Shown one piece after another: positions 1-42,320 of a stretch of DNA of 42,320 nucleotides. The notes below the pieces were generated by a model, which was not told where the DNA came from, searched no databases, and saw nothing but the letters and a program-made list of their open reading frames with translations. A program made the translations under genes and the position numbers. Every line of letters starts with the position of its first letter. Position 1 is the stretch's first letter. This DNA is from Fibrobacter sp. UWH6 (GTDB lineage Bacteria > Fibrobacterota > Fibrobacteria > Fibrobacterales > Fibrobacteraceae): positions 1 to 42,320 of the forward strand of contig NZ_FRAX01000023.1 of assembly GCF_900142465.1 (NCBI RefSeq), given 5' to 3'.

Positions 1-72
1 GAACACGGAAGTCAAGCCTCCTATCGCCGATGGTACCTGGCCTACGGGTCCGGGAGAGTAGGTCGCCGCTGG
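1..72 (+). rRNA. rrf: 5S ribosomal RNA, 3' part
   Basis: The first bases match the conserved core and 3' half of bacterial 5S rRNA: GAACACGGAAGTCAAGCC, then GATGGTACC, then GGGAGAGTAGGTCGCCGC. The 5' part lies outside the window. The exact 3' end is uncertain by a few bases. A strong terminator follows directly, so this is probably the last gene of an rRNA operon entering from the left. Confidence 0.93.
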
Positions 73-78
73 ATTCAC

Positions 79-116
79 GGGCCCCCCGAGGAAAACCTCG
101 GGGGGCCCTTTCTTTT
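79..116 (+). terminator. rRNA operon terminator
   Basis: A perfect 13-bp stem (79-91 with 96-108) closes on an AAAA loop and is followed by TTTCTTTT. Stem arms are GGGCCCCCCGAGG and CCTCGGGGGGCCC. This is a textbook intrinsic terminator immediately after the 5S rRNA. Confidence 0.95.
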
Positions 117-332
117 ATGTCCATCGCCGTCGCGCCGGGGCGTCGACGCGGGCATCGCCCGCCGTACATGGGCGCGGCTTCGGCCCGCCGCACCTGCCGT
201 CGCCAGGCGCAGGCCATGAGCTGTCGCAGGAGGCTTACCGGGAAAGGCGGACCCTGCCGGCGGCCTTTCCGCCTGTCCCCAGGTTTGCGGGGCCTGCCCG
301 ACGAATACCATTCAAAAAAGTGTTTTTGTTTT
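117..332. other. G+C-rich gap with no recognisable gene
   Basis: No convincing coding region is seen between the rRNA terminator and the pilin-like gene. Bases 117-300 are far more G+C-rich than the rest: 47 of 60 bases at 121-180 are G or C, against 16 of 60 at 301-360. The stretch can fold; for example GGAAAGGC at 241-248 pairs with GCCTTTCC at 263-270. Short reading frames across it have arginine-rich, protein-unlike translations. Confidence 0.5.
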
Positions 333-338
333 TATCTT
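333..338 (+). promoter_or_regulatory. -10-like hexamer before the pilin-like gene
   Basis: TATCTT ends 7 bases before the ATG at 346, and no Shine-Dalgarno is present. With this spacing transcription would begin at or next to the start codon, suggesting a leaderless mRNA. It favours the ATG at 346 over the one at 340. Confidence 0.45.
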
Positions 339-345
339 TATGTCT

Positions 346-798
346 ATGAAACGAGCTTTTACGCGAAAAGATTTTATTATCACTATTGTTATCTTGGTTG
401 TATTTTGTGCGATTACTTTGCCTAAAGTTTTGGGACTTACTTCTGGTTCTCCTGAAAGGCAAGATATGGTTTACGCCAGGAGCGCACAGAAATTGGCTGT
501 CTTGAAGTTCAAGGAAGTTGAGCTGCATGACGGGGAGGTCCTTTACTATTACGATGCCTCTCGCGTAAAGGTTCTTGATGCTGCAAATCGTCGCGATGCA
601 GCGAAGTTGTCCAGTATTCGACCTTATGGTTCTTCTACAAGGATGGATTATGACGGTAGCCGTACTGGTGCTGTCGGGGTTCCTGATGGTAAATTCCTTA
701 AGATCCAGATGGATTCCACCGGAAAGATTCTGGGAATGTTCTGGGTGAAGGAGGCCGAGGTAGGAGACGCTAATGAGAATGCCCCTGCTGAAGATTAG
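346..798 (+). CDS. Type IV pilin-like / pseudopilin-like protein with degenerate leader
   Basis: The protein has about 150 residues and one hydrophobic helix at the N-terminus. The motif AFTRKDFIITIVIL lines up with the prepilin pattern GFTLIELxxVxxIL. Here the residue before the presumed cleavage site is A rather than G, and the fifth mature residue is D rather than E. The helix ends in TLPKVLGL, the usual place for the P-K of pseudopilins. The remainder is a soluble, beta-rich-looking domain with a KFLKIQMDSTGKILGMFW segment. Such proteins normally assemble at the inner membrane in pilus or type II secretion structures. The altered motif makes processing by a prepilin peptidase uncertain. 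No other pilus gene is nearby. An ATG six bases upstream (340) is possible. A bidirectional terminator follows. Confidence 0.7.
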   Translation: MKRAFTRKDFIITIVILVVFCAITLPKVLGLTSGSPERQDMVYARSAQKLAVLKFKEVELHDGEVLYYYDASRVKVLDAANRRDAAKLSSIRPYGSSTRMDYDGSRTGAVGVPDGKFLKIQMDSTGKILGMFWVKEAEVGDANENAPAED

Positions 799-826
799 GG
801 TCAGGATGTCTTAAGGGCATTGCAAA

Positions 827-859
827 AAACGCGGGATTGTTTCCCGCGTTTGCTTTTTT
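827..859 (+). terminator. Intrinsic terminator, bidirectional
   Basis: AAACGCGGGA (827-836) pairs with TCCCGCGTTT (842-851), followed by GC and six T's. The left arm is preceded by A's, so it can also terminate the 59-residue gene on the minus strand. It lies between the two convergent genes. Confidence 0.85.
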
Positions 860-929
860 AGGTGTTATGGTGGATAAGACGAATAACCGTGTGAAGCCTG
901 CTTGGGGTTATTCCCCATGAGTGATTGCC

Positions 930-1109
930 CTAGCGGGCTGCGTTGCGGCTTGCCTGCTGGATTTCTTTGTCGTTGAGAGCGTAGGCGTATTTTTCTAGGC
1001 GCTGCTCCATGAAGGTCATTTGCTTTACCAGCTTGTTTTTTTCGTTTGCCAGGCGTTTGTATTCCGGATTGCGCATCAGGGGATTTTCTTCTTGATTCGT
1101 ATTTGCCAT
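930..1109 (-). CDS. Small charged helical protein, 59 residues
   Basis: This small reading frame starts MANTNQEENPLMRNPEYKRL and ends in QQASRNAAR. A good ribosome-binding site (AGGAAG) lies 6 bases upstream of the ATG. The central part (about residues 16-50) is rich in K, E, L and Q with hydrophobic residues spaced as in an amphipathic helix or short coiled coil. No cysteine, membrane segment or signal peptide is seen. The function is unknown. The good ribosome-binding site, ordinary residue composition and a shared terminator downstream support a real gene. Confidence 0.6.
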   Translation of the reverse strand: MANTNQEENPLMRNPEYKRLANEKNKLVKQMTFMEQRLEKYAYALNDKEIQQASRNAAR

Positions 1110-1175
1110 TTTTTCTTCCTTTTTTTTGCCTTACGATACTTTTATCGTTTTGAAATTTTGAAGTGTCGAGTGGAA

Positions 1176-1307
1176 GTGAAAAAATTCTAGATTTCTCCGT
1201 TTTACTATACCAATGCATTTGCGGCATCTGTAAAGCCGCCTTTGGATAGCGATGGCTGTTACGCTATTTCTACTGCAGATGAACTTTATGGATTCAGTAG
1301 AATGTAA
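1176..1307 (+). pseudogene. Relic of a Fibrobacter secreted-protein gene (N-terminal piece)
   Basis: The frame ending at the TAA of 1305 reads SPFYYTNAFAASVKPP, then DSDGCYAISTADELYGFS. The DGCYxIStADELYGF pattern is what I recall after the signal peptide of many Fibrobacter secreted proteins, and TNAFA-A resembles a signal-peptidase site. Upstream the same frame reads V-K-K-F-stop, as if a signal peptide had been disrupted. The frame stops just where the conserved domain should continue. I read this as the decayed N-terminus of a lost gene. The family assignment rests on memory of the motif. Confidence 0.5.
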
Positions 1308-1490
1308 GTTTAGGAAATGGAATACCGTTGGTTAGGATTACTGAATTCCATTTCCGGTTTGTATGTAAAAGATTCATATTTTGCAGGACCTTAATCCCGG
1401 GGTGTACTTTATTTCATCAAGGATGGGATGAAATATCAGACAAGGAAACTGCAGTTGAAATAAGTCCGGATTTTTTTTTACCCGAACGAG
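1308..1490. other. Intergenic stretch with two inverted repeats
   Basis: No gene is supported here. GGAAATGGAAT at 1313-1323 is repeated inverted at 1345-1355 (11 of 11 bp, 21-base loop). TATTTCATC at 1410-1418 pairs with GATGAAATA at 1427-1435. Neither is followed by a T run on the plus strand. They may be remains of the relic gene's 3' region or of a small element. Confidence 0.4.
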
Positions 1491-1520
1491 AAAAAGGCAA
1501 GTCTCACGACCTGCCTTTTT
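1491..1520 (-). terminator. Intrinsic terminator of the helical-repeat gene
   Basis: AAAAAGGCA (1491-1499) pairs with TGCCTTTTT (1512-1520), so on the minus strand a hairpin ends in a T run. It lies about 35 bases past the stop codon of the minus-strand gene at 1554-2552 and is symmetrical enough to work in both directions. Confidence 0.75.
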
Positions 1521-1553
1521 TCAATTCATTCGTAGTAAACCGTTGCGTAAATC

Positions 1554-2552
1554 CTAGATCTTCCAGAGGGAAGGGATGGGGCTGGTGCTATCGTAGATGT
1601 CGTCGGCTTCGCGCATGGTAATGGACTTACTCTTGAGAGGAAGCATGCGGCGGGCGTCATCGTTGGCGGCCTTGCTGTAGGCTCCTGCCTTCTTGAACCA
1701 GCGGAGGGCTACGTTGTACATCTTGGCGCGTTCCAGGATCTTGCCGATGGCGGCGATGGCGTTACCGTAGGCTTCGCTGTCGTCTCCGGAAAACTTGAAA
1801 TAGGCATCCAGTTCGCTTTCCCAGAAATCCAGTTCCTGGTAGCAGGGGAGCACTACAGATTCGCTGATGGTAACGGCGTCCATGTTGCCTGCCTTTGCGT
1901 TGGCGGCGATGGCGACGATGGCTTCTGCAAGTTCCTTGCGGCCGGTCTTCTTTGCGATTTCGAGCCAGGGGGCGATAAAGCGTGTGACGCCGTGGAAGGA
2001 TTGCATGCGGGCGAGAGCTGCATCGGCATCGGCGAGGCCTGCGTCCTTGGCTTTCTTGTACCAGCCGGCAGCCTTGGCGTGGTTGCCGGCCTCTTCGCAC
2101 TTTTTGCCGAAGTCGTTGGCCATGTTGCCGGATTCGGCGGCGGCGATTGCGGAGAGTTCTTCTGCGCTGCTGCCGTCTTCATCCAGTTCGCCGGCGGAGA
2201 GGTACATCTCGTAGGCGGTTTCCAGCAGGTTGGCGCGGACGAAGTATGTGGCCAGTGCCAGTGCCAGCTTGCGGGTATAGGGCGGAGTCTGGAGGGCGTA
2301 TTCCTGCCAGTCGGCGGCTTCGCCTGCAGGGATTTCAGCTACGGATTCGGTGCCGGCGGCAATAGTTGCGGCATGACCCTTGGCCTGTGCAATCTTTTCA
2401 AGAGCCTTGCGGCCTACTGCTGAAGTGCTGTCTTCCACAGAGGAACCGACAATCAGTTCAAGCAGAGCCTGTGCAATCTTGAAATGACCTTGATTCTTTG
2501 CCATGACTAGGCGGCTATAATAGCTTGGGATGACTGCTGCGTCAAGATTCAT
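1554..2552 (-). CDS. Alanine-rich helical-repeat (TPR/Sel1-like) protein
   Basis: The 332-residue protein begins MNLDAAVIPSYYSRLVMAKN and has no signal peptide or membrane segment. It is dominated by paired amphipathic helices. Segments such as AAGWYKKAKDAGLADADAALARM (about residues 170-192) and NVALRWFKKAGAYSKAANDDA near the C-terminus follow the Sel1/TPR pattern (A-x-x-W-Y-x-K-A-x-x-x-G). Such repeats usually form a solenoid that binds other proteins. An AGGG site precedes the ATG. The gene stands alone between a relic gene and the divergent PARIS-like pair. Its specific role is unknown. Confidence 0.75.
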   Translation of the reverse strand: MNLDAAVIPSYYSRLVMAKNQGHFKIAQALLELIVGSSVEDSTSAVGRKALEKIAQAKGHAATIAAGTESVAEIPAGEAADWQEYALQTPPYTRKLALALATYFVRANLLETAYEMYLSAGELDEDGSSAEELSAIAAAESGNMANDFGKKCEEAGNHAKAAGWYKKAKDAGLADADAALARMQSFHGVTRFIAPWLEIAKKTGRKELAEAIVAIAANAKAGNMDAVTISESVVLPCYQELDFWESELDAYFKFSGDDSEAYGNAIAAIGKILERAKMYNVALRWFKKAGAYSKAANDDARRMLPLKSKSITMREADDIYDSTSPIPSLWKI

Positions 2553-2685
2553 AATGCCCTCGGTAAGTTTTTATAGTTTGCAGTTCTTTTCCTGCGAACT
2601 CATAAATAGAAATTATTTGTTGGCGGTTTTCGGGCATTTTTTGGGGATATCGCCATTTTTAGGGGTTCATCGGGGTTTATTGAAT

Positions 2686-2691
2686 TAGATT
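2686..2691 (+). promoter_or_regulatory. -10-like hexamer before ariA-like gene
   Basis: TAGATT ends 7 bases before the ATG at 2699. No Shine-Dalgarno is seen, so the PARIS-like transcript may be leaderless. Confidence 0.4.
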
Positions 2692-2698
2692 TAAGTCT

Positions 2699-4231
2699 AT
2701 GAAGAGAATTACCTCCCTGAAGATCGAGAAGCTGTTCGGTACTTTCGACTACGAAATTGATTTCGAGAAGACCGACGGTTTTACCATTTTGACTGCACCC
2801 AATGGTTTCGGCAAGTCCACCGTCCTGAAGATTATCCGTGCTGCCGCCGTGGGCAATTTCTGCTATTTTGCGGGCCTGGTTTTTGACCGTATCGAAATGA
2901 AGTTCAAGGGCACCATGGGAGACGAGTGGAGACCTAGAATGGGGCCGGGATCGGAACCTCTCAGTGACGAGGAGGCGGCAAGGCCCAAGGAAACCATATT
3001 GTTCATCGAGAAGACGGCCCGTGTCGTGGAGGAGTCGGAAGAGGAGGCCTCATCTTCTGAGAATAGCGACGAGGAGACTTTCCAGCCTTACGTTTGCCGC
3101 ATCTGTTGCGATGACTTCGAGAATTTCTTTACGGATGAGGATATCGACCGTTCCGTCAGCGAGGTGGTGGGTTCCATCCAGACATTGGAGCCCATGTACC
3201 AATATATGTCAAATGGGTCCTGCAGACTTTGGAAAGACAAGAAGGATGGGGAAGTCTTCGACATGTCGGGTGTGTTCCGCAGGTACAGTCTGCACTTCCG
3301 CAGGATATTCCCGTGGCTTGTCACATTGGTGCGTCGCCTGAATTTCGAGGTGAACTACATCAGTACCAACCGCCTGTACAACGAAGAGATCGAAAGGTCG
3401 GTTTCGGGTTTCGCCGGACGCGTTCGTGGCCGTCAGATCGAAGAGGGGCAGGACCTGGGGCTGAACCCTCACCTTCTGAAGATTTTCAGTATCAGTGACG
3501 ATATCCGTGCGGCTCATAACCGCTGCATGCGGGCGCAGCTCCAGATTGCCCGAAATCTTGAATCCAACTTCGTGGACCGTGTGGTGGAAACGCTGAACCA
3601 GAAAAATCGTCCTTCCGCCGAGGAGACCCGCAAGAAGATTTCCTCCAAGATGACTTCCATCGCCAGGCTGGAGAAGAGTTGCAACGAGTTCGGTATCATT
3701 ACTTCGGCCAACAAGAAGAAGAGCAAGAATCCCGAGACCGATGACGATTCCGCATTGATCGTGTTCAGCATGTATCTGGATGATGTGAAGGCCAAGATGG
3801 ATGTTTTTGAACCGCTGATCAAGAAGCTGAAGATTTTCTCGGAGTCGCTGAAGGAACTGCTGGACCTGAAGACGGTTACCATCAATCTCTCGGACTGGGA
3901 AAGTATCCTGGGAATCAAGAATTCCAGGTCCGGTGCAGCCATTCCCCTGGATGCCCTGTCTTCTGGTGAACAGCATCTGATTGTGCTTCTGGGGCGTCTG
4001 CTTTTTGATGCCAATAATTCCGAGGCGCTGGTGATGATGGACGAACCTGAAATTTCCTTCCACCCCAGTTGGCAGGAGGAGTTTTCTGAGATCCTCTTCA
4101 AGATTCAGAACGAGTCCCGCGATGCGAAGAACGCAAGGCCCAAGCGCCAGTTTATCGTGGCGACTCATTCGCCGGCCTTTATCGGCGATCACTGGGACAA
4201 GACTGTGGAACTGGCCAAGATGGTCAAGTAG
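2699..4231 (+). CDS. ariA: AriA-like ABC-type ATPase of a PARIS-like anti-phage system
   Basis: The 510-residue protein is an SMC/RecF-type ATPase. The Walker A motif is APNGFGKST at residues 33-41. An ABC signature-like LSSGEQ lies at 420-425, Walker B MMDEPE at 446-451, and a switch histidine in ATHSP near 490. The middle carries an acidic insert rich in E and S (about 105-125) and helical segments that could form a short coiled coil. The gene is followed after 6 bases by a DUF4435 gene. In PARIS, AriA is the ATPase that holds the Toprim effector AriB until a phage anti-restriction protein is sensed. The role is inferred from this pairing and the motifs; another ATPase/DUF4435 family is possible. 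Confidence 0.72.
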   Translation: MKRITSLKIEKLFGTFDYEIDFEKTDGFTILTAPNGFGKSTVLKIIRAAAVGNFCYFAGLVFDRIEMKFKGTMGDEWRPRMGPGSEPLSDEEAARPKETILFIEKTARVVEESEEEASSSENSDEETFQPYVCRICCDDFENFFTDEDIDRSVSEVVGSIQTLEPMYQYMSNGSCRLWKDKKDGEVFDMSGVFRRYSLHFRRIFPWLVTLVRRLNFEVNYISTNRLYNEEIERSVSGFAGRVRGRQIEEGQDLGLNPHLLKIFSISDDIRAAHNRCMRAQLQIARNLESNFVDRVVETLNQKNRPSAEETRKKISSKMTSIARLEKSCNEFGIITSANKKKSKNPETDDDSALIVFSMYLDDVKAKMDVFEPLIKKLKIFSESLKELLDLKTVTINLSDWESILGIKNSRSGAAIPLDALSSGEQHLIVLLGRLLFDANNSEALVMMDEPEISFHPSWQEEFSEILFKIQNESRDAKNARPKRQFIVATHSPAFIGDHWDKTVELAKMVK

Positions 4232-4237
4232 GTTCGG

Positions 4238-5257
4238 ATGGCTTTCGAGTACCTGGAAGATTTTGGCAGGAAGCGTCCCGCTTACGACGTGAATCTGGCA
4301 CGAATGCGCAATGACGCCCATTCGGATAAGATTACGTTGTTTGTAGAAGGGGATGACGACCGCACATTCTTCCGGAGTCACCTGAAGGACCGTCTTAAAT
4401 GGAAAATCGAATTCGGCCCCAAGAAGAAGGGCGTGCTTGCCCGCTACCGGAAATACCTGGAAAATCCGACGGTCCATTTTGCGGTGTTCTGCGTGGATCT
4501 GGATTTTGACTTTGCCGTGGAACTTTTGAAAAAATCAAGGGATGACAGTTCGCGGATCATCGATGATGAACAGCTGCTGTATCAGCTTTTTGATGTAGAC
4601 GCCTGCGCCGGCTTTAACGATCTTGAAACGTTCCTGTTCCTGTCGGATTCCTATTCTGGCATGATGGTGGAATATTATGACGATGACGAAATCATCGAGA
4701 GTATCCGTGACGGGATCAAGACGGTGGGCGTGACCATGGGGGCTTTGCGGGTGGCGAATATCCTGGTTCGCGAGGAATGGGGTTTGCCTGACGATGCCTC
4801 GATGCTGTGTCAGCGGGAGGGCGGGAATCATGGCTGCCTGAAGTTTGATGTGGACTTTATGGATTCCTTCGGCTTGCTGGACCTGAAACATCTGACTTCT
4901 GCAAGCTTGGAACTGATCGGCGAGAACTTGATGCTGGCCTTTTCGGAGAATGAATATACTGAACACTTGCCTGCCGTTATAAAGAGGGCGGCGGAGGTCC
5001 TGGATTTTATCGAGGGCCACCCGAAATATTTTGCCAATTTCCTGCGGGGCCACGACCTGATGGATTTGCTTGCCCGTAGAATGGCCTTTGACAGGAACCG
5101 CAAGGGGAGTTCATTCAAGTCCAGGAAAAAACTGCCCGATGGCGGCAAGGTGGATTTCGAGAAATTCCGCGAAGAGCTGGAATCGGACCTTCGAAAGGCG
5201 GCAGGCGATTCCATGGAGCGGATCAAGGAATTCCCCCTGGGCAGATTGCTGAAATAA
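4238..5257 (+). CDS. ariB: AriB-like DUF4435 Toprim-type effector of a PARIS-like system
   Basis: The 339-residue protein has the DUF4435/Toprim layout. The motif LFVEGDDDRTFF puts the acidic residue at E37. It is followed by a glycine-containing segment (GPKKKGVL) and by FCVDLDFDF, giving the D87-x-D89 pair that binds metal in Toprim nucleases. DLETFLF matches the DUF4435 pattern of an acidic residue before an aromatic strand. AriB of PARIS is a nuclease that cleaves host tRNA once released by AriA, stopping phage growth. The gene is 6 bases after the ATPase gene, so the two are probably co-expressed. Toxicity and target are not visible in the sequence. Confidence 0.72.
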   Translation: MAFEYLEDFGRKRPAYDVNLARMRNDAHSDKITLFVEGDDDRTFFRSHLKDRLKWKIEFGPKKKGVLARYRKYLENPTVHFAVFCVDLDFDFAVELLKKSRDDSSRIIDDEQLLYQLFDVDACAGFNDLETFLFLSDSYSGMMVEYYDDDEIIESIRDGIKTVGVTMGALRVANILVREEWGLPDDASMLCQREGGNHGCLKFDVDFMDSFGLLDLKHLTSASLELIGENLMLAFSENEYTEHLPAVIKRAAEVLDFIEGHPKYFANFLRGHDLMDLLARRMAFDRNRKGSSFKSRKKLPDGGKVDFEKFREELESDLRKAAGDSMERIKEFPLGRLLK

Positions 5258-5272
5258 TTTTTCTCCCATATC

Positions 5273-5305
5273 TGACATTTTAGTGTCAATTTTCGATAGT
5301 ATATT
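5273..5305 (+). promoter_or_regulatory. Candidate promoter/operator region of sbcDC
   Basis: TGACA (5273-5277) is repeated inverted as TGTCA (5284-5288) with a 6-base gap. A -10-like TATATT lies at 5300-5305. The sbcD gene then has its own ribosome-binding site, so it probably has a promoter separate from the PARIS-like pair. Confidence 0.35.
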
Positions 5306-5362
5306 TGTAGACCGAAAAAGAGTCTGGTTCTACAACGCATATTTTTTAGGAGAAGAGAGAAA

Positions 5363-6547
5363 ATGAAGTTTATCCATACGGCGGACCTGCATATCGGTAA
5401 ACGCATCTGCGAGCGTTCCATGCTGGAAGACCAGAGGTATATTCTAGCTGAAATCCTGAAGATTGTAGAAGAAGAAAAGCCGGATGGTGTATTGATTGCC
5501 GGTGATGTATATGACAAGTCTGTGCCCAGTGCCGAAGCTGTGGAAGCGTTGGATGATTTCCTGGTTAAGCTGTCCGATTTCGGTACGAAGGTTTTCGTGT
5601 TGAGCGGTAACCATGATTCCGCCGAGCGAATTGCATTTGGCGGTCGTCTCATGGCTAGCCGCAACGTTTTTATGTCTCCAGTCTATACGGGTGAGTTTGC
5701 ACCTGTGACCTTGAAAGATGAGTTTGGCGAGGTGGATGTCTGGATGCTTCCCTTTGTGCGTCCGGCGACAATCAAGGCGTCCCTTGGGGTAGGTGAAGAG
5801 GCTGATGCTGAACGGGAACAGATTACTGATTATACAAGCGCCATAGGGATGGCCTTAAGCAAGATGAATCGTATTCCCGGACGCCGAAATGTTTTGCTGG
5901 CCCACCAGTTTGTAACCGGTGCCCAGGTGGATGAAGCCGGCTCCGAGGAATTCGTGGGAGGCTTGGACAATGTGGATTCCTACGTCTTTGAAGGCTTTGA
6001 CTATGTAGCCCTAGGCCATATACATCGCCCGCAGAATGTTGCCGTGAATAAGTCGGGAGTAGGCTATGTCCGCTATAGCGGTACGCCATTGAAGTATTCC
6101 CTTTCCGAGGCGCCCCACAAGAAGTCCGTAACGGTGGTGGAACTTGGTGACGAATTGGAAATACGTGAAATCCCGCTAAAACCCATGCGAGATGTTCGCA
6201 AGATCGAGGCGAGTTTTGAAACTCTGGTTTCGGCGGAATTCCGTGAAACCCAGGTGCGGGAGGGCAAGAGTCTTGACGACTACATCTATGCGGTGCTTAC
6301 CGATGAAATCGATGTGTCGGATGCTGCTGCAAAGTTGCGTGGGTATTATCCGAACTTGATGGCTTTGACTTATAACAATTCCCGCACGAGGAGTGTCGCT
6401 AACCTTGATTCTGAGAATGTAGACCAGAAAACTCCTGAGGAAGTATTCAGTGATTTCTTCAAGGAAATGAACAATCGCGAAATGGATGAGGAGGAAAGCG
6501 AATTCGTTAAGGATTTGATTAAATCTATTTGGGAGGGCAACCGATAA
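5363..6547 (+). CDS. sbcD: Exonuclease SbcCD, nuclease subunit D
   Basis: The 394-residue protein has the calcineurin-like phosphodiesterase motifs of SbcD/Mre11 in order: TADLHIGK near the N-terminus (D and H), AGDVYDKS (GDxxD), SGNHDS (GNHD), a histidine in LLAHQF, and GHIHRPQ (GHxH). Length is close to the usual 400. SbcD is the Mn-dependent nuclease that, with SbcC, opens hairpins and trims blocked DNA ends. A clear ribosome-binding site (AGGAGAAG) precedes the ATG. The TAA stop shares its last base with the sbcC start (TAATG), so translation is coupled. Confidence 0.95.
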   Translation: MKFIHTADLHIGKRICERSMLEDQRYILAEILKIVEEEKPDGVLIAGDVYDKSVPSAEAVEALDDFLVKLSDFGTKVFVLSGNHDSAERIAFGGRLMASRNVFMSPVYTGEFAPVTLKDEFGEVDVWMLPFVRPATIKASLGVGEEADAEREQITDYTSAIGMALSKMNRIPGRRNVLLAHQFVTGAQVDEAGSEEFVGGLDNVDSYVFEGFDYVALGHIHRPQNVAVNKSGVGYVRYSGTPLKYSLSEAPHKKSVTVVELGDELEIREIPLKPMRDVRKIEASFETLVSAEFRETQVREGKSLDDYIYAVLTDEIDVSDAAAKLRGYYPNLMALTYNNSRTRSVANLDSENVDQKTPEEVFSDFFKEMNNREMDEEESEFVKDLIKSIWEGNR

Positions 6548-9366
6548 TGAGACCGTTAAAACTTGTGATTACGGGTTTTGGCCCTTATGCGGAACGTACC
6601 GAGATTGACTTTGCGAAGCTGGGCGCTCATGGTCTTTATCTGATTAGCGGTGATACCGGTGCCGGAAAAACCACTATTTTCGATGCCGTTACCTACGCAC
6701 TTTTTGGAAAGGCTAGCGGTGAAAATCGCGATGATGCAAAGCTTTTCCGCTGCACCAATGCGAAGCCCGAAACTTCCACCGAGGTGGAGTTGACTTTTGC
6801 CTACGACGGAAAGGACTACCGTATTCGCCGCAATCCCGCATATGAAACGCCTAAGGTGAAAGGGCTGGGGATGACGACGAAGCCTGCTTCTGTCACGTTC
6901 TATTACCCTGACGAAAATGGACATGTTTCTGAAACTAGCCGTAGCGTGTCCAAGGACAGGGATGTGGCGGAGGCTGTAAAGTCGGTAATGGGTGGCCTGG
7001 ACAGGGATCAGTTTTCCCAGATCGCCATGATTGCCCAGGGCGATTTTATGAAGATTCTTCTGGAAGATACCAAGAATCGTCGCGAAACTTTCCGCAAGAT
7101 TTTCAAGACGGAAAATTTTGAAAAGCTTCAGAAGAGGCTTAGTGAAGAGGCGGCCAGTTTCAGCAGGAATTGCGATTCCCTGGTACAGACGGCCTGCACT
7201 CATGTTTCCGGAATCCAGTGTGCTGAAGAATCGAACCTTGCTGCAGATGTTTCTGAAAAGAAGGCCATGGCCCAGAACTTGCAAATTGCGGATTGGGAAG
7301 AGGTTTGTGTCTTGCTGCAGAATCTGGTGAAGGAAGATGAGGCTACAGTCAACAGCTGCGCTGGTGAACTGGAAAATCTTAGGAGCAGGATTTCTGATCA
7401 GGATAAGGAACTGGGCAAGGCTAGTACTGCGGTCAATAATCGTAGTGCCTTGCAGAAAGCCCAGGAAGAACTTCCTGTGAAGGAAGCGGACCTGAATGTA
7501 AAATTGAAGGCAAAGACGGCACAGGAAGCGTTGCAGCCGGAGCGAGAGAAACTTCAGGAGCAGATTACCACCATTCAAAATTCCCTACCCCAGTATGATG
7601 GCCTGGAACAGAATCGTACGGATTTGGATGGAAAGAAGATTACTTTGGAGAAAGGTCTGGACAAGTTGAAAACTGGCAAGGCTACTTACGAGAAGAAGTA
7701 TGCCGAAGTTCAGACCCTGAAGAAAGAACTTGAAACGCTTTCTAATGCCGGTGAAAACAAGGCAAGGCTGGAAGCGGAAATCAGGGAACTGGAAAAACGT
7801 CAAGCCGAGATCCAGAATGTGGGTAGGCTGCAGAAGAAATACAATGACGAAATGAAGAATTTGCAGGATGCCCAGGATGAATTCCAGGATGCTCAAAAGG
7901 CCTATACCGCCCTTCGAGATGAATACGAACGTAAGAATCAAGCCTTCCTGAATGAACAGGCAGGTATCCTTGCTGTTAATCTGGAAGAAGGCTGCGAATG
8001 TCCGGTATGCGGTTCCACTCATCATCCCCATAAGGCCTGTAAGTCTGAAGAGGCTCCCTCTCAGGCGGAATTGGAAACATTGAAAAATCAGGTTTCTGTA
8101 GCAGAGGTTTCTCGTAACGACAAGAATGCTGCAGCCGTTCAGCAGAAGGGTAATTGCGATAGCTTGAGGGGAACCCTTCAGGATGAATTGAACAAACTCT
8201 TCGGGGAATGTCCTATTGAGGAGGCCAAGTCCCGTGGGAACGATGAATTCCAGAAGAATCGCGATACTTTGAATGCTTTGGGTGAAGATCTGAAGGCCGA
8301 AATCAAAAAAGCGAACCGCAAGCAGGAATTGGAAAATAAGGAAACCGGAATTCCGGCTCAGGAAAAAAAACTGGAAGAATTGCGCGTTGCCAATGAAAAT
8401 TTGAACCTTGACAATAATGCCGTTGCCAAGGATATTGAAGCCTTGAACAAGTCCATTTCAGAAAAGTTGAAGGATCTTGCCTTTGAAAGCAAGGATGCGG
8501 CCTCTAGTGAAATTCAGAAGTTGCGGACTAATCTGGTAACCTCCAATAAGGCTCTGGAAAACGCCGTAAATGCCTACAATGCGACTTCCGGTGATGTGGA
8601 GGCACTGAAGGGACAGATCAATGCCTTTGTGAAATCTCTGGAAGGCGTTCCCGAATATGACCTGCCTAAATTGGAAGAGGCTAGCAGACAGTTGAAGGAT
8701 TTGTTGACTCAGAAAACGGAAGCCTGGAAAAATGCATCGGGCAGAGTTTCCCAGAACAAGTCTACCCTTGATAATATCAGGACCGCTGCGACCCGGCTCG
8801 CATCAGTCAGCAAGAAGCGTCAGTGGCTGAAGAATCTATCCGATACGGCAAACGGTGGCCTTAGCGGTCGCGAAAAGCTGATGCTTGAAACTTACGTTCA
8901 GACATCCTATTTCGACCGCATTATCCGTCGTGCCAATAGGCGCTTTGCCATTCTGTCAAATGGCCAGTATCAATTGATCCGTCGGACGGAAGCTTCCAAT
9001 AACAGGGCTCAATCGGGCTTGGATCTGAATGTCATTGACCATGTCAGTGGGAAGCAGCGCGAAGTGAAAACCTTGAGCGGTGGCGAAAGCTTCCTGGCAT
9101 CGCTTTCCTTGGCCCTGGGGCTTGCCGATGAAGTGCAGAGTTCTGCAGGCGGTATCCAGTTGGACACCATGTTTGTGGATGAAGGCTTTGGCTCCTTGGA
9201 TGATGAAAGCCTGAAGTCTGCAATCCATGTTTTGCAGAACCTTGCCGGAGAGCATCGCCTGGTAGGAATTATCAGCCATGTAAATGAACTTGAAAATAAA
9301 ATTGACAAGATCGTTCGCGTGACGAAAGACGAAAATCATGTTAGCCGGGTGAACATAGATGTATAG
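6547..9366 (+). CDS. sbcC: Exonuclease SbcCD, ATPase subunit C
   Basis: The 939-residue protein is an SMC-like ATPase. Walker A is SGDTGAGKTTIFDA near the N-terminus. Two long coiled-coil arms flank a zinc hook CPVC at residues 485-488. The signature LSGGESFLASL and Walker B DTMFVDEGFGSLDD lie near the C-terminus. This is the standard Rad50/SbcC layout, slightly shorter than the E. coli protein. The ATG at 6547 overlaps the sbcD stop, and GGGAGGG upstream is a good ribosome-binding site. An in-frame TTG six codons earlier is less likely because that site lies within it. The complex processes DNA hairpins and ends during repair. Confidence 0.95.
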   Translation: MRPLKLVITGFGPYAERTEIDFAKLGAHGLYLISGDTGAGKTTIFDAVTYALFGKASGENRDDAKLFRCTNAKPETSTEVELTFAYDGKDYRIRRNPAYETPKVKGLGMTTKPASVTFYYPDENGHVSETSRSVSKDRDVAEAVKSVMGGLDRDQFSQIAMIAQGDFMKILLEDTKNRRETFRKIFKTENFEKLQKRLSEEAASFSRNCDSLVQTACTHVSGIQCAEESNLAADVSEKKAMAQNLQIADWEEVCVLLQNLVKEDEATVNSCAGELENLRSRISDQDKELGKASTAVNNRSALQKAQEELPVKEADLNVKLKAKTAQEALQPEREKLQEQITTIQNSLPQYDGLEQNRTDLDGKKITLEKGLDKLKTGKATYEKKYAEVQTLKKELETLSNAGENKARLEAEIRELEKRQAEIQNVGRLQKKYNDEMKNLQDAQDEFQDAQKAYTALRDEYERKNQAFLNEQAGILAVNLEEGCECPVCGSTHHPHKACKSEEAPSQAELETLKNQVSVAEVSRNDKNAAAVQQKGNCDSLRGTLQDELNKLFGECPIEEAKSRGNDEFQKNRDTLNALGEDLKAEIKKANRKQELENKETGIPAQEKKLEELRVANENLNLDNNAVAKDIEALNKSISEKLKDLAFESKDAASSEIQKLRTNLVTSNKALENAVNAYNATSGDVEALKGQINAFVKSLEGVPEYDLPKLEEASRQLKDLLTQKTEAWKNASGRVSQNKSTLDNIRTAATRLASVSKKRQWLKNLSDTANGGLSGREKLMLETYVQTSYFDRIIRRANRRFAILSNGQYQLIRRTEASNNRAQSGLDLNVIDHVSGKQREVKTLSGGESFLASLSLALGLADEVQSSAGGIQLDTMFVDEGFGSLDDESLKSAIHVLQNLAGEHRLVGIISHVNELENKIDKIVRVTKDENHVSRVNIDV

Positions 9367-9370
9367 GCAG

Positions 9371-9401
9371 AGTGCTAGGCGCGTTGAGGTTGCCTAGCAC
9401 T
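9371..9401. terminator. Hairpin between convergent genes
   Basis: AGTGCTAGGC (9371-9380) and GCCTAGCACT (9392-9401) form a perfect 10-bp stem with an 11-base loop, in the gap between sbcC and the convergent coiled-coil gene. There is no T run on either strand, so it may end transcription with help or simply protect 3' ends. Confidence 0.5.
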
Positions 9402-9407
9402 TCGCTA

Positions 9408-10979
9408 TCAGTAATAGAGGAATACGTGCTTAAGGTCCTCGGCGCAATTGCTGGGACCTGAAGCCGTTTCGCTGGGGGTACTGGATACGACGCTGGAGTA
9501 GCGGCCATCTCCATCCATAAATCTGATCTTGCCATGATTGTTTGTGTGCAAGGCGCAGGACATTCCCAGTGGCGTGAGCATGGGGAGACTTTTCCAGAAG
9601 TTGTTCTTCTTGATGGAAGCGAGAAGGTTCGAGGCGTTGGCCTTGTAGTTCCTGTAGGATTGTTCCGCGTCTGCATTTGTCTGGATGAATGCCTGCCAGA
9701 TGTCTCGGCAGCGGAGGTTGTGGGAGTTTCCCTTGATGGGGGCGTTATCCATGGCGAAATGGAGGGCGCTCATGAGGGCGATTTCGAACTCTCCGCTAAA
9801 TTTTTCCTGTTCCTGGGCGGGGCCTGCAATAATCCCTGAGCCTGATTGTCTTTGCCTAAGTCCCTGGACTTGGGCGTTCAGATTTTGGATTTGCCAGTCT
9901 GCGTTCATCAGCTCTTTTTGGGCGTCCTCGCTGGCGGTCATGATCTCGTCGGCGATTTTCTGGATTTCGTCGATTTCGGCATCCTTCATGGCGATGGCGC
10001 TTTCCTTGGATTTCTTGAGGCGCTCCAGCTTTTTCTGCAGTTCTTCCAATTCACGGTTTTGGCGGTTGGCGGCTTGCCGGCTGGATTCTGCTGCCAGGGC
10101 GCAGGCCTTTTGCGCTGCGGTCAGCTGTTCCCTGAGACTTTCCATTTCCTGCTTTTGACGCTCGATGCGGTTCTGCAGTTTTTCCTGTCGGGTCTTTTTG
10201 GCCTCTTTTTTCTGTTGCTTGGCTTCTTCCTTGGTGGCGGGGCGGGTGATGTTGAATGTTCCGTGGGGCGTCTTGATGGTTTCCTTGATGGGCTTTGAAC
10301 CTTCGATTTTTTGACCGCTAATTTTTGAAATGTTCAGCGTCCAGGAACTGTCCTTGTTGCCGAAGTAGAAATCGGGAATTTTGATTGGGTTTGGTTTTCG
10401 GAACATCGTTTCGTAGAAAATCTTGAATCCGATAATGCAGGGGCAGACGTGCCAAGGTTCTCCGATGCAGACGCTTATCTTCGGAGGCCATTGAGAGGGG
10501 ATCGCGTAAATCTGGAAAAGGTGTAAAATCTCGAAATACTTTTCGGCGTCTTCTGAATGCCAGAAATTCCTGAGGTCCTCGGGCAGGAAGTGTGCTGTGA
10601 TAAAGATGTTGGCGCTACAACTCTTCCCCTTTTTTCGAAGGATAACCCGGAGGTTCATGGACGGCGAAGGCAGTCTCATTTCGAAGGATTGAAATTCTGT
10701 ATTGGCGAAGGTGGTGACGTCGCTCCAGATGCCGGTCTGGTCGCAGCCAAAGGTAATGAGATCTTGCAGCCAGTGGTTTGGAACTTCCTTGAATCTTTCG
10801 CGGTGGATGTTCCTATAGCCCCATTGGCCAACTGTCATGGTGGCGATTTTTTCTAGCGGGAGTTCCTCAAGTGGAATTTCGATGTGGAAGGTATGGGGGA
10901 TGAGCCCATTGCAATGTTGAACGTTATGATTTTTGAGTACAGTAAGGTCTACAGCAGACAAGGTGAATGCCTGTTTCAT
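9408..10979 (-). CDS. Coiled-coil protein of unknown function
   Basis: The 523-residue protein has three parts. Residues 1 to about 240 form a mixed globular region rich in aromatic residues, with no motif I recognise. About 245-380 is a long K/E/Q-rich coiled coil. About 390-523 is a second globular part with helix-rich segments and a strand region (GKIRFMDGDGRYSS) that could be a winged-helix-like fold. The C-terminus is FLYY. No signal peptide or membrane helix is present, so it is probably cytoplasmic. AGAGG precedes the ATG. It stands alone, convergent to sbcC. I cannot assign a function. Confidence 0.7.
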   Translation of the reverse strand: MKQAFTLSAVDLTVLKNHNVQHCNGLIPHTFHIEIPLEELPLEKIATMTVGQWGYRNIHRERFKEVPNHWLQDLITFGCDQTGIWSDVTTFANTEFQSFEMRLPSPSMNLRVILRKKGKSCSANIFITAHFLPEDLRNFWHSEDAEKYFEILHLFQIYAIPSQWPPKISVCIGEPWHVCPCIIGFKIFYETMFRKPNPIKIPDFYFGNKDSSWTLNISKISGQKIEGSKPIKETIKTPHGTFNITRPATKEEAKQQKKEAKKTRQEKLQNRIERQKQEMESLREQLTAAQKACALAAESSRQAANRQNRELEELQKKLERLKKSKESAIAMKDAEIDEIQKIADEIMTASEDAQKELMNADWQIQNLNAQVQGLRQRQSGSGIIAGPAQEQEKFSGEFEIALMSALHFAMDNAPIKGNSHNLRCRDIWQAFIQTNADAEQSYRNYKANASNLLASIKKNNFWKSLPMLTPLGMSCALHTNNHGKIRFMDGDGRYSSVVSSTPSETASGPSNCAEDLKHVFLYY

Positions 10980-11102
10980 ATTGCCTCTAAAAGGTTAGCT
11001 TTGTTTTTTATGCGTCCCCAAAAACAAGGAAATTTCTATTCCTTATCCTTGGGTGATAGTTTATTCTTGATTTTGTTATGTTATGTAAAAAATGACGATA
11101 TA

Positions 11103-11134
11103 AAAAATGTGCCTACAATAATAAGCACATTTTT
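11103..11134 (-). terminator. Intrinsic terminator, bidirectional
   Basis: AAAAATGTGC (11103-11112) pairs with GCACATTTTT (11125-11134). On the minus strand it ends in T's and would stop the lipoprotein transcript that ends at 11192. The stretch 10980-11191 otherwise shows no gene; a 90-codon plus-strand frame there has no credible start or protein-like composition. Confidence 0.7.
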
Positions 11135-11191
11135 AGATAAATTCAATCTTTTTTAGAAAATTAGTTCATTTTGCAAACAATTGTTGCTTTT

Positions 11192-12643
11192 TTACGGGAT
11201 GTCGTTGGGCCTGATGCCGAAGGCCCTGGCATTCTCGATCAGGATGATTTCCGATGAGCCGTCGGTGAAGTGGTCTTCTTCCTGTTCGTTCGTGAAGGTG
11301 GACATGCCCTTTTCGTAGGCGGCAGCGAAGGTGGATGGCTTACTGCCCCAGGCCATGGTGGTTTCCAGGAAGTTGTAGTTGGAGTCCTCTTCGTTGGTGG
11401 ACCAGCCCAGGAAGGCATGACCGGGGATGTTGACGATGACGGTGTGCATTCCAAGGGATTCCAGGATGCTGGCGAAGAGGTTGGTGCCTTCGATGCAGTT
11501 TGCCTGCTTGGTACGGAGCACTTCGATGGGGTACTTGATTTTTTGGCCAGGGGAGCCTGCGTCGGTATTGTTGACGTAGTTGATGCCCTTGGCGCTGAGC
11601 ACTTCGTATACAGCCTTTACCAATCGTGCCGAACTTTCGGTCATGCTTTCGTCGCCGTCGTAGAGCTGGTAGGCCTTTACGGATCCGTTGGGCAGCTTGG
11701 CTTCCAGTTCCTTGTGGATTGCCGTAATGGAGTCCATGTTGGGAGTTACCCATACGGCGCTCCATAGCGAGCGGTTTTGCACGTTGACGTATTCGGCGCC
11801 GTTGATTTGCATGGGGTGGATGGTAGACGGCTCAGATGAAGAATAGAAGAGGATTTCGTGATCGTTTTCCAGGGCGTAGGCGCGGATCTGGATCTGCACC
11901 TGTTCGGGGGCGGTAAGGGCAGCCAATGCCTTGTTGTTGAATTTGAGGCTGGGGGCGAAAATTCTTGTGGTGTCGGGGTTAACGAAATCGGTAACGCTGG
12001 CTGTGTCAGTGAATCCGTCGATCCAGGACTTGACGGTGATTTTCTTCCAGCGGCAGGGAATCTCCGGCTCGCTGAACGAAGTTCTGTTTTCGCAGGTGTT
12101 CTTGACGGTGATGGATACCGGCACAGGAAGCACTTCGCCCTTGGAATTGATGTAGTCCTTGTACATCAGGGGGTACTGATTGGCGAAGGCGCCGTAGATG
12201 TCCTTCTTGACGGACCATGTCCAGGCATTGAGGGTGCGGATGGCTGCCTGGCTGTAGATATCGGCGTAGACGCTGTCGTAGAGCTTGGCGTACATGGAGT
12301 CGAAATCGGCTTCCTTCAGGCTGTCGATGAGGGCTTCGCGGACGGAGTCCATCCAGGCGTCAGAAAAGGCGTTGTCGAAGAGAATCTTGTAGACGGTGTC
12401 TACGTAGGGTTCTGCGTAAAGGGAATCCCACAGGGTGCCGGTGATTTCGTCGCGGATGGCGCTTGCCAGGGAATCTACGTTGACTTCCTTGGCGTCCTTG
12501 CCGTTTTTGCCATCTTTACCGTCTGCGCCGTTGATACCGTCGCTGCCGTTGTCGCCGGAACATGCGGAAAGGGAAATTGTAGCTGCGAATACGAGAACGA
12601 TGCCGGCAATTTTTGCCAGACCTTTAAAAAAAGAAATCCTCAT
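11192..12643 (-). CDS. Lipoprotein with collagen-like triplets and a transglutaminase-like domain
   Basis: The 483-residue protein starts MRISFFKGL after a GGAGG site. A hydrophobic signal ends in the lipobox LSAC, so the mature protein should be lipid-anchored. Directly after the cysteine come seven G-x-y triplets (GDN GSD GIN GAD GKD GKN GKD), a short collagen-like stalk. An acidic helical region with repeated D-S-x-x segments follows (about 45-150), then a beta-rich region. The C-terminal part carries QANCIEGTNLFASILESLG (Cys at 383), PGHAFLGW (His at 409) and NFLETT (Glu at 427), matching the Cys-His-acid order of the transglutaminase/cysteine-protease-like fold. It probably acts outside the inner membrane, cleaving or cross-linking peptides, or is inactive scaffolding. 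Substrate unknown. An upstream in-frame start is unlikely because it lacks a ribosome-binding site. Confidence 0.8.
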   Translation of the reverse strand: MRISFFKGLAKIAGIVLVFAATISLSACSGDNGSDGINGADGKDGKNGKDAKEVNVDSLASAIRDEITGTLWDSLYAEPYVDTVYKILFDNAFSDAWMDSVREALIDSLKEADFDSMYAKLYDSVYADIYSQAAIRTLNAWTWSVKKDIYGAFANQYPLMYKDYINSKGEVLPVPVSITVKNTCENRTSFSEPEIPCRWKKITVKSWIDGFTDTASVTDFVNPDTTRIFAPSLKFNNKALAALTAPEQVQIQIRAYALENDHEILFYSSSEPSTIHPMQINGAEYVNVQNRSLWSAVWVTPNMDSITAIHKELEAKLPNGSVKAYQLYDGDESMTESSARLVKAVYEVLSAKGINYVNNTDAGSPGQKIKYPIEVLRTKQANCIEGTNLFASILESLGMHTVIVNIPGHAFLGWSTNEEDSNYNFLETTMAWGSKPSTFAAAYEKGMSTFTNEQEEDHFTDGSSEIILIENARAFGIRPNDIP

Positions 12644-12797
12644 TAAACCTCCAAAAAGATTTGCTGAATAGATAAAAATTGAGAGTTTATTTGTCAAATG
12701 GGTCCGTCTGATTTTTTATAACAGATGTAAAAGTTTTTACCATATGAATTTTTAATCTTTCTAAATTTTCGGTCAGATTTTTTTTAGTGAGGTCCAA

Positions 12798-14048
12798 ATG
12801 TCTCAGAACGAAAATGCTATGGCCGGAGCCGCCAGGAAAGTCAAGTCTGTCAAGACGCAGGTTATTGTCTGGGTTGTTGCGCTGGTGCTTGGTGCCCTTT
12901 TGGGTCTGATCCAGAGTGAAGGTCTGCAGAACCTGATTAACTTCATCGCTTCTGTTTATACCCGCCTGTTCCAGTTTGTGGCCGTGCCTACCATTGCGCT
13001 TGCCCTCATGACCACTCTTTCTGCCCTGGGTGTCCAGAAGAATACCGGCCGCATTTTTGGCCGTACCATCATCTACACCTTGCTGACCACTTTTGCGGCC
13101 GCCTTCGTGGGACTGCTTCTCTATAAGATTATCGGACCGGGCAACCTGCCCATGGATCTGGTCAGTGGCGGTGCCGCCGAAGTTCCCCAGAACCTGAGCG
13201 CCATGAGCTATTACGATCATTTCCTCAGCATCGTTCCCAACAATGTGGTGCAGCCCTTCCTCAGCGGTAACGTGCTGGGTATCTTGATGGTGGCCGCTGC
13301 CGTGGGCCTGGGCCTCGCCTTTATGCCTGATTCTGATAACAAGCATGCTCTTGTGAAGGTGATCCTCGGTCTTCGCGAATTGCTGTTTACCTTGATCCGC
13401 GCTCTCGTCTGGGCTTTGCCCCTTGGCGTTGTGGCCTTTGCCGCCCAGCTTTCTGCACAGGTGAATGCCGGCGTGGTGGTGGGTTCCCTGGGTAAGTACC
13501 TGGCTGTGGTCATGGGCGGAAACGCTATCCAGTTCCTCATTGTGCTGCCCCTTTTCCTTATTGCCCGCGGCCTGAATCCTATCCATGTTCTCAAGAAGAT
13601 GAGCCCCGCTGTGATGATGGCTTTCTTTACCAAGAGTTCCGCCGCAACGTTGCCTGTGACCATGCAGTCTGCCGAAGACAACCTGAAGGTAAAGCCGGAA
13701 GTGGCCCGCTTCGTGCTCCCCATCTGCACCACCATCAACATGAACGGTTGCGCCGCCTTCATTTTGGTGACCAGCCTTTTCGTGATGCAGAACAGCGGTG
13801 TGGAACTGACTCTCGGCACCATGATCACCTGGGTGTTCATTTCCGTTCTTTCTGCAGTGGGTAACGCTGGCGTTCCCATGGGCTGTTACTTCCTGACCCT
13901 TTCCCTCATGGTGGGCATGAATGCAAACATCGGCGTCATGGGCGTGATCCTCCCGCTTTACGCTGTCATCGACATGATCGAGACTGCTGAAAACGTCTGG
14001 TCCGACTCCTGCGTCTGCGCCATGACCAACAAGGATCTGAGCAAGTAA
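12798..14048 (+). CDS. Dicarboxylate/amino acid:cation symporter (SLC1/DAACS family)
   Basis: The 416-residue membrane protein has the hydrophobicity and motifs of the SLC1 fold. It has a serine-rich re-entrant loop (FTKSSAATLPVTM), a TM7 motif TTINMNGCA corresponding to NMDGT, a second hairpin loop NAGVPMG and the TM8 motif ETAENVWSD. The family imports acidic or neutral amino acids or dicarboxylates with Na+ or H+. The D-to-N and T-to-C changes in the TM7 motif make substrate prediction unsafe. A GAGGT site precedes the ATG. It is divergent from the lipoprotein gene and ends in a strong terminator. Confidence 0.88.
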   Translation: MSQNENAMAGAARKVKSVKTQVIVWVVALVLGALLGLIQSEGLQNLINFIASVYTRLFQFVAVPTIALALMTTLSALGVQKNTGRIFGRTIIYTLLTTFAAAFVGLLLYKIIGPGNLPMDLVSGGAAEVPQNLSAMSYYDHFLSIVPNNVVQPFLSGNVLGILMVAAAVGLGLAFMPDSDNKHALVKVILGLRELLFTLIRALVWALPLGVVAFAAQLSAQVNAGVVVGSLGKYLAVVMGGNAIQFLIVLPLFLIARGLNPIHVLKKMSPAVMMAFFTKSSAATLPVTMQSAEDNLKVKPEVARFVLPICTTINMNGCAAFILVTSLFVMQNSGVELTLGTMITWVFISVLSAVGNAGVPMGCYFLTLSLMVGMNANIGVMGVILPLYAVIDMIETAENVWSDSCVCAMTNKDLSK

Positions 14049-14069
14049 GATAAATTAAGACTATGTATA

Positions 14070-14104
14070 AAAAATCCAGCCCTAGATTTTGGGACTGGAT
14101 TTTT
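14070..14104 (+). terminator. Intrinsic terminator, bidirectional
   Basis: AAAAATCCAG (14070-14079) pairs with CTGGATTTTT (14095-14104), followed by more T's. It sits between the symporter and the convergent lipoprotein gene and can serve both. Confidence 0.85.
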
Positions 14105-14120
14105 TTAGTGAAATTTTATT

Positions 14121-14864
14121 TTAGTAGGTAACCGTTACTTCCCAATCCATGGTGTAGTAGGCAGAACCGTCGTCGGTCTGTTTTATGGTCTTGTCGATTT
14201 TCTGTCCTACATCATTGATTGCGTAGCATTTGGTGGATGTGTATTCCTCGTCGTCAAAGAATGCGTCTTCGTCGACAAACTTGGGGCATACCTGAATGAT
14301 ATTGATACCCTTGGGCAATAGTACGGAAACTTCCTTGCTGCCAAACCAGTAGCCCACATCGTTACCGAGATTGATCGTTGTTGTCTTGACAGGATCCATT
14401 TCATCGATGCCGTCTTTGCTGGACTTTATGGTAAAGGAAATTCGGGGTTCGCCATCTTCCTTGTCTTTTTCGTCCATAGCTTTTAGCTGCTCGTATTTGA
14501 GCAGGTTGATGGTTAGGGTAGTCCGCGCCGTAGTGTAAACGGAAACTTCTTGCTTTGCAGGTTCCTTGATTTCTTCCTTTGGATTTTCGCCGGAATCAGA
14601 ACTTGTAATTGCATCCGCGTAACCTCCTGAATTGCTGGATTTAGGAGTGGAGGCATCCTTTTCTGCAATCCATTCTCCACCGATGCACACATAGTTGTCG
14701 TCCTTATCCTGGACGTATTTTGTTTCACCTCTGTTGCTACTGTTACAAGCGCCCAGTTCGTAAATGCTGGAAACAGAAGAATCGTTTGCTGCTGATGATG
14801 ACGAATCGTCAGAACATGCTGCGAAAAATGCGGTGACGGTTGCTGCAAGTAATATTTTCTTCAT
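14121..14864 (-). CDS. Fibrobacter-type lipoprotein
   Basis: The 247-residue protein starts MKKILLAATVTAFFAAC, a signal peptide with a lipobox cysteine at 17. A serine/aspartate-rich linker follows. The segment LGACNSSNRGETKYVQDKD, then NYVCIGGEWI, resembles a small two-cysteine module that I recall as frequent in Fibrobacter lipoproteins. After a second Ser/Pro/Glu-rich linker (about 70-105) comes a beta-rich domain of about 140 residues, with two further cysteines (in IQVCPKF and TKCYAIN). AAAGGAG precedes the ATG. It is probably an envelope lipoprotein of unknown role. Confidence 0.75.
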   Translation of the reverse strand: MKKILLAATVTAFFAACSDDSSSSAANDSSVSSIYELGACNSSNRGETKYVQDKDDNYVCIGGEWIAEKDASTPKSSNSGGYADAITSSDSGENPKEEIKEPAKQEVSVYTTARTTLTINLLKYEQLKAMDEKDKEDGEPRISFTIKSSKDGIDEMDPVKTTTINLGNDVGYWFGSKEVSVLLPKGINIIQVCPKFVDEDAFFDDEEYTSTKCYAINDVGQKIDKTIKQTDDGSAYYTMDWEVTVTY

Positions 14865-14959
14865 AAAAGCTCCTTTACTTTGTTGTGAATGTAACCTTTT
14901 CGAACTTAAGAAGAACTTGACGACTTTTTATGAAGAATGAATTTCGTTCAAATAAAAAA

Positions 14960-15041
14960 GGCGTGGTGTCGTTCTTCGCTTACTTACAGACTGAGGCTCG
15001 GCAAAGCCATTACGCATAAATAAACGACAACAACCCACGCC
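14960..15041 (-). repeat. Structured hairpin element E1 (inverted copy)
   Basis: Two adjacent stems, GGCGTGG/CCACGCC (14960-14966, 15035-15041) and TGTCGTT/AACGACA (14967-14973, 15023-15029), are separated on one side by a 5-base bulge. On the minus strand the loop holds GCGTAATGGC, then TTTGCCGAGCC, then CAGTCT. The same loop words occur in elements E2 and E3 on the plus strand, while the stems differ completely. No coding function is seen here. Confidence 0.6.
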
Positions 15042-15064
15042 CCAATGGGACGTGAGCGTTTGCC

Positions 15065-15118
15065 TGCTATCTTCTGCGTTTGTGAATTTTGCCGATTCCA
15101 GTCTAGAAGATAAGAGCA
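15065..15118 (+). repeat. Structured hairpin element E2
   Basis: TATCTTCT (15068-15075) pairs with AGAAGATA (15105-15112). TGC (15065-15067) pairs with GCA (15116-15118) across a 3-base bulge. The loop begins GCGT and ends TTTGCCGATTCCAGTCT, the same 17 bases as in E3. Confidence 0.6.
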
Positions 15119-15240
15119 AAGCTCAAAAAAATCCGGTCGCGGTTTCTCGCTATGTAAAACGAAAGTTAGATAAAATTTTTTAGTAGGTCAATAAATAGTA
15201 TTAGACGACAGTGAATTTTGGACGTTGGTGGTGATAGGGA

Positions 15241-15311
15241 TGGTGCAACCAAAGCTATCAAGGGCGTAATTATTTGCCGATTCCAGTCTCCTTGATAACC
15301 TGGTTGCACCA
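15241..15311 (+). repeat. Structured hairpin element E3
   Basis: An outer perfect 11-bp stem (TGGTGCAACCA 15241-15251, TGGTTGCACCA 15301-15311) and an inner 8-bp stem (TATCAAGG 15256-15263, CCTTGATA 15290-15297) are separated by bulges of 4 and 3 bases. The loop starts GCGTAAT and ends TTTGCCGATTCCAGTCT. It lies about 40 bases past the viperin stop codon, so it could also be a 3' structure of that transcript. The rest of 14865-15352 holds no supported gene. Confidence 0.65.
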
Positions 15312-15352
15312 AATTTATGAGCCGTTGAGGGATGCTCTTGGGGCGTGGTGAC

Positions 15353-16354
15353 TTAATCCTTGTCTCCAAATGGGCAGCAGCAGTCGAAAGAAACGTCTTC
15401 GTATTCGTTCATAAGGAAGAACTCCTCCATGCGATATTTGGCCTCTTCGGTGGCGTAGTTTTCATAACGGTTGTTAAACTTTTCCTGGTCAAAGTTGATT
15501 TCCTCCAGGGCTTCATCAATAGAAATTTCAGTGAGGGGGTGGCTGTATTCGTATTCCTTGTGACCATTCTGGAAAAGTCTTCCGTCGGGAGCGATCATCA
15601 GGTAGCTTTCTGTCATGACATCGTTGTCTTCAACGAAAATGACGTTGTTTTGTTTTTGGGGTGCGCTGAAGGCCGCCAAGAAATTGCTCAGAGGATCTTT
15701 CTTTGGCATTTTTTCTTCCTTGAGATTGTTGAACAGGAAGGTGTTGAACTTGAAATCAGAAATGCCTTCTTTTCCATCAAAAGGCAGCTGACGAAGAATC
15801 TTCCACTTGTCAATTTTCAGTTCGGCCATACGGTCCACAAGAATTTCGTTGAAGTTGTATTCGTTCACTACGGTGTTGATTTTGATATTGAGGCCAGGAT
15901 TAAGAGTGCGGAGTTCCTCCAACTTTTCCTTCAACTGCTGAAAGGAAATAGTCTTACCATTGCATTCCCTGCCTATTCTCACATTGGTTTTGTGATCGAA
16001 GGAATCAATGGAAACTCCTACCTGGGAAATCAAGTGGACGAAGGGACAGATGTATTCAAGATGGCTTCCGTTGGTAATAATGGAAATTTCGAAGTCCATT
16101 TCGTGAGCCATTTTGATGACCTGCCAAAGACGTTCCTGCTGCAGAATGGGCTCTCCGCCTACGATATTGAGACGCTTTTGGGTGAAGAGGCAATCTTCGA
16201 GGCGAATGCTTTTAAGATTTTCAAGTATCTTTCGGACATTGTCTGGGTTTGTCCAGATTTCCTTGACTCGATTCCATTTCGCAAAACAGTATTTGCACTT
16301 GTAGTTACAAGATTCGGTGATGTGCCAGTTGATGACGATGGTCTTGATGTTCAT
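15353..16354 (-). CDS. Prokaryotic viperin (antiviral radical SAM enzyme)
   Basis: The 333-residue protein starts MNIKTIVINWHITESCNYKC. The radical SAM cluster is C16-x3-C20-x2-C23, in the viperin form CNYKCKYCFAKW. NIVGGEP (63-69) is the SAM-binding motif. Later segments follow viperin order: KWKILRQLPFDG, then an acidic VEDNDVMTESYLMIAPDGR, then SIDEALEEINFDQEKF. Viperins make 3'-deoxy-3',4'-didehydro nucleoside triphosphates that end RNA chains made by phage polymerases. AGGAG lies before the ATG at 16354; an upstream in-frame extension would overlap the preceding gene and is rejected. The small HicA-like gene ends 16 bases upstream, giving a two-gene operon. Nucleotide preference cannot be read from the sequence. 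Confidence 0.85.
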   Translation of the reverse strand: MNIKTIVINWHITESCNYKCKYCFAKWNRVKEIWTNPDNVRKILENLKSIRLEDCLFTQKRLNIVGGEPILQQERLWQVIKMAHEMDFEISIITNGSHLEYICPFVHLISQVGVSIDSFDHKTNVRIGRECNGKTISFQQLKEKLEELRTLNPGLNIKINTVVNEYNFNEILVDRMAELKIDKWKILRQLPFDGKEGISDFKFNTFLFNNLKEEKMPKKDPLSNFLAAFSAPQKQNNVIFVEDNDVMTESYLMIAPDGRLFQNGHKEYEYSHPLTEISIDEALEEINFDQEKFNNRYENYATEEAKYRMEEFFLMNEYEDVSFDCCCPFGDKD

Positions 16355-16370
16355 TGGTGGGCTCCTGGGT

Positions 16371-16613
16371 TTATCGGATGATAGTGCCTGTTTGAATGAG
16401 ATAGTTGCGTAGATATCTGAGGTAGTCTCTCTTGAAGTTGGAATAGGCGCGTGGATCGCTGGGGGTACACGGAACAGAGAAGAACATTCTCGCTCCTTTT
16501 GCGACATGCTTGATTACCGTATGTTTTCCCTTGCGAACGACTTGCCAAAGGCCTGTAGCCAAAAGGCGGTTGCAGAGGGTGTTGATTTCTTTGTCGGTTG
16601 ACAGATTTGCCAT
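16371..16613 (-). CDS. Small HicA-like / dsRNA-binding-fold protein upstream of viperin
   Basis: The 80-residue protein reads MANLSTDKEINTLCNRLLAT, then GLWQVVRKGKHTVIKH, then ARMFFSVPCTPSDPRAYSNF. The order of a helix, a W-x-V-x-RKGKH strand pair with a conserved histidine, a strand ending VPxTPSD and a C-terminal helix resembles HicA toxins and related small phage proteins. HicA normally has a HicB partner; none is seen here. AGGAG precedes the ATG and the viperin gene follows 16 bases later, so they should be co-transcribed. It could be an RNA-binding regulator or accessory factor. The family assignment is tentative, the reading frame is not. Confidence 0.72.
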   Translation of the reverse strand: MANLSTDKEINTLCNRLLATGLWQVVRKGKHTVIKHVAKGARMFFSVPCTPSDPRAYSNFKRDYLRYLRNYLIQTGTIIR

Positions 16614-16694
16614 TTAGAACTCCTTTTTGGGTGCGAACAAATGGAGTAAAAGGAGAAACCAAATCCTACTGTAGAATGTTGACGAAAATTTTCT
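16614..16694 (-). promoter_or_regulatory. Probable promoter region of the viperin operon
   Basis: This 80-base gap between the upstream terminator and the HicA-like start must carry the operon promoter if the terminator is effective. No single -35/-10 pair stands out; TACAGT and TAGGAT words are possible -10 boxes on the minus strand. Confidence 0.3.
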
Positions 16695-16743
16695 AAACAG
16701 CAAAAACGGCGATTTTCAATGAAAATCACCGTTTTTGCTGTTT
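16695..16743 (-). terminator. Long intrinsic terminator
   Basis: A 15-bp outer stem (16695-16709 with 16729-16743) and a 7-bp inner stem (GATTTTC/GAAAATC) are separated by one C/A mismatch and close on a 3-base loop. Arms contain AACAGCAAAAACGG. It lies just past the stop of the 822-residue gene and isolates it from the viperin operon. Confidence 0.8.
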
Positions 16744-16755
16744 ACTTGTTTTTTA

Positions 16756-19224
16756 TTATTGCAAGGAAGCTAGGTATTCTTTGACTTCTCTGCAACGATT
16801 TGATCTGTATTCGTGATTAGGATAATCGTTGGAACGGAATTTTTTTTCCCATTCTTGGGCGTAAATTTTAAGTTTCTCTACATCAGGGGCGCCGTAGTCT
16901 GATTCCTGTTTTTGGGCAGACTCAATCATTAACCGTACTCCATCGAGCCAACCGACTTCAATCGCTTCGTAAATCGGGTTGTACTCTTTTTGTCGTTGAA
17001 CGGTTGTTCCGTCCATGGCGACTTGAGGATTTGCATGGTTTTCTAACAGTAGTTTGAGCATGCTTAGCATTTTTTGTTCGGATAGGGTTTCCTTTATATA
17101 TTTTCGTTCCCAGACTTCTAAAAGGTTTTGCGCCCAACAGTCGATTGGTGAATTTAGCTTGACAAAGGCATCCATTCTTTGCTCTGCGAAGGTTGCGGAA
17201 TTATTTGGTTCAGTGATGTTCCGATGTTTTGCCAATAATTCGTCTGCGTTGTGACCGAGTTTTCTAAAAAATGATGAGTCAGGGCGCTCCTTAAAATCTT
17301 TAAGATAAAGATCCAAATCGTAAATATAATGGTATTGGCGGATAATCCAATAAATGGGTGGCCTTGGTTGAACCTTTTCGGCAAGCTTGTTGATCCATTT
17401 TTTTTGATCATTTCCACAATAGATTTTGTACAAATCGATAACCTTGCATAAAACTTCTAAATTTCCGGAACATGCTGCTTGATTTAGAATGGATTCATAG
17501 GATGAAGTTAGTTCCCGGAAAGTTCTAGAAGGGGAATTACCTTTGTCTTGTTTATAGTGGGGAATGAGGGCCTTGAAAATTCTGTAGGCATTTTTCCATT
17601 GGCTGTCTTTTCGTTCTTTAAAAACCTTGTACGAATCATTGATGCAGTCATCGATATTTTTGCAAGCCTTATATGATTCAAGAAATGTATGGTAGGGCGC
17701 CTCTTTGTCTGCGTATATGTATTCGGTTAATTCTTTGTTTTCGTAAAGCAGAGGGGATTTGGGTGGACAAACGTAAGTCCTTCCGTAGGAAAGATGTTGG
17801 GATAAATTTAGATAGGTAAGGTTCCAAAACAACGCAGAATCATTCACTGGACTTGTGTTGGCGACATAGGCGCCTTTTTCCAACAGATTTTCAACAATCT
17901 CGGGTTCATTTAATTGGGTAAAGAAAATGAGCTGGGGACAATTGCTTGTGTTACCGAATGAAATTTTTTTCTGGTTCACTTTTTTATAATCGGGTGAGGG
18001 AATGGTTGCCTTGTATTTTGGAAGCTTAATGTATGAAAATTGAAAAAGAGGCCATTCCTTGAATCGCTTTTGGTATCGATTCATAATAATGGTTTCTTTG
18101 TCTTTTTCTTCCAAGTTGAATTCGTTAAGTTCTATTTTTAGAAAACATCCCATGGAGTATATTCTTTTAAATAGAGCTTTTAAAGATTTCTTTTTGTTTT
18201 TGTCTACGTTATTACGGCTGCAAAGATCAGCAATGAAAGACAGGAATAGGCTATACCATTCCCATGATGAATTTAATTCCTCAACTTCAGGGCTACCATT
18301 ATAGAAATAGAGCGGAACCATTTTTTCTAAAAGAACAAGAGCCTCTTTGTCTTTGTGTTGCAATAACAGATGTTTAAAATCCATAAGAATGAGGTAAGGA
18401 TAAACATAAGAATGGCAACAGTCTTTTAATTTATTGATTCGTTCGTCATTATCTTTGAGGGAGTAGGGCATTTTGGGACCTTTGACTAGTTCAAAGGTTT
18501 TCTCTGCTTCTATGCAATCTTTATCAATTTTTTGTCGTATTTCTTTGGAAGTATTTTCAAAAGGGTATTTTTCAAATGATTTTTGCCAGAACCATAGTGA
18601 CAGCAGTTTTTCTCTGAAAAAAGAAACCTTTTGTATGGATGATTGCTCTACACGATCAAGAAAAGAGAGCAAGGTATCAATTTGAGGAGTAACCCCTTGC
18701 TTCCACTGATAATAGTTTTCCAGGACATCTGAATTGTTTTGCTGTGATAACTGTAAAGGTGAACTTAACCTTTCTATTTCATTGATGCACTTTGTAAAAG
18801 GCTTTTTCTCTTTCGGACGATCTTTGATCCAAATGTCACTATGGTTGTCTTCGCATAGATTAAAGGTATCACGAAAAAAAAGGTGCATTAAACCGACCAA
18901 GTGTGCATTTTTTTCATATAGTGGATCAAATTCATGTTTTACAACAGAGATGAAGTCATCTCTAAATTTTTTGTAATTCAATTCAAATGTGTTTAGGTAA
19001 ATTTGAATGTCTCTTACTTGAATATTTTGTCTTCCCAAGTTACAATTTGAGATTCTCATTTTTACTTTTTCAAAAGAATCCTCATGGTCTGTTTCGTAAC
19101 CTGAAATTTTTTTTGAACAAGGAAGAAAATCATCTAATGCCAGTAAAGTCTCTTCTAAGGAAGGGAACCGCTCTTTCAATCTCATGGGACAGGCTAAAAA
19201 ATCATTGTACTCTTTCATTGACAT
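16756..19224 (-). CDS. Large A+T-rich protein of unknown function with ankyrin-like segments
   Basis: The 822-residue protein has no signal peptide and no clear membrane segment. It is rich in K, E, N, F and Y, and its codons are visibly A+T-rich compared with flanking genes, which suggests horizontal transfer. Two stretches look like ankyrin repeats: FFTQLNEPEIVENLLEKGAY near the middle, and LLENHANPQVAMDG with YEAIEVGWLDGVRLMIE near the C-terminus. The N-terminal two thirds is mostly helical with no known catalytic motif. A GGAGG site lies 11 bases before the ATG at 19224. It has its own terminator and the viperin operon follows on the same strand. A defence role is inferred only from position and composition. 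Confidence 0.7.
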   Translation of the reverse strand: MSMKEYNDFLACPMRLKERFPSLEETLLALDDFLPCSKKISGYETDHEDSFEKVKMRISNCNLGRQNIQVRDIQIYLNTFELNYKKFRDDFISVVKHEFDPLYEKNAHLVGLMHLFFRDTFNLCEDNHSDIWIKDRPKEKKPFTKCINEIERLSSPLQLSQQNNSDVLENYYQWKQGVTPQIDTLLSFLDRVEQSSIQKVSFFREKLLSLWFWQKSFEKYPFENTSKEIRQKIDKDCIEAEKTFELVKGPKMPYSLKDNDERINKLKDCCHSYVYPYLILMDFKHLLLQHKDKEALVLLEKMVPLYFYNGSPEVEELNSSWEWYSLFLSFIADLCSRNNVDKNKKKSLKALFKRIYSMGCFLKIELNEFNLEEKDKETIIMNRYQKRFKEWPLFQFSYIKLPKYKATIPSPDYKKVNQKKISFGNTSNCPQLIFFTQLNEPEIVENLLEKGAYVANTSPVNDSALFWNLTYLNLSQHLSYGRTYVCPPKSPLLYENKELTEYIYADKEAPYHTFLESYKACKNIDDCINDSYKVFKERKDSQWKNAYRIFKALIPHYKQDKGNSPSRTFRELTSSYESILNQAACSGNLEVLCKVIDLYKIYCGNDQKKWINKLAEKVQPRPPIYWIIRQYHYIYDLDLYLKDFKERPDSSFFRKLGHNADELLAKHRNITEPNNSATFAEQRMDAFVKLNSPIDCWAQNLLEVWERKYIKETLSEQKMLSMLKLLLENHANPQVAMDGTTVQRQKEYNPIYEAIEVGWLDGVRLMIESAQKQESDYGAPDVEKLKIYAQEWEKKFRSNDYPNHEYRSNRCREVKEYLASLQ

Positions 19225-19358
19225 AAGGAAACTACCTCCACATTACAAATCAATATTATTTCTTTTTGCTTAGCAAATGTCTTTGAAAAAAAGTTGTGGA
19301 TAAATAGAGAAAGATGTTGATATGTTGGCCTCTTTTTTAACAAGCTGCTTTGCTTCTT

Positions 19359-19387
19359 TTAACTTATTAAGTTAAATTTTAAGTTAA
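19359..19387 (+). promoter_or_regulatory. Candidate operator: three TTAACTT/AAGTTAA half-sites
   Basis: TTAACTT (19359-19365) and AAGTTAA (19369-19375) form an inverted repeat with a 3-base gap. A further AAGTTAA lies at 19381-19387. They sit in the divergent 194-base region just upstream of the ATPase gene, where a repressor could bind. Confidence 0.35.
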
Positions 19388-19418
19388 AAAGCGATGAAGT
19401 GCAAAGGGGCGGAACATT

Positions 19419-21200
19419 ATGGCAAAGAGCGTCGGCGGAATCACCTACAAGACTATCAACGGTAAGCGTTATGCGTATTACCAGTGGACGGAAGATGGCA
19501 AGCAGCGTTCCCGCCGCGTGAAGGATGAGGAACTGCCGTCGCTTTTGGCAGAGATTGAACAACGCAAGGCGGCGAAGTCGGTTGCAGCGTCGCTTACGAA
19601 TGGCTTGCTGCTTCGCGATAATGGGGCGGCTTATTTTGCTGGTGGAGCTCTTGTCGCCGTGACGAATGGCTCGGCTGGACAGTCTTTCAAGACGGATGTG
19701 AAGCTTGGCGCTGCCCTCACGAATTTTGCAGCCAATGTTTTGCAGTGGAAAAAACGCGATGGCTTTGAACGTCTGCGTGGTTACATTTATGGTCCTGGCA
19801 ATGACCGTGTTTTCATTCTGTATGGGCTTCGCCGCACGGGTAAGACGACTTTGATCCGCCAGCTGTTTGGAGAGATGGCGCCTGGGGACTTGGTGAAGAC
19901 GGCTTTCGTCCAGATAAATTCAAGGAACAGTCTTGCGGACTTGAACGCTGATCTTAAAATTCTGGAGGGTGCGGGCTTCAAGTATGTGTTCATCGATGAG
20001 GTGACGATGCTTGCCGATTTCATCGAGGGGGCGGCCCTGTTTGCAGATGTGTTCGCTTCCTGCGGCATGAAGATTGTTCTTTCGGGTACAGACTCTCTGG
20101 GTTTTGTTTTTTCCGAGGATGAACAGCTTTACGACCGTGCGGAAATGTTGCACACCACATTTATTCCGTATCGCGAATTTGAGCGTGTTCTTGGTTTGAA
20201 TGGTATTGACGAGTACATTCAATATGGCGGTACCATGAGCATGGGCGGCCGTGAATACAATAAGGACCGTTTTACCTTTGCGAATGTGAAGAGCGCCAAT
20301 GAGTATGTGGACAGCGCCATCGCGAAGAATATTCAGCATTCCCTGAAGTGCTACCAGTACGAAGGTCACTTTCGTTCGTTGAAATCTCTGTACGAGGCGG
20401 GTGAGCTGACCAACGCCATCAACCGCATTGTAGAAGACATCAACCATCGTTTTACCTTGGATGTGCTGACCCGTGATTTTCGTTCCGGTGATTTGAGTTT
20501 GTCGGCAAAGAATTTGCGTAGAGACAGGTTCCACCCTACGGATATTTTGGACCGAGTGAATGTGGTGAAGGTTACTGCACGCCTGATGAAGAATCTTGAT
20601 GTGAAAAATCGTCAGGAAATGAGCGTCGCTATTTCCCAGGACCATGTACGGGAAATTCGTGAATACCTTGACTTGCTGGATTTGACGGTTGACATTGATG
20701 TGGAAAACTTTGGGAATTTCAATCAACGGGAGCGATTGACCACGATTTCACAGCCGGGACTTCGCTATGCCCAGGCGAAGGCTCTGATTGATTCCCTTTT
20801 GCTGGACGATGCCTTTCGTAGTTGTTCACTGGTGGAGCGCAAGTCTATTGCAGAGCGCATTCTCAACGAAATCAAGGGCCGCATGATGGAAGAAATCGTG
20901 CTGCTCGAAACAAAAATGGCGCGACCTGATTGCCATGTTTTTAAGTTGCAGTTTGCGGTCGGCGAGTTCGATATGGTTGTTGCTGATCCTGAAAGCGCGA
21001 CCTGCGAAATCTATGAAATCAAGCATTCCGAAATTGTGGCAAAAGAACAGTATCGCCACTTGAAGGATGCAAAAAAGAGCCGCGATACGGAGTTCCGCTA
21101 CGGCACCATTGTAAGCAAGAACGTGATTTACCGCGGCGCGTCACAGGTGATTGATGGTATTAATTACTTGAATGTGGAAGAATATTTGCGCGAACTTTAG
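19419..21200 (+). CDS. AAA ATPase (AAA_14-like) with C-terminal PD-(D/E)XK-like domain
   Basis: The 593-residue protein has three parts. Residues 1-50 (GGITYKTINGKRYAYYQWTE) look like a small beta-rich module seen at the start of recombinase-type or DNA-binding proteins. The ATPase carries Walker A GLRRTGKTTL with K142 and Walker B KYVFIDEVTML, typical of AAA_14/DUF4143-type ATPases. Near the C-terminus, GEFDMVV followed by CEIYEIKHS fits the D...(E/D)xK core of PD-(D/E)XK nucleases. Members of this group are common in bacterial genomes; most are uncharacterised. Only a weak GGGGCGG lies before the start. The chromate transporter genes follow after 18 bases but have their own -10-like box. 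Confidence 0.75.
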   Translation: MAKSVGGITYKTINGKRYAYYQWTEDGKQRSRRVKDEELPSLLAEIEQRKAAKSVAASLTNGLLLRDNGAAYFAGGALVAVTNGSAGQSFKTDVKLGAALTNFAANVLQWKKRDGFERLRGYIYGPGNDRVFILYGLRRTGKTTLIRQLFGEMAPGDLVKTAFVQINSRNSLADLNADLKILEGAGFKYVFIDEVTMLADFIEGAALFADVFASCGMKIVLSGTDSLGFVFSEDEQLYDRAEMLHTTFIPYREFERVLGLNGIDEYIQYGGTMSMGGREYNKDRFTFANVKSANEYVDSAIAKNIQHSLKCYQYEGHFRSLKSLYEAGELTNAINRIVEDINHRFTLDVLTRDFRSGDLSLSAKNLRRDRFHPTDILDRVNVVKVTARLMKNLDVKNRQEMSVAISQDHVREIREYLDLLDLTVDIDVENFGNFNQRERLTTISQPGLRYAQAKALIDSLLLDDAFRSCSLVERKSIAERILNEIKGRMMEEIVLLETKMARPDCHVFKLQFAVGEFDMVVADPESATCEIYEIKHSEIVAKEQYRHLKDAKKSRDTEFRYGTIVSKNVIYRGASQVIDGINYLNVEEYLREL

Positions 21201-21206
21201 TTTTGC

Positions 21207-21212
21207 TAAATT
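21207..21212 (+). promoter_or_regulatory. -10-like hexamer before chromate transporter
   Basis: TAAATT ends 6 bases before the ATG at 21219 and no Shine-Dalgarno is present, as expected for a leaderless mRNA. Confidence 0.45.
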
Positions 21213-21218
21213 TGTTCT

Positions 21219-21839
21219 ATGCCCGAAAAAGTGCCTCAGTCAAAGTCCGCGCAGCATCCTTCACAGGATCCCGCACAGGCCTCAAATGACGTCGCGGTCT
21301 CCCGCAACATCTATCTCGACGCATTCCTGACTTTCTTCAAGATAGGGCTGTTTACTATCGGTGGCGGTTACGCCATGATTCCGCTGATCGAGGCGGAAAT
21401 CATCGAGAAGAAGAAGTGGGTGGGCAAGGAAGAATTCCTGGACCTGATGGCCATTGCCCAGAGCTGTCCGGGTGTGTTCGCTATAAACATCGCCATCTTT
21501 ATCGGTTACCGTTTGCGTCGCGTGAAGGGTGCCATTGTAAGTTGCATCGGCACGGCGCTGCCCTCCTTCATTATCATTCTGCTGATCGCGTTGTTTTTCC
21601 ATCAGTTCAAGGATAATGAAATCATCGCGGCGGCATTCCGCGGCATTCGTCCTGCGGTGGTCGCCCTGATTGCCGTTCCCACTTACAACCTGGCGAAGAA
21701 GGCGAAGTTGAACCGCTACACCTTCTGGGTTCCCATTGTGAGTGCCCTGCTGATTTGGCAGTTGGGAGTTTCTCCCATCCTGATCATTATCGCGGCAGGA
21801 ATCGCTGGCTACATCCTGGGCCGCGGAGGCAAGAAATGA
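21219..21839 (+). CDS. chrA: Chromate transporter, N-terminal-type half (CHR domain)
   Basis: The 206-residue membrane protein has the CHR-domain opening FFKIGLFTIGGGYAMIPLIEAE, followed by AIAQSCPGVFAINIAIFIGY and GTALPSF. The first 30 residues are polar and cytoplasmic. Short CHR proteins occur as adjacent pairs that act together in place of one duplicated-domain ChrA; they are annotated as chromate/anion exporters. The physiological substrate in an anaerobe is uncertain. Its stop codon overlaps the start of the second half (ATGA). Confidence 0.88.
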   Translation: MPEKVPQSKSAQHPSQDPAQASNDVAVSRNIYLDAFLTFFKIGLFTIGGGYAMIPLIEAEIIEKKKWVGKEEFLDLMAIAQSCPGVFAINIAIFIGYRLRRVKGAIVSCIGTALPSFIIILLIALFFHQFKDNEIIAAAFRGIRPAVVALIAVPTYNLAKKAKLNRYTFWVPIVSALLIWQLGVSPILIIIAAGIAGYILGRGGKK

Positions 21840-22450
21840 TCTTCCTTCAGCTGTTCATTACATTCTTTAAGATCGGCCTGTTCGGGTTCGGTGGCGGTTA
21901 CGGCATGCTCTCGTTGATTCAGCAGGATGTGGTGGTCAATCACCCCTGGATGAGTTCTGCCGACTTTACCGACATCGTGGCCATTAGCCAGATGACCCCC
22001 GGCCCCGTAGGAATCAACTGTGCCACTTACGCCGGCTATACGGCCCTGCAGAATACCGGGGCGGACCCTTGGGTATGCTTCCTGGGGAGCCTGGCGGCAA
22101 CCTTCTCCCTAGTGCTGCCTTCCTTGATCCTGATGCTCCTGATCAGCCGTTTCTTTATGAAATATGCCAATCACCCCAAGGTGCGATCCATTTTTGATGG
22201 ACTGCGTCCGGTAGTGGTAGGTTTGTTGCTTTCGGCGACCCTGATGCTCATGAATGGCGAGAACTTTGGCAATCCCTTTGCTGATTTTGGTGGCGATCCC
22301 CTTCAGGCGAAGCAGTTTGCCGTGGCCGTGGCCCTTTTTGTGATTTCCTTTGTCTTGACCAAGGGTTTTTCGGTTGGACATCACAAAATAAAAGTCAGCC
22401 CTATAAAAATGATTGTCTTGGCCGCCATTATTGGTGCAGTTCTTCTGTAA
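21836..22450 (+). CDS. chrA: Chromate transporter, second half (CHR domain)
   Basis: The 204-residue membrane protein begins MIFLQLFITFFKIGLFGFGG, repeating the CHR signature. GGGYGMLSLIQQ, AISQMTPGPVGINCATYAGY and VLPSLIL follow at matching positions. The start ATG overlaps the stop of the first half by four bases, so the two are translationally coupled and probably form a heterodimeric transporter. Confidence 0.88.
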   Translation: MIFLQLFITFFKIGLFGFGGGYGMLSLIQQDVVVNHPWMSSADFTDIVAISQMTPGPVGINCATYAGYTALQNTGADPWVCFLGSLAATFSLVLPSLILMLLISRFFMKYANHPKVRSIFDGLRPVVVGLLLSATLMLMNGENFGNPFADFGGDPLQAKQFAVAVALFVISFVLTKGFSVGHHKIKVSPIKMIVLAAIIGAVLL

Positions 22451-22501
22451 GTTGTTGTGTAGCACCACAAAAATGCCCATACTCCAACATGGCATATTGA
22501 T

Positions 22502-22524
22502 AAATACAATTTAAAGTTGTATTT
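22502..22524 (+). promoter_or_regulatory. Inverted repeat upstream of the hybrid kinase
   Basis: AAATACAA (22502-22509) and TTGTATTT (22517-22524) form an 8-bp inverted repeat with a 7-base gap, ending 10 bases before the ribosome-binding site. It may be a weak terminator for the transporter genes or an operator. Confidence 0.35.
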
Positions 22525-22546
22525 TCATAAGCCGAGGTGATTGATT

Positions 22547-24718
22547 ATGGACAAATCTTCAAACGTTTTAGATGAACAGGCTGCAGCAATAAAAGAGTTT
22601 ATGTATCTGCTCAGCGGCTTTGACGGTGTTAATGTGACCATTAACGACCTTTTGAAGCGTTTGAATGAACATTACGATGCCGATCGTACCTGCATTTTCG
22701 AGGTGGACGGCAATAGTGATGTGTCCATCAGTACCTATGAATGGTGTAAGGAAGGACTCGTTTCTGTAAGGGAAAATCCTAGAAACGCGGCAAAGAGCAC
22801 TTTCAGGAAGTGGGATGAGTATTTTAAGGATGAGACCGGTCTTTATGTAGAAGTCAACGAGGCTTTCCGTGCTGAAAGTCCTGAAGCCTATGACATTCTC
22901 TCCAAGTCTAACGTTCAGCGCCTGGTTGTATCTCCCCTCCTATATAAGAATAGCGTGGTGGGCGTATTGTCTGTGGAGAACCCCCATAGGAACAGCCAGC
23001 ACCTGATACTTCTTTCCGTTATTGCTAGCGCCATATTCCGTGGTATCCAGTACTCCCGTGCCCAGAAGCAGGAGAAGGCTCTGGAAAAGCAGCTGGAAGA
23101 CGATATTTCTGCAATTGGCGGTCTGGCCAGCGAATACAACCAGCTTATGGTAGTGGATCTGGAATCCGGTCAGTTTGACGCTTACATTGGCGGTAAGAAA
23201 GCTTCCAAGGAATTTATGGATTTCACCGGCCAGGGGACCCCGCTCTTCTACGATGGTTTTGTTACCGCCATGCAGTTCCTCTGCCATCCCGAAGATCTTG
23301 AACAGATGCTCAAGTTTAGCAGCAGGGATTACATTACGGAATGCCTGAAGGACAAGAAGAGATTCTCTACCAAGTTCCGCTGCCTGGATCTGGAACACAA
23401 CTACATCTGGGTGAACTTCATTGTCATCAAGTTTGACGCCATCAACGAAGCTCCCACTAGAATTTCTGTGGGCTACGTGAATACCGATGCCGAAGTGGCT
23501 GCCGAGAACGCAAGACAGAAGCAGTTGAAGGACGCCTTGGAAAGGGCTGAAGCGGCCAACATCGCAAAGACCAACTTCCTGAGCAACATGTCCCACGACA
23601 TCCGTACGCCCATGAATGCAGTCCTTGGTTTCGCAAGGCTGATGGAAGGTGTGGTGAACAATCCGGTGGTGGTGGCGGACTACCTGAAGAAGATCCGCTT
23701 CTCTGGCGAATACCTGCTGGCCATTATCAACAACGTTTTGGATCTTGCCAGTATCGATAGCGGAAAGGTTCAGCTGGACGAAGGCTTCATGGATGTGCTG
23801 GATGCCTCCAACAGTTTCGACGCCATTATCGAAGGTGAGCTGAAGAGAAAGAACATCAAGATTTATCCCACATCGGATATCAAGCACCGGTATGTGTATG
23901 CGGATTCCGCCAAGCTTCGCCAGATCATGGTGAACCTGGTCAGCAACGCCGTGAAGTATACCGGTGAAGGTGGCGAGATCCATCTTGAATTTACAGAATT
24001 GCCCTGCGATCGCGAAGGTTACGGCACCTATGTGACTACCGTCCGCGATAACGGTATCGGCATGTCCAAGGAATTCCAGGAAAAGATTTACGATTCCTTT
24101 ACCCGCGAACGCAACACTACGGACTGCGGTATTTCCGGTACGGGTCTCGGCATGTCTATCGTGAAGAAGCTGGTGGACCTGATGGGTGGCCAGATCGAGA
24201 TGGAAAGTGAACTTGGAAAGGGTACCACATTCCGTGTCATCAACACCCACAAGATTATCGATTCTCCGGAAAAGTTCCTGGAAAAGCGCCTTGGCCAGAA
24301 CGAAGATAACATGGACTTCAAGGGTAAGCGAATCCTTCTGGCGGAAGATAACGAACTCAACGCCGAAATCGCCAGGACCATTCTCGAAGACCTTGGCCTG
24401 CTGGTGGATCATGTGGAAGACGGTGTCGAGTGTGTCAATGCTCTGGGTAAGTCTGAAATGGGCTACTACGACCTGATCCTCATGGATATCCAGATGCCCA
24501 ACATGGATGGCTACAAGGCAACCCGCGTTATCAGGAATATGGAAAACCGCCTGAAGGCCAACATCCCCATTTATGCCATGACTGCAAATGCCTTTGAAGA
24601 AGACAAGAAGAAGGCTCTTGAGGTTGGTATGGATGGTCACCTGGCTAAGCCCATCGACGTGAAGCTCCTGATCAAGAACTTGACAGAAGGGTTTAGAAAG
24701 CCGGCCTGTTACGTCTAA
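22547..24718 (+). CDS. Hybrid sensor histidine kinase with GAF domain and receiver
   Basis: The 723-residue protein is soluble. Residues about 10-170 look like a GAF domain (DADRTCIFEVDG, then VVSPLLYKNSVVGVLSVE). About 195-320 resembles a PAS-like region. The kinase core has the H-box FLSNMSHDIRTPMN (H350), the N-box NLVSNAVKYTGEGG, and G-boxes DNGIGM and GTGLGMS. A C-terminal receiver has LLAEDNELN, phospho-acceptor D647 in LMDIQMPNMDG, and the lysine in HLAKP. It probably senses an intracellular signal and passes phosphate to its own receiver, with no output domain in the protein. GAGGTG lies 7 bases before the ATG; a TTG two codons earlier is too close to that site. Confidence 0.9.
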   Translation: MDKSSNVLDEQAAAIKEFMYLLSGFDGVNVTINDLLKRLNEHYDADRTCIFEVDGNSDVSISTYEWCKEGLVSVRENPRNAAKSTFRKWDEYFKDETGLYVEVNEAFRAESPEAYDILSKSNVQRLVVSPLLYKNSVVGVLSVENPHRNSQHLILLSVIASAIFRGIQYSRAQKQEKALEKQLEDDISAIGGLASEYNQLMVVDLESGQFDAYIGGKKASKEFMDFTGQGTPLFYDGFVTAMQFLCHPEDLEQMLKFSSRDYITECLKDKKRFSTKFRCLDLEHNYIWVNFIVIKFDAINEAPTRISVGYVNTDAEVAAENARQKQLKDALERAEAANIAKTNFLSNMSHDIRTPMNAVLGFARLMEGVVNNPVVVADYLKKIRFSGEYLLAIINNVLDLASIDSGKVQLDEGFMDVLDASNSFDAIIEGELKRKNIKIYPTSDIKHRYVYADSAKLRQIMVNLVSNAVKYTGEGGEIHLEFTELPCDREGYGTYVTTVRDNGIGMSKEFQEKIYDSFTRERNTTDCGISGTGLGMSIVKKLVDLMGGQIEMESELGKGTTFRVINTHKIIDSPEKFLEKRLGQNEDNMDFKGKRILLAEDNELNAEIARTILEDLGLLVDHVEDGVECVNALGKSEMGYYDLILMDIQMPNMDGYKATRVIRNMENRLKANIPIYAMTANAFEEDKKKALEVGMDGHLAKPIDVKLLIKNLTEGFRKPACYV

Positions 24719-24728
24719 CTTTTATTGA

Positions 24729-25940
24729 TTATTTAATGACTTTGTTGTAAACGGCAATCTGTCTCTGGATGATGCCGTCCCAGGTAAAGCAATCCTGGAT
24801 TCGCTTGCGGGAACCTGCAAGGAGTTTCTGGACCAGTTCGGGTTCGGCAGCCAGTCGCTTGAAGGCGTCGGCCAGGGCGACCGGATCTTTTTCCGGAACT
24901 AGCAGACCACTTACGTTGTCTACAACTACGTCGGGAATTCCGCCTACGTTGCTTGCCACGATAGGGAGTCCCAGTTCCATGGCTTCGATCAATACCACAC
25001 CCAAACCTTCGGTGTCACCCTTGTGGTCTACGATGGCGGGTAGGGTAAAGACATTGGCGTTACGGTATTCCGCTTCCAGGTCTGCAGGAGAAAGCTTACC
25101 TGTAAAAATGATGTCGCAGTGTTGACCTGCGCTCTCGTCTAACAGAGCCGCCTGCTTTTTCAGTTCTTCGGTCAGGTCGCCTACTCCGACGATACGGATT
25201 TCGAACTTGTCTGCAGGCAAGTGTTTGGCGGCCTCGATCAGGTAGCAGATCCCTTTACGTTCAATATGTCTACCCACGAAAAGAATCTTGAACTTTCCGT
25301 TGACTGGGTGCATCTGATTCTCGGGCTTGCCGTCCCTCTCGTCTGAACCAAGCGTTGTTCCGTAGGGGCTCCATTCCACGTTCACGTTGCGGATGGCCTT
25401 GATCTTGCCTGCGGTAAAACTGCTGTTGGCAAAAACAGCTTGCGCTTGACCGATTGCAAATTTCAATAGGGGCTTCACCCATTTCTTCTTTCGGATCAGA
25501 AGGAGTTCCGCACCATGAAAGTTCAGCACCAGGGGAATCCTAAAAAGCTTGGCGGCGCCTAGGGCGATGTAGGCGTGGGGGAAGGGCCAGTGGGCGTGAA
25601 TCACGTCCGGTTTCCACTTGCGGCAAAGGCTGATGCAGCGGAAGAAACCGCTGATGATATAGGGAATTGCCAGAAGCTGCAGCCAGGGCTTGGAGGCCAT
25701 CTTGCTGGGGGCGCCTTCTTCGTGGGTCAGCATTTCCCAGTCCTTGGGGGCGTAGCGGAATCGGTTGACCGGCACGCCGTCAATTTCGTGGCTCTTCAGA
25801 CCTTTGTATGTAGGAGCAAGTACTTGTACGTCGATGCCCGCTTCTTTCAAGTGGGCGATGGAGGCTCGGAGCCAGGGGACTTCGGCGTCTTCATGAAAGC
25901 GGGGATAGACTGAGCCGATGACAAGAACTTTCCGGACCAT
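24729..25940 (-). CDS. Glycosyltransferase, GT4 family (GT-B fold)
   Basis: The 403-residue protein starts MVRKVLVIGSVYPRFHEDAE. The N-terminal Rossmann-like domain has the WPFPHAYIALGAAKL and NFHGAELL segments typical of GT4 acceptor domains. The C-terminal donor domain has FKILFVGRHIERKG and the E-x7-E region VLIEAMELGLPIVASNVGG. GT4 enzymes transfer sugars from nucleotide-sugar donors in polysaccharide or glycolipid synthesis. Its ATG lies one base after the stop of the upstream GGDEF-like gene, so the two are coupled. An earlier in-frame start inside that gene is less likely. Confidence 0.87.
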   Translation of the reverse strand: MVRKVLVIGSVYPRFHEDAEVPWLRASIAHLKEAGIDVQVLAPTYKGLKSHEIDGVPVNRFRYAPKDWEMLTHEEGAPSKMASKPWLQLLAIPYIISGFFRCISLCRKWKPDVIHAHWPFPHAYIALGAAKLFRIPLVLNFHGAELLLIRKKKWVKPLLKFAIGQAQAVFANSSFTAGKIKAIRNVNVEWSPYGTTLGSDERDGKPENQMHPVNGKFKILFVGRHIERKGICYLIEAAKHLPADKFEIRIVGVGDLTEELKKQAALLDESAGQHCDIIFTGKLSPADLEAEYRNANVFTLPAIVDHKGDTEGLGVVLIEAMELGLPIVASNVGGIPDVVVDNVSGLLVPEKDPVALADAFKRLAAEPELVQKLLAGSRKRIQDCFTWDGIIQRQIAVYNKVIK

Positions 25941-25941
25941 C

Positions 25942-26421
25942 TTAACCTGTGATATCTGCGTTGACGACATTCATGGTGGTCGTGTCGCCAGAAACCTGGA
26001 TGCAGGTTGGGTAAACGATGGGCTTTACGACGCTGTTCAGCAGCTTGTTGACCTGATTGAAACCCATGGTGGATCCCATCTGTTCGATACGGCCCCTCAC
26101 TCTGTTCCAGCCTTCGATTTTAGAATCCAGCAAGAGCATGCCTAGTCCGGATCCCATTTCCAGGAAACCGATAATGTCGCTTCCGCGATTGCTCTTGTGC
26201 AGGGAGGCTAGGAAGACTTCCCAGAATTTATCGTTGGCTTCGTCGCTGCCCAGTTCCTTGCGAACGGTTTCGAAGTCAAATTCGATATACACGAAAGAAC
26301 TGTTATCCTCATCGCTACGGATAATTTCTTCTTGGCAACGTCTTTCAAAAATTTCTTCTGTGTAGATAGAAATATCGTATTTGTGTTTTCCAATCAAATT
26401 GAATAGCAGGTCTTTCATCAT
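25942..26421 (-). CDS. Degenerate GGDEF-like protein, partner of the glycosyltransferase
   Basis: The protein has about 160 residues. FVYIEFDFETV, KSNRGSDIIGFLEMGSGLGMLLLDSK and a helix EGWNRVRGRIEQM follow the order of a diguanylate cyclase GGDEF domain: first strand, the R-x-S-D-x-x-G strand, then the catalytic turn. The GG[D/E]EF signature itself is missing, so it is unlikely to make c-di-GMP; it may bind a nucleotide or act as a regulator. It is followed one base later by a GT4 enzyme, suggesting control of a surface polysaccharide. The start is chosen at the ATG 7 bases after a TAAATT box; a GTG two codons earlier is possible. Confidence 0.65.
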   Translation of the reverse strand: MMKDLLFNLIGKHKYDISIYTEEIFERRCQEEIIRSDEDNSSFVYIEFDFETVRKELGSDEANDKFWEVFLASLHKSNRGSDIIGFLEMGSGLGMLLLDSKIEGWNRVRGRIEQMGSTMGFNQVNKLLNSVVKPIVYPTCIQVSGDTTTMNVVNADITG

Positions 26422-26422
26422 C

Positions 26423-26449
26423 GGCACAAATTTAGGCTATTTTTGTGCC
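26423..26449. promoter_or_regulatory. Divergent start-codon region: GGCACAAA palindrome and two -10-like boxes
   Basis: Only 28 bases separate the divergent start codons. GGCACAAA (26423-26430) and TTTGTGCC (26442-26449) are a perfect inverted repeat. TAAATT on the minus strand (26434-26429) ends 7 bases before one ATG. TATTTT on the plus strand (26438-26443) ends 6 bases before the other. There is no room for untranslated leaders. Confidence 0.5.
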
Positions 26450-28336
26450 ATGCAACGACTGTTGAAATTGAAAAAAGTGCTGAAGAATAGTGTTTTGGCT
26501 GCTGCCGTTGAAAACTTCAAGGCAATTAAGGCCGCCACTTCCAAATATCGCCCGTTGACTCCCGAAGAAATTCAGATTCTGGAAGGTAACGGCAACCGTT
26601 CTGAATCTTGGGATAAGGTGATGGTGGAACCGGATTTCGATGCCGGTCGTATTCATCGGTCCATTTTTGTAGGTGAGGTGTACCTGCCCCGCTTTTTTGG
26701 AACTTTGTTGCTCCCGGGTGACGTTTCGTTCCCGACAGGTGTCTATGACAGCATGGTCCATGGTTGCATTATCGAGAATGCGCTGATCTATAAGGTGGCC
26801 ATGCTTAGTAACGTTCTTGTTCGCAGTAGCGCTGTCATACACAACGTAGGTTCCATTGTTAGCAGTGGAAAGATCAGCTATAAAATCGGTTCGTCCATGT
26901 CTGTGGGTAACGAGATGGGTGGCCGCTCTGTTCTGGTGTTCCCGGAAATTACCATGGACCTTGTGGATGCCCAGCTTTTCCACAAGGCCGATGCCGAAGT
27001 GAATAAGGCCTTTGCCGAACAGCTGGCCGCCTACCGCGAAGAGATGGATCTTCCCTTTGGTCTGGTGGGTAAGGGCGCTGTCGTAAGCAATACCAATATC
27101 ATTCGTAACAGCTGGATTGGTTCCCACGCCCGTATCGAAGGCGCTTCCAAGATCAGAAATTCTGTGGTGCTCAGTTCTCTGGAAGATCCCAGCCACGTTT
27201 ATGACTCCGTGATTCTTGAAAACTCCAATGTGCAGATGGGCGTTACCATCCACACCGGTGCCGAAGTTCAGGGATCCGTTCTGATGAACCGCGTGAAGGT
27301 GGCTTGCAAGGCCATCGTCAAGTCTTCTATTATCGCCCCCTGCTGCCATATCGAAGAGGGTGAGGTCAACAGTTCCTATATGGGTCCCATGACCCAGATG
27401 CATCACCATTCCCTGTTGATTGCTGCTCTCTGGCCCGATGGTTGCGGCAACCTGGGTTATGGCGCCAACGTGGGTAGTAACCATACCGGCCGCATGCCCG
27501 ATCAGGAAGTGATGCCTGGTCAGGGGATGTTCTTTGGCCTGGGCGTGAACATCAAGTTCCCCGCCAACTATCGCGAGTCACCGTTTTCGTTGATTGCCAC
27601 CGGCGTGACCACCATGCCCCAGCGTTTGAAGTTCCCCTTCTCCCTGGTGCGCCCCGGCGATCCGCAGCTTATGGGTGTGCCTGCACGCCTGAACGAAATT
27701 GTACCGGGCTGGAACTATGCCCGCAATGCCTACGCCCTGGACCGTAATGCCTATAAGTATTCCGTTCGCGGCAAGGGTATTATTCCTGTCGGATTCTATA
27801 GCATCTTTAGCCCCGAAACGGTGCGCTATGTTTACGATGCCTATTGCCGTTTGCAGGTGTCCACTATTCGCGATGTCTACACCAAGGAACATATCGATGG
27901 CCTTGGCGAAAACTTTTTGCGTGAACGAGTACGTCAGCAGGCTCTGCATACTTATGCGGAATATCTGGAACGTTACGTCCTGGATGCCATCATCAACTTT
28001 GTGGCGGGCGATGCCAATTTGCAGATGCAGCCGGTCAAGGAACTGCGCCGCCTGATTATGACGGAAACTGAAACCAACAAGGATGTTGTCCGTGTGGTGC
28101 CCCTGCCCGAAACTCTGGAAGATCTTCTGAAGCGTTACCGCCAGCTAGAAAAGGACTGGTTCGAACGCGTGTCTCACGGTCTTGACAAGGATAACGAACG
28201 CGGTCGCGAAATCTTTGACGACTACGACGATGCCCATCCTGTGGACAAGGGCTTTACGGAATGGGAAAAGGCCCGCGTCGAAGAGAAGCTGCGTAAGCTT
28301 ACCTCTGTGGCTAAAGTTTCAAAGCTTGAGGTCTAG
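26450..28336 (+). CDS. DUF4954 family protein with left-handed beta-helix
   Basis: The 628-residue protein has a long central region of hexapeptide-like repeats (for example VVSNTNIIRNSWIGSHARIE, VQMGVTIHTGAEVQGSVLMN), the mark of a left-handed beta-helix as in sugar nucleotidyl- and acyltransferases. PDQEVMPGQGMFFGLGVNIK and a helical C-terminal third (about 480-628) complete the DUF4954 layout that I recall from Bacteroidetes and Fibrobacter. The biochemical role is not established; a nucleotide-sugar or acyl transferase is plausible. The start is the ATG after a -10-like box, with no Shine-Dalgarno. The M48-like gene follows after 3 bases. Confidence 0.8.
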   Translation: MQRLLKLKKVLKNSVLAAAVENFKAIKAATSKYRPLTPEEIQILEGNGNRSESWDKVMVEPDFDAGRIHRSIFVGEVYLPRFFGTLLLPGDVSFPTGVYDSMVHGCIIENALIYKVAMLSNVLVRSSAVIHNVGSIVSSGKISYKIGSSMSVGNEMGGRSVLVFPEITMDLVDAQLFHKADAEVNKAFAEQLAAYREEMDLPFGLVGKGAVVSNTNIIRNSWIGSHARIEGASKIRNSVVLSSLEDPSHVYDSVILENSNVQMGVTIHTGAEVQGSVLMNRVKVACKAIVKSSIIAPCCHIEEGEVNSSYMGPMTQMHHHSLLIAALWPDGCGNLGYGANVGSNHTGRMPDQEVMPGQGMFFGLGVNIKFPANYRESPFSLIATGVTTMPQRLKFPFSLVRPGDPQLMGVPARLNEIVPGWNYARNAYALDRNAYKYSVRGKGIIPVGFYSIFSPETVRYVYDAYCRLQVSTIRDVYTKEHIDGLGENFLRERVRQQALHTYAEYLERYVLDAIINFVAGDANLQMQPVKELRRLIMTETETNKDVVRVVPLPETLEDLLKRYRQLEKDWFERVSHGLDKDNERGREIFDDYDDAHPVDKGFTEWEKARVEEKLRKLTSVAKVSKLEV

Positions 28337-28339
28337 CCC

Positions 28340-28894
28340 ATGATGGTGGCCCTCTGGATTTTGCTTGCTGTGGAGGTGGTGGCCCGTGCTGTTCTCGAAG
28401 TGCGTGAAGCCCGCCTGACGCAGGTGAAGGCTGGCGCCTTTGGGGTGCTTCGCCTGATTCCTCTGGTGAACGATATTGTACCATTGCCCGAAAGCCGCAA
28501 GGAACCTCTGGTCGGGAACTTCGTGAAGTTCCATGAAGAAGCTCACGGTGTTTATCACCACAGTGTTTTGCGGAACCTTTTCAAGGTGGCGGTGCTTATG
28601 CTTGCGGTGGGTCTGTTGGCCATGCTGATGGGACGCTACGGTTTGCCTCTGTGGGCGGCTATCCTCTGGCTCCATGTGGTGGCGGTTCCTGGCCGCGTGC
28701 TGTTCCATTTCTATTGCTGGAATCAGGAATACGAATGCGACAAGTATGCTCTGGAAGCGACTGACAAGCAGGTGGCTAAAAAGGCGCTGCGCGAACTTGC
28801 CTCTTGCGAGATTCCGCATACGATTCTTTTTTCGTTAATTTATCGTGAACATCCGTCTGCAGCGTTGCGGAAGAAAAGACTGCTGGGCCGTTAA
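28340..28894 (+). CDS. Small M48-like membrane metallopeptidase
   Basis: The 184-residue protein has hydrophobic segments at about 3-18, 83-97 and 103-118. HEEAH at 65-69 is a zinc-binding HExxH motif. EYECD at 130-134 matches the EYxAD third-ligand motif of M48 peptidases (HtpX/Ste24), with C replacing A. YREHPSAALRKKRLLG at the C-terminus matches the HPP...R-x-x-x-L tail of that family. It is much shorter than typical HtpX (about 290). It should sit in the inner membrane with a cytoplasmic active site. GAGG precedes the start and only 3 bases separate it from the DUF4954 stop, so they form an operon. Confidence 0.65.
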   Translation: MMVALWILLAVEVVARAVLEVREARLTQVKAGAFGVLRLIPLVNDIVPLPESRKEPLVGNFVKFHEEAHGVYHHSVLRNLFKVAVLMLAVGLLAMLMGRYGLPLWAAILWLHVVAVPGRVLFHFYCWNQEYECDKYALEATDKQVAKKALRELASCEIPHTILFSLIYREHPSAALRKKRLLGR

Positions 28895-28964
28895 ACGTCG
28901 GGCTGCCAAAGTCTCGCCTAGGTGAGATTCCAAATCGCTTGGCCGCTTGCGTTTAGTCGATCCC

Positions 28965-29996
28965 CTAGAACTTTCGGGAAAAAGTCGCCATGATGACTTT
29001 TGTGCCCCACTCGCTTCCGATTCTTTCCTGTAGAAGTTCCTCAGTGACTTCGTAATGGTAATTCCTGTATTTGCGATCCCTGGAGAAGTTTGCCATGATC
29101 ATGCCATTCCATTTTTCGTTAACCTTTATGCTCAGCATGGGCATGATGCTAAAGGTCTTGAAGTAGGGATCATAACCATCGTAAACTTCGTCAAATTTGG
29201 TGGACCTTAAAAATCCGCCTACACCGGCGTTGACCATGAGCATGGGGAATCGCTGGAATGGCAACATATAAATTAATGTTCCTCCATACCGGTAGCGGTA
29301 TCCGTTTGCAGAATACTCCGAACCGCATTTCCAGATTTCACCCTCTTCGGCATTGGTGTACTTGGTAAAGGTCCAGTTGGCGTTTGGCCTCAATACAATC
29401 CTGGTCCATTTGCTCCTGGGCAAAAAGGCGATCAAGGGAATGGTGGCGCCTACTCGGTATTTGATTCCGTAGGAAAAAGCCGTCATGAACATATCCCTGT
29501 CAAACGCACCTTCCTCAGCATTGTATACGCCCATGAAGGTGGCGTAACTTCCGTAGTTGAAGGAGGAATGGATGTTTGCGGATATGCCCAGCTCCAACAA
29601 GTGGATTGCTTCCAGGGTAATGTCGCTGTTGAATCCCAGGTCCATGATGCTCAGGTTTGAACCCACCATTCCTTTCAAAGTCAGCAGTTTGCCCAGATCC
29701 TTTTCGGCACGGAAATCGCTGTTCCAGGCAATGGGGGTTGCCAGCGGGAAGAACGGCCAATTGTGCAGGGATTCCGAATTGCGGAGCGCCTTGTGAGTCA
29801 GTACAAAGGCTGCCCAGGTAAAGTTGTGGTTTACGCTGGTTCGAAAGCTAGAGTCAATGGCCGCCTCGGTCTGGACCGTGGCTGTTTGGGCGGAATCCGT
29901 TTGCGTAGAATCTGTCTGCGCGCAGGCGGGCACTCCCCAAAAAAGGGTGCAGCCCAATAGCGCAATTGCCAGCTTCTTGAAAACGGATCCATTCAT
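28965..29996 (-). CDS. Secreted outer-membrane beta-barrel-like protein
   Basis: The 343-residue protein starts with a signal peptide (MNGSVFKKLAIALLGCTLFW, cleavage probably at ACAQ). A short T/Q/A-rich repeat follows (DSTQTDSAQTATVQTEA). The rest alternates aromatic and polar residues as in beta strands. It ends in VIMATFSRKF, and a C-terminal phenylalanine is typical of outer-membrane barrels. Aromatic girdle-like words recur (GYRYRYGGTLIYML, RKYRNYHYEV). I do not recognise a family. It is divergent from the BatD-like gene and has no clear ribosome-binding site. Confidence 0.75.
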   Translation of the reverse strand: MNGSVFKKLAIALLGCTLFWGVPACAQTDSTQTDSAQTATVQTEAAIDSSFRTSVNHNFTWAAFVLTHKALRNSESLHNWPFFPLATPIAWNSDFRAEKDLGKLLTLKGMVGSNLSIMDLGFNSDITLEAIHLLELGISANIHSSFNYGSYATFMGVYNAEEGAFDRDMFMTAFSYGIKYRVGATIPLIAFLPRSKWTRIVLRPNANWTFTKYTNAEEGEIWKCGSEYSANGYRYRYGGTLIYMLPFQRFPMLMVNAGVGGFLRSTKFDEVYDGYDPYFKTFSIMPMLSIKVNEKWNGMIMANFSRDRKYRNYHYEVTEELLQERIGSEWGTKVIMATFSRKF

Positions 29997-30121
29997 AACG
30001 TAGTTCTTTCAATCTAGCTTTTTCTTTCCCGAGTCCACATTTTTGGGTTGGCTTGCCATAGTCGAAATTTTGTATATTCCTTGAAGAATATTGAAATCGC
30101 GGTTTTGGAACGCTAATTTTT

Positions 30122-31117
30122 ATGAAGAACATTATTTTGGTACGTCGTTTTTCGCTGATTGCCCTGCTGGTATGTCTTGTGGCTTCCTGGAGTTTCGCCT
30201 TCGATGTAAGTGTCAAGGCCAACGTGGATAACGCCCAGGTGTTTATCGGTGATATGTTCAATTACGAAATCTCCGTGACCGCTCCCGAAAACGCCATTGT
30301 GGATTTGCCCAGCTTCGTAGGAAATCTCGGTAGCTTCGAAGTGAAGGAAATGAAGAATGAACGTATTACCGAGGGTATGCCCAAGGGCACTGCAAAATTT
30401 ACCTGGCTTGCAACGTTGAACACTTTTGTCGGCGGCGATTTCATGATCGCTCCCCAGCAGGTGTTGGCTGTTGTGGGTAGCGATACCGTGCGCACCAATA
30501 CAGACCCCGTGGCCGTGAAGGTTGCTCCCCGCACCACCGGCGAAGAAGAGGACATCCTGGAAGTGGAAGACCCCATGGCTGACCCCCGCCTGCCTCAGTG
30601 GCTGTATATTTTGCTGGGTGTACTTGGTGCCATCTTGCTGGTGGTGGCTGGCTGGCTCCTGCACAAGAAATTACGCAAGCAGGGTGCGGCTCCCCGTCTG
30701 CCGCCTTACGAAGAAGCGGTCTTGGCTCTCAAGGAACTTCGCGTTCGCAATTACCTTGCCGAAGGAAACCAGGGCGACTACTTTATGTCTATGGGCTTCA
30801 TTACCCGCCGTTACGTTGAACGTCGCTTTGGCGTAGAAATTCTTGACGCTACTGTGGCGGAACTGAAGCAGCGCATGGCTCACGTTTCTGGCCTCCCGCA
30901 GGCTTACAAGGAATCTGTTGTAACTCTGGCTGTAGAAACGGAACCCGTCAAATTCGCCAAGATGAAATTGGACGGCGAACGTTGCCGCTTCTGGGATGAA
31001 TGGGCCGACCGTCTGGTTGAAGATACCAAGCCCACTCCCGAAGAACAGCAGGCCGAAAAGGAAGCCTTGAAAGCCGCTCTCGCCAATGTGAAGGCCGCCA
31101 AGAAAAAGAAGAAATAG
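30122..31117 (+). CDS. BatD-like membrane-anchored protein
   Basis: The 331-residue protein starts with a signal peptide ending SWSFAFD. Residues about 25-150 form an immunoglobulin-like beta domain (VFIGDMFNYEISVTAPENA, then LPSFVGNLGSFEV, then VGGDFMIAPQQV), as in the N-terminal part of BatD. A single membrane helix (PQWLYILLGVLGAILLVVAGWLL) lies at about 160-182. The cytoplasmic tail (EEAVLALKELRVRNYLAEGN onward) resembles the helical DUF4381/BatD tail and ends in polylysine. BatD proteins act with MoxR and VWA proteins in envelope-stress functions; no such partner gene is next to it. Confidence 0.65.
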   Translation: MKNIILVRRFSLIALLVCLVASWSFAFDVSVKANVDNAQVFIGDMFNYEISVTAPENAIVDLPSFVGNLGSFEVKEMKNERITEGMPKGTAKFTWLATLNTFVGGDFMIAPQQVLAVVGSDTVRTNTDPVAVKVAPRTTGEEEDILEVEDPMADPRLPQWLYILLGVLGAILLVVAGWLLHKKLRKQGAAPRLPPYEEAVLALKELRVRNYLAEGNQGDYFMSMGFITRRYVERRFGVEILDATVAELKQRMAHVSGLPQAYKESVVTLAVETEPVKFAKMKLDGERCRFWDEWADRLVEDTKPTPEEQQAEKEALKAALANVKAAKKKKK

Positions 31118-31192
31118 CCCCGCGAGGGAACAAGGCTTCGTGCCATTCGCTAAATTCGAAAAGCGATTTTAAAAAGTCAGATTTTCATTTTG

Positions 31193-31231
31193 AGGTTACT
31201 AAATGGGCAAGAAAAGTTCATTTAGTAACCT
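31193..31231. repeat. GGTTACTAAA inverted repeat, unit 1
   Basis: Arms AGGTTACTAAATG and CATTTAGTAACCT pair over 13 bp with a 13-base loop. The core GGTTACT...AGTAACC unit is exactly 37 bases (31194-31230), as in units 2 and 3. A T-rich run follows, so it could also terminate the BatD-like transcript. Confidence 0.7.
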
Positions 31232-31288
31232 TTATTTTGTATAAATTAATTATTTTATCTACTTTGATGAGGAAAAATACGTTTTTGG

Positions 31289-31325
31289 GGTTACTAAAAT
31301 GGATAAAAAATAGATAGTAGTAACC
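31289..31325. repeat. GGTTACTAAA inverted repeat, unit 2
   Basis: GGTTACTA (31289-31296) pairs with TAGTAACC (31318-31325). The unit is again 37 bases, begins 95 bases after unit 1, and has a different A-rich interior. Confidence 0.65.
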
Positions 31326-31384
31326 TGTGCACCTTGTAAAATAGCTCGTGAATGTGGTTCTCGTTTTGAATAAACTAAAATTGG

Positions 31385-31421
31385 GGTTACTAAATCGTAT
31401 TAAAACGCTTGTTTAGTAACC
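31385..31421. repeat. GGTTACTAAA inverted repeat, unit 3
   Basis: GGTTACTAAA (31385-31394) pairs with TTTAGTAACC (31412-31421). The unit is 37 bases and begins 96 bases after unit 2. All three lie in a 500-base stretch with no supported gene. Confidence 0.7.
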
Positions 31422-31441
31422 TATTTTTGAAAAAAGTCCCC

Positions 31442-31471
31442 AAAAAAAACGGTCGGCGCCGAAGGGCCGAC
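31442..31471 (-). terminator. Intrinsic terminator downstream of NhaC gene
   Basis: GTCGGC at 31452-31457 and GCCGAC at 31466-31471 pair with an 8-base loop; on the minus strand the stem is followed by CCGTTTTTTTT. It is the only strong terminator after the NhaC stop codon at 31625. Confidence 0.75.
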
Positions 31472-31528
31472 TCGTTTCTATCTCAGCAGGTCCCGCAGGC
31501 CCCGCGTTCCGGTTAACATCCGGTCTAT
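31442..31528 (-). ncRNA. Candidate small RNA, or NhaC 3' region, with terminator
   Basis: On the minus strand a possible promoter reads TTGCGT (31563-31558), 17 bases, then TATATT (31540-31535). About 87 bases later a stem GTCGGC/GCCGAC with loop and CG is followed by eight T's (31449-31442). The transcript would be about 87 bases and non-coding. The same terminator also lies downstream of the NhaC gene, so this could simply be its 3' untranslated end. Confidence 0.35.
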
Positions 31529-31624
31529 GTCTATAATATACGGCAGAATGTTCGTGGACGCAAGGGGGAGTGCTGCAAATCGCTATTCCAATGTGGAATT
31601 GCCAGGATCGCGTGAAAAGCGGCC

Positions 31625-33022
31625 TTAGACATTCTTCTTTCTCTTGGGGGAGATGGCGATAAAGGCCAGCACACTGATCAAGAGCAGGAAGGGATAGAAC
31701 ATGTAGGGGATGATGTCGAAGGCGCTGACGTTCACCGCTTCGACACCGTTGACCACTGCGCCGGCTGCGGTATTTGCGGTTGCTGCCGATGCGATGGCGG
31801 AAAGGGCTACCAGCATCTGGGCACCGTAGGGGAGCAGACCTTGCAAAATGCATCCGAAAATGTCCAGGAGGGAGGCGGTCTTTTGCGGGGAGATTCTGTA
31901 TTCGTCGCTCATCTGCTTGGCGATGGGAGCCGCCATGACGATGGCTACGGTGTTGTTGGCAGTGGCTACGTCCATGGCGCTTACCAGAAGGCCGACGCCC
32001 AGCTGACCGCTTCTATGGCCCTTGAAAACCTTGTGGATGAAATCCAGCAGAGCGGCGAATCCGCCGTGAATGCGAATAAGTCCGCAGAGGGCGCTGACCA
32101 AAACGGCTACCATGATGGTTTCGTACATGCCGGAAATTCCATTGCCGATGTGGGAGAGAAGTCCGACAAAGTTGAGCTCGCCGCTACCTACCATAACGAC
32201 GGCGGCCGCTACGATACCCACCAGCAAGACCATGAAGACGTTGATGCCGACCAGAGCCAAAGCCAGTACCAAAACGTAGGGCATCAGCTGGATCAGCTTG
32301 TAGTCGGCGCTTACTACTTCGTGGGCGTCGGTGGCGAAGGAGATGGCTGTAATAATCACGATGGCTGCCAAGGCGGCAGGCAAGGCGATCCAGAAATTCA
32401 CCTTGAACTTATCCTTCATCTTGCAGCCCTGTGTGGAGGTGGCTGCGATGGTGGTGTCAGAAATAAAGCTCAAGTTATCGCCGAACATGGCGCCGCCAAT
32501 GACAGATGCCACGCAGAAGGGGATGCTGAATCCTGCGGCACCTGCCACTTCAATGGCGATTGGCGAAACCACCGCGATTGTGCCTACGGAAGTTCCCATG
32601 GCGGTAGAGACGAAGGCCGCCACTACGAACAAGACCACCACCGCAAACTGGGACGGAATAAAATCCAATAGCAAGTAGGCTGCCGCACTGGCGCTGGAAC
32701 GCCCCAGAATTCCAGCGAAGATACCGGCGCACAGGAACACCAGAATCATGAGGAAAATGTTGCGGTCACCTAAAGCGCCTGCCATCACGTTCATCTTCTT
32801 GTCAAAATTCAACTTGCGGTTCTGAATGCAAGCCACAAAAATGGCAATGAGGAACGCTGCTACAATGGGAATGTTGTAGAATCCCATGGGGACCTTCAGG
32901 ACGTATTCAAAGGTGATGCCAAGTCCAAGATAAAGCACTAGGAAGATGGCGATCGGCAAAAGGGCCTTGGGATTGCCCTTGATGTTTTCAAGATGGTCGA
33001 GGGAAATACTTTCGTTTTTCAT
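31625..33022 (-). CDS. NhaC-type Na+/H+ antiporter family protein
   Basis: The 465-residue protein has about 11-12 hydrophobic segments. The motif GGAMFGDNLSFISDTT is the NhaC-family signature (GDN-x-SPISDTT, here with F in place of P). STAMGTSVGT and SAMDVATANNTVAIV fit other ion-path segments. Members exchange Na+ for H+, or in related groups carry malate/lactate or other solutes; the exact substrate cannot be fixed. The ATG at 33022 is used because TATCTT ends 7 bases upstream and there is no Shine-Dalgarno. A TTG two codons earlier is less likely. Confidence 0.85.
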   Translation of the reverse strand: MKNESISLDHLENIKGNPKALLPIAIFLVLYLGLGITFEYVLKVPMGFYNIPIVAAFLIAIFVACIQNRKLNFDKKMNVMAGALGDRNIFLMILVFLCAGIFAGILGRSSASAAAYLLLDFIPSQFAVVVLFVVAAFVSTAMGTSVGTIAVVSPIAIEVAGAAGFSIPFCVASVIGGAMFGDNLSFISDTTIAATSTQGCKMKDKFKVNFWIALPAALAAIVIITAISFATDAHEVVSADYKLIQLMPYVLVLALALVGINVFMVLLVGIVAAAVVMVGSGELNFVGLLSHIGNGISGMYETIMVAVLVSALCGLIRIHGGFAALLDFIHKVFKGHRSGQLGVGLLVSAMDVATANNTVAIVMAAPIAKQMSDEYRISPQKTASLLDIFGCILQGLLPYGAQMLVALSAIASAATANTAAGAVVNGVEAVNVSAFDIIPYMFYPFLLLISVLAFIAISPKRKKNV

Positions 33023-33029
33023 GTTCAAT

Positions 33030-33035
33030 AAGATA
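33030..33035 (-). promoter_or_regulatory. -10-like hexamer before NhaC gene
   Basis: TATCTT on the minus strand ends 7 bases before the ATG at 33022, with no ribosome-binding site between. Confidence 0.45.
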
Positions 33036-33063
33036 GTATTGTTTTTGATTATTTGTTTAAAAT

Positions 33064-33117
33064 CGTCATCCTGAACGTAGTGAAGGATCCATATCCTTGA
33101 GTGTAGCCGAAAGGCTA
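33064..33117. repeat. Candidate interspersed hairpin repeat
   Basis: The words GTCATCCTGAACGTAGTGAA and AAGGATCC resemble a short interspersed sequence I recall from many bacterial genomes. AAGGAT/ATCCTT (33083-33088, 33093-33098) and TAGCC/GGCTA with a GAAA loop (33104-33117) form two hairpins. The second overlaps the stop codon of the hydrolase gene. Confidence 0.35.
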
Positions 33118-34020
33118 AATTTCTATTTCCAAGCCCGTGTACATTTGCTCTGCGCGGTCTCCGAGAACGCCCTTTAAAATTTCGTAGGCGCGATCGCCAG
33201 TGCAGTGGCCTGTATAAATTTTCTGGACATCGAGGGCGCGGAGGCGTTCTGCAAATTCACGGACTTTAGAATCCGGCGTCTTGTATAAATGGAAACCGCC
33301 CAGGATGGCGTAAATCTTTTTGTTGGGGAAGGCCAGCTGGATTTCCTTGACGATGTTGTCGGCACCGCCGTGGCTGCAGCTGTTCATGATGAACAGGCCC
33401 TGAGGAGTGTCGAAGACAAGGCTCTGTTCGTGATTGAAACTGTCGGGAATGTATTTGCCGTTCAGCTTGATGGAAAGGCCGTTGCGGGCGGCGATTGCGG
33501 CGCGGCTTTCTGCGCTGAATATTGTGTCGTTGTGACCTATCAGAAAAACGCCCGGCAGGATTTCCGTGGGACTACTCGCGGCTTCGCGAGAGGAACTGCC
33601 AACGAACTTGATGCGGTCTGCGTAGCGCTTGAGCCAGCCGCGGTGTATGCCGATGTATTTCTGATAGGAAAACAGCTTGAGGAATTTATGCCTGCTGTAG
33701 CAGTTTTCGCCGGCACCTTCCCGCAGGTAAAAACAGGCGTGGTCATTTGCCTTGAAAAAATCTTCCATGCCACCGGCGTGGTCATAATGGGCGTGGCTTA
33801 GAACGCCTGCGTCAACGGTGCTTAAATCTACTCCCAGTGCAGTTGCGTTTTCTGCAAAGTTTGCTGACGCTCCGGTATCCAAAAGAATTCGATGACCATT
33901 GAATTCAATGAATGCGGAGAGTCCCCATTCCGGCGTCAATGCGTCGCAGGAACAGACTTCGGTTTTGGCACCTGGATTTCCCGAAAATTTACGATTGTCT
34001 ATAAGAACTGAAATTTTCAT
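33115..34020 (-). CDS. Metallo-beta-lactamase-fold hydrolase (COG1237-like)
   Basis: The 301-residue protein starts MKISVLIDNRKFSGNPGAKT. LLDTG is followed by the metal motif LSHAHYDHAGG (H76-x-H78-x-D80-H81). NSCSHGGADN and GGFHLYK supply the further metal-binding histidines. The N-S-C-S-H-G-G form is typical of the group related to the archaeal dihydropterin/RFA-P synthase, whose bacterial members are mostly uncharacterised. No signal peptide. TATCAT ends 8 bases before the ATG and AGG lies too close to it to be a normal ribosome-binding site, so it may be leaderless. Confidence 0.8.
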   Translation of the reverse strand: MKISVLIDNRKFSGNPGAKTEVCSCDALTPEWGLSAFIEFNGHRILLDTGASANFAENATALGVDLSTVDAGVLSHAHYDHAGGMEDFFKANDHACFYLREGAGENCYSRHKFLKLFSYQKYIGIHRGWLKRYADRIKFVGSSSREAASSPTEILPGVFLIGHNDTIFSAESRAAIAARNGLSIKLNGKYIPDSFNHEQSLVFDTPQGLFIMNSCSHGGADNIVKEIQLAFPNKKIYAILGGFHLYKTPDSKVREFAERLRALDVQKIYTGHCTGDRAYEILKGVLGDRAEQMYTGLEIEI

Positions 34021-34028
34021 CCTGCACA

Positions 34029-34034
34029 ATGATA
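34029..34034 (-). promoter_or_regulatory. -10-like hexamer before the hydrolase gene
   Basis: TATCAT on the minus strand ends 8 bases before the ATG at 34020. Confidence 0.35.
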
Positions 34035-34126
34035 AAAAATATGTCCCTTGAAAAAGTGCCGGACCTCGTGGATAATTTGTCCAGGAGAAGTTCCATATAT
34101 ATGGGCTTTTTTGTGGCGCAAAAGGG

Positions 34127-34132
34127 TATCTT
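34127..34132 (+). promoter_or_regulatory. -10-like hexamer before the esterase gene
   Basis: TATCTT ends 8 bases before the ATG at 34141, the same word found before the pilin-like and NhaC genes. Confidence 0.4.
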
Positions 34133-34140
34133 AAGATTGT

Positions 34141-35718
34141 ATGGGTACCAATATGAAAAAATTGATTTTGTCCTTGGCTGCGGCGGCCACTTTGGCGAGC
34201 GCTGCACCCGATCCGAATTTCCACATCTACATTGCCTTTGGTCAGTCTAATATGGCGGGTGCCGCAGGCGCTGCAGAACCAGAAACAAAGCCTTATCCAC
34301 GATTTAAACTTTTGCCTTCTATGGATTGCCCCGCAAAGGGTCGCACCATGGGTGTTTGGACCGATGCAACTTCCCAGTTGGCAAACTGCGATAATCCTCC
34401 CAGCATTTCTGTTGCAGATTATTTTGGCCGCACCTTGGTGGATTCCTTGCCCGATGTAACCGTTGGCATTATTTCAGTTGCTGTGGGTGGTACTGCACTC
34501 AAGTTGTTCGATAAGGACAACTGGCAGGCTTATCTTGAAGATCCTGATCGTCAAAAGGAAAACTGGATTATTAACTGGGCCAAGGCTTACGATAGCAATC
34601 TGTACAAGCGAATTATTGATCTTGCAAAGATTGCCCAGAAGGATGGTGTCATCAAGGGTATCATTGTTCACCAGGGTGAATCGGACTGGAACAATAACCA
34701 TTGGGCCGAAGACCTCAAGAAAATTCGCGACGACATGCTGACCGATCTTGGACTCAGTTCCGATACGGTGCCGCTGCTGGCTGGCGAAATGCGTGAAGAT
34801 GGCTGCTGCAGGGGCTTTAGCACAAGTCAGGTGCAGCGCATTACCAAGGTGATGGATAATGCCTGGCCGGTTTCTTCATCTGGTCTTGGAAGCGCTGGCG
34901 ATAGCTATCATTTTAACCGCGACGGTTACATTGAATTTGGCAAGCGTTACGCTAAGGTGATGCTGGAACATATGAACCGTGCTCCTGTTGAACCTGTGCC
35001 TCAGCAGCCGTTTCACGGTGTGGCGGCGACTATTCCCGGAAGAATCCAGGCGGAAGATTTTGACATTCCCGGCGTAGGTTCCGGTAACGATTCCTACAAG
35101 GATAACGATTCTGAAAATCACGGCGACAGCGGTTACCGCAAGGATACTGGCGTTGACCTTTATAAGAAAGGCGACAAGGTTGTGGTGGGCTACAACCAGG
35201 AAGGGGAATGGCTGGAATACACGGTGAAGGTTGCAGAAACCGGCAAGTACGATGTATTTGCTTCCGTAGCTTCCGCCAACAATACTTCCAGTTTCAAGCT
35301 TTCCATGGATGGCAAGGACATTACGGAATCCATTGCGGTCCCCAAGAATGAGGGCAAAGACAACTACGATGATTTTAACAGTGTTATTGCGGCCAGTGGC
35401 GTGAACCTCACCGAAGGTGAACATGTCCTGCGATTCACGGTAACGGGCAGCTGGATGGATATTGATTATATTACGTTCGCTGTATCCGGTGACCCCATCA
35501 CTCCTCCTGATTCCAGTGTTGGAATTATCCGTAGCTATGCAATGAATGCTGCTTCCAAGAATTACCGAGTCTTTGATTTGATGGGCAAGGTCTTGGGAAG
35601 TGTCCGCGTGGATGGCTCCGCTTTTGAAACGAGCCTGAAGACTGCAGGGTATAACAAGGGCATTTACCTGTTGCAATCTGCTGATGGAATTAGGCGAACG
35701 GTCCGATTGAATCGTTGA
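34141..35718 (+). CDS. Secreted CE6-type acetyl (xylan) esterase with CBM6 and sorting tail
   Basis: The 525-residue protein has a signal peptide (MKKLILSLAAAATLASAAPD; an ATG at 34153 inside the longer frame may be the true start). The esterase domain opens with FGQSNM (nucleophile Ser36 in this frame). It continues with VAVGGTAL, VHQGESDW and YHFNRDGY, giving the Ser, Glu and His/Asp blocks of the SASA/CE6 family. Residues about 295-455 form a CBM6-like module (IPGRIQAEDFD, GEWLEYTVKV, GSWMDIDYI). The last 60 residues (YRVFDLMGKVLGSVRV, then GYNKGIYLLQS) look like a type-IX secretion sorting domain. It should remove acetyl groups from xylan outside the cell, as in Fibrobacter Axe6 enzymes. 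Confidence 0.85.
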   Translation: MGTNMKKLILSLAAAATLASAAPDPNFHIYIAFGQSNMAGAAGAAEPETKPYPRFKLLPSMDCPAKGRTMGVWTDATSQLANCDNPPSISVADYFGRTLVDSLPDVTVGIISVAVGGTALKLFDKDNWQAYLEDPDRQKENWIINWAKAYDSNLYKRIIDLAKIAQKDGVIKGIIVHQGESDWNNNHWAEDLKKIRDDMLTDLGLSSDTVPLLAGEMREDGCCRGFSTSQVQRITKVMDNAWPVSSSGLGSAGDSYHFNRDGYIEFGKRYAKVMLEHMNRAPVEPVPQQPFHGVAATIPGRIQAEDFDIPGVGSGNDSYKDNDSENHGDSGYRKDTGVDLYKKGDKVVVGYNQEGEWLEYTVKVAETGKYDVFASVASANNTSSFKLSMDGKDITESIAVPKNEGKDNYDDFNSVIAASGVNLTEGEHVLRFTVTGSWMDIDYITFAVSGDPITPPDSSVGIIRSYAMNAASKNYRVFDLMGKVLGSVRVDGSAFETSLKTAGYNKGIYLLQSADGIRRTVRLNR

Positions 35719-35748
35719 TAAAAGCTCATGTTCCTGATGATTGAAGTC

Positions 35749-35779
35749 ATGCCGATGAAAATCGGCATCGGCTTTTTTT
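35749..35779 (+). terminator. Intrinsic terminator of the esterase gene
   Basis: ATGCCGAT (35749-35756) and ATCGGCAT (35761-35768) pair with a GAAA loop and are followed by CGGC and seven T's. Confidence 0.8.
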
Positions 35780-35783
35780 ATTT

Positions 35784-35789
35784 TAATAT
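35784..35789 (+). promoter_or_regulatory. -10-like hexamer before the FISUMP gene
   Basis: TAATAT ends 6 bases before the ATG at 35796 (3 before the ATG at 35793). No Shine-Dalgarno is seen. Confidence 0.35.
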
Positions 35790-35795
35790 CTGATG

Positions 35796-36419
35796 ATGAA
35801 ATTTCGCTTTGGCATATTTGTATTCCTTCTGATGAGTTTGCAAGTATTTGCGCAGGACATCTTAAAAGATTCCCGAGATAATCAGGAATACAGGACGGTA
35901 AAAATTGGTTCCCAGGTTTGGATGGCGGAGAACCAGAGTTTTGCTGCGGAAGAAAGTTGGTGCTATACACGTTTCAATTACGACTGTCGCAAGTACGGCC
36001 GTTTTTATACTTGGGATGTGGCGAAGGATGTTTGCCCCGCCGGTTGGCACCTGCCCACGGCCGCAGAATTTGAACAGCTTTTCGCAGACGTAGGCGGTCG
36101 GGACTCCGCAGGCGTCAAGTTGAAATCCGCTGAAGGCTGGAGCCATTACGGCAACGGTTCCGACGAGTACGGCTTTAACGCAACGCCCTCGGGTTTCCGC
36201 GATTACCGCGGTCGCTTCGATCGCCAGACAATGTACGCTTATCTGTGGAGCGCCACGGAAGAGGGTGTGTCGCAGGATGGCACAAACTTGCAGGATGGTG
36301 ATGCCGCGCCCAGCAAAAAAGCAATCGGCGTCCACATGATGGCTGGCCGCAAGGATGTTTCCGTCTACCCTTATGCAAAGAACTTCGGACTTTCCGTTCG
36401 CTGTGTGAAGGATGAATAA
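35796..36419 (+). CDS. Secreted FISUMP (Fibrobacter succinogenes major domain) protein
   Basis: The 207-residue protein has a signal peptide ending VFAQD. It then carries the FISUMP blocks: DSRDNQEYRTVKIGSQVWMA, YGRFYTWDVAKDVCPAGWHL, PTAAEFEQLF, NATPSGFRDYRGRF and the C-terminal LSVRCVKDE. The family is expanded in Fibrobacter and thought to be exported and cell-associated; its molecular role is unknown. Four cysteines are conserved-looking (two near WCYTRF/YDCRK, one in VCPAGW, one in VRCV). Its stop codon overlaps the next start (TAATG), coupling it to the DUF1349 gene. Confidence 0.9.
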   Translation: MKFRFGIFVFLLMSLQVFAQDILKDSRDNQEYRTVKIGSQVWMAENQSFAAEESWCYTRFNYDCRKYGRFYTWDVAKDVCPAGWHLPTAAEFEQLFADVGGRDSAGVKLKSAEGWSHYGNGSDEYGFNATPSGFRDYRGRFDRQTMYAYLWSATEEGVSQDGTNLQDGDAAPSKKAIGVHMMAGRKDVSVYPYAKNFGLSVRCVKDE

Positions 36420-37030
36420 TGAAAATGAATGCCAAGGATTGGTTCTGGACTAGGGCTCCGAAAAAGTTTTCCATTACGGATGATGTTATTGAAATCATTA
36501 CGGAACCTCATACGGACCTTTGGCAAAGAACCTATTATCATTTCCGAAATGATAACGCACCGGTTCTTCAAATCAAGACTGCAGAGAAGTTTTTCTCTTT
36601 CGTCGTGAAGACTTCTTTCGAAAGCAAGAAGCGTTTTGACCAGTGCGGCGTGGCCATGTATCTGGATAGCGAAAACTGGCTGAAGGCTTCCATCGAATAC
36701 GAGAATGAAAAATTCCAGCATCTTGGAAGTGTGGCCACCAACATGGGCTATTCCGACTGGGCTACCACCGCAATCAGTGCCGATATTAAATCCATGTGGT
36801 ATCGCTTCAGCCGTCGCGAAAATGATTTCTGCATTGAATGTTCCGAAGACGGTTCCAACTTTTCACAAATGCGAATTTGCCACATGTGGAAAGCTACCGA
36901 CGAAATCCAGTTTGGCATTTACGCTTGCAGTCCCGAAGATTCCTCCTTTAGGGCTGTATTTACCGACATGGAATTGACGGAATGCAAATGGCTTGCCCAT
37001 AACGGACAAGCCCCAGACGAAAAAATCTAG
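36419..37030 (+). CDS. DUF1349 (concanavalin-like fold) protein
   Basis: The 203-residue protein lacks a signal peptide. WFWTRAPKKFSITDDVIEII, FFSFVVKTSFESKKRFDQCG, VAMYLDSENWLKASIEYEN and FGIYACSPED follow the DUF1349 pattern (DQAGlmvy-x-d-x-x-WiK, then G-x-y-a-x-S-P). The fold is a beta-sandwich related to sugar-binding lectin-like domains. Single-domain cytoplasmic members are of unknown function. It is translated with the FISUMP gene and ends shortly before a strong terminator. Confidence 0.85.
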   Translation: MKMNAKDWFWTRAPKKFSITDDVIEIITEPHTDLWQRTYYHFRNDNAPVLQIKTAEKFFSFVVKTSFESKKRFDQCGVAMYLDSENWLKASIEYENEKFQHLGSVATNMGYSDWATTAISADIKSMWYRFSRRENDFCIECSEDGSNFSQMRICHMWKATDEIQFGIYACSPEDSSFRAVFTDMELTECKWLAHNGQAPDEKI

Positions 37031-37036
37031 AACGCT

Positions 37037-37072
37037 CCTTAAACCGTTCTTCCGCCCCACTCTTGCGAGTGG
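37037..37072. repeat. Duplicated 3' end of a DUF763 gene, left copy
   Basis: This 36-bp stretch matches 37867-37902 at 34 of 36 positions. Read on the minus strand it encodes HSQEWGGRTV-stop, the last ten residues of the DUF763 protein. Both mismatches are synonymous (CAA/CAG for Gln, GGA/GGC for Gly). Confidence 0.85.
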
Positions 37073-37082
37073 GATTTTTTTT
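37056..37082 (+). terminator. Terminator of the FISUMP-DUF1349 operon
   Basis: CCCACTC (37056-37062) pairs with GAGTGGG (37067-37073) around TTGC, followed by ATTTTTTTTT. The stem lies within the left copy of the DUF763 end. A second short hairpin, ATCAG/CTGAT with nine T's, follows at 37097-37119. Confidence 0.85.
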
Positions 37083-37120
37083 GTATATTTGACTCAATCA
37101 GAAATACTGATTTTTTTTTA

Positions 37121-37240
37121 TATCTCCCCTAAAGGGGATCATGCGCACTAAGGAATAAATTCCTAAGTGCTGTCCGTCCTTGACAAGGGCCCAAGAGATC
37201 AATCTCAAAGGGAAATGCGTTCTTCAGGAAAAAAGTGAAA
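37121..37240 (+). ncRNA. Candidate structured RNA of unknown class
   Basis: Four hairpins follow one another with little space: CCCC-TAAA-GGGG (37126-37137), GCACT-A-AGGAA with TTCCT-A-AGTGC around TAAA (37145-37170, 10 bp and one A/A mismatch), CCTT-GAC-AAGG (37178-37188) and GAGA-TCAA-TCTC (37195-37206). No coding frame is present between the terminator and BrnT (37083-37338). I do not recognise a known class. Strand is uncertain. Confidence 0.35.
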
Positions 37241-37338
37241 ATACTCAGAATGGAGTTAAATGCGTCCGCAATCGCATTGCAGGCACTTGCGTTTATTTTT
37301 GAATGTAATTATATTGTAGTTATACATCGAGGTCTATT

Positions 37339-37653
37339 ATGGAAATAGATTTCGAGTGGGATGAAAAGAAGAATGAGATAAATCGGAAAAAACATGGCGT
37401 ATCTTTTGAAGAAGCCAAGAGTTGCTTTGAAGATGATCATGCTAGAGTTTTCTTTGATGTAGAACATTCAAAAGATGAAGATCGTTCTATTCTTATAGGA
37501 TTGTCTTCTGAACTAAGAACCTTGATTGTTGTCTATACGGAACGTGTTAATGATGATGATGATTTGATTGTCAATCGCATCATTAGTGCCCGGAAAGCGA
37601 CGAAGAAAGAGTTTCAGTATTATTGGAATGCGCGTAAAGGAGATGAACCATGA
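37339..37653 (+). CDS. brnT: BrnT-family toxin
   Basis: The 104-residue protein starts MEIDFEWDEKKNEINRKKHG, which is the BrnT opening (F-x-W-D-x-x-K-x-x-x-N-x-x-KHG-V-x-F). RSILIGLSSELRTLIVVYTER and RIISARKATKKEFQYY complete the family. BrnT is a ribonuclease-type toxin that blocks translation until bound by BrnA. A GAGGT site precedes the ATG. The stop codon overlaps the brnA start by four bases, as is usual for this pair. Confidence 0.93.
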   Translation: MEIDFEWDEKKNEINRKKHGVSFEEAKSCFEDDHARVFFDVEHSKDEDRSILIGLSSELRTLIVVYTERVNDDDDLIVNRIISARKATKKEFQYYWNARKGDEP

Positions 37654-37865
37654 AGAAAGAGTATGATTTTGAAAAAATGAAGGCTGTAAGAAATCCTTAT
37701 GCGGCTGCATTAAAAAAACAAATTACCATTCGGTTGAATTCTTCAACCATTGAGTATTTCAAGAAAATGTCAAAGGATCAGGGCATTCCTTATCAGACTT
37801 TGATTGATTCTTATTTGACAGATTGTGCTGTCAAAAAGAGAAAGATTTCAATTGAATGGAAATAG
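37650..37865 (+). CDS. brnA: BrnA-family antitoxin
   Basis: The 71-residue protein has KKQITIRLNSSTIEYFKKMS and GIPYQTLIDSYLTDCA, the ribbon-helix-helix pattern of BrnA. It binds BrnT and its own operon promoter. AAGGAGAT precedes the ATG inside the end of brnT. The gene ends 3 bases before the convergent DUF763 gene, whose 3' end contains a terminator-like stem (CCACTC/GAGTGG then T's). Confidence 0.92.
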   Translation: MKKEYDFEKMKAVRNPYAAALKKQITIRLNSSTIEYFKKMSKDQGIPYQTLIDSYLTDCAVKKRKISIEWK

Positions 37866-37866
37866 G

Positions 37867-37902
37867 CCTTAAACCGTTCTGCCGCCCCACTCCTGCGAGT
37901 GG
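37867..37902. repeat. 3' end of the resident DUF763 gene, right copy
   Basis: This is the resident DUF763 3' end and matches 37037-37072 at 34 of 36 positions. The stem CCACTC-CTGC-GAGTGG followed by seven T's also serves as a plus-strand terminator for brnTA. The two copies bracket 794 bases holding the candidate structured RNA and brnTA. Confidence 0.85.
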
Positions 37903-39218
37903 TTTTTTTCATGCTCCAGAGTTTTATCGAAGTCGGCGAGGGGTTCGCAGTCTTTTTCGATGGCCAGCTGGGTGGCGTGAAGGCGGTTGAGGCAATCCAT
38001 TTTATCTCGGTCGCCGATTTTCGCCTTTTCAATAGCGCCTTTCAGAACGCGAATGGATTCGTCGTAAACTCTGGTGGGAACAGGGAAGGGGTGCCCATCC
38101 TTGCCACCGTGGGCGAAGGAATAGCGGGCAGGGTCCCTAAAGCGGGAAGGAGTTCCGTTAATCACTTCGCTGACGAGAGTGAGGGATTGCAAAGTGCGGG
38201 GGCCAAGTCCCGGTGTTAACAGCAGACTTTCAAAATCCTTGGGGTTGGATTCGTAGGCGGTTGCAAGTACGCCCCCAAGGCGCTTCAGGTCCACATCTTC
38301 TGCGCGGACTTCATGGCGGTTGGGCATAATGCAATCCCGGGAAGAATTTGCGACGATAGGGTCTCGGCAGGTTGCCCTTGCGACGTCCATTCCTGCGCGA
38401 GCGATTTCCCACGGGGCTGCACTTGACAGGGGATTGCCGGAGGCGTCAACAAGTTGGGATTCTGGCGGGGCGAACAAATCCATTTGGGGCGAAACAATGA
38501 CAGAAGAATTGGGAGCCACAATCTGCTGTATCTCACGCATCATCCTGTCGGGATTTTCGTGAGTCAGTTCCAGAATGGAGTTGCGGGTAATGCCTGCTTC
38601 CTGATGAGTCAAGTTCAGAATCTGCCCGCGGTTTTCGCCTACCACGCCTGCGTGGGGTTCTTCTACAAAAGAACGCAAGTTAGAAGAACACCAGTGGTAA
38701 CGTCTTGCAGCCCGGGCGTCCGTATTCATGCCCTGCTGAACCACCGCCCAGTCGCCCTCATCCGTCACGATAAAATTATGCTGATAAAGCTGGAATCCGT
38801 CTTGCACCGCGGTGTTGTCCACCTTGGCGCAAAGACAGCTGGTGCGCTTCAGGTAATTCCCGTCCACGCCGGTCTGGTCTGCAATCTGCAGCAGTTCCGT
38901 AGGAGTCTCCCGCGAAAACTTTCCGCGACCGCCGCACACATAAATCCCAAGGTCCCTTGCAATAGGGTTCAGCCCACGCTTCAGGGCATACATCACGCTG
39001 GTGGTAATTCCCGAGGAATGCCAGTCCATGCCCATGACCGCCCCGAAGGACTGAAACCACAGCGGGTCACTTAGGCGAACCAGAAATTCCTTCTTGCCGT
39101 AATTCTCCACAATGGATTCGGCAATGAGTCTGCCCAAGTCACGCATACGGTCTGCGAGCCAACGGGGAACAGTCCCCGTATGCAAAGGCAAGTCTGCAAC
39201 ACCAGTACGCTTAGGCAT
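37869..39218 (-). CDS. DUF763 domain protein
   Basis: The 449-residue protein begins MPKRTGVADLPLHTGTVPRW. FLVRLSDPLWFQSFGAVMGMDWHSSG and YVCGGRGKFSRETP are hallmark DUF763 (COG1415) blocks. FESLLLTPGLGPRTLQSLTLVSE contains a helix-hairpin-helix-like GLGP, a DNA-binding turn. YSFAHGGKDGHPFPVP is another conserved block. No signal peptide. The family is found in archaea and bacteria and is uncharacterised; the HhH-like turn hints at nucleic-acid binding. Its last 36 bases are duplicated at 37037-37072. No clear ribosome-binding site is seen. Confidence 0.87.
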   Translation of the reverse strand: MPKRTGVADLPLHTGTVPRWLADRMRDLGRLIAESIVENYGKKEFLVRLSDPLWFQSFGAVMGMDWHSSGITTSVMYALKRGLNPIARDLGIYVCGGRGKFSRETPTELLQIADQTGVDGNYLKRTSCLCAKVDNTAVQDGFQLYQHNFIVTDEGDWAVVQQGMNTDARAARRYHWCSSNLRSFVEEPHAGVVGENRGQILNLTHQEAGITRNSILELTHENPDRMMREIQQIVAPNSSVIVSPQMDLFAPPESQLVDASGNPLSSAAPWEIARAGMDVARATCRDPIVANSSRDCIMPNRHEVRAEDVDLKRLGGVLATAYESNPKDFESLLLTPGLGPRTLQSLTLVSEVINGTPSRFRDPARYSFAHGGKDGHPFPVPTRVYDESIRVLKGAIEKAKIGDRDKMDCLNRLHATQLAIEKDCEPLADFDKTLEHEKNHSQEWGGRTV

Positions 39219-39259
39219 GATAAGTTATTGAGGTTTGGGTTGTGTGCTGCTAAAGTTTC

Positions 39260-40267
39260 CTATGCTTTATAAGAGGCAATCTTTTCGCGAAGTTCCAAAA
39301 AGTTGTCAAAGTCGCTTTTCAGATTTGCAAGTTCCTTTCGCTTGAAGAGCTTGTATTCGCGTTCAGCTTTTTCCATGGCATCTTCGTGAGAAATCTTACC
39401 ATTGCCCTCGAGTAATTTTCTCTGGCTCATGACAATCTGGTTGTCCAGGGCGTCTATCCAGTCCTGCATGCGCATTTGCTTTTCGTCAAGGGCCTGCAAT
39501 TCTGCAAAATCCAGGAACTGAGAAACCATCAGGTTCAAACGTTGTAATTCTTTTTCAGATAAATAATTCTTGGCGATTTTTACATCTTCTTCGGTAACGT
39601 AATTTCCCTTGAAGTTAGTCATGCCGACAAACGGTTTTTCGCTATCCACACGTTCGTAAATCAGTTCTGCGGCTGTATGCTCGTGAACGGCATAGTGCAA
39701 TTTGTTCTGCACGGTTGCAAAAAAATCCAGCGTGATCTTTTTACGGGGATCATAGTCTACGGCGGTGGCGTAAATGTCTGTCACCTGCTGATAAAAATTT
39801 CGTTCAGAGGAACGGATGTCGCGAATGCGCTGGAGTAGTTCCTTGAAATAGCGGTTGCGGCCATTTTTCAATCGTTCGTCATCTAGCGCAAAACCCTTTT
39901 GGATAAATTCGTGCAGACGCGTTGTGGCCCATGTCCTGAATCGAGTCGCCACTGGAGATTGCACGCGGTAACCGATGGCAATGATGATATCGAGATTGTA
40001 GTGTGCAATTTCGCGTTGAACATTCCGCTTGCCTTCTTGCCGAACTAACAAGAAATCCTTGTGAGTTGACTCGCGAGGCAATTCGCCGTCCTTATAAATA
40101 TTGTCGATATGGAGACTAACGTTTTGTTGCGTCGTCTCGTAGAGCTCCGCAAGCTGGACCTGAGTCACCCAGACATCTTCATCGGCAAAACGGACAGAGA
40201 CGTTTGTCTTGCCATTTTCATCTTTGTACAGCAATATGGAATTGTCTTCAGGACGGACTTCTTTCAT
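39260..40267 (-). CDS. RhuM family protein
   Basis: The 335-residue protein has the RhuM opening: ILLYKDENGKTNVSVRFADE, DVWVTQVQLAELYETTQQNV (a helix-turn-helix-like segment) and NLDIIIAIGYRVQSPVATRFRTWAT. The C-terminal half is helical and charged. RhuM proteins were named from a Salmonella pathogenicity island and are common on mobile and defence loci; their action is unknown. TACATT ends 7 bases before the ATG with no ribosome-binding site, so the mRNA may be leaderless. Confidence 0.88.
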   Translation of the reverse strand: MKEVRPEDNSILLYKDENGKTNVSVRFADEDVWVTQVQLAELYETTQQNVSLHIDNIYKDGELPRESTHKDFLLVRQEGKRNVQREIAHYNLDIIIAIGYRVQSPVATRFRTWATTRLHEFIQKGFALDDERLKNGRNRYFKELLQRIRDIRSSERNFYQQVTDIYATAVDYDPRKKITLDFFATVQNKLHYAVHEHTAAELIYERVDSEKPFVGMTNFKGNYVTEEDVKIAKNYLSEKELQRLNLMVSQFLDFAELQALDEKQMRMQDWIDALDNQIVMSQRKLLEGNGKISHEDAMEKAEREYKLFKRKELANLKSDFDNFLELREKIASYKA

Positions 40268-40274
40268 ATATACA

Positions 40275-40280
40275 AATGTA
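40275..40280 (-). promoter_or_regulatory. -10-like hexamer before the RhuM gene
   Basis: TACATT on the minus strand ends 7 bases before the ATG at 40267. Confidence 0.35.
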
Positions 40281-40370
40281 CACTAAAGAAGGGGCTGTGT
40301 CAAGCCAATTGACTTTGTTTACCCTCAATGTTTAAATCCAACCCAAATGTTGCCCCAAGTTTACGTTTAG

Positions 40371-40460
40371 ACGGTTTTGGGAGAATTTGCACTTGAACTG
40401 ACCCTTGATGCCACCTCTCCACAGGACTACGGTTATTCCGTCCGTTGCGTCCGCAACTAA
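40371..40460 (+). pseudogene. C-terminal relic of a FISUMP gene
   Basis: The frame ending at the TAA of 40458 reads LDATSPQDYGYSVRCVRN, which is the FISUMP C-terminus (compare LSVRCVKDE in the intact gene at 35796). A TAG precedes it in frame at 40368, and nothing of the domain remains upstream. The old terminator still follows. The 5' part has been lost, perhaps when the RhuM gene arrived. Confidence 0.7.
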
Positions 40461-40477
40461 CCCGACGAAACTGTATG

Positions 40478-40509
40478 AAAAGAGCTAAGCCAAGAAGCCT
40501 AGCTCTTTT
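40478..40509 (+). terminator. Intrinsic terminator, bidirectional
   Basis: AAAAGAGCTA (40478-40487) pairs with TAGCTCTTTT (40500-40509), followed by a further T. It ended the lost FISUMP gene and can also end the minus-strand PDZ gene that stops at 40554. Confidence 0.85.
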
Positions 40510-40553
40510 TGTGTTGAGAACGCTATTCCCGCTGGAAATAATCTCTCGGGGAA

Positions 40554-41204
40554 TTAAAACTTTACGGAGTGCTTAGTCTCTTTTTTCACAATTTCGCCGT
40601 TGATGTTGCGATAGTGTTGCGTTTGAGTTCTATTTGCTGCTGGCCTAGTTATATCGCTTCTGTTGTTTTTAGGTGCGTCTTTTGGGGCCTTTTCGATGTA
40701 TACGCCATCTAAATTGTCTGCAGAAGTTGATTCCTCCGTCTGGAGTACCGATCCTTTCTTTAGGACTGCCAGGAGTTCCTTGTCATTTTCCGTAGAGGAA
40801 GCAAAGGCCTTGACTTCGTGGGTGCTGAATTGTTCTTTTCCGTCGTACCAGTCTTCAATGTTTTTCAGTGGCTTGACGGTAATTTGAATGCGAGAGAGAA
40901 CTGTAGAGTAGGTTTCACCGTTATTGACATAGGTCACTTCAATGGGCTTGTTCTTGGGACCGCGAAACATAAGTTTTGCTTCTTCGCTGGATTTTCCCTT
41001 TAAGGAAATTCCATCAATGGCTATAATCCGGTCGCTGACCTGGAGATTGCTTTCTGCTGCAGGTGTATTGGGAATAATGTCAACTATTTTGATGCCGTCA
41101 TTCTCTTTTTGAAACGAAATGCCGATGCCGCCAAAACTTTCGGATGCGACAGCTACGCCAATTGCGAAAAAAAAGGTGGCAATTATTTTACTTACATTGA
41201 TCAT
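40554..41204 (-). CDS. Exported PDZ-domain protein
   Basis: The 216-residue protein has a signal peptide (MINVSKIIATFFFAIGVAVA, then SES). Residues about 24-105 form a PDZ domain: GGIGISFQKENDGIKIVDII, then PNTPAAESNLQVSDRIIAID, then EEAKLMFRGPKNKPIEV. Residues after about 115 are low-complexity and charged. The end, RNINGEIVKKETKHSVKF, resembles the end of the upstream protein. PDZ domains bind protein C-termini, often in the periplasm. AGGAGG precedes the ATG. The upstream gene stops 21 bases before it. Confidence 0.75.
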   Translation of the reverse strand: MINVSKIIATFFFAIGVAVASESFGGIGISFQKENDGIKIVDIIPNTPAAESNLQVSDRIIAIDGISLKGKSSEEAKLMFRGPKNKPIEVTYVNNGETYSTVLSRIQITVKPLKNIEDWYDGKEQFSTHEVKAFASSTENDKELLAVLKKGSVLQTEESTSADNLDGVYIEKAPKDAPKNNRSDITRPAANRTQTQHYRNINGEIVKKETKHSVKF

Positions 41205-41225
41205 TTATCCTCCTAAAAAATGGTG

Positions 41226-41897
41226 TTAAAACTTTACTGAATACTTGGAGTCGTTTTTTGAAAATTTGCCTTGGGCGTCACGATTGTGATGCAAAATAAC
41301 CTTAGCTGTTTTTTTATGACTGTTGGCTGGTAGGGAAGATGGTGTGGACGATAGAGAGTATTCTCCGTAAACGAGCGCCTTTTGCTGTGTTGTTTCTCCT
41401 ACGTAACAGGTGTCGTTCAGTAGAGCGCCGTAATTTTTAATATCAATGATGTCACCTGGCGTAACGGATATTTTACTGGGAATAAAGACAAGGTCCGACT
41501 TAAATCGCCTTACCATTGTTGAATCGTTGCCTTTGGGCAAGGTTAGCTTGCTATTCTTCAGTTTTACAGCCTTTACGGTTGTGACTTTGTGATCAACGAT
41601 TCCTATTATAGGAACAGATGTAGTTGTGTTGTTCATATCATGTACACGATCATACTTTTCGTATACAGAGTCTATCATTCCACTTACATTTACTGTGAAA
41701 CTCAGTTGTGTAAAGGACGAATCTTTTAGATAACTGAATGCTTCATTGAATGTTTTTTCGTCAACTATTGCGAAACCTGCATGACTAATGACTTCGCAGA
41801 TTGTAATATCGGCATTCCTGATAGATTCGGCCTGCGCAATAGTATGTGTGAGAAGAATAAGGACAACTGAAAGAAGATTTTTCATAATAGATGACAT
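41226..41897 (-). CDS. Exported protein of unknown function
   Basis: The protein has up to 223 residues with a signal peptide MKNLLSVVLILLTHTIAQAE. The ATG of MKNLL is at 41885; an ATG four codons earlier is also possible. The body (about 25-175) is beta-rich with FTQLSFTVNVSGMIDSVYEK, then VHDMNNTTTSVPIIGIVDHK, without a known motif. The tail NRDAQGKFSKNDSKYSVKF matches the tail of the downstream PDZ protein in spacing and final residues. Both are probably exported and act together. Confidence 0.65.
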   Translation of the reverse strand: MSSIMKNLLSVVLILLTHTIAQAESIRNADITICEVISHAGFAIVDEKTFNEAFSYLKDSSFTQLSFTVNVSGMIDSVYEKYDRVHDMNNTTTSVPIIGIVDHKVTTVKAVKLKNSKLTLPKGNDSTMVRRFKSDLVFIPSKISVTPGDIIDIKNYGALLNDTCYVGETTQQKALVYGEYSLSSTPSSLPANSHKKTAKVILHHNRDAQGKFSKNDSKYSVKF

Positions 41898-42077
41898 GTT
41901 TGATTTTCGTGAAAAGATAACAAATTGTCTAACGCTTTTGAAGCATCATGAATAAAACGATCTTTTTTTAAGTTGTATGCAATTAAAAATGTTTTTATAT
42001 TTGCGCGCCAAACGATGTTTTTTGTTGTTGAATAAGAAAAAATAGTTTGTATTCAATGACCATTAGGAGGTGAATTA
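41898..42077. other. A+T-rich gap
   Basis: No gene is supported here. A -10-like TATCTT occurs on the minus strand at 41919-41914, placed to start transcription shortly upstream of the exported-protein gene. The right end leads into the ribosome-binding site of a truncated reading frame at 42078. Confidence 0.3.
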
Positions 42078-42134
42078 ATGAAAAAAGTGAGGCATCATCA
42101 ACATGTGTGGAAGCATTTAGGCAGCCTTGCTAGA
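42065..42134 (+). pseudogene. Truncated gene start at the insertion-sequence border
   Basis: A strong AGGAGG (42065-42070) lies 7 bases before an ATG at 42078. The frame reads MKKVRHHQHVWKH and then runs into the transposase region, stopping after 18 codons. This looks like the 5' end of a gene interrupted by the insertion sequence. The exact border cannot be set because the other end of the element lies outside the window. Confidence 0.35.
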
Positions 42135-42320
42135 TGATTCTCTCGATTCCGATTCCCATTCGTAGGCTATCTTTACATCTACATAGGAACAGCTCAACAT
42201 TATCAGCGACAGCATGTTGTTCATGTTCCTGAAGCCATAGGCAGTCCGTATCAGTAGCTTTATCTTGTTGTTCGTCGCCTCGATCCTTGCGTTTGACACG
42301 CCCAGCCTGATTGTGTTGAG
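42117..42320 (-). mobile_element. ISL3-family transposase, C-terminal part
   Basis: The frame enters from the right edge and ends at 42117. GVSNARIEATNNKIKLLIRT and AYGFRNMNNMLSLIMLSC match the conserved C-terminus of ISL3-type DDE transposases (SNA-x-x-E-x-x-NN-x-IK-x-x-x-R-x-AYGFRN), where the glutamate is the third catalytic acid. The start and most of the element are outside the window. No terminal inverted repeat can be confirmed from one end. Confidence 0.85.

Follow-up and report, generated by a model that had tools for sequence, protein, structure and literature searches.

A HicA-like gene beside a prokaryotic viperin in Fibrobacter, and its recurrence beside other radical-SAM genes

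Viperins convert a nucleoside triphosphate into its 3'-deoxy-3',4'-didehydro form, a chain terminator that blocks phage transcription. The study by Gerdes (2024, mBio, PMC10865869) describes prokaryotic viperin (pVip) genes with a hicA gene upstream (Class 9) or downstream (Class 10), and credits others (Bernheim 2021) with having noted hicA beside pVip earlier. It proposes that hicA and pVip cooperate in defence, and asks whether RNase-type toxins encoded beside pVip genes aid the antiviral action and how they would be controlled. Among the partners of such hicA genes, the paper reports only pVip (and RelE beside pVip), and neither ankyrin nor radical SAM comes up in its main text. A sequence-only reading of the locus described here had called the pairing of viperin with a small double-stranded-RNA-binding-type protein a new arrangement. 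Classes 9 and 10 already describe it, and PADLOC has a HicA-like model.

The features of this locus and of its relatives are collected in Table 1; the window is the whole stretch of DNA that was analyzed, 42,320 nucleotides long. Its source is a rumen Fibrobacter. On sequence evidence, the 333-aa product is a prokaryotic viperin, as had been claimed for the radical SAM enzyme: PADLOC's pVip model PDLC02903 matches it at 5.8e-87, NCBIfam NF038283 scores 285.3 bits (cut-off 180), and solved viperins in the PDB match at 7e-20 to 2e-19. The viperin blocks stand in order, running from SCNYKCKYCF (residues 15-24) through NIVGGEP, SIITNGS, and VSIDS to SYLMIAPDGRLFQNG, and CxxxCxxC, GGEP, NGS, and the C-terminal SYLMIxPxGRxFQNG block are all present. 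We took M52 of a longer listed open reading frame (15353-16507, minus strand) as the real start, with its ATG at 16354; the longer frame begins upstream of the ribosome-binding site.

Table 1. Features of the viperin locus in the window and of related loci elsewhere, with the evidence for each
Feature	Position	Strand	Evidence or remark
Prokaryotic viperin (pVip), radical SAM enzyme, 333 aa	15353..16354	minus	ATG start at 16354; PADLOC, NF038283, PDB viperins
CNYKCKYC codons (C16, C20, C23), predicted 4Fe-4S cluster ligands	16286..16309	minus	Translation; alignment with 18 viperins and relatives
AGGAG ribosome-binding site of viperin gene	16362..16366	minus	Sequence; within the 16-bp gap, 7 nt before the ATG
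HicA-like small protein, 80 aa	16371..16613	minus	PADLOC PDLC02910 at 9.8e-15; AF2 model; HicA entries in the VIA-align list
H31 codon in GKH, in the place of HicA's GSH histidine	16521..16523	minus	Conservation among relatives
AGGAG ribosome-binding site of HicA-like gene	16620..16624	minus	Sequence
24-bp hairpin between ankyrin-type and HicA-like genes	16694..16744		RNA fold z -6.4
Ankyrin-type protein, 822 aa	16756..19224	minus	Weak Ank_2 match (0.0036), below cut-off; relatives precede HicA-like in L088 and L089
Variable cargo	15157..19357		blastn against relative G007, which has other genes at the same chromosomal site
HicA-like gene, no gene-table entry	L132 4992-5210, Sulfitobacter plasmid		Overlaps pVip gene
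HicA-like gene, no gene-table entry	L131 6001-6228, Acinetobacter soli plasmid pAS843-2		Overlaps ankyrin gene
Dead viperin homologue, 299 aa	L072 7896-8795; L073 6775-7674; L085 6890-7789		Between HicA-like and PDC-M51A

A gap of 16 bp lies between the end of the HicA-like gene and the start codon of viperin, and an AGGAG stands in front of each gene. The range first given for the pair (15353-16613) is correct, and its operon structure, with both genes on one strand, the 16-base gap, and a separate ribosome-binding site for the small gene (AGGAG, 16624-16620), agrees with the coordinates. The absence of HicB is borne out as well: no HicB-like gene adjoins the small gene in the window, where its neighbors are pVip and an ankyrin-type gene. 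The latter lies 142 bp upstream on the same strand. Between them is a hairpin that is probably a transcription terminator; a consensus scan for intrinsic terminators did not flag it. Because the hairpin parts the ankyrin-type gene from the HicA-like gene, HicA-like and pVip likely form a two-gene transcription unit. The ankyrin-type gene, a recurrent neighbor of HicA-like, is possibly a third member.

Other parts of the window also drew attention. An AAA ATPase gene (2699-4231, plus strand) matches PADLOC AriA at 6.3e-24 and stands beside a gene for a DUF4435-like protein (4238-5257, plus strand); these two genes, 10 kb from viperin, look like a PARIS-type defence pair. Two overlapping small genes (37339-37653 and 37650-37865, plus strand) resemble BrnT/BrnA toxin-antitoxin genes by eye. 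Between pVip and a lipoprotein gene (14864-14121, minus strand) lies a structured element (14989-15312). Of 80 Fibrobacter genomes, 52 contain copies of it, and in the six cases inspected these stand just 5' of a lipoprotein-type gene. An alignment of 20 copies reveals compensatory changes in the outer helix, GACUG/CAGUC, and the strand TTGCCGATTCCAGTCT recurs at a distance of 185 nt, where its stem is a different one. An Rfam search with the element gave no match, and we regard it as a candidate leader RNA. The repeat 3' of pVip had been considered as an integron-type cassette site, an idea that we rejected since the element is dispersed and lies beside lipoprotein genes.

The 80-aa protein is HicA-like, with a putative RNase activity. 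The family membership tentatively proposed for it stood in one search and failed in another: PADLOC's HicA-like model PDLC02910 matches residues 5-63 at 9.8e-15 (52 bits, against 74-89 for most proteobacterial copies), but Pfam HicA_toxin (PF07927) gives no match to the window protein. The same Pfam model matches five of 29 relatives, weakly (best 0.0014), and a family member from Acinetobacter, which carries the annotation HicA toxin, matches it at 3.3e-4 over its GGH, below the gathering score. As the window protein has no such Pfam match, we file it as HicA-like rather than as HicA. The AF2 model (pLDDT 91.8) has helices at residues 8-19 and 56-74 and strands at 23-27, 32-36, and 44-46. This predicted alpha-beta-beta-beta-alpha order is the dsRBD-type topology of a HicA domain and agrees with the fold suggested earlier, for which a structure prediction had been proposed. 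Structural comparison gave a fainter picture. VIA-align over 996 chains placed the HicA entries 5yrz, 4p78, 6g26, 6hpb, and 4c26 at ranks 2, 3, 4, 7, and 11 with low scores (Z 3.3-4.4, the list maximum being 4.4), and its top row is unrelated to HicA. Foldseek with the model against the PDB found nothing significant (best E 0.43, with a HicA at rank 3), and a profile search of PDB sequences yielded chance matches only. The histidine of the GxH turn, the catalytic position in HicA, is represented by H31 in GKH. At least 90% of 29 relatives have it, as do 12 of 13 proteins compared across phyla, and it is kept together with a TPSDxR...NF motif in Fibrobacter, Sulfitobacter, Thauera, Vibrio, and Acinetobacter. 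A search of the window's own genome for HicA-like returned this copy alone.

To see how often the two genes stand together, we drew on 168 genomes of the phylum and on neighborhoods reaching up to about 8 kb to each side of 34 HicA-like copies in Fibrobacteraceae. HicA-like is found in 31 of the genomes, about one copy each and nearly all in Fibrobacter. For five of the phylum's 12 pVips it is the immediate neighbor in the same orientation, upstream in the window and in three other genomes (G116, G037, and G151) and downstream in a fourth (G138). The remaining seven stand without such a neighbor, and viperin therefore does not need HicA-like. Chance would give about 0.002 adjacencies against the five observed, a figure that assumes about 3000 genes per genome (our estimate), and the adjacency exceeds chance. 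On an alphaproteobacterial plasmid from Sulfitobacter, pVip and an unannotated HicA-like gene overlap by 4 nt. A survey of viperin loci for the same neighbor, called for by the sequence-only reading, thus turned up the pair in four more Fibrobacteraceae and on one Sulfitobacter plasmid. In a tree of 19 viperins and relatives, the Sulfitobacter pVip is far from the HicA-linked Fibrobacter pVips, and the tree requires the HicA-linked state to have changed two or more times. With the Sulfitobacter protein on so distant a branch, two branches at least have gained or retained the link. Among phages, a collection searched with pVip and two scans of viral contigs with HicA-like returned nothing; the phage collection searched with HicA-like gave a short match in a Synechococcus phage and a gene of an Arthrobacter phage in which the histidine is missing. 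A scan of genome contigs with a seven-sequence HicA-like set found Fibrobacter loci only.

A link with ankyrin genes recurs across phyla. The window and three other loci (L088, L089, and L080) have an ankyrin-type gene ahead of HicA-like on the same strand. On Acinetobacter soli plasmids there is a 31-nt overlap between the HicA-like gene and an ankyrin-repeat gene, and a second Sulfitobacter plasmid has HicA-like followed by an apparent ankyrin gene that an IS5 element interrupts. Comparison of the ankyrin proteins from Fibrobacter, Acinetobacter, and Sulfitobacter over their N-terminal parts gave weak hhalign scores. A further family (F11) that precedes a number of HicA-like copies was compared with the ankyrin proteins, and no relation emerged; one genome (G157) has an ankyrin gene without HicA-like.

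The small protein had been taken for a partner particular to viperin, and this claim is not supported: 29 of the 34 Fibrobacteraceae copies have another neighbor, the commonest being a radical-SAM gene of a different kind. HicA-like is not viperin-specific, because in Fibrobacteraceae it is also the companion of PDC-M51A, a PADLOC candidate from a radical-SAM family other than viperin. PDC-M51A occurs in 10 of 80 Fibrobacter genomes (it is absent from that of the window), and nine of the ten are preceded by HicA-like in the same orientation, directly in two (9 and 13 bp) and with at least one small gene between in the rest. PDC-M51B was not found near PDC-M51A in these genomes. One relative (G007) can be compared with the window at the same chromosomal site, where the flanks are 97.6% and 93.4% identical by blastn. 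Its cargo is HicA-like and PDC-M51A in place of the window's ankyrin-type gene, HicA-like, and pVip, and the HicA-like gene is all that the two cargoes have in common, at 70%. Other HicA-like copies neighbor SF1 helicase, OLD-type ATPase, type I restriction, or MoxR-type AAA genes, and about a third have no evident downstream same-strand partner. Two islands carry two copies each, 3 to 6 kb apart (L067, 5948-6193 and 9469-9723; L086, 8043-8285 and 13839-14102), and look as if they had grown by the joining of HicA-like units.

Such varied company, the frequent lack of a same-strand partner, and a window site that is itself a hotspot of exchange would suit an orphan toxin-type gene of defence islands, with no working link to viperin and an adjacency due to common hotspots. 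We hold this to be a rather improbable account, though the best placed of the alternatives, since HicA-like and its radical-SAM partners are separated by only 9-17 bp or overlap, nine of ten PDC-M51A genes are linked to it, and a distant phylum has the pVip pair again, with a pVip from another part of the viperin tree. By a modest measure, we favor instead an antiviral cassette in which HicA-like is an RNA-acting companion common to several radical-SAM defence enzymes, not a sensor specific to viperin. Viperin would here make its chain terminator from an NTP and stop phage transcription, as is established for the family, and HicA-like would be made from the same message, just before viperin. 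Most likely, it would act with the enzyme during infection as an RNase-type second effector or an RNA-binding partner, and would serve at least two unrelated radical-SAM families in Fibrobacteraceae, pVip and PDC-M51A. The most economical reading would be a two-effector antiviral unit, with HicA-like acting on RNA beside viperin as perhaps beside PDC-M51A. The family matches, AF2 topology, GKH histidine, adjacency to both enzymes, and site swap argue for an RNA-acting companion; the Pfam HicA_toxin mismatch, low structural Z, unpaired pVips, and partnerless third of copies argue against it.

At three of the loci, a second viperin homologue starts 22-31 bp behind HicA-like, and PDC-M51A then follows. 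It is related to viperin by a profile of our own (93-103 bits) and by PADLOC's pVip model (2.3e-15), and in alignment it lacks the CxxxCxxC cluster motif, GGEP, and NGS. The dN/dS between its copies is 0.13-0.30, indicating a protein kept by purifying selection rather than a decaying gene, and the 18 best PDB matches of its model (pLDDT 67.7, which is modest) are all viperins. These catalytically dead viperins have a C-terminal extension, as do all five Fibrobacteraceae pVips linked to HicA-like; in the seven pVips without that link it is missing. We rejected this extension as a general mark of HicA-linked viperins, given that the linked Sulfitobacter pVip is without it. Both the homologue and the extension would fit a role for viperin, or for its product, in restraining HicA-like as a substitute for the HicB antitoxin, the dead viperin being a pure binding partner. 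We think this unlikely, as some HicA-like copies stand alone without viperin, the Sulfitobacter pair manages without the extension, and the extension may have been inherited within one clade.

The shared RNA-acting companion may nevertheless be one part of something more modular. Tentatively, and with clear doubt, we suggest that HicA-like is the common subunit of units that have viperin or PDC-M51A as their catalytic part, and that some of them keep a dead viperin which, having no enzymatic part, would serve as an adaptor or restraint placed between HicA-like and the second enzyme. If so, bacterial viperin folds would have a binding role besides nucleotide chemistry. The question raised by Gerdes becomes testable in one genus, which offers pVip both alone and next to HicA-like, another radical-SAM enzyme paired with HicA-like at the same chromosomal site, and a dead viperin under selection, which would part viperin's role as an enzyme from its role as a binding protein. 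Very improbable, by comparison, is the earlier suggestion that HicA-like senses RNA to trigger viperin or shields the host from chain terminators, for which the modeled dsRBD-type topology is the one point in favor, given that HicA-like pairs with non-viperin enzymes, that seven of the 12 pVips do without it, and that PADLOC's viperin models split kinase-linked from kinase-free pVips, a split by which the accessory genes for nucleotide chemistry would be kinases.

Set beside known systems, the window is a further member of the hicA-pVip arrangement described in 2024. With Class 9, the likeness lies in a hicA-type gene immediately upstream of pVip on the same strand (here with a 16-bp gap), no HicB, and an alpha-beta-beta-beta-alpha HicA topology; the difference is that HicA-like in our survey has PDC-M51A and a dead viperin as further partners. 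Both window proteins match PADLOC models strongly (PDLC02903 and PDLC02910), and PADLOC assigns HicA-like no function. With HicAB type II toxin-antitoxin systems, the small protein shares the predicted HicA topology and a histidine in the GxH turn, but it has neither HicB nor a Pfam HicA match and carries the TPSDxR...NF motif in its second half. The PADLOC candidate PDC-M51A is likewise a radical-SAM enzyme behind HicA-like, but of a family other than viperin. What is new, and may be unfamiliar to specialists, is the context of HicA-like: a second radical-SAM partner, a dead viperin, and a swap at one site.

Follow-up and report, generated by a model that had tools for sequence, protein, structure and literature searches.

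A BrnT/BrnA toxin-antitoxin pair between two terminator-like copies of a DUF763 gene end in Fibrobacter

How does a small toxin-antitoxin pair come to lie between two copies of the 3' end of the neighbouring gene? The question is raised by contig C23 of a 3.92 Mb Fibrobacter genome, labelled G000 among the 80 genomes of the genus compared here. The whole stretch analysed, 42,320 nucleotides, is referred to as the window. The features of the locus are listed below.

36419-37030, plus strand: DUF1349 gene (PF07081, 5e-67), convergent with the DUF763 gene, with the left copy directly after it
36632-37879, no strand: tract about 98-99% identical to genome G063, bounded by maximum-likelihood change points (flanks 83-90%)
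37037-37079, no strand: left copy of the DUF763 3' end, whose reverse complement reads KSHSQEWGGRTV and a stop
37056-37073, plus strand: terminator-like hairpin in the left copy, with a T-run
37124-37180, no strand: palindromic dispersed element GCGCACTAAGGAATaaATTCCTAAGTGC, REP/MITE-like
37302-37338, plus strand: brnT upstream region, which accompanies brnTA at other loci too
37339-37653, plus strand: brnT toxin gene, 104 aa (PF04365, 1.1e-25)
37650-37865, plus strand: brnA antitoxin gene, 71 aa (PF14384, 3.6e-8)
37867-37909, no strand: right copy, the true DUF763 3' end, with a terminator-like hairpin (37887-37902) behind brnTA
37869-39218, minus strand: DUF763 gene, 449 aa (PF05559, 5e-134)

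By gene order and family membership the pair is a putative BrnT/BrnA type II toxin-antitoxin system. The brnT gene precedes brnA with a 4-nt overlap, and both products score above the cut-offs of PF04365 and PF14384. An earlier sequence-only reading had named BrnT, BrnA and DUF763, and these calls hold (PF04365 1e-25, PF14384 4e-8 and PF05559 5e-134, respectively). The two copies enclose the brnT upstream region, brnT and brnA. A possible structured RNA had also been placed here, and the stretch 37080-37200 does fold (z -3.15); Rfam gave zero matches in the window. This 'structured RNA' contains a genus-wide dispersed palindrome and is not specific to the brnTA cassette: a 261-base query with the palindrome has matches in 66 of the 80 genomes, most of the matches listed lie over 37124-37180, and those to this part (80-95%) occur at many sites in the genus, several within the window's own genome.

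The repeat was first described as two 36-bp copies, which are present where reported and extend to a direct repeat of 43 nt (37037-37079 and 37867-37909). The copies are 830 bp apart and identical at 39/43 positions (91%), while the runner-up direct repeats in the same 4.5 kb are 15-21 nt long and 75-88% identical. On the minus strand either copy reads HSQEWGGRTV and a stop. The copies had been said to differ only silently, which is correct for the 36 nt, where CAA/CAG and GGA/GGC are the sole differences, but not for the next codon, which is Ser in the left copy and Asn in the right (KSHSQEW and KNHSQEW). G063 and G009 have Ser in their real DUF763 proteins, and the left copy is identical to the functional DUF763 ends of both genomes at 43/43 positions. 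The full match and the shared Ser codon indicate descent from a functional DUF763 gene, and bear out the proposal that the left copy came from a diverged but functional one.

Both copies fold into terminator-like hairpins, and the left copy could in principle be a conserved terminator common to other genes, with no DUF763 ancestry. We regard this as highly improbable. Searched across the whole genome with up to 3 mismatches, the repeat matches these two places only (0 matches for the reversed control), as does the hairpin part searched alone. Across the genus all other matches lie at or beside a DUF763 end, and the 43/43 identity to DUF763 ends includes the coding Ser codon. The genome-wide search and this identity contradict a terminator shared with unrelated genes. 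A dispersed repeat is ruled out, as the genome holds two copies only.

The silent differences had been read as a trace of the original integration; comparison with G063 points instead to a mosaic left by a later import. Identity to G063 is 84.6% at 36419-36658, 97.4% at 36659-37036, 99.1% at 37187-37880, 85.2% at 37881-38380 (Fisher p 6e-23 across the boundary with 37187-37880) and 92.5% at 38481-39218, with 37080-37186 and 38381-38480 excluded because indels leave their alignment uncertain; the upstream background is 89.8%. The best change points by maximum likelihood, which like the alignments rest on draft genomes, fall at 36632 and, within the right copy, at 37879. G063 and G009 are themselves about 96% identical across most of the locus, although a few windows have lower values, which fits close relatives. 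The window genome thus acquired the greater part of DUF1349, together with the left copy and brnTA, by import from a G063-like genome, and retained its own DUF763 gene and right copy. The imported tract ends inside the right copy, which accounts for the silent differences between the copies.

DUF763 is an accessory gene in Fibrobacter, present in 11/80 genomes, one of which (G021) has a 3' fragment only. Repeat searches and gene mapping around DUF763 revealed three site states in the genus. At the empty sites (G077, G079 on contig C26, and G081) a FISUMP-domain gene faces DUF763, with a single copy of the gene end and no gene between. In the brnTA state (the window, G024, G063 and G009) the order is FISUMP, DUF1349, copy, brnTA, copy, DUF763; the window DUF1349 gene is 89-94% identical in nucleotides to those of G009, G063 and G024. 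In G036 the order is FISUMP, a 181-aa gene, copy, genes of 318 aa and 235 aa, a Fic gene (359 aa, resembling PADLOC SoFic, 4e-92), copy, DUF763. DUF1349 is missing at the corresponding site in G077, G079, G081 and G036. The sequence-only reading had proposed an insertion and had looked to relatives for empty sites and other cargo; G077, G079 and G081 provide single-copy sites without brnTA, which lack DUF1349 too, and G036 provides the other cargo. These comparisons support an insertion at the DUF763 3' end, and no empty site matching on both flanks was found. An ancestral junction of DUF1349, copy and DUF763 was not found among the 11 genomes with DUF763, whose empty sites are also without DUF1349. 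The stop codon of the G024 DUF1349 gene falls within the left copy, an arrangement that would follow if two convergent genes originally met there.

The G036 copies share about 26 nt and both bear that genome's own variant, AAACCGTCTTGCC, which indicates that the gene end was duplicated locally, most likely in an event distinct from the arrival of brnTA. Only two insertion events are documented at the Fibrobacter DUF763 site.

Several other features were seen around DUF763 genes. A RhuM-family gene (39260-40267; PF13310; PADLOC candidate PDC-S05, 6e-141) is immediately upstream of DUF763 in the window; one is also near DUF763 in G024 and G036, and none was found in the stretch read around DUF763 in G077, G079 and G081. 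The window's own genome has a second, decayed DUF763 fragment (G000:C27:623-760; 46 aa, 83%, one stop). The G021 fragment (L173, 6010-6156, on G021:C57) is isolated, has about 49 codons and 69% aa identity, and is a remnant of a lost gene or of an insertion; this genome has no other DUF763 match. In G007 (L169, 7036-7850, on G007:C66) a different small module, a 147-aa ORF with an upstream partner, lies behind DUF763, and no second repeat copy was found there; it may resemble DUF2442/DUF4160 pairs.

The HSxEW codons of the DUF763 tail form a palindrome (CACTC...GAGTG) and the preceding Lys codons give a T-run on the opposite strand, so the gene end has the appearance of an antisense intrinsic terminator. 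Terminator prediction called both window copies terminator-like on the plus strand (4 found, against a mean of 1.9 in shuffles). The left copy folds at -12.7 kcal/mol (z -2.9) and the right at -8.6 kcal/mol (z -1.6), in agreement with the earlier suggestion that the repeat doubles as a terminator. The left copies of G063, G009 and G036 fold at -13.1, -13.1 and -11.0 kcal/mol, with T-rich tails, and that of G036 has lost the HS codons and kept the hairpin and T-run. This suggests that left copies persist as predicted terminators of the convergent gene, where termination would be the function under selection.

Homologous brnTA pairs occur at other loci in the genus. For those of G077 (contig C18) and G081 (contig C14) the homology to the window spans 37302-37863 exactly, from the promoter region to the end of brnA, and their BrnT proteins have 90% aa identity to the window BrnT. 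G080 has a brnTA pair flanked by 164-nt direct repeats that are 90% identical and each start with a terminator-like hairpin; at least one further BrnT-like module adjoins it, with a third, partial copy of the spacer. G080 gives a second example in which spacers that bear a terminator-like hairpin are duplicated around brnTA. The neighbouring BrnT-like modules of G080 (L296, 6093-7812; G080:C4:324092-325811) make up a cassette-like array, with spacers of 86-164 nt that are 83-94% identical and carry a terminator-like hairpin. Two of its BrnT toxins are just 49% and 82% identical to the window BrnT, despite the near-identical spacers. A general rule that brnTA always lies between duplicated terminators was rejected: in 30 loci the arrangement was clear only at the DUF763 locus and in G080, and the matches in G022, G028, G002 and G016 were a single locus with generic G/C hairpins.

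Duplicated gene ends were also sought in a wider sample of DUF763 genes and other genes, drawn from Fibrobacter, Treponema and its relatives, Bacteroidota and others. The last stretch of the gene recurs downstream in 6/126 DUF763 genes (L018, L019, L044, L047, L048 and L234) against 3/626 other genes (Fisher p 0.001), in 4 against 3 without Fibrobacter (p 0.017), and in 3 against 0 when tandem duplications are also removed (p 0.004); these counts come from few events, the samples share some genomes, and it was the data themselves that prompted this comparison. The three recurrences in other genes are all apparently tandem repeats or paralogs; that count leaves out the L019 DUF1349 gene, which involves the same repeat, and four weak or paralogous matches scoring 20-28. 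The best case outside Fibrobacter is Avitreponema L044 (6100-10350), where 105-nt copies of the DUF763 3' end surround a type II restriction-modification system, made up of an Eco57I-type methyltransferase and a BsuBI/PstI endonuclease, along with two more genes. An AbiEii-like gene lies just past the duplicated segment. The DUF763 end is also duplicated, less cleanly, in Pedobacter and Treponema. The L234 copies are 5.4 kb apart, decayed and fused to another reading frame.

Pedobacter L047 is a partial tandem duplication of DUF763, with copies 737 bp apart, and together with L048 it demonstrates that plain partial duplications exist. The gene end could accordingly have been duplicated first in Fibrobacter, in tandem or in part, with brnTA falling between the copies later and no mobile unit involved. 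We consider this quite unlikely, as no Fibrobacter genome has two copies without cargo between them, and the two different cargos found between copies argue that insertion and duplication were coupled.

A site-specific integration at the DUF763 3' end was the mechanism first proposed, with no integrase on the element. A recombinase acting in trans would then make the repeats attL and attR, and the brnTA or Fic genes non-autonomous cargo. The insertion does lie exactly at a gene 3' end and restores the gene, differing cargo occupies the same site (in G036, and restriction-modification (RM) genes in Avitreponema), and such duplications are over-represented at the DUF763 end. The two copies in G024, like those in G036, are also closer to each other than to the copies of other genomes, a likeness that repeated excision and integration would also produce. 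As first stated, the inserted genes include no recognisable integrase; the window insert carries no recombinase gene, just brnT and brnA between the repeats, and no integrase, transposase or recombinase was recognised in the window ORFs scanned or in the cargo of G036 or L044, several ORFs of which match no family. The duplication is about 26 nt in G036, 43 nt in the window and 105 nt in Avitreponema L044, which speaks against a fixed core. A viral source was rejected: the repeat, searched as a single exact pattern, was found in no viral contig, and DUF763 has no match in phage records. Its plasmid matches are mostly to rhizobial replicons, at <60% identity. Integration at a tRNA was set aside, as the window has none. 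DUF763 was also considered as a possible recombinase; no sequence relative was found in the PDB, and weak SH2 matches (E 0.01) were judged to be chance. Its AlphaFold model (pLDDT 69, medium confidence) gave a best Foldseek E of 0.36 and a best VIA-align Z of 4.7, no basis for assigning a fold or function. Site-specific integration is on this evidence unlikely.

The variable duplication lengths and the lack of a recognised recombinase favour insertion with a long target duplication, and we think it probable, with some reserve, that brnTA entered in this way, by one-sided homologous joining, and later spread by recombination. In the joining that we infer, incoming DNA would pair with DUF763 by homology on one side, and on the other the join would form through a short T-rich match next to the terminator-like hairpin. 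The resident gene end would stay behind as the left copy and the incoming end would become the new DUF763 end. The left copy would then be kept because it terminates the convergent gene, the right copy would serve brnTA in the same way, and the cassette could later pass between species by ordinary homologous recombination.

Insertion with a long and variable direct target duplication, and with no recognised mobile element, is described for RM genes (Nobusato et al. 2000; Furuta et al. 2010, as cited in PMC3874152 and PMC3031569), where duplications are on the order of 100 bp (PMC3874152); one example is given in PMC1643837. The Fibrobacter locus is similar in that direct target repeats flank the insert, one of them the true gene end; a single undisrupted target is present in relatives (G077, G079 and G081, which are without DUF1349); and the duplication length varies between events. 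The Avitreponema case, with an RM system and a 105-nt duplication, is closest. Unlike in the cases that those papers describe, the cargo is BrnTA in the window and Fic in G036, with RM genes only in Avitreponema; the Fibrobacter duplications are shorter, about 26-43 nt; and the duplications include an antisense terminator-like hairpin, with the same gene end hit repeatedly.

Two other kinds of element share features with the locus. Some integrative elements have their attachment site at the 3' end of a protein-coding gene, the copy on the insert restoring the gene end and direct repeats flanking the element. Here too the gene end is restored by the insert's copy and direct repeats lie at both ends, but there is no recognised recombinase, no fixed core, and an insert of about 0.8 kb with brnTA only. 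Integron gene cassettes can carry toxin-antitoxin genes and are small units parted by hairpin-containing repeats. The window likewise has a small toxin-antitoxin unit and hairpin-containing repeats, whereas the repeat, judged by eye, is without the GTTRRRY core of attC.

The event is of a known kind; possibly new are the toxin-antitoxin cargo, a duplicated gene end that is also terminator-like, and a hotspot that may cross phyla. A broader conjecture, which we offer tentatively as less than probable, is that selfish modules (BrnTA, Fic, type II RM) have landed repeatedly, in at least two phyla, at the DUF763 3' end and duplicate the gene end as they enter; in Fibrobacter the HSxEW antisense terminator may make or keep insertions viable, the insert having a terminator at either side. 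That many toxin-antitoxin and defence genes move with no mobile element in sight raises the question of how they travel. This locus offers a natural series at one gene end, comprising an empty site, brnTA, other cargo and a mosaic import, with junctions readable base by base. It has the look of a site where selfish genes land time and again, not of a chance repeat, and it suggests that terminators encoded within gene ends could serve both as the entry point and as the reason that the duplication is kept.
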